Assembly: GCA_902806435.1 (NCBI GenBank)
Contig: CADCWO010000166.1
Coordinates: forward strand, 1-44,620
Length of the DNA: 44,620 nt
Direction of reading: 5' to 3'
Source: an uncultured Synechococcales cyanobacterium
GTDB taxonomy: Bacteria; Cyanobacteriota; Cyanobacteriia; Thermosynechococcales; Thermosynechococcaceae
Positions within the stretch are counted from its first letter, which is position 1, and every line of letters begins with the position of its first letter. A program made the position numbers and the translations under genes. A model generated the notes under the pieces. It made no database searches, was not told where the DNA came from, and saw only the letters and a list, made by a program, of their open reading frames with translations. Positions 1 to 44,620 of the stretch are shown in pieces.

Positions 1-168
1 CTTTTGTCCCTCACTCTACCTTATCCTGCCCTTCAGGGCACTACCGGCGCAGAGCTCATCAAGCTACTGCTCGATACCACCATTACCAAAAGCGAATTCA
101 CTCCCCTGCCTATCTACAACTGTAATACGATGATGATTGAAAAAAGTGGTTCAGTGTATTTGAACTAA
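1..168 (+). CDS. C-terminal end of an unidentified protein (5' partial)
   Basis: An open frame enters from the left edge and ends at the TAA at 166-168, giving 55 residues. It includes the stretch GTTGAELIKLLLDTT and ends in SGSVYLN. No domain is recognisable in this fragment. The codon use looks like that of neighbouring genes and the frame is uninterrupted, so it is probably the true end of a gene that starts upstream of the window. About 150 bases without a gene follow before the PPC pseudogene. The function cannot be stated. Confidence 0.55.
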   Translation, partial: LLSLTLPYPALQGTTGAELIKLLLDTTITKSEFTPLPIYNCNTMMIEKSGSVYLN

Positions 169-316
169 GCAATACAGGTTTCTACTTATCAAAAAAGATT
201 TGGATAACGTGAGATCGGAATTGGTGCGTTTGTAAAACGTTAGTTTTAATTAATTAAACTTCAGTAAACCTTATGGCTTCAGTATGAAACTTTGCCTGCT
301 GTACCGAGGTTAAGGT

Positions 317-750
317 ATGAGAACCTTTGCTTTGAGAATAAAACTTGATTCAGACTTGAATCAAAGCTTTAAAGATTTTACTCATCCTTATCAACTTCAA
401 GCTGGTTTTACTTTGATGCCGGTTGGCAGACTAAAGCAAAAAACGATTAGATTTGCCGAAACCGGCAAGCCAGGTCTTTGAGCAAAAGTTTGAGATGGTG
501 GGGTGGTTCTGAGTGGCACCCTTTCCTCGAGTGGGGTGCATCTGCACATTGCGATCGCTAACGAAAATGGTAAAACCATGGCTGGGCGCCTGAAAACGGG
601 TTGTACTATCTATACAACCGCCAGAATGTGATTGGAGCAAGTGAAGTTGCGTCTGAGCGAGCCATTGATCAAGAAGCAAGGTTCAAGGAACTAAAACTCT
701 TCCCCTGTCGACTTGAAGTCCAATATCATCATCCCTGGGTTGCGGGATGA
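317..750 (+). pseudogene. PPC/DUF296-domain protein, frameshifted pseudogene
   Basis: The sequence reads as a small cyanobacterial PPC (plants and prokaryotes conserved, DUF296) domain protein, but in three pieces. An ATG at 317, preceded by GAGG/AAGG, opens MRTFALRIKLDSDLNQSFKD and stops at 479-481. The match resumes in another frame from about 471 (QVFEQKFEMV). It returns to the first frame from about 503 (SGTLSSSGVHLHIAIANENG, then LKTGCTIYTTA) and stops at about 628. The tail (IGASEVASERA and FKELKLFP) is in a third frame and ends at the TGA at 748-750. Order and spacing match an intact domain of about 140 residues, including the conserved GVHLH block. At least three indels make it non-functional as read, unless some are sequencing errors. 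The start is AT-rich and the decay fits the neighbouring insertion sequences. Confidence 0.75.
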
Positions 751-858
751 TAAAATCCTCGAACATAGCTCTAACCTGTGGAGAAGCCTTGAAGCTTTTT
801 AGGTTGCAAGTGCTAGGTTGACTTCAATACACTACAGCTGGCAGCGGAGATTGCCGAC

Positions 859-2037
859 ATGCTCAAAAGCGCGGTTTGCTTAGGTGTCTCAGTTCTTTCG
901 CTAGTAATTTGGGTCACGCTCATTGGCTTCCGGGGGCAGTTCTGGAGGGCTGACCAACGCCTGGACGAGAAACTAATTGATCTTGAAGAGTGGCCTTCCG
1001 TTACTGCTGTTGTACCAGCTCGCAATGAGGCAGATTTGCTACCGGTGAGCTTGCGATCGCTGCTGACCCAAGACTATCCCGGTATCTTTCAGGTGATCCT
1101 GGTAGATGACCAAAGTAGCGATGGCACAGCCGAGGTCGCTCGCCAAGTCGCTCAATCTCTGGATGCTAATTCCCGGCTGAAAATCTGCTCTAGCTCTCCT
1201 CTACCGATTGGATGGAGTGGCAAGCTATGGGCAGTAGAGCAAGGTATCCAACAATCTGAGTTACAAACTCCCCCACCCGACTATCTCCTGCTCACGGATG
1301 CGGATGTAGAGCATGACCCTGTCAATCTTCGTCAACTGGTTGCTAAAGCTCAACAAGAGAAATTAGATTTGGTTTCCCTTATGGTGTTGCTACGCTGCCA
1401 AAGCTTTTGGGAGCAACTCCTGATTCCGGCTTTCGTCTTTTTCTTTCAAAAGCTTTATCCTTTCCCCTGGGTCAACGACCCCAGTAAACCAATCGCAGCA
1501 GCAGCGGGCGGTTGTATCTTGCTGCGCTCCACAGCTTTGGCTGAAGCCGGGGGTATTCAGGTGATTCGTCAAGCGCTAATTGATGACTGCGCCTTAGCGC
1601 AAGCGATCAAGTCTAATCAAGGTCGAATCTGGTTAGGGCTGAGCGCTTCTACCCGTAGTTTACGTCCTTACCCCTCGCTAGAAACAATCTGGGAAATGGT
1701 TGCCCGCACAGCCTTTACCCAGTTGAACTATTCCCCTTTGTTATTAGGAGGAACGCTGATTGGGTTGTTCCTGATTTATGGCGTTCCTCCCCTAGCAGTA
1801 ATTCTAGTAGGACTAGTGGGGTGGCCTGTGGCGCTAGCTGGACTTGCCGGTTGGATACTGATGGCTTGGGCTTACCTACCCACGCTGCGGCTCTATCGAT
1901 GTTCACCCTGGTTGGCTTTTTGTCTACCCGCGATCGCCCTCCTCTATACCGCCATGACTTTAGACTCTGCCCTGCGACACTGGCGTGGCCAAGGAGGTGC
2001 TTGGAAAGGACGGGTTTATTCAGAACCCAGAATCTAA
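859..2037 (+). CDS. hpnB: Hopanoid-associated family 2 glycosyltransferase HpnB
   Basis: This 392-residue membrane-associated GT2 enzyme matches the HpnB family linked to hopanoid biosynthesis gene sets; its exact acceptor is not settled. Residues 4-23 form an N-terminal membrane anchor. The GT-A fold follows with SVTAVVPARNE (47-57), VDDQSSDGT (82-90), GWSGKLWA, and the metal-binding TDADVEHDP around 146-154. The late acidic motif LIDDCALA and a C-terminal block of about three hydrophobic segments (residues 295-370) are also typical. The ATG at 859 opens directly into the anchor. The TAA stop at 2035-2037 coincides with the insertion point of an IS630 element: TA is the duplicated target and the third base comes from the element. 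The protein is therefore probably unchanged, but its native 3' flank has been displaced. No other hopanoid genes are visible here. Confidence 0.8.
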   Translation: MLKSAVCLGVSVLSLVIWVTLIGFRGQFWRADQRLDEKLIDLEEWPSVTAVVPARNEADLLPVSLRSLLTQDYPGIFQVILVDDQSSDGTAEVARQVAQSLDANSRLKICSSSPLPIGWSGKLWAVEQGIQQSELQTPPPDYLLLTDADVEHDPVNLRQLVAKAQQEKLDLVSLMVLLRCQSFWEQLLIPAFVFFFQKLYPFPWVNDPSKPIAAAAGGCILLRSTALAEAGGIQVIRQALIDDCALAQAIKSNQGRIWLGLSASTRSLRPYPSLETIWEMVARTAFTQLNYSPLLLGGTLIGLFLIYGVPPLAVILVGLVGWPVALAGLAGWILMAWAYLPTLRLYRCSPWLAFCLPAIALLYTAMTLDSALRHWRGQGGAWKGRVYSEPRI

Positions 2038-2056
2038 GTAGAAGGATCTAATTAAA
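2037..2056. repeat. Left terminal inverted repeat of the IS630 element
   Basis: The bases AGTAGAAGGATCTAATTAAA are the imperfect complement of the right end at 3136-3155. TA lies immediately outside at 2035-2036. The OrfB stop codon falls within this repeat. Confidence 0.7.
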
Positions 2057-2614
2057 CTTAAAACGCTCGACCAGGTAGCTACCCCGTTGTCCTCTAGATT
2101 CAATGCTAGTGATAAGTGCCATTGCCAAATCATACTCATCCTCAAAAACTCGACTGGAAAGCTCACCTCGTTTGAGGTGCAGCCACTCATCCTCGATGCG
2201 GTTCATCTGAGGTGAATAGGGCGGTAGAAAGAATAGGTATAATCCTTGCTGCTGCCATTGGTCCCAATGGTGCTGTGTCAAGCGGCTTCTATGAGTCGAA
2301 GCATTGTCTTGGACAATGACAGTAAACTGTCCGGTCTGGGCCAAATGTTGAGCTGCCTTGGTGGCTTGCCACTCCATTAACTTCAGGTAGCGCTCGCTAT
2401 TGAAGCTGCCGACAACCATACCGTATTCAAAGTGTTGTTGAGGCTGCCACAGTCCTAGAACGCTAATACGTCTGCCGCGTTTGCGGGGTTGACGGATTCG
2501 CTTTTGCTCTCCCCGCCGGCTGTAGCTATAGGTGAGGGAACTGGTGCGCGCAAAGCCACTCTCATCAAGATACTTCAGACAAACGACTCCAGAGGTTGCC
2601 CATAGTTTGAGCAT
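2048..2614 (-). CDS. IS630 transposase OrfB, DDE catalytic part
   Basis: This 188-codon frame encodes the DDE_3 endonuclease domain. The three catalytic acids can be placed: Asp in CLKYLDESGFA, Asp in VIVQDNASTHRS, and Glu in the block PPYSPQMNRIEDEWLHLK. The ATG assigned here may not be used independently, because in the same frame the reading extends upstream through KSIEYQQAKRADWL to the slippery run at 2698-2706. That supports synthesis as an OrfAB fusion by -1 frameshifting. The stop codon TAG at 2048-2050 lies inside the left inverted repeat, as is common in compact insertion sequences. Confidence 0.75.
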   Translation of the reverse strand: MLKLWATSGVVCLKYLDESGFARTSSLTYSYSRRGEQKRIRQPRKRGRRISVLGLWQPQQHFEYGMVVGSFNSERYLKLMEWQATKAAQHLAQTGQFTVIVQDNASTHRSRLTQHHWDQWQQQGLYLFFLPPYSPQMNRIEDEWLHLKRGELSSRVFEDEYDLAMALITSIESRGQRGSYLVERFKFN

Positions 2615-3099
2615 CAGCCAATCAGCTCGTTTTGCTTGCTGGTACTCAATTGATTTCGGCTGGGGTGGGCTGTAACGGACTCGCTTCCAGACCCAGCCTT
2701 TTTTTTGAGAATCCGCTGCAATCGCCGGGAACCTAACTGCACCCCTCGCTCAGTAGCAAGTCTCTCGCATAATTGCGGACTAGTGTAGCTTCGCTCTTGT
2801 GCCAACCACTGTGCCACCGCTGCCATGTCTGCATCACACCAGCGCGGTTTGAGGCCCCGTCCAGGTGCTTCCCATAACCCACCTAGCCCTCGTGTTTGCC
2901 AACGTCGAATTGTCTCTCGTATCGTATGTGGCGATTGTTTCAGGTGTTTGGCAATTTTGGGGGCACTCCACCCACTAGCATTGAGGCGCAGAGCCAATGC
3001 TCGCAGTTTGGTGCGGCGAGGGACCCGATTAGCAAGACTCAGTTCGTGTAAGGTGTACTCTTCTTGAGGGGTTAAAGTAATTCTGGTGGCAGCAGGCAT
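2614..3099 (-). CDS. IS630 transposase OrfA, helix-turn-helix DNA-binding part
   Basis: This 161-codon frame encodes the N-terminal part of an IS630 transposase. The stretch after SLANRVPRRTKLRALALRLN, with ASGWSAPKIAKHLKQSPHTI and RRWQTRGLGGLWE, has the paired helix-turn-helix layout that binds the element ends. A linker follows (CERLATERGVQLGSRRLQRI). After the run of eight A at 2699-2706 the zero frame reads KKKAGSGSESV and ends without family resemblance. The -1 frame instead reads GWVWKRVRYSPP and runs straight into OrfB. The functional transposase is therefore probably the OrfA-OrfB fusion. The OrfA stop overlaps the OrfB start at 2614. The ATG at 3097-3099 lies about 55 bases inside the right end. 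Confidence 0.75.
   Translation of the reverse strand: MPAATRITLTPQEEYTLHELSLANRVPRRTKLRALALRLNASGWSAPKIAKHLKQSPHTIRETIRRWQTRGLGGLWEAPGRGLKPRWCDADMAAVAQWLAQERSYTSPQLCERLATERGVQLGSRRLQRILKKKAGSGSESVTAHPSRNQLSTSKQNELIG
2698..2704 (-). other. Probable -1 ribosomal frameshift site, A AAA AAG
   Basis: On the minus strand the OrfA zero frame reads CTC AAA AAA AAG GCT. The heptamer A AAA AAG fits the X XXY YYZ rule for bacterial -1 slippage. Slipping back one base gives AAA GGC TGG, which joins OrfA to the frame carrying the DDE domain. The same arrangement of an A-rich slippery run between OrfA and OrfB is known in several IS families. No downstream pseudoknot was worked out. Confidence 0.65.
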
Positions 3100-3135
3100 C
3101 TTTAGTCATGAGGAACAACACCTGCCCATATTATG

Positions 3136-3155
3136 GTTTTTTAAGTCCCTCTACT
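3136..3155. repeat. Right terminal inverted repeat of the IS630 element
   Basis: Read inward on the minus strand this end begins AGTAGAGGGACTT, matching the left end apart from scattered differences. The flanking TA is at 3156-3157. Confidence 0.7.
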
Positions 3156-3270
3156 TAAAACAGGAGTTATCCATTGATAAAAGTTATGGAATAGTTTCAA
3201 GAGCAACCAAAAGCCAAACCAAGAGCCCAAATTGGCCGAGAAAAGATGCTAGATCATGGCTCCATTCAAG

Positions 3271-3819
3271 CAATGGCGTGCTGAGATTGTTGCAGGTAGA
3301 CTGAGCGTGTTTTTCCGGGATGAGTGTCACTTGCGCTAGGGAGATGTCTGTGGTTATGTCTATGGCAAAAGCAACATTCGGATTGAAGTTCAATGACTTC
3401 AGTGTGAGAAAAGCAGAGTTGTTTCGGTGCGCTCGACTACAGCAGTGGCAAGTTCTTGGTTCAACCTATCCCACAAGAAACGCTCAACCACTGTTGCTTT
3501 TCTCGGCTACTTTTAGCAGCAACGTCCTGGTCAACCAGTAGTCGTGATTTGAGACACAGCTAGTTATCAAATAATTTAAGAAACTATTACAACAGGTAAA
3601 TACATCACAAGGATAAATCAACTTGCAATTAGCTAGATTCGATTCGCACCTTACGCACCTGAACAGAACCCAGCCGAGGATATTTGGTTATGTGCCAAGC
3701 GGTTTGTTCGTCAGTTCTACCAGCTATGTAAACCATTTCCCGCAGTTAAAAAGTTGTTTGACACCCACCATCAAACCTTTAATTTTTCAAACCTGCTTGA
3801 GCACAAGTATCCTTCATAA
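3271..3819 (+). pseudogene. Degenerate second IS630-type transposase (DDE_3), multiple lesions
   Basis: Translating across frames on the plus strand recovers a decayed DDE_3 transposase. Pieces in order are QWRAEIVAGRLSVFFRDECH with the first Asp, GDVCGYVYGKSNIRIEV, EKQSCFGALDYSSGKFLVQP, then TVAFLGYF, QQRPGQPVVVI and DTASY with the second Asp. Last comes FAPYAPEQNPAEDIWL with the catalytic Glu, then AKRFVRQFYQLCKPFPAVKK and a stop at 3817-3819. At least two in-frame stops sit where the family normally has Trp (TAG after CHLR, TGA after VVVI), and there are several frameshifts. Its DDE domain is clearly different from the intact IS at 2037-3155, so it is an older, unrelated insertion. I cannot find its terminal repeats, and the N-terminal DNA-binding part is not recognisable. 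Confidence 0.75.
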
Positions 3820-3932
3820 AGCATCTGGGATTGCTACACAAGAGATTTTTAAATCGCAGCCTGTGATTGACAGATCATATTCATAACGAGTACGCTCAAC
3901 AACGCATCAGCTTAAGCAAAGGATCTAAATTC

Positions 3933-4664
3933 ATGTTGTCTAGCCGAGAAAGGCAGAGAGTTCCCAACGTTACATTCCGTACTCGTCAGAACAACCAGTG
4001 GGTGGACGTAACGACCGACCAACTATTTTCTGGTAAGACTGTAGTTGTCTTCTCCCTACCGGGTGCCTTTACGCCAACCTGTTCATCGACCCATCTGCCT
4101 GGCTACAACGATTTAGCGAAAGTGTTTAAGGACAATGGCGTGGATGAGATTATCTGTATCTCCGTCAATGATGCCTTTGTGATGAATGAATGGGCAAAAT
4201 CTCAAGAAGCAGCAAATCTGACCCTGATTCCTGATGGTAACGGTGAATTCACTGACGGTATGGGAATGTTGGTGGATAAGGCAGACCTAGGCTTTGGCCA
4301 CCGCTCTTGGCGTTACTCTATGTTGGTCAAGGATGGTGTGGTTGAAAAGATGTTTGTTGAGCCAGATGAACCAGGTGACCCCTTCAAGGTGTCGGATGCA
4401 GAGACGATGCTGAGCTATATCAATGCCGAAGCCGTGAAGCCCAAATCAGTCTCTTTGTTTACAAAGGTGGGTTGTCCGTTCTGTGCCCGTGCCAAGACAA
4501 TGCTACAAGAGCATGGCCTGGACTATGAAGAAATTGTCTTAAATCAGAAAATCAGTAGTCGTGCTTTGCGGGCAGTTACAGGAGCAACAACTGTTCCCCA
4601 AGTGTTTATTGATGGTGAATTAATTGGGGACTCGGAAGCCCTTAGCGCTTACCTTGGTGCATAG
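3933..4664 (+). CDS. Hybrid peroxiredoxin-glutaredoxin (Prx5-Grx fusion)
   Basis: The 243-residue protein joins a type-5 peroxiredoxin to a glutaredoxin. The Prx half (about 1-165) has the peroxidatic motif [16 protein letters not shown] and later [11 protein letters not shown]. The Grx half (about 170-243) has [13 protein letters not shown] with the CPFC redox pair, TVPQVFIDG for glutathione binding, and GDSEAL. Such fusions reduce hydrogen peroxide and organic peroxides with glutathione, the Grx domain recycling the Prx domain; the expected location is the cytoplasm. I chose the ATG at 3933 because AAAGGA lies about ten bases upstream and it starts where the family starts. The frame also extends to an ATG at 3867, but the extra 22 residues show no conservation. 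The length equals that of characterised bacterial fusions (about 240 residues). Confidence 0.88.
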
Positions 4665-4982
4665 GAGGTAAATCATACACCAGCTGCTACCAGCCACAGG
4701 GAAGGTACAATCTGCTGACACTAGGCCTGAGGTGTTTTGATGCCACTCAAATGGCAGCTTGCTAATCTGCTGGTGCTGATGCCGCTGTTGGGGTACAAGC
4801 ACTAATTAACTTTTAGTATTTTCAAGGTGTCCTCAAGTAGATTTGAGTTTACTGAATCTCTGCCTCCCGGTTTAATCGTTTTAACTCAATTTAGGAAACC
4901 TTCTCTGTCTTTAGATGCTCGGTATGATCTATACGTAACCAAAAAGTGAAATGGTATAAAGAGGCTATCTCGTTGTAACCCT
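4665..4982. other. Intergenic region, no gene seen
   Basis: These 318 bases separate the Prx-Grx gene from the Ycf36-family gene. The open frames are short and show no conserved protein. A small potential hairpin TGCCA/TGGCA lies near 4740-4756. The 3' part is AT-rich and probably holds the promoter of the next gene, but I cannot place -35/-10 boxes with confidence. Confidence 0.4.
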
Positions 4983-5480
4983 GTGAAATCTTCTGTGCCT
5001 GCCTGCCCGGTTCCACCTGAACAGCTACCAATTAACGAGTACCAGAGCCTAAGAGAGTCGTGGTTTTTCCGCTGGGCGACTCTCGGACTGCGCAGCTATC
5101 TAGTAGGTATTGCTTGGTTCTGGATTATCAGTCTGCTTTTAGCATCTCCGGTGGTAGCTGCTAGCTTTTCCCCGGCTGAATGTCCTTGGCAGTTTGCGCT
5201 GGCATCTGCTGCTGGATCTGGTTTGTTTCTCGCTTTGCCTTTACTTCGGCTGTATCTAGGCTGGGGTTACATCCGAAGTCGTCTGTCCAGTGAAACCGTT
5301 TTCTACGAAGAAACAGGTTGGTATGACGGTCAGCTCTGGATCAAACCACCAGAAGAACATGCTAAAGACCGGCTGGTTGTCACCTATCAAGTCCAGCCTA
5401 TCCTTCAACGGCTGAAATGGACTTTTAGTTTTCTTGGCGTATTATTATTTGGAGGTTACATCCTGTGGAATCTTCTGTAG
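4983..5480 (+). CDS. Ycf36/CGLD27-family membrane protein (DUF1230)
   Basis: The 165-residue protein contains the family signature CPVPPEQLPINEYQSLRESWFF near its start, which identifies DUF1230 (plastid Ycf36, plant CGLD27). Three hydrophobic segments are visible: about 42-60 (GIAWFWIISLLLASPVV), 72-92 (ALASAAGSGLFLALPLLRLY) and 145-163 (FSFLGVLLFGGYILW). Between them lies a soluble part containing ETVFYEETGWYDGQLWIKPP. The family is restricted to oxygenic phototrophs; its biochemical role is unknown, with plant data pointing to chloroplast metal homeostasis or photosynthesis. The start is a GTG at 4983. It sits alone between two gaps and is probably transcribed on its own. Confidence 0.85.
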   Translation: MKSSVPACPVPPEQLPINEYQSLRESWFFRWATLGLRSYLVGIAWFWIISLLLASPVVAASFSPAECPWQFALASAAGSGLFLALPLLRLYLGWGYIRSRLSSETVFYEETGWYDGQLWIKPPEEHAKDRLVVTYQVQPILQRLKWTFSFLGVLLFGGYILWNLL

Positions 5481-5579
5481 TCCACTAAGATTTTGACCTT
5501 TGCAGATTCCCCTACTTCTCAAATGATTTGAATTGCAAGTGTTTATCGGATAAATTGAAGGAGTTTAAAGTTTTACCCC

Positions 5580-6533
5580 ATGACAATGGGCAAACGAACC
5601 CAGGCAGAGGTTCTGGAAATCAGATTACTGCGCGAAGGAATTGTCGAATCTATCCATCAGGCTCAAGCTGTAGTCTGCGATGATCGAGGTAGAGTTTTAT
5701 CCGTTGCTGGAAATTCAGAAGCCGCTTTCTTTGTCCGCTCTGCCCTCAAGCCGTTTCAAGCTCTGGCCGTAACCACAACTGGAACGCCTGAACGCTACAA
5801 CCTCAGCGATCGCGATTTAGCAGTTATCTGTGCCTCCCACCAAGGGACAACGGAACATGTGCGGCAAGTGTTTAATATCCTCTGGCGGTGTGACATTGAT
5901 CCAACAGCACTTCAGTGCCCGATCCCGGAAGGAGGCCGCAGTCCCCTACAGAACAACTGCTCTGGTAAGCACGCCGGGATGCTCGCTGTCTGCCAGCAAC
6001 AGGGTTGGCCGCTACAAACTTATCTGCGACGTAGTCATCCCATACAGCAATTGATTTTGAATAAGGTTGCAGAACTACTGCGGATGCCTGCTGAAGAGTT
6101 CATTAGTGTCCATGATGACTGCGGTGCCCCCACTTACTTCATGCAATTGGATCAGATGGCTTCACTTTATGCCCGCTTATGCTCAGGTAGCCACCTGGCA
6201 ATGGAACGCATCGTTCGCTCCATGCTTCATCACCCGGTGATGGTGGGGGGTAAAGGCCACTTTGATACAGAGTTAATGCAATTGAGCCAGGGAGAGTTGG
6301 TGAGTAAAACTGGCGCAGAAGGTATTCAATGCATTGGCCGCCTGGGCGAGGGAATGGGTTTGGCCATTAAAGTCACTGATGGTGCAAAACGAGCGAAGTA
6401 TGCCACGGCGATTCATCTGCTCAAGGAACTTGGTTGGATCACACCTGCGATCGCGGAAACCCTTTCCGAAACGTATATGACCCTAGGTAACTACAAGCGA
6501 TTGGATGTAGTTGGCGAGTTATCGATGCTTTAG
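5580..6533 (+). CDS. Asparaginase, type II-like (Pfam Asparaginase_II family)
   Basis: The 317-residue protein belongs to the AnsA/asparaginase II-like family (PF06089), a serine beta-lactamase-like fold distinct from the classical E. coli AnsB. Visible family blocks are LLREGIVESIHQAQAVV, FFVRSALKPFQALAV (with the Ser-x-x-Lys pair SALK), ICASHQGTTEHV, the glycine-rich LQNNCSGKHAGMLAVC, HDDCGAPTYFM, and MVGGKGHFDTELM. It should hydrolyse L-asparagine to aspartate and ammonia in the cytoplasm, although activity of this family is less well tested. Two start codons are possible, ATG at 5580 and at 5586. The best Shine-Dalgarno-like AAGGAG is 17 or more bases upstream, unusually far. No operon partner is evident; tRNA-fMet follows after 45 bases. 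Confidence 0.82.
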   Translation: MTMGKRTQAEVLEIRLLREGIVESIHQAQAVVCDDRGRVLSVAGNSEAAFFVRSALKPFQALAVTTTGTPERYNLSDRDLAVICASHQGTTEHVRQVFNILWRCDIDPTALQCPIPEGGRSPLQNNCSGKHAGMLAVCQQQGWPLQTYLRRSHPIQQLILNKVAELLRMPAEEFISVHDDCGAPTYFMQLDQMASLYARLCSGSHLAMERIVRSMLHHPVMVGGKGHFDTELMQLSQGELVSKTGAEGIQCIGRLGEGMGLAIKVTDGAKRAKYATAIHLLKELGWITPAIAETLSETYMTLGNYKRLDVVGELSML

Positions 6534-6578
6534 ATTGCGCGTTCACTCCATTTCTCGCTATACTTGAAACAACGACGA

Positions 6579-6655
<77 letters not shown>

Positions 6656-6667
6656 TATTGAATGAGT

Positions 6668-6701
6668 CCCGCAAGGTCAAAGCTTTGCGGGGCTTCGTTT
6701 T
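6668..6701 (+). terminator. Rho-independent terminator after tRNA-fMet
   Basis: CCCGCAAG (6668-6675) pairs with CTTTGCGGG (6683-6691) with one bulged T. A T-rich tract CTTCGTTTTA follows. It starts 13 bases after the tRNA CCA end and would end the tRNA transcript before the GTPase genes. Confidence 0.7.
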
Positions 6702-6778
6702 AGGGATTAAACTTAAACTTAGCTACTCACACCAGTTCATTTAATCTAATCTTCCTAAACAATTTAGGCTTGAACTTT

Positions 6779-8296
6779 ATGGCAATTAAGCTGCAGCAAC
6801 CAATCCTACTGGGGGCAATTGGTTTGACGTTCAGTGCTTGGCTGCTAGATCTGCTCACTCACTCGCTCTGGCACTCGTCAGGATCAGAAGTTGGCATTGT
6901 GGGTATAGGGGCAGCTGCGGTTGGTGCTAGCCTTTGGTTACGCCGCAAACCTACGCCTATAGAGATCCGGCCGGAAGCCTCAACGGAAGCGGTTAATCGC
7001 TTACTGGCTGAAACTCAGCAGATCATTGAACATCTAGAGGCATCAGGGGCTAGTCAAGCGGTACTGAGAGCTAAGATCGGCCAAATTGTCGAGGAAATGA
7101 GTCGCAAAGCTATTCGCATTGCCGTGATTGGCAGCAGTAGCGTCGGCAAAACCTCCCTGCTAAACGTGCTGGAGGCTCGGTTACCATCACAACGCAGCTA
7201 TTCCTTTCAAGAGTTGCCCAGCTTATTTGCCCCTGATTCAGCCTTGGCACCGGAGCAGCTAGCGACAGAAGCAGATTTAGTCTTGTTTGCGGTCCAGGCT
7301 GATTTGACTGCGCCAGAACATCAAACGCTGAAGGAGTTAGTTGCTCGCCATAAACGGACTCTTATCGTCTTAACTAAGCTAGACCAGTATCTTCCCAGCC
7401 AACAGACTATCCTTCTCAAGCAATTGCAATTAAGGTCACAGGGCATCTTGGCTGCCACAGACGTTGTGGCGATCGCTGCTGCCCCCAGGCCTGTGAAAGT
7501 CCGCCAGCACCAGGCAGATGGTTTGATCCAGGAACAGATGGAGTATCCTCAGCCGCAGGTAGAATCCTTGAGTGCACGCTTAGAGCAGGTAGTGGCGCAA
7601 GAGGCAGAGCAGCTAATACTTCAAACGACTCTAGATCACGCGATCACCCTGAAAACCACCGCCCAAAGCGGCCTAAATGCCCTTCGTCGAGATCTTGCCT
7701 TGCCGATCGTTGAGCAGTACCAGTGGGTGGCAGCGGCAACAGCCTTTGCAAATCCATTACCGACTTTGGATCTGTTAGCGGCGGCAGCAATCACCGGCAA
7801 AATGGTTGTCGAGCTGGGAGCTGTGTACCAGCAAAAACTTTCCCTAGCACAAGCTCAAGCAGTTGCTAGTACCTTAGCTGGTTTCATGGTCAAACTGGGT
7901 CTGGTCGAATTCTCCACTCAAACTTTGGGCTCTTTGCTCAAGAGTCATTCAGTCACTTACGTTGCAGGGGGAGCTGTTCAGGGGGTTAGTGCGGCCTACC
8001 TGACTCGCTTAGCTGGACTGAGTTTAATTGAGCACTTTCAAGCCCTTAGTGCATCCAGTCCTGATGCAACGCCTCCATTGCTAGAGGGTTTGAGCCAAAC
8101 CTTGCAGGCCGTTTTCCAGCAAAATCAGCGGTTGGCATTTCTGAAGTCCCTAATGAGCCAAGCTCTATCCCGCTTGCGTTTGACACCTATCCAAGTGCTA
8201 ACCAGCCAGACACAGGAATTGAAATTGGAGGAGAATAAGGTTATCACTTGCGTTTCTGTTGATCACTTTGAATCAACCCCAATCCCCTCCATCTAA
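6779..8296 (+). CDS. Membrane-anchored Era/YcjF-like GTPase with DUF697, degenerate G3
   Basis: The 505-residue protein begins with two hydrophobic segments (about 8-26 and 37-54), then a helical region and a GTPase core. The P-loop is GSSSVGKTS at 118-126 and the G4 motif TKLD at 199-202. The usual G3 motif DxxG is absent: the interval reads SFQELPSLFAPDSALAPEQ before ADLVLFAVQADLT. The linker between P-loop and G4 is also short. The C-terminal third resembles DUF697, with alanine-rich helices (TGKMVVELGAVYQQKLSLAQ, LVEFSTQTLGSLLKSHSV, YVAGGAVQGVSAAYLTRLAG) likely to sit in the membrane. I chose the ATG at 6779; a TTG nine bases upstream is possible. The 3' end overlaps the next GTPase gene by 38 bases, so the two are translationally coupled. 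The role is unknown; membrane remodelling or stress is a guess from family resemblance. Confidence 0.75.
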   Translation: MAIKLQQPILLGAIGLTFSAWLLDLLTHSLWHSSGSEVGIVGIGAAAVGASLWLRRKPTPIEIRPEASTEAVNRLLAETQQIIEHLEASGASQAVLRAKIGQIVEEMSRKAIRIAVIGSSSVGKTSLLNVLEARLPSQRSYSFQELPSLFAPDSALAPEQLATEADLVLFAVQADLTAPEHQTLKELVARHKRTLIVLTKLDQYLPSQQTILLKQLQLRSQGILAATDVVAIAAAPRPVKVRQHQADGLIQEQMEYPQPQVESLSARLEQVVAQEAEQLILQTTLDHAITLKTTAQSGLNALRRDLALPIVEQYQWVAAATAFANPLPTLDLLAAAAITGKMVVELGAVYQQKLSLAQAQAVASTLAGFMVKLGLVEFSTQTLGSLLKSHSVTYVAGGAVQGVSAAYLTRLAGLSLIEHFQALSASSPDATPPLLEGLSQTLQAVFQQNQRLAFLKSLMSQALSRLRLTPIQVLTSQTQELKLEENKVITCVSVDHFESTPIPSI

Positions 8297-9677
8297 AGCT
8301 TCTGCTAAGCATCAACCGAAGCAGACTGCCACAGGTTTCAGCTCACAAGCAACTCAGCTTAAACAAGCCCGTGCCAGTTTGCGCCAGGTGCTTACTCGGC
8401 ACTCGCTCTATCATACCCAGCTCCAGCCAGAGTTACAGGATGAGTTGAATCTGCTGACCGCCCTGCGAGACAAGCTAGACCAGGGTTTGGTACGAATTGC
8501 TGTTTTTGGCCTGGTAAGTCGGGGCAAGTCTGCTGTTTTAAACGCCTTACTAGGGCAAAAAGTTTTTCAAACTGGTCCTTTGCATGGGGTTACGCAATGG
8601 CCCCGCTCAGTGCGTTGGTCACACCCAATAGAGGTGGCAAATCCTGCTCATAAATCGACTCAATCCGGCAAGGTGCAAATTGAACTAATTGATACACCTG
8701 GTCTAGATGAGGTGGGTGGGCAAGCTCGCGCCCAAATGGCTAGGGAAGTCACTCAGCAGGCAGATTTAATCTTATTTGTAATTGCTGGGGACCTGACGCG
8801 GACTGAGTACACAGCATTATGCGAATTGCGTGAAGCTCAAAAGCCCCTCCTCCTAGTCTTTAATAAGATGGATCTGTACCCAGATCGCGATCGCCAGGCC
8901 ATCTATGAGAAAATTCGGGACCAACATTTACGGGAATTAATCTCGCCACGCGAAATTGTAATGACTGCTGCCGAACCTGCCCCTCTCCAGGTGAGGGTTG
9001 AATGGCCTAACGGGAAAATAAGTTACGAATGGGAAGCTCCTAAACCCCAGGTTGAGGAACTAAAACAACAGCTACTAGCACTACTGAATCGGGAAGGTCA
9101 ATCACTTTTAGCCCTGAACGCTTTGTTTCAAGCTAAAGAGGCTGAAGCCGCGATCGCAGCCAAGGTACTTAAACTGAGAGAGACGGAAGCTGAAGCGTTA
9201 ATCTGGCGTTTCACGCGTTATAAAGCTATAGCCGTTGCCCTAAATCCAATTGGTTTACTAGATGTACTAGGGGGGACAATCATAGATTTAGCTTTGATTC
9301 GAGCCTTAGCAAAGCTATATGGTTTTCCCATTACTCATTATGAGGCCAGCAAACTTTGGAAAACTATCCTTTTCAGCTCCGGGGGACTACTTCTAGGCGA
9401 ACTCGGTAGCAGCCTAGTTACAGGCATTACAAAAAGCACCACAGCCTTAGCAGAGGGCCTGGGCGGAGCCTCAGCTTATCTAGGGATAGCAGCTACCCAG
9501 GCAGGAATTGCTGGTTATGGCAGTTACATTGTTGGTCAAGCCACGCAGAACTACTTATTAAATGGATGCACTTGGGGTGACGCCGGCCCTAGTACACTCA
9601 TTGATACCATTATCAATAGCTTGGATTCTGACACGATTCTCTACAAAATCCAGAAGAGCCTTAAGACCAAGCCTTAG
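8259..9677 (+). CDS. Dynamin/Era-like GTPase with C-terminal DUF697-like membrane region
   Basis: This 472-residue partner of the upstream GTPase keeps a full set of nucleotide motifs: P-loop GLVSRGKS (84-91), a candidate G2 Thr at 112 in GVTQ, G3 DTPG (145-148) and G4 NKMD (202-205). The N-terminal 80 residues are basic and helical. The C-terminal half has hydrophobic, glycine-rich stretches (NPIGLLDVLGGTIIDLALIR, then AGIAGYGSYIVGQATQNYLL), as in DUF697/YcjF proteins that associate with the inner membrane. The start is uncertain: TTG at 8259 or TTG at 8268. A strong GGAGGAG at 8227-8233 is inside the upstream gene, somewhat far away. Overlap with the preceding gene suggests joint synthesis, perhaps of a heteromer. 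Confidence 0.78.
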   Translation: MITLNQPQSPPSKASAKHQPKQTATGFSSQATQLKQARASLRQVLTRHSLYHTQLQPELQDELNLLTALRDKLDQGLVRIAVFGLVSRGKSAVLNALLGQKVFQTGPLHGVTQWPRSVRWSHPIEVANPAHKSTQSGKVQIELIDTPGLDEVGGQARAQMAREVTQQADLILFVIAGDLTRTEYTALCELREAQKPLLLVFNKMDLYPDRDRQAIYEKIRDQHLRELISPREIVMTAAEPAPLQVRVEWPNGKISYEWEAPKPQVEELKQQLLALLNREGQSLLALNALFQAKEAEAAIAAKVLKLRETEAEALIWRFTRYKAIAVALNPIGLLDVLGGTIIDLALIRALAKLYGFPITHYEASKLWKTILFSSGGLLLGELGSSLVTGITKSTTALAEGLGGASAYLGIAATQAGIAGYGSYIVGQATQNYLLNGCTWGDAGPSTLIDTIINSLDSDTILYKIQKSLKTKP

Positions 9678-9701
9678 CCATAATAAAAATTCGTACGCTA
9701 A

Positions 9702-9723
9702 AAGCTTCAATAAATTGAAGCTT
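9702..9723. repeat. Perfect inverted repeat, 9-bp arms
   Basis: AAGCTTCAA and TTGAAGCTT are perfect complements around a TAAA loop, 24 bases after the GTPase stop codon. It has no T-run, so it may be an mRNA-stabilising 3' hairpin rather than a terminator. Confidence 0.5.
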
Positions 9724-9729
9724 GACGGA

Positions 9730-9746
9730 AAAGGCCCCCCGCCTTT
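9730..9746. terminator. Possible bidirectional terminator between converging genes
   Basis: AAAGGC and GCCTTT pair around a CCCCC loop, with A-rich sequence on the left and T-rich sequence on the right. It lies between the plus-strand GTPase pair and the minus-strand GlsB gene, where both transcripts should end. Confidence 0.5.
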
Positions 9747-9793
9747 ATCCTTATTGTGTTTTAAATAAAGTTGAGATCAGCTAATTGCGATGA

Positions 9794-10057
9794 TTAGGCA
9801 GACCGTCGGGTTACCAAACCCCAGATAAAGATTAAGATGATCGCCCCAATGATTGCAAAAATAATACCTTGGATGGAGAATCCAGTTGCCGCAGCCCCAA
9901 GCAATGTTCTGCCAAGCCAGCCGCCAACCAACGCACCCAAAATACCAAGAACAATTGTTGCTAAAATGCCGCCGCCCTGGTGACCTGGATAAATTGCTTT
10001 AGCAATAGCACCTGCAATCAAACCTAGGACGACCCAGGCAATTACATCTACAAGCAT
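9794..10057 (-). CDS. GlsB/YeaQ/YmgE-family stress-response membrane protein
   Basis: This 87-residue, very hydrophobic protein matches the transglycosylase-associated (GlsB/YeaQ/YmgE) family: VLGLIAGAIAKAIYPGHQGG near residue 10, then TIVLGILGALVGGWLGRTLLG and IIFAIIGAIILIFIWGLV. Three transmembrane helices with glycine zippers are visible. Family members are induced by general or acid stress in other bacteria; the molecular role is unknown. A Shine-Dalgarno-like AAGGAG lies just upstream of the ATG at 10055-10057. A long AT-rich leader with an inverted repeat (10079-10100) precedes it. Confidence 0.85.
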   Translation of the reverse strand: MLVDVIAWVVLGLIAGAIAKAIYPGHQGGGILATIVLGILGALVGGWLGRTLLGAAATGFSIQGIIFAIIGAIILIFIWGLVTRRSA

Positions 10058-10078
10058 GACCTTTTACTCCTTAATTAT

Positions 10079-10100
10079 CTAATGATTTTGTAGTCATTAG
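10079..10100. repeat. Inverted repeat in the leader of the GlsB-family gene
   Basis: CTAATGA at 10079-10085 is complementary to TCATTAG at 10094-10100, with an 8-base spacer. It sits about 22 bases before the start codon of the minus-strand gene, within AT-rich sequence. It could be an operator or a 5'-UTR hairpin. Confidence 0.35.
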
Positions 10101-10144
10101 TTTTGTTTATTATTATTAATTATCTAAGCTGAGCAAAAATGACG

Positions 10145-10177
10145 CCTCTATCAAAGGAAATAATTCCTAAATAGAGG
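10145..10177 (-). terminator. Hairpin downstream of argC, probable terminator
   Basis: CCTCTAT (10145-10151) pairs with ATAGAGG (10171-10177), and inside it AGGAA pairs with TTCCT around ATAA. Read on the minus strand, the hairpin follows the argC stop by about 110 bases and is succeeded by CGTCATTTTT, a modest U-tract. Confidence 0.45.
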
Positions 10178-10284
10178 TATTGAACGATTCAGTTTTTCTA
10201 TTTGTTTGGCGGTGAAATTACAGCTACTATTGCTTGTCTATTCTTTGTTAAAAGTGGTGTATTAAAAGATTTAGAACAAGAATG

Positions 10285-11343
10285 CTACGGGTAAAACCCT
10301 AGTTGCGGAAGTCCTAAAGTTTCTTCTCGCTCCATCATTAAATTAAGACATTGCACTGCTTGGCCTGACTGACCTTTGAGTAGATTATCAATGGCAGAAA
10401 TAACGATTACCCGACCTGTGCGCTCATCAACTTCAATCCCGATATAACAAAGGTTGGTTCCACAAGCCCATTTTGTCTGCGGATAAATACCGCTGGGTAA
10501 AACCTTGACCCAAGGAGAGGCACGGTAAAAAGCACTAAATATTGTTAGTAAATCCTCTCGTATTAGCCCTGGGTCTCGCATGGAAGCATAAACGGTTGTC
10601 AAAATACCCCTTGTCATTGGGACAAGGTGCGGAGTGAATTGCACTAAGAGTTCGTGTCCCGTCAGGTCGCTACAAATCTGCTCAATTTCAGGAGTATGCC
10701 GGTGGCGACCCACATTGTAAGCGCCTAAGGAATTGCCTGCTTCTGCAAGCAAAAGAGGGACTTTAGCTTGGCGTCCCCCTCCAGAAGTACCAGATTTGGC
10801 ATCAATGATCGCACTCTCTGGAACAATCAACCCTTGCTTTAGAAGTGGTGCCAAGGCTAGCAGGCTGGCAGTGGGATAGCATCCTGGACAGCCAACCAAT
10901 CGAGCTCTAGCAATCCGCTCCCGGAAAAGTTCTGGTAAACCATACACAGCGGTAGCGGCGATCGCTTGGTCATGGCGCTCTCCCCCATACCAAGTTTTAT
11001 ACGTTTCCAGATCAGCGAACCGGTAATCAGCAGACAAGTCAATCACCTTGCAGCCCCGTTCTAACAAAGTTGGGACCATCTGCGCCGCTAAACCGTTGGG
11101 CAGAGACAGAAAGACTACTTGGCAACGCTCTGCAATGACGTCTAAGTTAACCGGCTCTATCGTCCAGGGAACCCGGTGGGCAAGGTGAGGATATAGCTCT
11201 GCGAAAGGCCGATCAGCACTGCTCTCGCCACCCAGATAAACTACCTCGACTCCTGGATGTTCTATGAGTAGTCGTACTAGCTGCACTCCACCATAACCAG
11301 ATGCTCCTACAATCCCGATGGGTAAACGGTCTTGCTGACCCAT
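10285..11343 (-). CDS. argC: N-acetyl-gamma-glutamyl-phosphate reductase ArgC
   Basis: The enzyme reduces N-acetylglutamyl 5-phosphate to the semialdehyde with NADPH, the third step of arginine biosynthesis. The protein has 352 residues, normal for type 1 ArgC. The nucleotide-binding loop [17 protein letters not shown] is at the N-terminus and the catalytic Cys is in [13 protein letters not shown]. The substrate block [20 protein letters not shown] and the His motif [12 protein letters not shown] follow. I chose the ATG at 11341-11343, preceded by AAGGAC, giving the family N-terminus [16 protein letters not shown]. The frame extends 22 codons further upstream to 11409 without conservation. 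No other arg gene is adjacent; the ribBA gene is divergent from it. Confidence 0.93.
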
Positions 11344-11772
11344 ATGCTTTAGTCCTTTTTGATGGATGAAGTGCGAATAGATTTGACTTTTGCTGCATTG
11401 TAGTATCAAAGCCCGAATTCAGTGGTAAAAATTAATTGATTTTAGGCAATCTCAACGCAGCCGCCTGGCTTCACTAGTGAAAGAGGGACGAGCAACAACT
11501 AACCCTCTGAGATAAGAAATTGAAATGTTGAATCTCACGAACAATGCTGGCGAGAGTACAGGGAGTCACTGTCAAAGCTTTAGTTCTGGAGGGTTTCTAG
11601 TTAGAGATCATCAATTGAATTCAACTGTCAGGAGATCAGGGTGGCCTTAGTCTGGCATGGCGGGATGTCGCGAACAATTGGAATAGCAGGTGATTTGCGC
11701 AAGTTCACGAGTAGAGAGGGGGCAAACGGGCTAAAATCAAATTAACTAATTGTTAAAAAACTTTACGGTGTT
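11344..11772. other. Divergent intergenic region between argC and ribBA
   Basis: This gap of 429 bases should hold both promoters. I see no protein-like frame. I looked for the conserved FMN riboswitch elements ahead of ribBA and did not find them. The final 50 bases are AT-rich (TTAACTAATTGTTAAAAAAC), a plausible core promoter region for ribBA. Confidence 0.4.
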
Positions 11773-13470
11773 ATGCTCTTGAACTTCTCAGGAACCTTGG
11801 GCAAGACCTTCCAGTTTGATGCTATTGCTGAAGCCCTAGCAGATTTAAAGGCAGGGCGGGCTGTTGTTGTAGTTGATGACGAAGGCCGGGAAAACGAAGG
11901 TGACTTAATCTGCGCGGCGCAGTTTGCCACCCCAAACATGATCAATTTCATGGCAGTTTATGCTCGTGGTCTGATTTGTCTGGCCATGAGTGGCGATCGC
12001 TTAGACGAACTCGAATTGCCCCTGATGGTAAGCAACAACACCGATAGTAATCAGACTGCTTTCACAGTCAGCATTGACGCATCGCCTCATCTGGGTGTGA
12101 AGACGGGAATATCCGCTGAAGACCGAGCACGGACAATTCAAGTAGCAATCAATCCGGTTAGTAAACCAAGCGATTTGCGGCGGCCCGGCCATATATTCCC
12201 TCTACGGGCCAAGGAGGGCGGGGTGCTAAAACGGGCAGGTCATACGGAAGCGGCCATTGATTTGGCTAAACTGGCAGGCTTATATCCTGCTGGCGTGATT
12301 TGTGAAATTCAGAACCCGAATGGTTCAATGGCCCGTTTACCAGAGTTGATTGAGTATGCCCAAACTCACCAACTAAAAATTATTAGCATTGCGGATTTGA
12401 TCAGCTATCGCCTGCAGCACGAGCGATTTGTTCACCGCGAAACCGTAGCTAATCTGCCTTCGGAATTTGGTCAGTTTCAAATTTATGGCTACCGCAACCA
12501 ACTCGATCACTCAGAACACGTTGCGATTGTCAAAGGTGATCCAGCTCAGTTCACAGACAGTCCTGTCATGGTGCGTATGCACTCAGAGTGTCTTACCGGA
12601 GATGCCTTGGGGTCTTTGCGCTGTGATTGCCGGATGCAACTGCAAGCAGCGCTGAAGATGATTGAGAATGCTGGGCAGGGTGTGGTGGTCTACTTAAAGC
12701 AGGAAGGAAGAGGTATTGGCTTAGTTAATAAATTAAAAGCATACACATTGCAGGACATGGGTCTGGATACGGTTGAGGCGAACAACCAGTTAGGATTTCC
12801 GGCCGATTTACGCAACTACGGTATGGGGGCCCAAATCCTCAACGACTTAGGTATCCAAAAGATTCGTCTGATCACTAATAATCCTCGCAAAATTGCTGGG
12901 TTGAAGGGCTATGGCTTAGAGGTTGTGGACCGCGTACCCTTGCTGATCGAGGCTAACCCTTATAACTGTGACTACCTGGCGACCAAGGCAGAGAAACTGG
13001 GGCATATGATGTTGCAGACCTATCTACTCAGCGTGGCAGTTCACTGGCAAGATGAACCCCAGGCAGTCACCGAGCGTTACGAGCGGCTAGAAAAACTGCG
13101 GCATTTGGTGGCAGCCCACGACTTGCTGTTACAAGAAGAAGCGCGACCCGTAGCGATCGCCTTATTTAGCAGCCCATCCTTGATCTTTCACCTGGGTTTA
13201 GACCAGAACCTGATTGGTATACCCAACTGGTATCAGCATTCGGGACACCCTTATCTCAGTGTGATCGCGCAGATTTTAGATCACTTGGCCAGCTTTCCTT
13301 ACATAGACCGGCTAGAATTTCTTGTTGCATCTGGCTCTGACCCGCTGGCTAATCTTCAAGTTGGCATTGATCGCCAAACCTTTTCTCTAAACGAACTCCC
13401 TTCTTACACCTGCAAGCATTTAGAAACACAGAAAATCTACAGCTTTGTTGCTGAACCAGAGCTAACTTGA
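11773..13470 (+). CDS. ribBA: Bifunctional RibBA: DHBP synthase / GTP cyclohydrolase II
   Basis: The protein starts both branches of riboflavin synthesis. The RibB half (about 10-215) makes 3,4-dihydroxy-2-butanone 4-phosphate and shows [10 protein letters not shown] at 35-44, [19 protein letters not shown] and the HTEAAIDL block. The RibA half (about 217-420) opens GTP to the pyrimidine and has the zinc ligands Cys273, Cys284 and Cys286 in [22 protein letters not shown] and the conserved LITNNPRKI. Residues after about 420 form a 145-residue extension (AVHWQDEP through FVAEPELT) beyond the bacterial two-domain enzyme, a tail I associate with cyanobacterial RibBA. Its role is unknown. The ATG at 11773 has a weak ribosome binding site. 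It stands alone in transcription direction. Confidence 0.93.
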
Positions 13471-13844
13471 TTCAGATCTATTTTTGTTGGCCAGAGGGAG
13501 CTTTGACACTTAGCGTTCATTTGGAAATGCAATGCCCGAAAAGGCGAGCACCCTATTTTTTCAATCAAGAATGGGCGAGCACCGTCTATTAAATTCCAAT
13601 CTTGTGTGCCCAGCACCACGCTTAGGACTTCATTCCCAGTGATGGGTAATGCCCTGGCAGAATGGGAGTAAGTTAAAGCAAACAACTTTTGAGTAACACC
13701 TAGCGGTGTTGGTATATGCATAGAGCGATCGCCTTGGTACAACTTGGTTATCAGCAGCAATGGTAGGGGCAAGCTATCTCGCACTACTATGAGACAGGGC
13801 CAATGAAGCGCAATAATTGAGACAAGTTTGGAACAAAGATTACA
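13471..13844. other. Intergenic region with a direct repeat and a small hairpin
   Basis: No convincing gene occupies these 374 bases. GGCGAGCACC occurs twice, at 13543-13552 and 13574-13583, 31 bases apart. AACACC/GGTGTT forms a hairpin at 13695-13710. A HIP1 octamer lies at about 13725. A 115-codon minus-strand frame overlapping the ribBA end shows no family resemblance and was not called. Confidence 0.4.
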
Positions 13845-15212
13845 GTGCTAAAACAACCCGTTCAGGTGATTGGTGGCGGACTGGCAGGAACCGAAGCAGC
13901 TTGGCAGGTTGCCCAGGCGGGTGTGCCGGTAATTTTGCACGAAATGCGGCCTCAGCGCCGTAGTCCGGCCCATCACTCTGAACATTTAGCTGAACTCGTC
14001 TGTAGTAACTCCTTTGGAGCTCAGTCGAGCGATCGCGCCGCCGGTCTGTTGCATGCAGAACTGCGCAAGTTGAACTCTATTGTGATTCAAAAGGCAGATG
14101 AACACGCTGTTCCGGCGGGCGGTGCTTTAGCGGTAGATCGAGGCTATTTTAGCCAAGACTTAACTAAAACCTTGGCAAGCCATCCCCTCATTGAGCTGTG
14201 CCGAGGAGAAGTCCAGCAAATTCCTAACGAGGGGGTTGTTGTCCTGGCCACTGGACCGCTGACTAGTCCAGATTTAGCAGCGGAACTACGTCAATTTAGT
14301 GGGTTAGAATACCTCAGCTTTTTTGATGCCGCTAGTCCAATTGTCGTTGGGGAGTCGATCAACCGGGAGATCGCTTTTTTGGCCTCGCGCTATGACCGGG
14401 GGGAAGCAGCCTACCTTAACTGTCCGATGAACCGCGACCAGTACTTGCAGTTCTGGCAATCCCTCATTCAGGCAGAACAAGCGGAATTGAAAGACTTTGA
14501 ACAAGATACTGCCAAATTCTTCGAGGGCTGTCTGCCGATTGAGGAAATGGCGCGGCGCGGTGAAGATACGCTGCGCTATGGTCCTCTCAAACCCGTGGGA
14601 CTATTTGATGCCCGTCATGGCGATTTCCGTGCTCCTGAAAATCAAGCCAAGCGTCCCTATGCAGTGGTGCAACTGCGCCAGGAAGATAAAGCTGGAAAAC
14701 TTTGGAACCTAGTTGGGTTTCAGACAAACTTACGCTGGGGGGAGCAGAAACGCGTTTTTCAACTGATTCCTGGCCTAGAGGAAGCGGAATTTGTCCGGAT
14801 GGGAGTGATGCACCGCAATACGTTTTTGAATGCACCGCAGTTACTCCATTCGACCTTGCAATTTAAGCAGTGTCCAACGCGGTTGGCTGCAGGTCAACTG
14901 GTTGGCACTGAGGGATATACCGCTGCCGCCGCCGGAGGTTGGTTGGCGGGTACCAACGCTGCACGAGTGGTACTAGGACTTGAACCCCTGATTCTACCTC
15001 CAACAACCATGATCGGAGCACTAGTTGATTTCATTAGTTCTGCCTCGCCCAAGCACTTTCAGCCGATGCCACCTAACTTTGGCATTCTCCCAGATTTACC
15101 TCAGCGGATTCGCAATAAGCAGGAACGCTACGCCGCTTACCGAGATCGCGCCCTGGCAGACCTTATACAGTGGCAGCAACTTTTCCGAAGTTCTGTAGCT
15201 ATCGCCAGTTAG
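13845..15212 (+). CDS. trmFO: Methylenetetrahydrofolate--tRNA-(uracil-5-)-methyltransferase TrmFO
   Basis: TrmFO makes ribothymidine at tRNA position 54, using methylenetetrahydrofolate as carbon donor and FADH2 as reductant. The 455-residue protein has the FAD-binding [18 protein letters not shown] at the N-terminus, the family block [30 protein letters not shown] with the conserved Cys, [11 protein letters not shown], the LNCPMN motif and, near the end, [20 protein letters not shown]. Length is typical (about 435-470). The start is GTG at 13845. It converges with the PAS-GGDEF-EAL gene. The substrate class includes the initiator tRNA encoded at 6579, although that proximity is probably chance. 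Confidence 0.93.
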
Positions 15213-15274
15213 GTGACGGACAATAGCTGATTCTCTATCAGAAAAATTCTCGTTACTGGAATAGTCTTTTCCTC

Positions 15275-17347
15275 TTACCATTGGGGCTTTGATGCCAAAA
15301 GTCTTTCTGCTTTATCAGCCGCTAAGGGTCGCGAGAAAAAGTATCCCTGCCCATATCCACATTTCAACTGTCTAAGCTGGGCGAGCTGCTCTGCCGTTTC
15401 TACGCCTTCAGCAATCACAGCCATCCTCAGTTTTTGACCTAGTGTGATGATTGTCTCAGCAATCTCTAAATTTCCTTCCTTAGTACCTATCTTGCTAACA
15501 AAGGAGGGATCGATTTTCAACTCATCAATTGCAAAACTGTGCAGACGAGCTAATGATGAATAGCCAGTACCAAAGTCATCCACAGACAACTGAACACCTA
15601 ATGCTTTCAGGTGTGAGAGCCTGGCAGTTGCAGACTCTTTGTTTTCCATAATCACGGTTTCTGTAAGCTCTAGCTTCAGACTACAGGTATCTAGCTTTGT
15701 TTCCTGGAGAACGTGATCGAGATCTTTAACCAAATCAACTCGCCTAAACTGGGAACTACAAAGATTGACACTGATGGTTAAAAGCTGGGGCAGGCTCGCA
15801 GCGCTCTCTGCAGTGGGGTTCTCCGTAGGCGGAAACGTCTCGTGCCAGTGATGAGTTTGGCGACAGGCCTCTCGAATCAACCACTGATCGATCGCAATAC
15901 TCAACCCAGTTTCTATGGCTACAGGCAAGAACTCTTGCGGATAGAGGAGGCCACGGTTCGGGTGCTGCCAGCGCACCAGTGCCTCAAAACCTGTGATCCT
16001 ACCTGTTCCTAGCGAGACAATTGGTTGGTAGTGAACGCAAAACTCTTGGCGCTCAATAGCTTGCCGCACATCAGTTTCCATCTGCAAGCGTGCTACTGCC
16101 TGAGCATGCATGTCTGTGCTAAAAATCTCATAGCGTGCCTTACCTAAAGCTTTGGCATGATACATCGCTAGGTCAGCTTTTTGCAGCAACTCTTCAGGTT
16201 GGTCACACTCTACCGAACTCAAGATAATCCCAATACTGGCTGTAGTGACCAGTTGTTGCCCATTTAGGTGATAAGGCAACGCCAGAGCCTTTTGGATTCG
16301 CTCAACAACCTGAAGAGCATTACTGGCAACTTGGACATCTTCAAGCAGGACTGTGAACTCATCTCCCCCCAGCCGAGCTGCTGTATCTGTAGGGCGAAGG
16401 CATGCTACTAACCTAGCCGCTACAGCAATCAGCAACTCGTCTCCTAGCGCATGGCCAAGACTGTCATTGATTACCTTGAAGCGATCCAAATCTAAAAAAA
16501 GCACAGCAAATAGATAATTCTTGTGCTGTTTGCTGTGGTTAAGCGCTCTGCTCAAGCGCTCCATAAACAACACTCGGTTTGCTAAGCCTGTCAGCGCGTC
16601 ATGATAGGCATTATGCACAAGCTTTTCTTCCACCTGCTTACGCTTACTGACGTCGCGTAGTAGCCAGCGCAAGGTGATTGCAACTGGTTTTCCTGAGGCA
16701 GGCAAATTATCGCTCGTTGCAATCACCATCAAACTAACGTAAAGAGACTGGTCTTCCTGGGAACAACCTCTCGGGGCGTAGGGTTTCAGGCGAACTTCCC
16801 ACTCTTGCACCCGGCCAGAATCACCACGGGATCTTCCTAAGCTAAATTTCTGAGGGGTGGGACTGAGATTATTCTGATGCAGTTGATTGAGTTTATTCCA
16901 AAAAACCTGGCGATCTGATTCAGCAATAAAGAGGACTAGGCATTTATCAATTAGGTAGGCGGGAGGGGTGTTGAGCATGCGGCCGGCAGCACGGTTGGCT
17001 TCCTGGATCACTCCTGCTGTGTTAGTAACTAGGTAGCCGTCGGGTGCAAGGTCGAAAAGGTCCTGGTAGTGTTGACGTTCGGCTTCCAAAGCATCGCGAA
17101 TAGTGGTCAGCTCTTCATTTTGCTGAATTAGCTCCTCTTCAGCTACATACAATTCTTCCAAAGCATTCTGAAGTTGCTCGAAAGCTTCCCCCAGCAATTC
17201 TGATTGTGGTAAAGACAGTTTGGTAGTCTGCTGCTCTAGTAGCGACACACATTTGCTTAGATAGTTTATCTTGTGGTCAAGCTTGCTCTCGCCCACTCGT
17301 TTCTCCCCGCGACTGTAACTTGCTAATACTATGCCACCCAAAGTCAC
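15275..17347 (-). CDS. PAS-GGDEF-EAL cyclic di-GMP protein
   Basis: The 690-residue cytoplasmic protein has a coiled coil (about 50-95), a PAS domain (95-215, LFDLAPDGYLVTNTAGVI), a diguanylate cyclase domain (about 245-410) and a phosphodiesterase domain (about 425-685). The active loop is LGGDEF with GGDEF at 327-331, and the inhibitory I-site RPTD is correctly placed at 318-321. The EAL motif is at 455-457. The other EAL residues look intact: NLCSSQF, ELTETVI, DDFGTGYSSL (590-599), LKIDPSFV, VIAEGVET and QGYFFSRP. Both activities are therefore possible; in many such proteins only one dominates. No transmembrane segment or signal peptide is visible. The start used here is the ATG at 17345-17347, though a shorter N-terminus is possible. 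Confidence 0.88.
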   Translation of the reverse strand: MTLGGIVLASYSRGEKRVGESKLDHKINYLSKCVSLLEQQTTKLSLPQSELLGEAFEQLQNALEELYVAEEELIQQNEELTTIRDALEAERQHYQDLFDLAPDGYLVTNTAGVIQEANRAAGRMLNTPPAYLIDKCLVLFIAESDRQVFWNKLNQLHQNNLSPTPQKFSLGRSRGDSGRVQEWEVRLKPYAPRGCSQEDQSLYVSLMVIATSDNLPASGKPVAITLRWLLRDVSKRKQVEEKLVHNAYHDALTGLANRVLFMERLSRALNHSKQHKNYLFAVLFLDLDRFKVINDSLGHALGDELLIAVAARLVACLRPTDTAARLGGDEFTVLLEDVQVASNALQVVERIQKALALPYHLNGQQLVTTASIGIILSSVECDQPEELLQKADLAMYHAKALGKARYEIFSTDMHAQAVARLQMETDVRQAIERQEFCVHYQPIVSLGTGRITGFEALVRWQHPNRGLLYPQEFLPVAIETGLSIAIDQWLIREACRQTHHWHETFPPTENPTAESAASLPQLLTISVNLCSSQFRRVDLVKDLDHVLQETKLDTCSLKLELTETVIMENKESATARLSHLKALGVQLSVDDFGTGYSSLARLHSFAIDELKIDPSFVSKIGTKEGNLEIAETIITLGQKLRMAVIAEGVETAEQLAQLRQLKCGYGQGYFFSRPLAADKAERLLASKPQW

Positions 17348-17432
17348 AAGAAAGTGGTGAGATACTCAAAAATGTCAGGAATTAAAGAGGGTAGAACTTG
17401 GAATACTTCCAATCCCGTCGATGATGGGGTCA

Positions 17433-20400
17433 TCAAGGTGTTTTCTGGCCATTATTTGAATTCGGTACCACTCTAAAAGAAGTGATTTTCCAAGGATTAA
17501 TCTTGCCGCCGCTTGCCTCAGTAGACACAGGCCGCTCTAGCAAATCTACAGGTTGATCGATGACCAAGTTCAGATCACCTTGCAGGTTTAACTGGGCAGC
17601 TTTACCGCAGCACTCGTAGCAACGCAGAATCCATGCTTGAGGATTTGCCTCTGCCTGCTTCAGTGCCATTAAAACAAGATTACTGGCCTGTAGGTCTAGA
17701 AATTGACCTACAGGTGGGAGGCCAGATTGAGCACCAGAGGAAGGACTAAGCAGAACTTGTAAGGGTTGATTTAGTTCATACCCTTTCTGGGTGGTCTGAG
17801 CTGCTTGCCAGCCACCTGCATGGGGATAAAGGGCGTAGGTAAATTCATGCCAGCCGCGATCAGCGTTAGGGTCTGGCCAGTTGGGGCTTCGCAGTAACGT
17901 CAAACGAAGCTGATCGGGTTGGGCATCATAACCATACTTACAATCATTCAATAGGCTTACCCCATATCCATCCGCAACACTACTTAGATCTGCCCACTGG
18001 AGGGCGGGAACTTCCCATTTTGCCTGTTTGTAAGGCTCTCCAGGGCTAGGATTGGGTAGCGTTGGGCGCTGGATGGTCCCGCAGGGAATCTCGTAGGTCG
18101 CGTAGCTAGATTGGATAGCAAGAGGAAAAGCGGCTTTGACCAGAACTTGGCGCTCCTGCCAGTCCACAACCGTTTCGATTTTTAACACAGCACCGGCCTC
18201 TAAAACGTAGTCTTGGCAGAACTGCGATTGGCCAAACTGGCGCACTATCCGGACTCGGTTTTCTAATCGGCCCCAAGAGAGCCACTGAATCGTTTGTAGT
18301 TGCGCAGCCGCGAGGGGGTGACTGGCATACTCTGGGTCAATATTCCAGGCATCCCAGTACTGCCCTCTATCCTGAAAAAATTGCAGAACGTTGCCAGGAC
18401 TGTTGAGGACTTGTCGCTGGGAAGTTTTATCAAAAACACTGGATAAGTTCCCGGTTTGAGGGTCTACTTCCACTCGTAGGTGATCGTTTTCTAAAACAAA
18501 CTGCTGGGGTGGGGGAGATACAGCTAATGGTGCTGGTGCTGGAGTCAGCCAGAAGACGCGGTAACCCACAGAGGAAATATTAGAGGCTAGAAATAGCAGA
18601 GCTGAGTGATCTAATTCCTGTTGGGATGAAACTAAGTTACCTTCTAGATCATGAACTTCCCACTGCTGGCTGGAATGTAGCTTTTGAGGTAGTTCCAGCC
18701 TAATAACCCCGGAGCGTTGCCAGTTGAGGGAATTAAATACCACAATTGGCTGGCTATCCGGGTGAGGTGCTGAAGGCAGGGCAATCTCGGCGGCGATCGC
18801 GCGCTTTGCTTCCGCTAAAATCCGCATCCCTACCTCCTGGGCGGCAACCCAATCGCGATTGGCATCCACAAAGACTTCTGGGATAGCAGAACCAGGCAGA
18901 ATATCGTGAAACTGGTTAAATAAAACTTGCTTCCAAGCCCCTTCAATCTCCGCTTTCGGGTAAGCTGCACCCGTAAGTAGCGATCGCACAGAAGCGAACA
19001 GTTCTGCCTGGTACAACAGTTGTTCACAGCGACGATTCCATCGCTTCTGGTCGGCGTGGGTGGTATAGCAGCCTCGGTGAAACTCCAAATACAGTTCATC
19101 GGCCCAAACCGGAACGTCCTGTTGGCAACGAGCCTTGAGGTTTTGCAGAAAGCACTCAGCCGTACTGGGCTCTAAGCGAGGGAATAAGGGGGACTGTTGC
19201 CACCGCTGGGCAACTTCTAACATATCGCGGCTGGGGCCGCCGCCGTGATCACCCACACCCATTAGCCAGAGGGTATCTTTTACCCCCGTTTGAGCTTCCC
19301 AGGACTGCGCGTAGGTTGCCATTTTCACGGGCTCAATTGCTTCCCCAATCAGGCCAGACATCACACTAAAAATTTGTGACCCATCCGGTGATTGCCACCA
19401 GAACACTTCGTAGGGAAACTGAGTCGTGTCGTTCCAGCGCAGCTTTTGGGTGACAAAGTACTCTACTCCCCCTTGCTTTAAGACCTGCGGTAATTGCCAG
19501 CAAAAGCCAAAAGTGTCGGGTAACCAGGCGATCGTACTCACGGCTCCAAATTTCGCCTGCAAATACAGCTGCCCGTACATCACCTGTCGCACCAGAGCTT
19601 CACCACTAATTAAGTTCAGTTCCGGCTCAATCCATAGACCTGCCACAATTTCCCAGCGGCCCGCCGCCACTTGTTGTTGGATAGCTGCAAACAACTGCGG
19701 TCGATGCTGTTCTACCCAGGCATAGAGGGCTGGAGTGGAGTGGCAAAAAATTAAATCTGGAAACTCTTGCTGGAGATTTAGAACCGATTGAAAGGTGCGA
19801 TCGGCAACCTCCCAGGTTTCACTCACTGGCCACAGCCAAGCTAGGTCAAGGTGGGCATGGCCCAGCAGGAAAATACGCCGTTGTTTTATCCAGGAACTCA
19901 GTGGTTGCAGGTGCTCACGCAGCACTAAGAGTACTCGCTCAAATTCCGGTGAATTCTGGACTGCTGACCAATCAATCAGCGTCACTGCCGCAGCCAAATA
20001 CCCTAACTTCTGAGGTGCAAACTTTTGCAAGTAGCCCTGCAACACAGCCAACTCATCGGCAACAAAGCCCGGATCAGGCTTGGCTGGATCATCCGACTCG
20101 AACAATAAATCTGAATGCACTAGCGCTCCAGCGTCGTGCCCCGGACTGATTAGCTTCAACCGGACAGTGAATATTTCTCCAGGGGATGCCTGGGAACTCA
20201 GCAGAATCCGGGTGGCACAGTCAAACAGATCACCTTCTTGTACTAGTTGATCATTGACAAAGATCTGGGCTTGCGCTGCCCACCAGCGCAGGGATAGACG
20301 TACCCTTTTCCCAGCTAGAGGATAACCCTTTAGCGTATTAGGAATCGTAAATTGCTGCTCTAGCCAAAGTTGTTGGCCAGCCTCCCAAGCAATATGCCCA

Positions 20401-20615
20401 CGGGCGTTCAACTCAACAGCAGCCCAGCTAACAGCACCGGGGGATATAGTACGACAGTGCTGCCAAGCTGATTGAACATTTACCCGGGTCAGTTGCCGTA
20501 ACTGCTCAATTGCTGCGACGATTTTGTGTACTTGCAGAGATTGATTATCCCCGCCTGAAGCAGACACTTCAATGAAATCAAATTCTGTTAGATCAGCCGT
20601 TAATTCATCACTCAT
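17433..20615 (-). CDS. Alpha-mannosidase, glycoside hydrolase family 38
   Basis: The 1060-residue protein is a GH38 alpha-mannosidase of usual bacterial length. After an N-terminal beta-rich region (1-245) comes the catalytic domain. It has zinc ligands in LGHAHLDLAWLWP (His255, Asp257), the block EIVAGLWIEPELNLISGEAL, and the nucleophile Asp367 in AWLPDTFGF. GVGDHGGGPSRDM supplies a further zinc His, and QVLFNQFHDILPGSAI is also conserved. The C-terminal half (about 640-1050) is the beta-sandwich region (VFDKTSQRQVL, then NDCKYGYD). There is no signal peptide, so it is probably cytoplasmic and removes alpha-mannose from intracellular glycans. The function in this organism is not shown by context, because its neighbours are unrelated. 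Confidence 0.9.
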   Translation of the reverse strand: MSDELTADLTEFDFIEVSASGGDNQSLQVHKIVAAIEQLRQLTRVNVQSAWQHCRTISPGAVSWAAVELNARGHIAWEAGQQLWLEQQFTIPNTLKGYPLAGKRVRLSLRWWAAQAQIFVNDQLVQEGDLFDCATRILLSSQASPGEIFTVRLKLISPGHDAGALVHSDLLFESDDPAKPDPGFVADELAVLQGYLQKFAPQKLGYLAAAVTLIDWSAVQNSPEFERVLLVLREHLQPLSSWIKQRRIFLLGHAHLDLAWLWPVSETWEVADRTFQSVLNLQQEFPDLIFCHSTPALYAWVEQHRPQLFAAIQQQVAAGRWEIVAGLWIEPELNLISGEALVRQVMYGQLYLQAKFGAVSTIAWLPDTFGFCWQLPQVLKQGGVEYFVTQKLRWNDTTQFPYEVFWWQSPDGSQIFSVMSGLIGEAIEPVKMATYAQSWEAQTGVKDTLWLMGVGDHGGGPSRDMLEVAQRWQQSPLFPRLEPSTAECFLQNLKARCQQDVPVWADELYLEFHRGCYTTHADQKRWNRRCEQLLYQAELFASVRSLLTGAAYPKAEIEGAWKQVLFNQFHDILPGSAIPEVFVDANRDWVAAQEVGMRILAEAKRAIAAEIALPSAPHPDSQPIVVFNSLNWQRSGVIRLELPQKLHSSQQWEVHDLEGNLVSSQQELDHSALLFLASNISSVGYRVFWLTPAPAPLAVSPPPQQFVLENDHLRVEVDPQTGNLSSVFDKTSQRQVLNSPGNVLQFFQDRGQYWDAWNIDPEYASHPLAAAQLQTIQWLSWGRLENRVRIVRQFGQSQFCQDYVLEAGAVLKIETVVDWQERQVLVKAAFPLAIQSSYATYEIPCGTIQRPTLPNPSPGEPYKQAKWEVPALQWADLSSVADGYGVSLLNDCKYGYDAQPDQLRLTLLRSPNWPDPNADRGWHEFTYALYPHAGGWQAAQTTQKGYELNQPLQVLLSPSSGAQSGLPPVGQFLDLQASNLVLMALKQAEANPQAWILRCYECCGKAAQLNLQGDLNLVIDQPVDLLERPVSTEASGGKINPWKITSFRVVPNSNNGQKTP

Positions 20616-20730
20616 GTTTAGTTAAAATCAGGGCTATTAGCTTCAGCATGGGTCGTCTTTTGGAACTGTACAATAAGCTATTCGGCTTTATGCGTATTGC
20701 TATCTGAAATCCCTGCACTTGGATCAGTTT

Positions 20731-21921
20731 ATGGCTTCTTCCTCCGGTCGTTATCAAAGCAGATTGTTTAACGGGTTTTCGGCAACCTTAAACCACCTGA
20801 CGAAACTCAAGCTCTATCTGCGGCGGGTCAAAATAGGAGCAACTTGGGGCGCTCAAACCCTGGCTTATCTAGCCTATGGTTTAATTCAGACGCTTAACCC
20901 TACACAGCAGTCTCGGCGCCTAGCAGCAGGGACAGATAGCACCATTGCTGGCAATAAGCTTCTGGCTTCTGCTGAGGAACCTTTCCAGCAGGCGATTTTG
21001 GCTGTCAAAGAACTGTATTATCCTAGCCAGGTAGATGAGCCAGCTAATCTTCTTAAGAGCTACGGCAGCACAAGTCTGGGTAGTGTTGCAATCCAGGGAG
21101 TTGCAACTGAACTAGCAACGCGTCATCTGGTAATAATTACAACTGACCATGAACCTTTAGACCTTTTGACACCCAAGCAGCAAAAGCAAATCCACCGCCA
21201 GATCTTTTGGGCAATTTTCAACTACCGCTGCTCTACTCGTTTTACTCAGGTGACGCGATCGCTAGGCTGGTTCAAGCCATCCTCAGCTTTGATTTCCCAA
21301 CAAGACTTTACTGGAATCGTTCGTCAGCGGTCGATCGTTCAAAGAATCCAAGCTTTGTTCTGGCGATCAACGGGGCCAGAGCCGGTAGTGATCAAGACTG
21401 AGGTCCGTTCCATTCCGGCATTCATCCGAGCCGCAATGACCTACTTTAGTCGTCATCCCCGGAAATTACTGCCACATATATCCTTCAAACAATTGAATAG
21501 AAGGAATAGCCCACTTTCCCTTAACTCTGCCTTTAAGTGGCAACGGCACCCTAAGGTCCAGCTTGCTGAAGGAGTTAGTCCAGAACCTTGGTTAACTTCG
21601 GCAGATTTGTTTGGTCCTGATCCTGTAACGTTGACAAGCGCTGGAGGAGGGATACCTACTGCCAATGCAGCGGAAGGTCAACAAGCTACGGACGTCCGGA
21701 CACTGCCACCAAAGCCCTATTCTGTCACCAATGGTGGTTGGCTCGACATTGATACGGAAGCAACCACGATGGGATATGTCAAACATCCTTTAGAGCAGGT
21801 ACTGGACTGGCTTGATCGGGCTGTGACTTGGTTTGAAGAATCCCTAGCTAAACTTTGGCTAGCTCTACATCCCTATATCTCAGCCCTAGGGCAGCGAATT
21901 CAGCAATACCGGCAGCGTTAG
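20731..21921 (+). CDS. Conserved-looking cyanobacterial protein, function unknown
   Basis: I do not recognise a named domain in this 396-residue, basic, mostly soluble protein. Residues 20-55 are amphipathic and rich in Lys/Arg (NHLTKLKLYLRRVKIGATWG). The middle contains repeated basic segments (about 165-235). A Gly/Ser/Thr-rich spacer (285-320) leads to a C-terminal helix pair around KHPLEQVLDWLDRAVTWFEE. I prefer the ATG at 20731; a TTG start at 20719 adds four residues. Codon use is like that of neighbouring genes, the frame is long and unbroken, and it diverges from the mannosidase gene, so it is very likely real. A peripheral membrane location is a guess from the amphipathic ends. Confidence 0.6.
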   Translation: MASSSGRYQSRLFNGFSATLNHLTKLKLYLRRVKIGATWGAQTLAYLAYGLIQTLNPTQQSRRLAAGTDSTIAGNKLLASAEEPFQQAILAVKELYYPSQVDEPANLLKSYGSTSLGSVAIQGVATELATRHLVIITTDHEPLDLLTPKQQKQIHRQIFWAIFNYRCSTRFTQVTRSLGWFKPSSALISQQDFTGIVRQRSIVQRIQALFWRSTGPEPVVIKTEVRSIPAFIRAAMTYFSRHPRKLLPHISFKQLNRRNSPLSLNSAFKWQRHPKVQLAEGVSPEPWLTSADLFGPDPVTLTSAGGGIPTANAAEGQQATDVRTLPPKPYSVTNGGWLDIDTEATTMGYVKHPLEQVLDWLDRAVTWFEESLAKLWLALHPYISALGQRIQQYRQR

Positions 21922-22118
21922 TTTTGCCAAACTAGTCAGAACTGTTTGGAACATTCTGCTTGCCGAATGCCTTAGAGCCTCTTGAAACCTGGTATTTCAA
22001 CTTTAGCGATCGCCAGCAAGCAAACCTCAAGCAAAAACAGGTCAACATTTGGATATGATAGGAAAACTACGTCATTTCAGTGATTTGTAGGCTTCCTAAA
22101 GCTCTGGAGAGATCAGCT

Positions 22119-22235
22119 ATGCTAACCCTCAAGATTGTTGTCAATATTGTTGTTTTATTCTTCGTTGCCATCTTCTTTTTTGGTTTCCTATCCAACGATC
22201 CTTCCCGCAATCCGAAGCGTCGGGATTTCGAATAA
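22119..22235 (+). CDS. psbI: Photosystem II reaction centre protein I (PsbI)
   Basis: This 38-codon gene encodes a single transmembrane helix protein. It begins [20 protein letters not shown] and ends [18 protein letters not shown], the invariant PsbI layout of lumen/membrane helix plus the conserved SNDPxRNP tail. PsbI binds next to D1 and CP43 and helps assemble and stabilise the photosystem II core in the thylakoid. GGAGAG lies eight bases before the ATG at 22119. The tail is a little more basic than usual (KRRDFE where many have GRKDLE). It is monocistronic or may be read through into the DUF3769 gene 75 bases later. Confidence 0.95.
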
Positions 22236-22310
22236 TCGACGATTGATTAGCTTGCGTCTGAAGGTGTTAGCGGCGAGGTGTCTGGGCTGCGTGTCAGTTG
22301 TCTCCTAAAT

Positions 22311-24722
22311 ATGCCCTACTCGCTACCCCCATCCCAGCCAGCCCCCGCTGCCCAGCGATCCTTATCACCCGAAGAGAACTCTACTCCTGCTTTGCCGTTT
22401 TTAACAGGCACAGCTAAGTTCAGTCCGCAGGAGCTTGAGCAGTTGGCGGTGCAGGTGAGATCGGCATCTTCAGTGATTCAATCTTCTAGCACTGCTGCTC
22501 TCCTTGGCCCTCCTCTTGAAATTGTGCCTCAATGGCAGCAGCTAGCTCACCCTACAACAAGTGTGGGGACTACAGGTGTCAGTTCTAGCAATCCTCCAAT
22601 TACGCCCCTAGTGCCAAGGGTAGCTGATTTCAGCTCGCCTCGTGCCCCGATATCTCAGAGGGAGCAAGGTCAAGATGTTACCCAGAGCGAACAAGCTCAA
22701 CTTAGGCAAAACGACAGCATGGAGGCACCGGTTGCCTTAGATGCTAAAGGCGATCGCTTACGTCGTGTACATCAAGCACTAACGAGTTTAGGCAACAGCT
22801 TGATTGCCTCCGGCCTTGACCACCTGCGCTTAGCATCTCACCCGCCTCTAGCTCCCCAGCCTTCTAGTAATTCAAAACCTCAGCCACCCCAGTTAACAGC
22901 AAAGTTGCTAAAGTCTGTTGCCCAGACTCCTGCAGCACCGACCAACGCTCCAGAAGATGCCGTAGAAGAACCGATTGAATTAAATGCTGATCGCCAGGAG
23001 TTTAACGAGCAGCAACAAACCTTTACAGCGGCTGGTAACGTTATCATGCGGTTCCGAGGCGCGGTTTTACAAACCAATCAACTTCGGGTCAACTTACGGA
23101 GCCGGGTTGCGGTTGCTGAAGGCAATATTAGCCTGACTCGAGGCCAGCAAATCCTGCAGGGGGAGCGGCTGGAGTACAGCTTTGCTGAAAACCGCGGCAG
23201 TTTTCAAGGCGCTAGAGGCACGATCAATATTCCTACAGCAGCACGAGATATTTCCCCCAACCTACCAACGGATGTCAGTGCTGGTAGTGAATCCTTTGCA
23301 GAGCGGACTCAGAGGCAAACTCTACAAGTCCAAGTAACTGATGCCGTCCAGAAACTGCGCTTTGAGGCAGACCGAATTGAGTTTAATGCTGGCGGATGGC
23401 AGGCACAGAATATTCGAATCACCAACGACCCATTTTCGCCACCAGAGCTGGAAGTGCGAGCTGATAAGGCTGCACTGGTTCAAGTTTCACCCCAAGAAGA
23501 TAAAGTAACTACCTCCCGGCCACGAATGGTGCTTGATGATGGTCTGTCACTCCCTATTCTCAAGTCACAGGTCGCGATTGATCGTCAAGGACGAGATCCG
23601 CTGAAGTCAGCTTTGCCCCGGATTGGCTTTGATCTCAATGAGCGGGGGGGGCTTTTTATTGGCCGCAACTTTGAATTTGGACTAGCAGAACAGACAAGCC
23701 TAAGCGTAGCTCCTCAATTCCTGCTAGGACGAGCTTTTGATGCAGGGAATTTCAATATTGTTGACCCAGACCTTTACGGATTGAGTCTCAGGCTGAGGAG
23801 TGTTCTAGGCCCAGGGCAATTACTAACCGGTTTTGCAAGGTTGAACAGCCTTGAGCCTAGCCAGCTGGCAGATAACTCGCGGGCCAGATTAACCCTGCGC
23901 CAGCCGGTGGGGGCGCATACCCTAACCTTAGAGTCCGCTTACCGCGATCGCGTATTTAATGGCTCTTTAGGGGAGCAAACCATTCAAAGCAGTTTAGGGG
24001 CCATACTGGCATCCCCAGTCATCCCTTTGGGTCAGACTGGCCTGAACTTGAGCTATCAAGTTGGTACCCAGTATTTCACCGCCAACACCGATCCCTTAGG
24101 CATAAGCAATACAGACAGCCTAGGTCGTTTGCAAGCAAGCGCCGCTTTGAGCCGTGGCTTTAATCTCTGGCAAGGGCAGGCCCTACCGGCAACTGCCACT
24201 GGTGGGTTGAAGTATACTCCCGCTCCGGTAGTACCCCACTTGCAACTTCTGGCCGGGGTAACCGGTGTGCTCAACGCCTACACGAATGGTGATAGCCAGC
24301 AGACCCTAACCGGAACCGTTGGGGTGCAGGGGCAGATTGGTCACTTCTCGCGCCGCTTCTTAGATTACACAGGCTTTAATATTAGCTATTCCCAAGTTGG
24401 CTTGAGCGGTCTCTCACCGTTTCTGTTTGATCGGGTCAGCGATCGCAAGGTGCTATCAGTGGGAGTTCTCCAACAAGTTTATGGACCAGTTCGGGTTGGG
24501 GTGCAAGCAGCACTAAACTTGGATACTGGGAAAGCATTCGATACAGACTACATTCTGGACTACAGTAGACGCACTTATGGCTTCACCCTCCGCTATAGCC
24601 CTTCCCGGGAAATAGCCTCGTTCAACTTTCGTCTCAGCGGCTTTAATTGGACAGGTGATGCCGAACCTTTTGATGCTGAAATCCGCTCAGTCAGGAACGG
24701 GGTGCAACGTATAAATGAATAA
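22311..24722 (+). CDS. DUF3769 protein, LptD/OstA-like outer-membrane biogenesis
   Basis: The 803-residue protein matches the cyanobacterial DUF3769 family, regarded as the counterpart of LptD in outer-membrane lipopolysaccharide transport. Residues 1-215 are a Pro/Ser/Gln-rich linker. Residues about 221-360 are an LptA/OstA-like beta-jellyroll (ADRQEFNEQQQTFTAAGNVI, RVAVAEGNISLTRGQQILQG). About 430-803 alternate short beta strands typical of an outer-membrane barrel (LSVAPQFLLGR, LRLRSVLGPGQLLTGFARLN, GFTLRYSPSREIASFNFRL). I chose the ATG at 22311 because the family starts MPY; a GTG at 22278 is upstream in frame. No obvious signal peptide is seen with this start, which is odd for an outer-membrane protein. 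Confidence 0.78.
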   Translation: MPYSLPPSQPAPAAQRSLSPEENSTPALPFLTGTAKFSPQELEQLAVQVRSASSVIQSSSTAALLGPPLEIVPQWQQLAHPTTSVGTTGVSSSNPPITPLVPRVADFSSPRAPISQREQGQDVTQSEQAQLRQNDSMEAPVALDAKGDRLRRVHQALTSLGNSLIASGLDHLRLASHPPLAPQPSSNSKPQPPQLTAKLLKSVAQTPAAPTNAPEDAVEEPIELNADRQEFNEQQQTFTAAGNVIMRFRGAVLQTNQLRVNLRSRVAVAEGNISLTRGQQILQGERLEYSFAENRGSFQGARGTINIPTAARDISPNLPTDVSAGSESFAERTQRQTLQVQVTDAVQKLRFEADRIEFNAGGWQAQNIRITNDPFSPPELEVRADKAALVQVSPQEDKVTTSRPRMVLDDGLSLPILKSQVAIDRQGRDPLKSALPRIGFDLNERGGLFIGRNFEFGLAEQTSLSVAPQFLLGRAFDAGNFNIVDPDLYGLSLRLRSVLGPGQLLTGFARLNSLEPSQLADNSRARLTLRQPVGAHTLTLESAYRDRVFNGSLGEQTIQSSLGAILASPVIPLGQTGLNLSYQVGTQYFTANTDPLGISNTDSLGRLQASAALSRGFNLWQGQALPATATGGLKYTPAPVVPHLQLLAGVTGVLNAYTNGDSQQTLTGTVGVQGQIGHFSRRFLDYTGFNISYSQVGLSGLSPFLFDRVSDRKVLSVGVLQQVYGPVRVGVQAALNLDTGKAFDTDYILDYSRRTYGFTLRYSPSREIASFNFRLSGFNWTGDAEPFDAEIRSVRNGVQRINE

Positions 24723-24917
24723 GCTTTTGATGGTATAGACTCAACTGAGTCAGTAAAATAGACTTACAGCAGTTTTCAGTCATGTATCACGATTTAATTC
24801 AACCAAACTGTTGTAGAAACAGCATGTCTGCCTTGCCTTAACAGTAAGCAAGATTGTTCTATTCCACCTGGCAGCAGGTAGCCAACCCTGATCAACTGTC
24901 CATAACCAGAGTCGTCT

Positions 24918-25679
24918 ATGACAGATACAGCTAAAGATGATATCGCTACATCCGCCATTGACCTATTAACTCACTACGGTTTTGAGCACGCAGGACTACA
25001 ACAAGTTCAGCAGCTAGTCGAGCACTGGCTGACAATCTATCCGATGCAGTGGCTGAGGTTAGCATTGATTGAAGCCCTTTATCAGGGCCGCTACAAAGTC
25101 GTCTCTGTGGGCCAGCTTTTAGCGTCCTGGGAGCGGCGTGGTCAGCCGCTCTACCATTTCAACCATGAATTTGAGCGCCTTGTATGCAATCGGTTTCCGC
25201 AGAAACTGTCAACTCAAAGCAAAGCAACTGGTTCAACTGCAGTGGCAAGAAACCATACACGGTCGGCTGCCAAAAGATATCAAAGTACTACTGCGCCTAT
25301 AGAGCGAAAAGTTTTGCCCACTCCTCCCCAGAGCAGTAGCCTTAGGTTACCCACTAACCCCTCACCACAGCAAGAAGTTCCATCAATAGCTATCCAGGAC
25401 AGCCAGACCTCTCCAGGAGTTCTGCCCATACCAGTTCCTGAAAGTTTTCTTGCCGATATTAGCAATCGGCCAGACTTCATACACTTAACTTCAATAGGCA
25501 GACAAGAAACACAACCCCAGCCAAATACAGCTGATAACCATCCGGTAGACTGGCCAGAAATGGAAAAGTACCAGATTCACCAGTTTGTGCCTGTTTCTGA
25601 ATCTTCAGGATTTTGCGCCAAGTTGAGCGCGATCGCCTTGGCTGAACGAACCCGAACCACAACTGGCTCGAAGGTATAA
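24918..25679 (+). CDS. Conserved cyanobacterial hypothetical protein
   Basis: The 253-residue protein has a well-ordered first 95 residues and a disordered remainder. The N-terminal part reads AIDLLTHYGFEHAGLQQVQQ, then LTIYPMQWLRLALIEALYQG and VSVGQLLASWERRGQPLYHF. I know this arrangement as a conserved cyanobacterial unit of unknown function, perhaps helical and nucleic-acid related. Residues 96-215 are Ser/Thr/Pro/Gln-rich. The last 35 residues (EKYQIHQFVPV, then SGFCAKLSAIALAERTR) look conserved again. The ATG at 24918 is the first in frame. It converges with cpcS, with only four bases between the two stop codons. Confidence 0.7.
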   Translation: MTDTAKDDIATSAIDLLTHYGFEHAGLQQVQQLVEHWLTIYPMQWLRLALIEALYQGRYKVVSVGQLLASWERRGQPLYHFNHEFERLVCNRFPQKLSTQSKATGSTAVARNHTRSAAKRYQSTTAPIERKVLPTPPQSSSLRLPTNPSPQQEVPSIAIQDSQTSPGVLPIPVPESFLADISNRPDFIHLTSIGRQETQPQPNTADNHPVDWPEMEKYQIHQFVPVSESSGFCAKLSAIALAERTRTTTGSKV

Positions 25680-25683
25680 GCCT

Positions 25684-26244
25684 TTATGAAGATTGGGCAG
25701 TAGCTGTTGTGTCCGCTGCCGGTTTGGTAACGCCCATCCGAATTTCAGAGCAGAATGAGGCCATACTGAAGCCACCAAATCGCTTTAGGATACTTGTTCG
25801 CAGTCGCAGGTTGGGGCTGGCAAACCACAAGCGCTCCTCAGAGTACATCGTTTCGTACTCCGTGATCAGCGTTAGCGCCTGATCCGCTCCCATGATGTAA
25901 CGACCAGCAACAGGAGCCTTTTCTGCATATCCCATTTCCCGGATTAGCTTTCCCTCATTGGGCTTATCAGGATCAGCAACTGGTACCAAAACGGTGGAAC
26001 CGGTATGTTTACCTTCATCCCATTCCATGGTGCCATCCCAGGTCACGCGGGCACCTCCCAATGCGGAAGCAGGGTCAATGTTGTACTGTTCACAAAGTTG
26101 AACGACCGCAGGATCGTCTTTGGCAAGGGAGTCGATCTGGAGATCTGACTTGCCTCCTTCCGTTTGCTTAAACGCCAAGTGGTGACTAGTACGTTGCGAA
26201 AACCACTTACCAGCACTAAGCTGGAAAAACTCCATAATGTCCAT
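25684..26244 (-). CDS. cpcS: Phycobiliprotein lyase, CpcS/CpeS family
   Basis: Lyases of this lipocalin-like family attach phycocyanobilin or related bilins to a cysteine (usually Cys84) of phycobiliprotein subunits. The 186-residue protein opens [20 protein letters not shown] and continues [17 protein letters not shown], the family signature. It keeps the strands [55 protein letters not shown] and the C-terminal SFCSEIRMG. The start may be the ATG at 26244 or the second Met at 26235. Whether it serves phycocyanin or allophycocyanin beta subunits cannot be told from the sequence. It is not linked to phycobilisome structural genes here. Confidence 0.88.
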
Positions 26245-26317
26245 GAATATCGTTATCCTGGGGCAACCTTCCTCTAGATTCTAAGGCATATCCCTACCGG
26301 TAATAAGCGTGGGCGGG

Positions 26318-27457
26318 CTAAGGAGAAGTATGATGTTTTTGCGATCTGACTGGCTCAGATGAAGCTCGTTTTGCCTGTTCCAACCCAGTTGGTGCAACAG
26401 TACCATCTAGTAGGAAGTGCTCTTGTAGTATTTGCTTATAGATCGCTTCGTATTCATCTACCATCCGGACGACACTAAAATTTTGCAGCACATGCTCTCG
26501 ACAGACCCGCCGATCAAGCTCTAGCGCAGCTGGGATTAAAGAGGCCATTTCGGCAACGGTCTGACAGACAAAACCGGTTTGACGATCGGCAATAACTTCT
26601 GGTACCGAACCAAGCCTTATCCCAATCACAGGGGTGCCGGTCGCCATTGATTCAATCATCACTAAGCCAAAGGGCTCACTCCAGGTAATCGGAAACAAGG
26701 TTACTGCCGCATTACTTAAGAGCGCCACTTTTGTAGCATGGTCCGTTTCACCTAAGTATTGAATTTGCTTGCCATCAATCTGGGGCGCAATCTCGCTCTC
26801 AAAGAATTTACGGTTTAAGGCATCTACCTTGCCTGCCATTTTCAGAGGCCAGCCAATCTGCTTGGCGATCGTGATCGCGTGTTGCGGGCCCTTCTCTGGA
26901 GATAAGCGGCCCAGAAAAGCCAAGTAGGGTGGGGTCTGAGGTTGGGCCTGAAACGGGTAATCGTCTAGGTTAATCCCGTTATAGACTGTGCGAATAAAAT
27001 TCAAGTTAAGCGGGTTGGCCTCTGGCCCACCTAGCCGTTGAGCGTTACTAATGCTGATATAAGACTGGTGCCGGTAGTAATTAAACAGGTCACGGCTGTC
27101 TGGCCTTGAATAGTGGAGGGTATGGACTGTCGGCGTTTTAACTAGCTTTGTAAAGGGCAAAGCCATGTAGCCAGTATGGGAATGAATAATGTCAAACTCG
27201 GCTGCTTGCTCATAGACTTGGCTTAGTTGCAGTAGCTCATAGGCATCAAATTGGGGGATAGTTGGGTCAGAGCGGAGCGCACGTGGATAAACTGACTTTA
27301 ACTGAGCAATAGTATGAGAATCGCCGGAAGCGAAAAGTGTAACCTCATGGCCGCGCCGAACTAGCTCATCGGTTAGGAGACTGACCACCAACTCGATTCC
27401 CCCATAGGTTAGGGGAGGAACTCGCTCCTCAAGGGGGGAAACTTGGGCAATACGCAT
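26318..27457 (-). CDS. Family 4 glycosyltransferase (GT-B)
   Basis: The 379-residue protein is a retaining GT4 enzyme. The N-terminal Rossmann half opens MRIAQVSPLEERVPPLTYGG and contains ELVRRGHEVTLFASGDS. The C-terminal half has the nucleotide-sugar part FLGRLSPEKGPQHAI, the linker LYLGET-type sequence IQYLGETDHATKV, and the E-x7-E motif region in PITWSEPFGLVMIESMATGT. No membrane segment is visible. Donor and acceptor cannot be inferred. The start at 27455-27457 is the first conserved residue of the family. It lies between cpcS and the divergent HTH/GrpE-like gene, with no obvious glycan locus around it. Confidence 0.85.
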   Translation of the reverse strand: MRIAQVSPLEERVPPLTYGGIELVVSLLTDELVRRGHEVTLFASGDSHTIAQLKSVYPRALRSDPTIPQFDAYELLQLSQVYEQAAEFDIIHSHTGYMALPFTKLVKTPTVHTLHYSRPDSRDLFNYYRHQSYISISNAQRLGGPEANPLNLNFIRTVYNGINLDDYPFQAQPQTPPYLAFLGRLSPEKGPQHAITIAKQIGWPLKMAGKVDALNRKFFESEIAPQIDGKQIQYLGETDHATKVALLSNAAVTLFPITWSEPFGLVMIESMATGTPVIGIRLGSVPEVIADRQTGFVCQTVAEMASLIPAALELDRRVCREHVLQNFSVVRMVDEYEAIYKQILQEHFLLDGTVAPTGLEQAKRASSEPVRSQKHHTSP

Positions 27458-27579
27458 AGGTTTTTTGCTCGAGAATATGACAACCTCTCTTGCCCAACCT
27501 TGAAGCCACTACCTCAACAACAAGAGTAGATTTCGATAGCTAATCCAAAATTTGTAGCTTGCAATACTACTCTTACTAT

Positions 27580-27607
27580 TCTAGAAGATGATGTTCATCA
27601 TTCTAGA
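27580..27607. repeat. Imperfect inverted repeat in the GT4 / HTH-GrpE divergent gap
   Basis: TCTAGA at each end flanks ATGAT and ATCAT around a short centre, giving a 28-base dyad with a small internal mismatch. It lies about 57 bases before the start of the HTH protein and about 120 bases before the GT4 start, so it is a candidate operator for either gene. Confidence 0.45.
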
Positions 27608-27663
27608 GATCTACCATTAAAGGGCCGGGCATATCCGAGAAGAACGCTAAAACCCAAGTAGCC

Positions 27664-28362
27664 GTGACCGACTTATCTCGCTTTCAACCGGACATAGATG
27701 TTAGTTCTAAAAACTATAGCCACCAGCTGCAACACTTAATGCAAGCGGTCGGAATAGCTAGCTTTAGCGCGCTGTGCCGCCAAGCGGATGTTTCGCGCTG
27801 GCAGGTCACTCGTCTGCGTCTAGGCCAGCTTCAGCGGATGCGGGTGGAGCAGTTATTGAAGCTGGCAAAAGTGCTCCAAGTTTCATTGCCTGATTTAATA
27901 GCGACGTTTACCAGCCTTGAAACACCATCCCCCGTAAAAAGCACAAGCGAACCACAGTCTCCGGAACTCCAAACCTTGAGACAGGAGTACCAACGCCTAG
28001 ACAAACAACTACTCCAGCAACGACAGGCTCTCTGGCAAGAATTTCAGCAAGCAACGTTACAAACCCTAGAATCTTTTCTACTGCAATGGCCCACGGCTGC
28101 CTATGCTGCTCAAAACAATCCCCAAGTGCCAGCTGTGAGAATGCTGCCACTCCTAAAGCCTGTTGAGCAATTACTGCAAGCCTGGGAGATTGAAACCATT
28201 GGTCCTGTCGGTGGAACAGTTCCCTATGACCCCCAAATTCACCAGCTCATGGAGGGGAACACGCATCCAGGTAATCCGGTCAAAATCCGCTATGTTGGCT
28301 ACTACCAAGCTCAGAAGCTACTTTACCGGGCAAAAGTGAGTCCAGTTGCTAGTACTCAGTAG
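27664..28362 (+). CDS. HTH domain protein with GrpE-like C-terminus
   Basis: The 232-residue protein combines three parts. Residues 18-85 form an XRE-like helix-turn-helix (FSALCRQADVSRWQVTRLRL, then LLKLAKVLQVSLPDLI). Residues 99-140 are a coiled coil rich in Gln/Leu. Residues about 165-227 resemble the C-terminal beta domain of the DnaK nucleotide-exchange factor GrpE: AWEIETIGPVGGTVPYDPQI, HQLMEGN, and GYYQAQKLLYRAKVSPV. This is too short to be a full GrpE, because the long dimer helix is reduced. The start is GTG at 27664 and the reading frame ends 38 bases before the next gene's GTG. The combination suggests a chaperone-linked regulator, which is inference. The two genes may be co-transcribed. 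Confidence 0.65.
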   Translation: MTDLSRFQPDIDVSSKNYSHQLQHLMQAVGIASFSALCRQADVSRWQVTRLRLGQLQRMRVEQLLKLAKVLQVSLPDLIATFTSLETPSPVKSTSEPQSPELQTLRQEYQRLDKQLLQQRQALWQEFQQATLQTLESFLLQWPTAAYAAQNNPQVPAVRMLPLLKPVEQLLQAWEIETIGPVGGTVPYDPQIHQLMEGNTHPGNPVKIRYVGYYQAQKLLYRAKVSPVASTQ

Positions 28363-28399
28363 GATTGCCATAACTTGGATTCAGGATAAGGAGAGAAGT

Positions 28400-29665
28400 G
28401 TGCAGGAACCTGTTGATATTTTGATCCTCTCTAATGGCCCCGGAGAGGTAACTACTTGGGTGCGCCCCGTTGTAGGTGCGTTGCGCCACGAGTTGGGAAA
28501 CCGCGAACAGGTAAGGATCTCAGTCATTTTGTCTCCTTGCGCGAATGCCAGTGGTCAAGAGGCAGCAATCGCCCATAGCTTTCCAGAAGTAGACCGGGTG
28601 CAGGCAGCGGAGCATTTTTTTTCGTTTTTACTCTGGGGTAAGACAGCAGCGAGTTGGCAGTGGCATAAACGCGGGGTAGTGCTGTTTTTAGGGGGCGATC
28701 AGTTCTTCAGTCTAGCGATCGCGAAACGCCTAGGGTACCGCACTGTTGTCTACGCGGAGCGGGAAGCACGGTGGTGGCGGTGGATTGATCAATTTGGCAT
28801 AACCCAACCCTGCCAGCAACCAATACCAGCGAAATACACTCACAAATTGCAGGTTATCGGTGACTTGATGGTGGAAGCAGCAGCGACACCTGCAGATGCA
28901 TCAGCAGCGATCGTCCAAGTTCTTAACCTGCAACCTCATACAGAACTGATTGGACTGCTGCCAGGCTCAAAACCTGCCAAGCTGGCGCAAGGGGTACCCT
29001 TGTGGTTAGCGATTGCAGAGCACATTCATATTGCTAGACCCGAAACCCAATTTGTGATTCCGGTAGCACCGACGCTGGATGTAGCTGTCCTGAGCCAATT
29101 CGCCGATCCTACCTCCAACCCGGTAGTACGGCAGGTGGGGGGTGCAACAGCTCAATTAATCACTTCTGAGGAGCAAGCTTACCTACAAACCGAGAATGGG
29201 TTGCGGGTAGACCTATGGACTGGCTTTCCCGCCCATTCCTTGCTCAGCGCCTGTACTTTGTGCTTGACAACCGTGGGAGCCAATACAGCCGAGTTGGGTG
29301 CTCTCGCCGTGCCTATGCTGGTACTACTGCCTACTCAGCAATTAGATGCGATGCGTGCCTGGGATGGTCTTCCCGGTTTACTAGCCAACTTACCACTCGT
29401 TGGTACTGGCATTGCCAAGGGAATTAACAGGTTTATGCTCAAACGCTTAGGCCTACTGGCTTGGCCAAATATTTGGGCTGGTAGAGAAGTCGTGCCGGAA
29501 CTCGTGGGTCATCTCCAGCCTCAAACAGTAGCAGCAATGGTTATAGATTTACTTGACCATCCAGCGAAGTTAAACCAAATACGCGATAACCTTCGCAGCG
29601 TCCGAGGGGAGCCGGGAGCCGCCCAAAAACTTGCTCACCTCGTCAAAACCCAACTAAACACCTAG
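28400..29665 (+). CDS. Lipid-A-disaccharide synthase-related protein (LpxB-like)
   Basis: The 421-residue protein belongs to the cyanobacterial family annotated as LpxB-related. It shows PVDILILSNGPGEVTTWVRP at the start, VLFLGGDQFFSLAIAKRLG, VYAEREARWWRWIDQFGI, VIGDLMVEAA and the phosphate-binding LIGLLPGSKPAKLAQGVPLW. The C-terminal half has TTVGANTAELGALAVPMLVL, typical of GT19 sugar-nucleotide binding. True LpxB joins UDP-diacylglucosamine to lipid X; whether this relative does so is not established. I chose the GTG at 28400, preceded by AAGGAGAGAA. The frame could extend to 28346, overlapping the HTH/GrpE-like gene. The lpxD gene is 8 kb away on the opposite strand. Confidence 0.82.
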   Translation: MQEPVDILILSNGPGEVTTWVRPVVGALRHELGNREQVRISVILSPCANASGQEAAIAHSFPEVDRVQAAEHFFSFLLWGKTAASWQWHKRGVVLFLGGDQFFSLAIAKRLGYRTVVYAEREARWWRWIDQFGITQPCQQPIPAKYTHKLQVIGDLMVEAAATPADASAAIVQVLNLQPHTELIGLLPGSKPAKLAQGVPLWLAIAEHIHIARPETQFVIPVAPTLDVAVLSQFADPTSNPVVRQVGGATAQLITSEEQAYLQTENGLRVDLWTGFPAHSLLSACTLCLTTVGANTAELGALAVPMLVLLPTQQLDAMRAWDGLPGLLANLPLVGTGIAKGINRFMLKRLGLLAWPNIWAGREVVPELVGHLQPQTVAAMVIDLLDHPAKLNQIRDNLRSVRGEPGAAQKLAHLVKTQLNT

Positions 29666-29673
29666 AGCAGCAA

Positions 29674-29994
29674 TCAACCCTTGCGGGAGGCTTCCCCATC
29701 TCGGCGACCCAGTTCATAAACGCCACAACCAATAGAAGAAATTATACCCAGGCTGATCGCCCAGCTTTGGCCTAGACCAAGCAGCAGAGCGTAGTAGCTC
29801 AAACCACCGAAAATGATAAATGGCACAATACTCACAAGTGATGCCCAGAATTCGTTGCCCTGGAACCAGCGACTAAGCTGCTCTGTCATCCGCTGGTTAG
29901 TGCGGAACAAGCCTAAATAAAAGGCGAGCGCCCATAAACCTGTTCCGCCAATCACCAGAGGTTCAATATTTAACAGTGACAATTCACCATTCAT
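29674..29994 (-). CDS. Small membrane protein, function unknown
   Basis: The 106-residue protein has about three hydrophobic segments: IGGTGLWALAFYLGLF (15-31), ASLVSIVPFIIFGGLSYYAL (51-70) and SWAISLGIISSIGCGVYEL (77-95). It ends RRDGEASRKG. I do not recognise the family; it resembles small cyanobacterial thylakoid or inner-membrane hypotheticals. The ATG at 29992-29994 starts it. It converges with the LpxB-like gene, with stop codons 8 bases apart. Confidence 0.6.
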   Translation of the reverse strand: MNGELSLLNIEPLVIGGTGLWALAFYLGLFRTNQRMTEQLSRWFQGNEFWASLVSIVPFIIFGGLSYYALLLGLGQSWAISLGIISSIGCGVYELGRRDGEASRKG

Positions 29995-30307
29995 AGAATT
30001 ATCGATCTACATCTAAGGCTCCGCTGCTCATGACAGCAGAGATTATCAAGTTTAAGTAAGTAAAAATTACTACACCGAGCTTTTAACAAATTTTAATTGA
30101 AATAATGCAGCTCGTTGTAAAGCAGTTTACCTATTATTCATAAGTCGCTAGGCTTACTTGCATCCAATGTGGAACCAGTCGTTGAACCTACTTTAATAGC
30201 GATCGCCGTAGCAAACAGACATAAAACTTAAAACCAAAGGGGTTAGGAGAGCGGCAAGGCCGTAGTAGGCTGGATGCATTGGCTAGTTAATAGCAGGGGT
30301 AATATTC
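29995..30307. other. Upstream region of psaE (divergent gap)
   Basis: These 313 bases contain no protein-like frame. The AT-rich stretch at 30050-30150 (for example TTTTAACAAATTTTAATTG) and a HIP1 octamer near 30198 stand out. The last 90 bases form a leader with GGAGAGCGGCAAGGCC. Light-dependent promoters are expected here, but I could not place a clean RpaB (HLR1) direct repeat. Confidence 0.4.
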
Positions 30308-30772
30308 ATGGTTCAACGTGGTTCTAAGGTAAGAATTCTCCGCCCAGAGTCTTATTGGTTTCTGGATTATGGCGTTGTTTCTTCGATAGATAAAAGTGGA
30401 ATTAGATACCCGGTTGTTGTCCGATTTGACAAGGTGAACTACTCCGGTCTCACTACCAACAACTTTGCCGTCAATGAATTGCAAGAAGTTGCACCACCGC
30501 AGGCTAAAGAAGCAAAACAAGAATCAAAGAAAATAAGTGCCGAAGATAGGAAGAACACCCCGGAAGATAGTTCCAAACGGATGACGGGCAGTGGTGCTCC
30601 AACCAAAAAGGCTGATGCCGGTGGTAAGGTTTCTAAGGATCCAGCTGGGACGACTGCCAAGGGAGCCGCTGGTGCAACTACAGATACCGGGGGTGATGCA
30701 ACAGAGGCCCAGGGCGGACGTGGTAGTGATGTGGTAGTAGGAGATGCGAACCAAGGTACTGAAGGACGCTAA
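30308..30772 (+). CDS. psaE: Photosystem I subunit PsaE with long C-terminal extension
   Basis: PsaE sits on the stromal face of photosystem I and supports ferredoxin docking and cyclic electron flow. Residues 1-66 are the SH3-like core: [57 protein letters not shown]. Normal cyanobacterial PsaE ends within about 10 residues of this point (70-76 in total). Here the frame continues 88 residues without a stop. First comes a Lys/Glu-rich part ([17 protein letters not shown]), then a Gly/Thr/Ala-rich part ([17 protein letters not shown]) ending NQGTEGR. The tail is low-complexity and probably disordered. It is in frame with normal codon use, so a sequencing artefact is unlikely. The mutM start is 26 bases downstream, on the same strand. 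Confidence 0.93.
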
Positions 30773-30798
30773 GTTCTAGCCCAGTTAGTTAAAATGCT

Positions 30799-31686
30799 GT
30801 GCCAGAACTGCCTGAAGTAGAAACTGTACGCCGGGGACTGGATGAAGCCACCTCAGGTCAAATCATTATGGGTGGGGATGTACTGCTAGTTCGTACCATT
30901 GCCCACCCTGTTTCCATAGGTGATTTTCTGCTCGGCATTAAATCAGCCTTAATTGTCCGCTGGCACCGTCGTGGTAAATATCTGCTGGCACAGCTTGCCA
31001 GACCCAGCCAAAGTCAATCTGCTACAACTGATGCGGGCTGGCTGGGAGTCCACTTGCGGATGACAGGTCAGCTATTGTGGCTGAATGTGGCTGAACCGCT
31101 GTCAAAACACACCCGCGTCCGCTTGTTTTTCAACCAAGACCAGGAATTACGGTTTGTTGATCAGCGAACCTTTGGCCAGATGTGGTGGGTTCCGCCAGGA
31201 GAAACTTTAGAGCAGATAATCTCCGGGCTACAGCGACTTGGACCTGAACCATTTGGCGAAGGGTTCACAGTTGAGTATCTGGCTCAACGGCTTCGTACTC
31301 GTCGTGGCCCCATTAAAAGTGCCCTACTTGATCAGGCTCTAGTAGCAGGAGTGGGAAATATTTATGCCGACGAAGCGCTATTTATGGGTGGCATCCATCC
31401 TGAAACAGTTTGTGCGGCGCTCAGTCTAGACAAAGTTGAGTTATTGCGCTCAGCAGTAGTTCGGGTATTGGAGACCAGCATCGAGCGAGGCGGAACAACC
31501 TTTAGTAACTTCCTGAGTGTCCAGGGAATTAATGGTAACTACAGTGGTGTTGCTTGGGTCTATAATCGTCGCGGTCAGCCCTGCCGTATTTGTAGCACAC
31601 CGATCCAAAGACTGCGGTTAGCAGGCCGTTCCAGCCATTTTTGCCCACAATGCCAGCCCTACCTGATTGGCAATGGAGTCGGATAG
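30799..31686 (+). CDS. mutM: Formamidopyrimidine-DNA glycosylase MutM (Fpg)
   Basis: The 295-residue base-excision enzyme removes 8-oxoguanine and formamidopyrimidines and nicks the abasic site. The N-terminus PELPEVETVRRGL contains the catalytic Pro and Glu (residues 2 and 3, GTG start at 30799). The conserved HRRGKYLL Lys, MTGQL and HTRVRLFF follow, then the helix-two-turn-helix KSALLDQALVAGVGNIYADE. The C-terminal zinc finger is CRICSTPIQRLRLAGRSSHF followed by CPQC. The length is slightly above E. coli Fpg (269) because of a loop around residues 70-80. Oxidative DNA repair next to a photosystem I gene has been noted in other cyanobacteria, where psaE and mutM are often adjacent. Confidence 0.94.
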   Translation: MPELPEVETVRRGLDEATSGQIIMGGDVLLVRTIAHPVSIGDFLLGIKSALIVRWHRRGKYLLAQLARPSQSQSATTDAGWLGVHLRMTGQLLWLNVAEPLSKHTRVRLFFNQDQELRFVDQRTFGQMWWVPPGETLEQIISGLQRLGPEPFGEGFTVEYLAQRLRTRRGPIKSALLDQALVAGVGNIYADEALFMGGIHPETVCAALSLDKVELLRSAVVRVLETSIERGGTTFSNFLSVQGINGNYSGVAWVYNRRGQPCRICSTPIQRLRLAGRSSHFCPQCQPYLIGNGVG

Positions 31687-31749
31687 AAGTTATCCAGCCT
31701 TAACCCTATAGAATACAAGGGGAAACAAAGTCGTCCACGGCACAAAACT

Positions 31750-31977
31750 ATGGCTGTTAAAAAGGGAGATCTAGTGCGGGTAAACCGCGAAAAGTTAGAC
31801 AACAGTGTAGAAGCAATGGCAAGTGATCGCCGCTGGCCGCCTTATCTATTTGAAGGTAAAGGCGAGATTGTTGAGCTGCGGGGTGACTACGCCCAAGTCA
31901 AGTTTTCACGGGTTCCCACACCAAATGTCTGGCTGCGGGTGGACCAACTAGAAGTCGCCAAGGAAGTAGCAAAGTAA
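31750..31977 (+). CDS. ndhO: NAD(P)H-quinone oxidoreductase subunit O (NdhO)
   Basis: The 75-residue protein begins [20 protein letters not shown] and contains [20 protein letters not shown] and [19 protein letters not shown], the NdhO signature. NdhO is a small stromal subunit specific to the photosynthetic NDH-1 complex, which drives cyclic electron flow and respiration in thylakoids. The start ATG at 31750 lies 63 bases after mutM. A possible -10-like TATAGAAT lies just upstream near 31708, so it may have its own promoter. Confidence 0.93.
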
Positions 31978-31978
31978 G

Positions 31979-32467
31979 TTACTGCAAACGCTGATAGCAA
32001 TCAATAGGGGTTACCTTAAAGTTGCAGGTCATGAGTACCGCTGCGATCGGATCTAGAACGACAACTACAGCTTGTGACTCTGGGGCGTAGTCATCAACTT
32101 TGTCGCGAGTTAAGGGTGATAACAAAGAGTTGGCCCAGGGCAATCTACTCCCCGAGTTCGCTTTAATTTGGTGCCTGGCTGTGTAAGTGAAATCAACCTG
32201 GCGCTCAGCTATCAATTCTGTAAGTTGCCGCCCTGCGGTTGTGCCAATTAAAGTGATGACACCACGACCGTGCAGCCTATAAGCTTTGTAGCTGTGAAAG
32301 GCTAAGAAGTACTGGTTAGCCTGCACTACATCCCGGTATCTTGTTGGGATATCTCCAATGACAGCAGCTTCAGGACTAGGGAGCTCCCTGAGGAGCATTA
32401 CATCTTGAGAACGAGCTTTTTCTCGCAACCCTTGGGGAGTCATAAAACCAGTCATGTACTGCCTCAA
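31979..32467 (-). CDS. Hypothetical protein, unrecognised
   Basis: The 162-residue protein has no domain I can name. It is soluble and of mixed helix/strand composition, with FMTPQGLREKARSQDVMLLR near the start, VVQANQYFLAFHSYKAYRLH in the middle and LDPIAAVLMTCNFKVTPIDC at the end. The stop codon is 2 bases from the stop of ndhO, so the two converge tightly. The actual start could be the second or third Met (MTGFM). Codon use looks like that of its neighbours. It is probably real, but of unknown role. Confidence 0.55.
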   Translation of the reverse strand: MRQYMTGFMTPQGLREKARSQDVMLLRELPSPEAAVIGDIPTRYRDVVQANQYFLAFHSYKAYRLHGRGVITLIGTTAGRQLTELIAERQVDFTYTARHQIKANSGSRLPWANSLLSPLTRDKVDDYAPESQAVVVVLDPIAAVLMTCNFKVTPIDCYQRLQ

Positions 32468-32590
32468 TCAAGCTTCTCAATATCTGCTGAAATAGTTTAG
32501 AGCGTCCGAGCTCTTCCCTAACAGTTCTACAGCAGTCTAGGCTTAGAAAGCTGAACTATTCGCCGCGCAAGCTTTGCTGGTGGGCTCAAG

Positions 32591-32818
32591 TTAGCTAGCA
32601 ACCTCTTCATCTGAGACAAAGCTCAACAAGTCACCAGGTTGGCACTGTAAAGCTTTACACAGCTTGTTGAGGGTAACGTATTCCAATCGAGATGGCATTG
32701 TGCGTGTTGTCTTGAGTTTGGAAATGGTTACGGCATGAAACCCGGTGAGTTTGATCAAATCCTTATTGTTCAAGTTTCGCTCAGCCATCATCACGGCCAG
32801 CCGCCATTGAATAGCCAT
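32591..32818 (-). CDS. XRE-family helix-turn-helix regulator
   Basis: The 75-residue protein is almost entirely an HTH_26-type Cro/C1 domain: VMMAERNLNNKDLIKLTGFH, then AVTISKLKTTRTMPSRL, then LNKLCKALQCQPGDLLSFV. Such small regulators (YozG-like) often repress themselves or a neighbouring gene, and they also occur in mobile or toxin-antitoxin loci. A 7-bp-arm palindrome lies about 55-70 bases upstream at 32873-32889. The start ATG is at 32816-32818. No toxin partner is adjacent. Confidence 0.8.
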   Translation of the reverse strand: MAIQWRLAVMMAERNLNNKDLIKLTGFHAVTISKLKTTRTMPSRLEYVTLNKLCKALQCQPGDLLSFVSDEEVAS

Positions 32819-32872
32819 CAGTTTTCTATAGCTTTTTATAGAGGTTTTCTAAGACTATACGATATTAAACGC

Positions 32873-32889
32873 AGCATATAAAATATGCT
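32873..32889. promoter_or_regulatory. Palindrome upstream of the XRE regulator, candidate operator
   Basis: AGCATAT and ATATGCT are perfect complements around AAA. The surrounding 180 bases between the regulator and the divergent gene at 33008 are strongly AT-rich and include another small dyad CTATA/TATAG near 32825-32840. This is a likely operator for the adjacent HTH protein, by position only. Confidence 0.45.
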
Positions 32890-33007
32890 ACTTCAAAATA
32901 GGCAGTTTTTAACTGTAACTACTAAAATAGATATATATGTTTTATGAGTAGTAGCTCCAAAAAAGTCACCATTCTTACCCGTTTCCCTCAGAGGTAACTG
33001 GCTCATC

Positions 33008-33352
33008 ATGGCTTACGACCCAACTCCAGAACTAGGGCACCACGACATACCTGTTGACAAGATCAGCTCTACCCACGATGACTTTGCTATAGATTCCCAT
33101 GGGAGGTCGCCTCTAACCTTGGACGAACTCAATCCCCAGCCTTCTAATATTCGATACATTAACGCGATCTCAGATTCACAAAAAGTTCATCGTTGGATGG
33201 TCACGATGGTCAATCGTCAGACCGGTGCAGAGGAGCTACTGGATATTGTGTGTGCGGGTGGCGGCTTCAAAGATATGGCCCAGGAGGTGCGCCGTCACTT
33301 CAACTACGATTGGGAGATCTTCGAGTGGTTTGATCCTGAAGTGCCTTTTTAG
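33008..33352 (+). CDS. Conserved-looking cyanobacterial hypothetical protein
   Basis: The 114-residue soluble protein has a disordered acidic N-terminus (1-45) and a compact remainder. The latter contains NIRYINAISDSQKVHRWMVT, RQTGAEELLDIVCAGGGFKD and VRRHFNYDWEIFEWFDPEVP. The Cys-Ala-Gly-Gly-Gly turn is notable. I do not recognise a named family. The ATG at 33008 follows GAGGTAAC about ten bases upstream. It converges with mnmA. Confidence 0.6.
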   Translation: MAYDPTPELGHHDIPVDKISSTHDDFAIDSHGRSPLTLDELNPQPSNIRYINAISDSQKVHRWMVTMVNRQTGAEELLDIVCAGGGFKDMAQEVRRHFNYDWEIFEWFDPEVPF

Positions 33353-33376
33353 ACTGAGGAAACTTCTCCCGCACCG

Positions 33377-34450
33377 CTAACTTGGGGATTTTTCAATCAA
33401 GCCACCCCCTAAGAGTAAATCCTCGTCATACCAAACCGCTGCCTGTCCAGGCGTGATGCAAAGTTGTGGTTGCTCAAATACTAGTTTTACTCGCGAACCG
33501 CTGTGGCCATCGCTCGAAAGTGGGATTACGGTAACAGGCACGGGTTGAGCGCGGTAGCGAACCTGAACTTTCGCCTGAATTGGCGTTACGGGTTCAGTAA
33601 TGGAAACCCAGTTGACGTGACGGATCGTGCATTCAGTTTGCTGAGCACTGTCACGATCACCCACAATCACCCGATTACGTCCGGCATCTAAACCAACGAC
33701 ATAAAGTGGTTGAGCCGCCGCAATGCCTAACCCCTTACGTTGACCAATCGTATAGTGATGCACACCATCGTGGTGTCCCAAGACATTGCCTTGCCCATCC
33801 ACAATCTCACCTTTATGGGCATGAATGTATTTGTCCAAAAAGCTCCGCATTGAACCATGGGTTTCAATTAAACACAAATCCTGGCTCTCCGGCTTGTGTG
33901 CTGTATTCAATTGCAATTGTGCAGCAATCCGGCGGGTTTCAGTTTTGGTTTGCTCTCCCAAAGGGAAGAGAGAGCCGGCTAAATGCTCCTGAGACAAATT
34001 GTAGAGAAAATAGGACTGATCCTTGGTCTGGTCTACGGCCCGTCGCAATTGATAACGGCCTGACTGCGGATCGTCAGCAATCCGGGCATAGTGACCTGTC
34101 GCAATCTTGCCACTGCCTAGATTCGTGCGGGCGTATTCCAGCATCGGGCCAAACTTTACCGCCCGGTTGCATTCAGAACAAGGGAGGGGAGTAATTCCAG
34201 CTTCGTAGCCCGCTACCAAATAATCAACAATGTTGGCTTGAAATACATCCCGGCTATCAACAACATGGTGGGGAATTCCCAATTGGTCACAAAGCTGGGC
34301 AGCGTCAATCATGCCATCGGAACAGCACTGGCCTTTACCCTTCATTAACCAAAGGGTAAGACCAACCACTTCGTAGCCTTGATTATGTAAGGTGGCCGCT
34401 GCGACTGAACTATCAACGCCACCGGATAAACCCACCACAATCTTATTCAT
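33377..34450 (-). CDS. mnmA: tRNA-specific 2-thiouridylase MnmA (TrmU)
   Basis: MnmA adds sulfur at position 2 of the wobble uridine in tRNA-Lys, tRNA-Glu and tRNA-Gln. The 357-residue protein has the ATP-pyrophosphatase loop [17 protein letters not shown] at the N-terminus. The catalytic cysteines lie in [14 protein letters not shown] and [11 protein letters not shown], and [20 protein letters not shown] and the C-terminal beta-barrel ([21 protein letters not shown]) are present. I chose the ATG at 34448-34450, which gives the family N-terminus. The frame reaches back to 34489 with 13 extra residues of no conservation. No strong ribosome binding site is visible. Confidence 0.92.
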
Positions 34451-34878
34451 GTTCAATGCCAGCAAACGGATACCTATACACCTCTCCACTGGCTGAATGG
34501 GGTTGTTGTATCCGCCGCATGGATGAGGTTCTTCCTTAGGCTAGCACTCACAGCCGGGGAGAGTGGTGTGGAACCCTCCACAACAAAAGCGTAAGTTACT
34601 AGTGGACTTATTCCCAGTAGTTATGGTTGTTGAGTTTAGTTCCCATCGCGGTCAGTATCCCCTGGCAGCATCGTCCGCTCAACTTTTGCTCAAGCATCAG
34701 GGGAGACATGCTTAGCTTTTTCCCACGCTAAACCTTCTCCAGCGCTCTGTTTTTTGTAGTCGCTTCTTAGTGCCGGTGGTTTGCAAGAATCTAAGACGTG
34801 CTGGATCTATAGGTAGCTTTTTGGCGGTAAGATCAGAAGTTTGCAGCCAACAACACTTGCGCCCAAGGAGAAGCCACC
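34451..34878. other. Divergent intergenic region between mnmA and ilvC
   Basis: These 428 bases contain no protein-like frame. TGTGGA/TCCACA forms a hairpin at 34567-34582. The region probably includes the long leader of ilvC. I did not recognise a known riboswitch or a leader peptide rich in branched-chain codons. Confidence 0.4.
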
Positions 34879-35874
34879 ATGGCCCGGATGTACTATGATG
34901 CTGATGCGAATCTAGACTTATTGGCAGGAAAGACGATCGCCATCATTGGTTATGGCTCGCAGGGTCATGCCCATGCCCTCAACCTCAAAGACAGTGGCTT
35001 GGATGTTGTGGTTGGTTTGTACGCAGGCAGCAAGTCAGCCCAAAAAGCTGAGGCTGCCGGACTGTCGGTGCACAGTGTGGCGGAGGCGGCACAAGCCGCA
35101 GATTTGATCATGATTCTGCTGCCTGATGAAGTGCAAAAGACAGTTTATCAAACCGATATTCAGCCCTACCTCACAGAGGGTAAAGTTCTGGCTTTTGCCC
35201 ACGGGTTCAATATTCACTTTGCTCAGGTTGTGCCGCCGGACAATGTAGATGTGGTAATGATTGCGCCTAAAGGTCCAGGCCATCTGGTCCGGCGCACCTA
35301 CGAACAGGGCCAAGGAGTTCCTTGTTTGTTTGCCGTGTACCAGGATGCTTCAGGCCAAGCCCGCGATAGGGCGATGGCTTACGCCAAAGGCATCGGCGGC
35401 ACTAGGGGCGGTATTCTGGAGACTTCCTTCCGTGAAGAAACTGAAACCGATCTTTTTGGGGAACAAGCAGTACTGTGTGGGGGCTTGAGCGCCTTGATCA
35501 AAGCTGGCTTTGAAACCTTAGTGACTGCTGGTTACCAACCGGAACTTGCCTACTTTGAATGCCTCCACGAAGTTAAGCTAATTGTGGATCTGATTGTGGA
35601 AGGGGGCCTTGCCAATATGCGTGATAGTATCTCCAACACAGCGGAGTATGGTGACTATACCCGTGGTCCCCGGATCATTACGGATGAGACGCGCGCTGAA
35701 ATGCGCAAGATCCTCAGCGAAATTCAGACGGGACAGTTTGCCCGGGAATTTGTTCTAGAAAATATGTCTGGTAAAGCCGGGTTCACCGCTATGCGCCGTC
35801 GGGAAGCCGAGCATCCGGTTGAAGAAGTGGGCCAGGATCTGCGGGCTATGTTTAGCTGGTTGAAAAAAGCTTAG
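34879..35874 (+). CDS. ilvC: Ketol-acid reductoisomerase, class I (IlvC)
   Basis: IlvC isomerises and reduces acetolactate or acetohydroxybutyrate in valine, isoleucine and leucine synthesis. The 331-residue length marks the short class I enzyme. The cofactor loop is [20 protein letters not shown], followed by [18 protein letters not shown], whose serines suit NADPH. The knotted C-terminal domain has [20 protein letters not shown], and the magnesium ligands are in [16 protein letters not shown] and [13 protein letters not shown]. The start ATG at 34879 follows AAGGAG with ideal spacing. Confidence 0.96.
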
Positions 35875-35924
35875 TTCGTCCTAATCGGGAGTCCTCCAGC
35901 CAAGTCAACCTGTGGTGATACGGC

Positions 35925-36686
35925 TCAACATAAGGTGAGGACTTCCACACCGTCCTCTGTTACTGCGACGGTATGCTCAAATTGAGCGGAGAGCTTACGG
36001 TCCTTAGTCACTGCCGTCCACTTATCTTTCAAGACCTGGACTTCCCAGGTGCCCTCGTTTATCATGGGTTCAATCGTGAAGACCATACCTGGCCTCAAGC
36101 GCATTCCTGTATCGCGCTTGCCGTAGTGGGGCACCTGTGGTGCCGTATGAAAAATGCGCCCAACGCCGTGACCGACAAAGTCGCGGACTACAGAAAACCC
36201 TTCGCCCTCCGCGTATTCTTGAATTGCTGCCCCAATATCACCTATTCGCGCGCCCGGTTTAACTTCAGCAATTGCCCGGGTTAAACATTCTTCTGTAACT
36301 TCAACCAGTTTTTTTGCCCGCGCAGAGGGATGGCCAACGTAGAAGGTCTTGGAGGTATCACCATAGTAGCCATCCACGATTGGCGTCACATCAATATTGA
36401 TGATATCCCCTTCCTTAAGCACCTGTTTGGCATTAGGAATACCGTGGCAAACGACCTCATTGACGCTGGTGCAGATCGATTTAGGAAAACCGTGGTAACC
36501 CAACGGCGCACTTTTAGCACCGTGAGCCTGGGTCCACTGCTCTGCCTGGTCATTGAGCTCGAGGGTACTCACCCCTGGCTTAACAAGCTCTGCCAATCGC
36601 TGAAGAAGGTTGGCAGCAAAGCGACCTGCCTCACGCATCTTAGCCAGTTCCCTCGTGGATAAAAGCACAAGCGTTTCGCGTTCCAT
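35925..36686 (-). CDS. map: Methionine aminopeptidase, type I
   Basis: The enzyme removes the N-terminal methionine from nascent proteins. All five metal ligands can be placed: Asp in NIDVTPIVDGYYG, Asp in GDTSKTFYVG, His in FVGHGVGRIFH, Glu in FTIEPMI and Glu in QFEHTVAV. The substrate His is in the CTSVNEVVCHGIP block. I prefer the Met at 36686 (MERETLVLLSTRELAKMREA), giving 253 residues, the usual type I size. The longer reading from 36737 adds 17 unconserved residues. It converges with ilvC and lies in the same direction as lpxD, 96 bases away. Confidence 0.93.
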   Translation of the reverse strand: MERETLVLLSTRELAKMREAGRFAANLLQRLAELVKPGVSTLELNDQAEQWTQAHGAKSAPLGYHGFPKSICTSVNEVVCHGIPNAKQVLKEGDIINIDVTPIVDGYYGDTSKTFYVGHPSARAKKLVEVTEECLTRAIAEVKPGARIGDIGAAIQEYAEGEGFSVVRDFVGHGVGRIFHTAPQVPHYGKRDTGMRLRPGMVFTIEPMINEGTWEVQVLKDKWTAVTKDRKLSAQFEHTVAVTEDGVEVLTLC

Positions 36687-36782
36687 ATACTGATCAATTC
36701 CCTGCCCGTCAACGGTGGGGTAAATAACTGCCTGCAACTTTCAGCATAATCCAAGACATCACCTGGTATCAGCGGCGGCAGC

Positions 36783-37844
36783 TTACTTCACGTCTTCACC
36801 CTCCAAGCGTCGCTGGAGACGTTTCAAGGTTTGATAGATTTCTGGTAGCTGTTTATAGATAGTGACAGCTCTCATCCAAGACCTGTGAGCGATCGCTGGC
36901 ATCCCGGTCACTACTGCTCCGGGCTCAACATCGCTGATCACTCCAGATTGGGCACCAACCGTCACGCGATCGCCAACCGTCACCCCGTTACTGATGCCTA
37001 CCTGCCCGGCTAAAATTACATGATTTCCTAGCTTCACGCCCCCAGCCAAACCAACTTGAGCAGCTATTGCACAGTGGCGGCCCACCTGGCAACCATGGCC
37101 AATTTGGACCAGATTATCAATTTTGGTACCTTGGGCAATCCGTGTTTCCCCAACCGCTGGCCGGTCTACCGTCGTATTGCAGCCTATCTCTACCCCGTCT
37201 TCTAGCACTGTGTACCCGGACTGTTGCATCTTCACCCAGCCTTCGCGAGTCGGAACAAAGCCAAACCCCTCAGCCCCAATCGCAGCACCGCTATGAATCA
37301 CACAATCAGCTCCAATCTGAGCACGCTCATGAATTACACAGTTAGCGTGCAGAATAGTGCGATCGCCAATCTGGGCACCAGCGTAAATCACCACATTTGG
37401 GTGAATACAAACGCCATCTCCCAGCTTCACCTCGGCTTGAATGGTGACGTGGGGACCGATAAAAACCTGCTGGCCGACCGTAGCAGCGGGATCAATCACC
37501 GCCGTCGGGTGAATCGCAGGTTGCGGTTGCCAAGGCTGGTAGAACAGGGCGACTGCTTGGGCAAACAGTAACCGTGGCTGAGCCGTTTCAATCCAAACTA
37601 TCCCTCGGGATTCTGCTATAGCTTGCAAATCCGGCTCTGGAGGTAGGATTAAAGCGCTAGCTTGTGTCTGAGCGATCACTTTACCAAACCGACCCTCGGC
37701 AAAACTCAACGTTCCAGGCAGTGCCGTATCTAAAGGTGCAACTCCGGCAATTTCAGGATCAACTCCAGCGTCAATTATTTTCGATATTTTCAGGGGGTTG
37801 GTGGTAGTTGCACCCAGTTTCTGAACGACCTGACTAAACTTCAT
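36783..37844 (-). CDS. lpxD: UDP-3-O-acylglucosamine N-acyltransferase LpxD
   Basis: LpxD adds the amide-linked acyl chain in lipid A synthesis. The 353-residue protein has the N-terminal uridine-binding domain (about 1-100) and then a left-handed beta-helix of hexapeptide repeats (IHPTAVIDPAATVGQQVFIG, HPNVVIYAGAQIGDRTILHA, and more). The catalytic His is in NLVQIGHGC. The lipid-binding GAEGFGFVPTREGWVKMQQS block and the C-terminal helix ITYKQLPEIYQTLKRLQRRL-like sequence are present. The gene lies 15 bases downstream of the ftn2/zipN gene on the same strand, so the two may form one transcription unit. Confidence 0.94.
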   Translation of the reverse strand: MKFSQVVQKLGATTTNPLKISKIIDAGVDPEIAGVAPLDTALPGTLSFAEGRFGKVIAQTQASALILPPEPDLQAIAESRGIVWIETAQPRLLFAQAVALFYQPWQPQPAIHPTAVIDPAATVGQQVFIGPHVTIQAEVKLGDGVCIHPNVVIYAGAQIGDRTILHANCVIHERAQIGADCVIHSGAAIGAEGFGFVPTREGWVKMQQSGYTVLEDGVEIGCNTTVDRPAVGETRIAQGTKIDNLVQIGHGCQVGRHCAIAAQVGLAGGVKLGNHVILAGQVGISNGVTVGDRVTVGAQSGVISDVEPGAVVTGMPAIAHRSWMRAVTIYKQLPEIYQTLKRLQRRLEGEDVK

Positions 37845-37859
37845 CGCATCGAATACCGA

Positions 37860-40061
37860 TTAGAGGACATTCATCTCTTCAATTAGCCACTGACTGTTTT
37901 GACGCACCAGGGTGTACCTAACCCGGTAGCTATCGGTATAGGAGGAATCTGTCTGTTGGCGGCCTCGCTCAAAATAGTTAGCGGTTTCATTAACCGTTAC
38001 TTCTGCGCTAACTTGATTGGGATTAATCGGTTTAATGGCATTTACATTCACCTGGTTCAGCTTGTATTGCCAGTACCAGCTGCCTGCTTTGGCTGATTGA
38101 GCACGCCCACTCCACTCTTTAAGCGCTGGCCCTGTTAAAACCTTTGCTAATAGCTCGCTGGCATGTTGAGGACCAAGGGCTGCAGCCTTTGTTGCCTGCC
38201 AAGACTGGATCAACTGCCTGATATCCTCTTGGCTTAAGGTTGCTCCTAGCTTGGCAGTACTAGCACTAACGGCTGGAGTAGCCAGCGCATTGACAGTCGG
38301 AATAGGCAACGGCGGCCGATCAAGATCCAGTAAAGGTTGTTCGAGGGGTTCAGCCACCGTTGCTAGTGGGCGCGGTTCTCGGCGGATGAATAGAGCAGTA
38401 GCAACGGCCCCAAGGGCCAACAACCCGCATAAAATCAGCCCCAGTTGCCACCACCGTTGCTGCATTGAGTGACCGGGGCGAGATCGCCGAGCTGGCCGAC
38501 GAACTTTAGCTCGGTTGGCGACTTTACCTTTTAGTGCCGCATTTCGAGGTTCCGGTAGGGTCGTTACTGCTCCAGAGGGATTTAAGCTAGCAATTCTGCC
38601 TGAGCTGGCACTGACCATCGCTGAATTATCAACAACTTGTGTCGCGACAGGCTGAGGTGCTCTAGTTTCGTTACCTGTAGCAGTTTGCCGTGACGTTGTG
38701 ACTAGCCTTGCTTCCGTAGGGACAGTAGAAGTAGAGGCTAGCGCTACCTGCGGTATTTCTAAAGACTGTTGAAGCGCCGGTTGGGCCGAGATCGTACTAG
38801 TTTCTGTTGTTAGTTCATCTAAGTAAACCTGTACTTGCTGATCGGCAAAGTAGGATCTTAGATCAACTTTTTCGGTTACTAAATCCCGGAAGTAGGGAAA
38901 AACTTCATCCTGCAACCACCGCTCTACATAAAGATACAGACCCGGAATTAAGTCAGGAGAATCAACGGAATACTCTCGGATAAAGGCCAAGGACTCGTAC
39001 TCATGACTCAGCTCCAGGCTTTGACTTGCTGCTGTCGTTTGCCCCAAAAGGAGCGAGCAAGCTGCCTGCTCTAGATATACCTCCTGATGAGCACTCAAGC
39101 GCAATAGCATTGCCTTAGCGCGGCGGATCAAGGCTGGTTGTTTTTGCACATAGCCTTGGGCAACTAGGGCATACACAGCTAGGTAGGTTGCAACTGCGGA
39201 AGGACGGCGAGCTTCATTTTCAAAAAGTTCTTGTTGCTCAGTGACTGTGAGGTAGCTCCGTAACTGCTGCATAAATTGCAGAAAGTCATTGATACTCAGA
39301 CCAGATTGATCATTTCCTGCTCCATCAATTCCCCTGCGTTCGTTCAACATATCTTGTAGCAGCGAGAAACCTTGATGCCTTTGAGCTGGGTAATCTTCAG
39401 GTAGAGCTAGTAGTTCTAAAATTCGGTAAGGACGCAATTTATATAGATCAGCCCGAATTTCGGTTTGAATATCAGAGAACAACCCCTCCCGCAAAAGGAG
39501 TTCAAGCCCGGCTTGTAAAGACTGAGCTGCCTTTTCGTAGTGATTTTGCCGCCATTGCTCTCGACCTAGCTCTAGCTCTGCTAGGGCAACAGTCAGCACA
39601 ATATCCGCTTCTGACAAAACACTGCCCAAGCGATGCTGCTTGAGATCTAAGATGCCGCTTCTTAGATAAGGAGTCCCCAACTTTAATACCAGTTCGTACT
39701 CACCCAGTTCCTGAAGTAGCAGTAAGGCACCGCCTAATTGGTGCTCGGCAATCTCAATGCTGCCCAGCTGCTGGTCACGGATAGCGCTGGATAATCGGGT
39801 GGCGTCACTACCAGCATCTTGCTGGTCCTGGGTTTGAGGGGCAGCGGCTGCAGTTGCGGCATCGTAGGCTTGGCGTTGCTCAGAGTTAGAGAGTACGGTG
39901 TAGGCTGCTTCTAGCAGTTGTTTACGCGCCACGATCGCCACCTCTGAATAAGGGTGCCGGGGCAGTTGCTGAGCGCGATCCCGATAAGACTGCTGCAACT
40001 GCTCAGCGGTGGCTTGAGTTGGAACACCGAGAATCCGGTAGTAATCGAGGGGAATTTGCAC
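37860..40061 (-). CDS. Cell-division protein Ftn2/ZipN (ARC6 homologue, IMS domain)
   Basis: Ftn2/ZipN anchors the FtsZ ring in cyanobacteria; the plastid homologue is ARC6. The 733-residue protein has a J-like domain at 1-70 (DYYRILGVPTQATAEQLQQS) that lacks the HPD motif (HPY instead), so it should not stimulate DnaK. A helical, TPR-like middle (about 95-420) follows, then a Ser/Thr-rich linker (420-510) and a basic juxtamembrane part. One transmembrane helix lies at about 537-558 (WQLGLILCGLLALGAVATAL). The C-terminal IMS domain (about 610-733) contains VLTGPALKEWSGRAQS and ends QWLIEEMNVL. The start at 40059-40061 gives the expected MQIPLDYYRILG. Gene order lpxD-ftn2 is compact. Confidence 0.9.
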   Translation of the reverse strand: MQIPLDYYRILGVPTQATAEQLQQSYRDRAQQLPRHPYSEVAIVARKQLLEAAYTVLSNSEQRQAYDAATAAAAPQTQDQQDAGSDATRLSSAIRDQQLGSIEIAEHQLGGALLLLQELGEYELVLKLGTPYLRSGILDLKQHRLGSVLSEADIVLTVALAELELGREQWRQNHYEKAAQSLQAGLELLLREGLFSDIQTEIRADLYKLRPYRILELLALPEDYPAQRHQGFSLLQDMLNERRGIDGAGNDQSGLSINDFLQFMQQLRSYLTVTEQQELFENEARRPSAVATYLAVYALVAQGYVQKQPALIRRAKAMLLRLSAHQEVYLEQAACSLLLGQTTAASQSLELSHEYESLAFIREYSVDSPDLIPGLYLYVERWLQDEVFPYFRDLVTEKVDLRSYFADQQVQVYLDELTTETSTISAQPALQQSLEIPQVALASTSTVPTEARLVTTSRQTATGNETRAPQPVATQVVDNSAMVSASSGRIASLNPSGAVTTLPEPRNAALKGKVANRAKVRRPARRSRPGHSMQQRWWQLGLILCGLLALGAVATALFIRREPRPLATVAEPLEQPLLDLDRPPLPIPTVNALATPAVSASTAKLGATLSQEDIRQLIQSWQATKAAALGPQHASELLAKVLTGPALKEWSGRAQSAKAGSWYWQYKLNQVNVNAIKPINPNQVSAEVTVNETANYFERGRQQTDSSYTDSYRVRYTLVRQNSQWLIEEMNVL

Positions 40062-40526
40062 AATCCACGTCCCCGCTATAGGAGTGCTAAAGGTTTTTAC
40101 AGTGTGACGATTGAACCAGCAAGGGTGCCAATATAATAACCTGCTGCTGAAAAGCGTACAGTCCTAACCAGAGAAAAATGCTGAACCCCCTACATCTTCA
40201 TCTATAATCCCTAATTCCTACCCTAAGTAGCTTGGCATTTGGATGCTACCCTCGCCAGTACAGGTAATTTAATTTAAGTGTCTGCTTACCATAGGTTAAA
40301 GTGCAAGTGATATGTTTTATGATCGAACAGCACAAGCCCTGTGGACGGTTGAAAGTAGTACTAGCGCGATCGCCAAAATCGGATTGGGGTAGCTACTAAC
40401 TGTGAGAATATGTAGGATGGTTTTACTAATCAAGAGCGATTGTTTTCCTTGATACCCTATGCTGCCACAAGCACAGGCTATCTTTGCAAGCAGTTTGAAG
40501 CATGATACCAGGGCACTATAGATTAC
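40062..40526. other. Divergent intergenic region between ftn2/zipN and pdhA
   Basis: This is a gap of 465 bases. It contains AT-rich stretches around 40260-40310 and a HIP1-like GCGATCGCC near 40367. A 26-codon plus-strand frame at 40315-40395 (MFYDRTAQALW...) and a 72-codon minus-strand frame are possible, but neither resembles a known protein. Promoters for both flanking genes should be here. Confidence 0.4.
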
Positions 40527-41561
40527 ATGGTCCAAGAAAGAATCTTACCTACCTTCCAAGCTGACTCCTCAACCATTACTCGCCAGGAGGGCTTGCAACT
40601 CTACAAGGACATGGTCTTAGGACGCTTGTTTGAGGATAAGTGCGCCGAAATGTACTATCGGGGCAAAATGTTCGGTTTTGTCCACCTCTATAACGGTCAA
40701 GAGGCTGTCTCTACAGGTGTGATCAAGGCCATGCGTCCTGGTGAAGACTTTGTTTGTAGTACTTACCGTGACCACGTCCACGCCCTGAGTAGCGGTGTAC
40801 CGGCGCGGGAAGTAATGGCGGAACTATTTGGTAAGTCAACCGGTTGTAGTAAGGGCCGGGGCGGCTCTATGCACCTGTTTTCCGCAGAGCATAACTTACT
40901 GGGGGGCTTCGCCTTTGTGGCAGAGGGAATCCCGATTGCTACGGGTGCAGCCTTTCAAACAAAGTACCGCCGCGAAGTCTTAGGCGATCAGACAGCTGAC
41001 CAGGTAACAGCCTGCTTTATTGGGGATGGGGCTACCAATAATGGCCAATTCTTTGAGTGCCTAAATATGGCTGTCCTTTGGAAGTTGCCCATCCTCTTTG
41101 TGGTGGAAAATAACAAGTGGGCAATTGGGATGGCTCATCAACGGGCTACCTCTCAACCAGAAATTTACCGTAAGGCAAGTGTTTTTGGAATGCCCGGGTT
41201 TGAAGTTGATGGCATGGATGTCTTGGCAGTACGGACTGTAGCCCAACAAGCAGTTGCCCGTGCCCGAGCTGGTGAGGGCCCAACCTTAATTGAAGCTCTT
41301 ACCTATCGCTTCCGAGGACACTCTCTAGCTGATCCCGACGAGTTGCGCTCCAAGTCAGAGAAAGAAGAATGGCTAACCCGTGACCCGATCAAAAAATTAG
41401 CTGCTTACTTAAGCGAGCAAGACTTGGTAGGCCAGGATGAGCTAAAAGACATTCAGCAGCAAACTCAATCGCTGATTAATGAGGCTGTGCAATTTGCTCA
41501 AGAAAGTCCTGAGCCGGACCCGCAGGAGCTTCGTCGCTTTATATTTGCTGAAGATGAATAA
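40527..41561 (+). CDS. pdhA: Pyruvate dehydrogenase E1 component, alpha subunit
   Basis: PdhA and PdhB form the thiamine-diphosphate E1 that decarboxylates pyruvate for acetyl-CoA synthesis. The 344-residue protein has the E1-alpha sequence [46 protein letters not shown], and [20 protein letters not shown]. The ThDP-magnesium motif is [17 protein letters not shown] through VENN, and the regulatory loop is [20 protein letters not shown]. Length is like that of other cyanobacterial and plastid E1-alpha. The ATG at 40527 is the only reasonable start. The beta subunit and E2 are not in the window. Confidence 0.95.
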
Positions 41562-41610
41562 GGGGTTAGCCAACTGAATTCCTATCTGAGCCGTGTCATT
41601 AACCGGACGT

Positions 41611-41640
41611 TTTATCTAGCAATCGCGATTACTAGATAAA
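41611..41640. repeat. Near-perfect 30-base palindrome after pdhA
   Basis: TTTATCTAG and CTAGATAAA are exact complements. They flank AATCGCGATT, itself a palindrome, with a single C-A mismatch pair at 41620/41631. It begins 50 bases after the pdhA stop. No T-run follows, so it is not a standard intrinsic terminator. It could be an RNA 3'-end hairpin, a protein-binding site or a small mobile-repeat remnant. Confidence 0.6.
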
Positions 41641-41800
41641 GCTACCTAGCAGTTAAGGAATCTTTTTCCTGGACAATCTACACAAGGTTGGTTCAAGCAG
41701 GTACCTATAAAGTACGTGAAATCAATCAATGGCTATCCGATAATTTGCTCCCCAAGCACCACTAGACAAGGTTTTTAGTGCTAAAGAACCTGAACTCATA

Positions 41801-41820
41801 AGCACTAGTTAGCACTAGTT
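41801..41820. repeat. Tandem 10-base direct repeat upstream of the yifB gene
   Basis: AGCACTAGTT occurs twice in succession, 57 bases before the preferred start codon at 41878. A related inverted copy TTAGTGCT occurs around 41775-41782. It may be a regulatory site or slippage product. Confidence 0.5.
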
Positions 41821-41877
41821 TTGATTCTGCACTTCCCCAAGGGCACTCTAGACATAGTAGTCTGGCAGGAAGTGAGG

Positions 41878-43455
41878 ATGTTAGCACGAGTCTGGAGTGC
41901 ATCCTTAATTGGGATTGATGCTGTAAAAGTTGGGGTAGAAGTTGATGTATCTGGCGGTCTACCAGGAATTGTCGTTGTTGGTCTCCCTGACGCGGCAGTG
42001 CAGGAGTCCCGTGAGCGGGTGAAGGCAGCGCTTAAGAATGCTGGCTATACTTTTCCGGTGCGGAAGGTGGTAGTCAATCTAACCCCTGCAGACCTGCGTA
42101 AAGAAGGACCGAGCTTTGATCTACCGATCAGTGTGGGCATCTTGGCGGCCTCGGAGCAGGTCAGTAACCAGCTGCTCTCAAACTTTTTGTTTCTCGGCGA
42201 GGTTTCTTTAGATGGTAGCTTGCACCCAGTTCCAGGAGCCCTTTCAATCGCAGCCGCAGCTAAAGCAATGGGAATTTCTGGCTTGGTCCTACCTGCTGCT
42301 AATGCCTGTGAAGCTGCTGTTGTGGAAGGATTGTCTGTTTACAGCTTTGACCACCTATCGGACGTAGGCAAATTTCTCAGCCATCCAGAACACTATGCCC
42401 CATTACGGCTCAATGGCCTAGAAGCACTGGCGCGCTCCCGAGGGGTTTTGGCAGCAGGGGTCAACGACCACTTCCGTCGTCTATCCCAGCTAGCAGGACC
42501 GGATCTGAAGGATGTCAAAGGGCAAGAGCATGGCCGTCGGGCACTAGAAATTGCTGCTACCGGCGGTCACAATCTAGTGTTTGTAGGGCCGCCAGGAAGT
42601 GGTAAAACAATGCTGGCGCGAAGGCTGCCGGGAATTTTGCCCCCGTTGACATTTGCAGAAGCCCTGGAAGTTACCAAAATCCACTCCGTAGCTGGTTTAC
42701 TAAAGCACCAGGAGACCTTTGTCACAGATCGCCCTTTTCGCAGCCCGCACCACTCCGCTTCTGGGCCAGCCCTGGTAGGCGGAGGAAGCTTCCCACGACC
42801 TGGGGAAATTTCCTTAGCCCATCGAGGTGTCCTGTTCTTGGATGAACTGACGGAATTCAAACGGGAGGTCCTAGAATTTCTTCGCCAGCCTTTAGAGGAC
42901 GGTTATGTAACAATTTCCCGTGCTCGCCAATCCGTGGCTTTTCCAGCTCAATTTACGTTAGTGGCAAGTACCAATCCCTGCCCCTGTGGGTACTTTTCCG
43001 ATGTACTCCAGCCCTGTACCTGCTCACCTCGGCAGCGAGAACAATATTGGGCAAAGCTGTCTGGCCCCTTGATGGATCGAATTGACTTGCAAGTAGCAGT
43101 GAACCGTCTCAAACCAGAGGAAATTACCGGGCCAGCCTTGGGAGAAGACTCGGCATCAGTCAGGGTACGGATTGAGGCTGCTCGAGATCGCGCCCGGATC
43201 CGTTTTCAAGCTGAACCTAACTTAAGCTGCAATGCCCAAATGCAAAGTCATCACCTACGACAGTGGTGCCACCTGGATGACCCCACTCGCAGTCTCTTAG
43301 AGACTGCTATTCGCAGGCTGGGCCTCTCCGCTCGTGCCACAGACCGGATTGTTAAGGTCGCTCGCACTATTGCCGATCTAGCTAGTGAGGTAGAACTGAA
43401 GACCCACCATGTTGCGGAAGCAATTCAGTACCGGACAATCGATAGAATGCAATGA
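41878..43455 (+). CDS. YifB/ComM-family magnesium-chelatase-like AAA ATPase
   Basis: The 525-residue protein is a YifB/ComM family AAA+ ATPase. ComM in transformable bacteria is a helicase that promotes branch migration during natural transformation. Residues 1-180 are the Lon-like N-terminal domain (SGGLPGIVVVGLPDAAVQES, NLTPADLRKEGPSFDLPIS). The ATPase core has Walker A GPPGSGKT at 237-244 and Walker B GVLFLDELTEF, with a sensor block STNPCPCGYF and further Cys residues (QPCTC) of the family. The C-terminal domain contains RLGLSARATDRIVKVARTIA. I chose the ATG at 41878, preceded by GGAAGTGAGG; a TTG at 41821 extends the frame without conservation. Confidence 0.9.
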   Translation: MLARVWSASLIGIDAVKVGVEVDVSGGLPGIVVVGLPDAAVQESRERVKAALKNAGYTFPVRKVVVNLTPADLRKEGPSFDLPISVGILAASEQVSNQLLSNFLFLGEVSLDGSLHPVPGALSIAAAAKAMGISGLVLPAANACEAAVVEGLSVYSFDHLSDVGKFLSHPEHYAPLRLNGLEALARSRGVLAAGVNDHFRRLSQLAGPDLKDVKGQEHGRRALEIAATGGHNLVFVGPPGSGKTMLARRLPGILPPLTFAEALEVTKIHSVAGLLKHQETFVTDRPFRSPHHSASGPALVGGGSFPRPGEISLAHRGVLFLDELTEFKREVLEFLRQPLEDGYVTISRARQSVAFPAQFTLVASTNPCPCGYFSDVLQPCTCSPRQREQYWAKLSGPLMDRIDLQVAVNRLKPEEITGPALGEDSASVRVRIEAARDRARIRFQAEPNLSCNAQMQSHHLRQWCHLDDPTRSLLETAIRRLGLSARATDRIVKVARTIADLASEVELKTHHVAEAIQYRTIDRMQ

Positions 43456-43655
43456 GAACAATGAGTTACTGTTACTCATCAACTAAAATGATTGTACTTT
43501 AAGGGATAAGCAGCTTGGCGTGGTAGCAGTGAGGATTAGTTTTCCTTCGCACCACCTAGTGATGCTCTTCTAGATAGTTAGATTAGAAGCTTGCTCAAAC
43601 GGTTTCCCTAGGACCTTCCTTATATTGAGAGGGGATAGTGAGTAGGGATTAGTGA

Positions 43656-44620
43656 ATGACTCTAGAAGAACCTAACCGCAACTCTGAGGAAGAGATCTTT
43701 ATCTTCCCAGCCTCATCCGCACAACAGCGGCTGTGGTTTCTTGACCAGTTAGTTCCTGACGCTTCTCTCTACAATGTGCCAACAGTGATTCGCCTTACAG
43801 GCGTGCTCAATCTGGCTGCACTGGAGCAGAGCTTTGAGGCAATTGTGTCTCGTCACGAAGCTTTGCGGACGACCTTTGAGACGGTTGAGGGGCAGCCCAT
43901 CCAGATAATTGCTCCTAAGCTGGAAGTATCTCTACCTGTGGTTAATTTACAGCAACTTCCCGCACTGACCCGCGACGCCGAGGCGCAATTATTAATTCGG
44001 GAAGAAATACAGCGTCCTTTCAACTTGTCTAAAGGTCCATTGCTGCGGCTGATGCTGTTGCGTTTGGATGAGGCAGAGCACATTCTGCTAGTGAATCTGC
44101 ATCACATTGTTTTCGATGAATGGTCGAGCGGAGTGCTAATTGGAGAATTCGGCACATTTTACGCTGCCTTCACTCAGAACCAGCCTGTCTCTTTACCGGA
44201 ATTGCCGATTCAGTACGCTGACTTTGCCCACTGGCAGCAGGAGTGGCTGCAAGGAGAAGTATTGGAGCTACAACTAAATTACTGGCGGCAGCAGTTAAGA
44301 CATGTTCCGACTCTAGACCTGCTCAATGATCGCCCGCGTCCCCCTGCGCAAAGTTACCGAGGAGCAGTTCAGTTGCTGGAGTTACCACAAAGCTTGCTGT
44401 CAGGCGTGGAGGAACTGAGCCAGCAAGCGGGCGCCTCGCTGTTTATGACGCTCTTAGCAGCATTCCAGGCTTTACTCTACCGCTACACTGGCCAAACAGA
44501 TATTGCTGTCGGTTCCCCGATCGCCAACCGCAACCGCAGTGAGCTAGAGGGATTAATTGGCTTCTTCGTCAACAGCCTGGTGCTAAGAACTGATTTATCG
44601 GGCAACCCCACGTTCCAAGA
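43656..44620 (+). CDS. Nonribosomal peptide synthetase, N-terminal condensation domain (3' partial)
   Basis: The frame starts at the ATG at 43656 and runs off the right edge after 321 codons. It is a condensation domain with most core motifs in order: C1 SSAQQRLWFLDQL, C2 RHEALRTTFE, C3 HHIVFDEWS (149-157), C4 YADFAHWQQEW and C5 IGFFVNSLVLRTDL. The C3 motif departs from the usual HHxxxDG: Gly is Glu155, while the catalytic second His (150) and Asp154 are kept. Because the domain starts the protein with only about 16 preceding residues, it would accept an upstream-bound or fatty starter unit. The rest (adenylation, carrier) lies outside the window. About 200 gene-free bases separate it from yifB. 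Confidence 0.92.
   Translation, partial: MTLEEPNRNSEEEIFIFPASSAQQRLWFLDQLVPDASLYNVPTVIRLTGVLNLAALEQSFEAIVSRHEALRTTFETVEGQPIQIIAPKLEVSLPVVNLQQLPALTRDAEAQLLIREEIQRPFNLSKGPLLRLMLLRLDEAEHILLVNLHHIVFDEWSSGVLIGEFGTFYAAFTQNQPVSLPELPIQYADFAHWQQEWLQGEVLELQLNYWRQQLRHVPTLDLLNDRPRPPAQSYRGAVQLLELPQSLLSGVEELSQQAGASLFMTLLAAFQALLYRYTGQTDIAVGSPIANRNRSELEGLIGFFVNSLVLRTDLSGNPTFQ

Follow-up and report, generated by a model that had tools for sequence, protein, structure and literature searches.

A tail on the photosystem I subunit PsaE is, by its sequence, a fused copy of a small cyanobacterial protein

The photosystem I (PSI) subunit PsaE of an uncultured Synechococcales cyanobacterium carries a long C-terminal tail. 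Judged by its sequence, this tail is a copy, fused to PsaE, of a small cyanobacterial protein not described before. In other genomes the same protein is encoded as a free, stand-alone product ending in the same C-terminal tag, and the fused and the tagged stand-alone forms near-completely exclude each other. The tail is not mere filler but a conserved module, with purifying selection acting on it. The window analysed here is a contig of 44,620 nucleotides (GenBank assembly GCA_902806435.1, contig CADCWO010000166.1).

Results

The PsaE of the window has a complete core and a conserved tail

An initial annotation, made from the letters of the window, had described a PsaE core followed by a long extension to residue 154 without a stop, and both the complete core and the open 154-codon frame bear this out (Table 1). 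The Pfam family PSI_PsaE matches residues 2–61 at 110.7 bits (cut-off 27; E 2.7e-32), and the protein also matches the NCBIfam equivalog NF002745 (101.6 bits, cut-off 88). A single PF02427 match was found in the genome (4.79 Mb, completeness 99.98%), so this PsaE would have to serve PSI. A missed stop codon, named initially among the things that would overturn the observation, or a sequencing error is excluded by the presence of the same tail in Thermosynechococcaceae YX3bin19 and in many other genomes.

Table 1. Features of the psaE region, in positions of the window
Feature	Position	Strand	Evidence
psaE CDS, 154 aa, PsaE fused to tail	30308..30772	+	open frame without internal stop; Pfam match
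PsaE core domain, residues 2–61	30311..30490	+	Pfam PF02427
C-terminal tail, residues 62–154, homologous to stand-alone small proteins	30491..30769	+	profile A1, E 2.1e-9
Conserved mid motif, residues 82–96	30551..30595	+	alignment A1
Lineage-specific expansion, residues ~101–135	30608..30712	+	common only to the window and Thermosynechococcaceae YX3bin19
C-terminal tag, residues 145–154	30740..30769	+	alignment and C-terminal pattern
mutM/fpg (formamidopyrimidine-DNA glycosylase), conserved psaE neighbour	30799..31686	+	psaE-mutM adjacency; context only
ndhO	31750..31977	+	motif recognised by eye and pattern; synteny; context only

Composition counts agree with the two-part tail described initially. 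Within residues 67–154, the first half is Lys/Glu-rich (14 of 44 residues are K or E; net charge +5), the second half is Gly/Thr/Ala-rich (26 of 44; net charge −4), and aromatic residues are absent. The tail had also been called low complexity, a label that holds in part only, given its conserved motifs, which include a nearly invariant C-terminal decapeptide. Specifically, the C-terminus in alignment A1 reads G-[SDAT]-[PA]-N-Q-G-T-[ED]-x-R-COOH. Of 111 distinct fused and stand-alone sequences, 110 have Q at −6, 110 have G at −5 and 110 have G at −10, figures that are inflated since the sequences were chosen by this ending. The mid motif has the form NTPE...KRMTGSG in the window and [K/Y]QTP-[I/L]-[D/E]-x3-R-[K/R]-TG-x-G elsewhere, typically SGGKQTP-I-x4-R-K-TG-Q-G; its R and the G of TG are invariant in A1, and the T is nearly so. 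The window protein thus contains both family signatures, TP-x(4,5)-R-x-TG at residues 84–94 and G-x-[PA]-N-Q-G-T-[ED]-x-R-COOH at residues 145–154.

YX3bin19 (locus L005), which belongs to another genus of the same family, has the same tail including the expansion of ~35 residues, followed by the same mutM-ndhO order. Over 88 aligned tail codons of this pair, pN is 0.196 and pS is 0.611 (pN/pS 0.32). In all close pairs listed, pN of the tail is lower than pS, for example 0.007 versus 0.48 for L026/L031.

The tail is probably disordered, as judged from one deposited structure and one model. Among PDB sequences, the only match to the tail profile is PsaE of 7QCO, so far the one solved PSI whose deposited PsaE carries the tail. 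This chain has 126 deposited residues, with 61 in the coordinates used by Foldseek, and so small a modelled share argues for disorder. An AlphaFold model of the window PsaE, the disorder check proposed in the initial annotation, gives pLDDT mostly below 50 at residues 68–146, which is weak evidence since the core itself reaches only ~60–77 with 40 sequences. The tail is thus very probably flexible, as expected initially. The paper on the TS-821 PSI mentions PsaE once and the tail not at all, and uses neither "extension" nor "disordered" (PMC8760143).

The tail is widespread in cyanobacteria

The tail had been treated as an isolated oddity of this genome, which it is not: the PsaE proteins of dozens of cyanobacteria have it. 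Mapping the tail across cyanobacteria, as had been suggested, we searched 388 genomes of the oxygenic class with profile A1, built from tails alone, and found 131 places in 116 genomes, about half of them within PsaE; 60 genomes have the PsaE fusion. Since the first step of these genome searches is a loose one, weak members may have gone undetected, and absences should be read as provisional. In about 30 complete loci out of the 80 retrieved with the protein as query, PsaE is 117–132 aa long and carries the same tail. Neither form was found in many cyanobacteria, including Thermosynechococcus-like relatives and Dolichospermum, and the tail module is therefore not needed for PSI as such. No relatives of the tail were seen on viral contigs or on plasmids, and the literature searched yielded no paper that describes such a PsaE tail or contains its motif.

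Other long forms of PsaE were also seen. Anabaena sp. UHCC 0187 (L022:4001-5050) encodes a different one of 350 aa, in which the core is joined to ~280 aa with hydrophobic stretches; this extension has no Pfam match above cut-off. In G072, a further genome of this class, there are two psaE genes, one of them within a 382-codon frame. A third (G070, locus L110) has a 103-aa PsaE with another, Lys/Pro/Asn-rich tail without the tag, together with a stand-alone type 2 gene.

The same module is encoded as stand-alone proteins

The matches of A1 outside PsaE are separate small ORFs, for example MAEEQKPKSDNQETTPSSSGGYQTTVDESTRKTGDAEKSDAKPSATPEAPGEDGIAGSPNQGTESR. We distinguish three types. Type 2 proteins (~65 aa, range 55–80) are closest to the PsaE tail. 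Type 3 proteins (~79 aa) are paralogues with the same tag and form one supported clade in the tail tree. Type 4 comprises a few proteins that have little in common with the family beyond the tag. In genomes with fused PsaE there are also small proteins (L208, L209/L321) whose resemblance to the family is essentially limited to the C-terminal VEGSPNQGT[ED]SR. Compared with the stand-alone protein, the fused tail is without the N-terminal part and retains all motifs. Three type 2 sequences were scanned, and none gave a Pfam match or a credible NCBIfam match.

A codon pattern for the C-terminus, including the stop, is present in 97 of the 388 genomes, compared with 2 for the reversed control. Its places coincide with those of the family, except for an apparent chance frame of ten residues (G582:C53); the tag is thus a family-specific C-terminal signature. 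The idea that the tag also occurs on unrelated large proteins was rejected, the pattern being confined to the family apart from that chance frame. The family is restricted to the oxygenic class: in a sample of the phylum, all 47 genomes matched by a stand-alone profile belong to it.

No conserved neighbour of the stand-alone gene was seen, so there is no operon link to photosynthesis. Upstream of the type 2 gene of Nostocales, a conserved region carries two GATAGA boxes 34 bp apart, located around −100 and −66 relative to the start codon. The upstream block of such genes (e.g. L175, L172, L301) reads AACAATACTTCCGATAGAGGG...TAGATTTTAGATAGAT, with its two GATAGA boxes ~34 bp apart. GATAGA is present in 34 of 61 type 2 upstream regions, compared with 3.9 expected from shuffles. 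Among known elements, the J-Box of SigJ (GGGaATACT; PMC6495340) is present in none of the 61 regions, and an HLR1/RpaB-like site gave no convincing match 5' of the stand-alone gene. Having its own conserved upstream region, the stand-alone gene has its own control, while the fusion puts the module under that of psaE. Anabaenopsis elenkinii has three type 2 copies (L318, L319, L320), each located in a stretch of at least 4 kb that is repeated with 100% identity.

The fused and a tagged stand-alone form almost never occur together

Of the 388 genomes, the fused form is present in 60 and a tagged type 2 protein in 54. None has both, compared with 8.4 expected if the two were independent and the genomes are counted as unrelated. 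Families f5, f7 and f15 each contain both states, in different genomes. The window genome has the fused form only. In type 2 genomes whose PsaE was listed, the PsaE frames are too short to hold a fusion. The one clear exception among 50 named genomes is Pleurocapsales LEGE 06147 (L317), which has a fused PsaE and a tagged stand-alone protein; its free copy is very similar to the tail of its own PsaE. In genus g4 of the window's family, three genomes have a type 2 copy from which the tag has been lost, and two of the three also have fused PsaE. Type 3 or type 4 coexists with the fusion in 11 genomes.

Locus order and history of the fusion

psaE lies directly 5' of mutM in most loci examined. 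In the window, mutM separates psaE from ndhO, the start of which is 978 bp past the psaE stop. In most relatives within the window's family, the psaE at the mutM site is a short form with a 7-residue loop insertion, whereas the window core lacks this insertion and, as in YX3bin19, the fused form occupies the mutM site. Genomes with two copies have the short loop form at mutM where this is visible (G388, G296), and a fused, loop-less copy elsewhere. The MutM of the window is at least as similar to Nostocales MutM (~69%) as to that of most of its own family (52–68%; YX3bin19 70%). Replacement of the local psaE through transfer or recombination is plausible. Three small ORFs without Pfam match lie near psaE, at 29674-29994 (−), 31979-32467 (−) and 33008-33352 (+); the latter two keep their position in YX3bin19.

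In the MutM tree, fused Rivulariaceae branch from within Nostocales whose PsaE is short, a placement suggesting that the fusion arose more than once or was transferred. Their PsaE core ends like the short form of Nostocales and then continues into the tail. This tree needs 9 changes of the fusion label, with weak deep support. The tail tree has 4, of which its starred branches force only 1, and is too short for counting fusions. Profile searches found no tail remnants behind short psaE genes, and we therefore rejected the idea that short psaE is a recent truncation of the fused form. In the four neighbourhoods of second fused copies that were inspected by eye, no PSI, FaRLiP or IsiA cluster genes were seen.

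Discussion

When a protein occurs fused in some genomes and free in others, this is classically taken as a sign that it works together with its fusion partner, and the pattern found here is strong circumstantial evidence of that kind. Read most simply, the free protein would act at or near the acceptor side of PSI, with its C-terminus recognised by a partner. PsaE lies on the stromal side of PSI, where ferredoxin docks, and contributes to ferredoxin binding (PMC8908432), consistent with the initial placement of the tail on the ferredoxin-docking face. As for the function of the fusion, the explanation that we favour, at about even odds, is that it hard-wires a small, soluble, disordered protein with its C-terminal tag to the side of PSI that faces ferredoxin, the tag recruiting a partner. 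Under such a mechanism, the stand-alone protein would act at or near the PSI acceptor side. The fusion would hold the module on the stromal face beside the ferredoxin/flavodoxin site, with one copy for each PSI, and the flexible tail would present the C-terminal tag to a soluble partner. We hold more tentatively the wider proposal that the family is a trans-acting PSI acceptor-side factor, present in about one third of the sampled oxygenic genomes and fused in more than one lineage, whose tag is read by a dedicated receptor. A role of the free protein at PSI, partner binding by the tag and the nature of that partner are inferred here.

Partner binding had been proposed for the tail initially, with ferredoxin, FNR and NDH-1 as candidates. 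The general part of this claim is reasonable, since the C-terminus shows the conservation of a recognition motif and the tail sequence is also found as a separate protein; for FNR, ferredoxin or NDH-1 specifically nothing was found. That the tail binds one of these three and promotes cyclic electron flow appears improbable, even though PsaE contributes to ferredoxin binding on the acceptor side and, according to a review (PMC8908432), cyclic flow in Synechococcus sp. PCC 7002 has been reported to depend on it. The proximity of ndhO, ~1 kb downstream, had been offered as a hint. It does not serve as one, since many Nostocales with a tail-less PsaE share the order psaE-mutM-ndhO, and no evidence that ties the tail specifically to NDH-1 was found. 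Moreover, species with neither tail form are still expected to run cyclic flow, and the stand-alone proteins are acidic (mean net charge ~−5), unlike a basic ferredoxin-binding surface.

The main rival is an osmoprotectant role, in which the protein is a hydrophilin-like protectant against drought or salt stress that has no specific partner, and PsaE is a mere carrier near PSI or the thylakoid surface. Hydrophilins are defined by more than 6% glycine and a strongly hydrophilic composition, and the window tail (Gly 17%, GRAVY −1.18) and the type 2 proteins (Gly 11%, mean GRAVY −1.5) both fall within this definition. The stand-alone form is absent from the freshwater bloom formers Dolichospermum, Aphanizomenon and Chrysosporum and present in many terrestrial, benthic and saline taxa among the 50 named genomes, with habitats read from names and without statistics, and the conserved GATAGA region of Nostocales implies that the type 2 gene is probably inducible. 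However, composition would suffice for a protectant, which requires neither an invariant C-terminal decapeptide nor the conserved R and TG of the mid motif, and fusion to a PSI subunit would cap its amount at that of PSI; we regard this role as rather unlikely. Slightly less likely still is that the fusion is a by-product, in which a small gene landed behind psaE, lost its start and was tolerated, with the tail cleaved after translation and its function unrelated to PSI. The flexible junction would permit cleavage, the tail is not seen in the TS-821 cryo-EM map, and fused copies away from the mutM site are found at various positions, without PSI genes next to them. Against this, at least three families with the stand-alone form also contain fused forms, the tail is without the N-terminal part of the free protein yet retains all motifs, and losses of a harmless passenger should be more frequent.

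The subunits of PSI are generally regarded as fully catalogued. The recruitment reading provides a testable candidate for a PSI-associated factor in model organisms of the Nostoc type, with a motif of ten residues, and the tail family accounts for an unremarked 65-residue stretch of a solved PSI structure.

Compared with other PsaE proteins of cyanobacterial PSI (PF02427, NF002745), that of the window has a complete core with a full-length Pfam match, and its gene lies beside mutM as in most cyanobacteria examined. It differs in having 93 residues past the Pfam domain, while most PsaE proteins end at 66–78 aa. PsaE of the Chroococcidiopsis TS-821 PSI tetramer (7QCO, 126 aa) has the same tail motifs and tagged end, with a linker shorter than that of the window protein and a tail absent from the model. 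The type 2 proteins of Nostocales and Leptolyngbya-type genomes share the motif order and the C-terminal tag with the PsaE tail. Unlike the tail, they are free proteins of 55–80 aa that begin with an N-terminus of their own; the genes of those in Nostocales also have a separate conserved upstream region. Hydrophilins and LEA-like proteins are likewise hydrophilic, glycine-rich and disordered, but neither a position-fixed C-terminal motif nor fusion to a PSI subunit is among their defining features, and the three type 2 proteins scanned gave no Pfam match.
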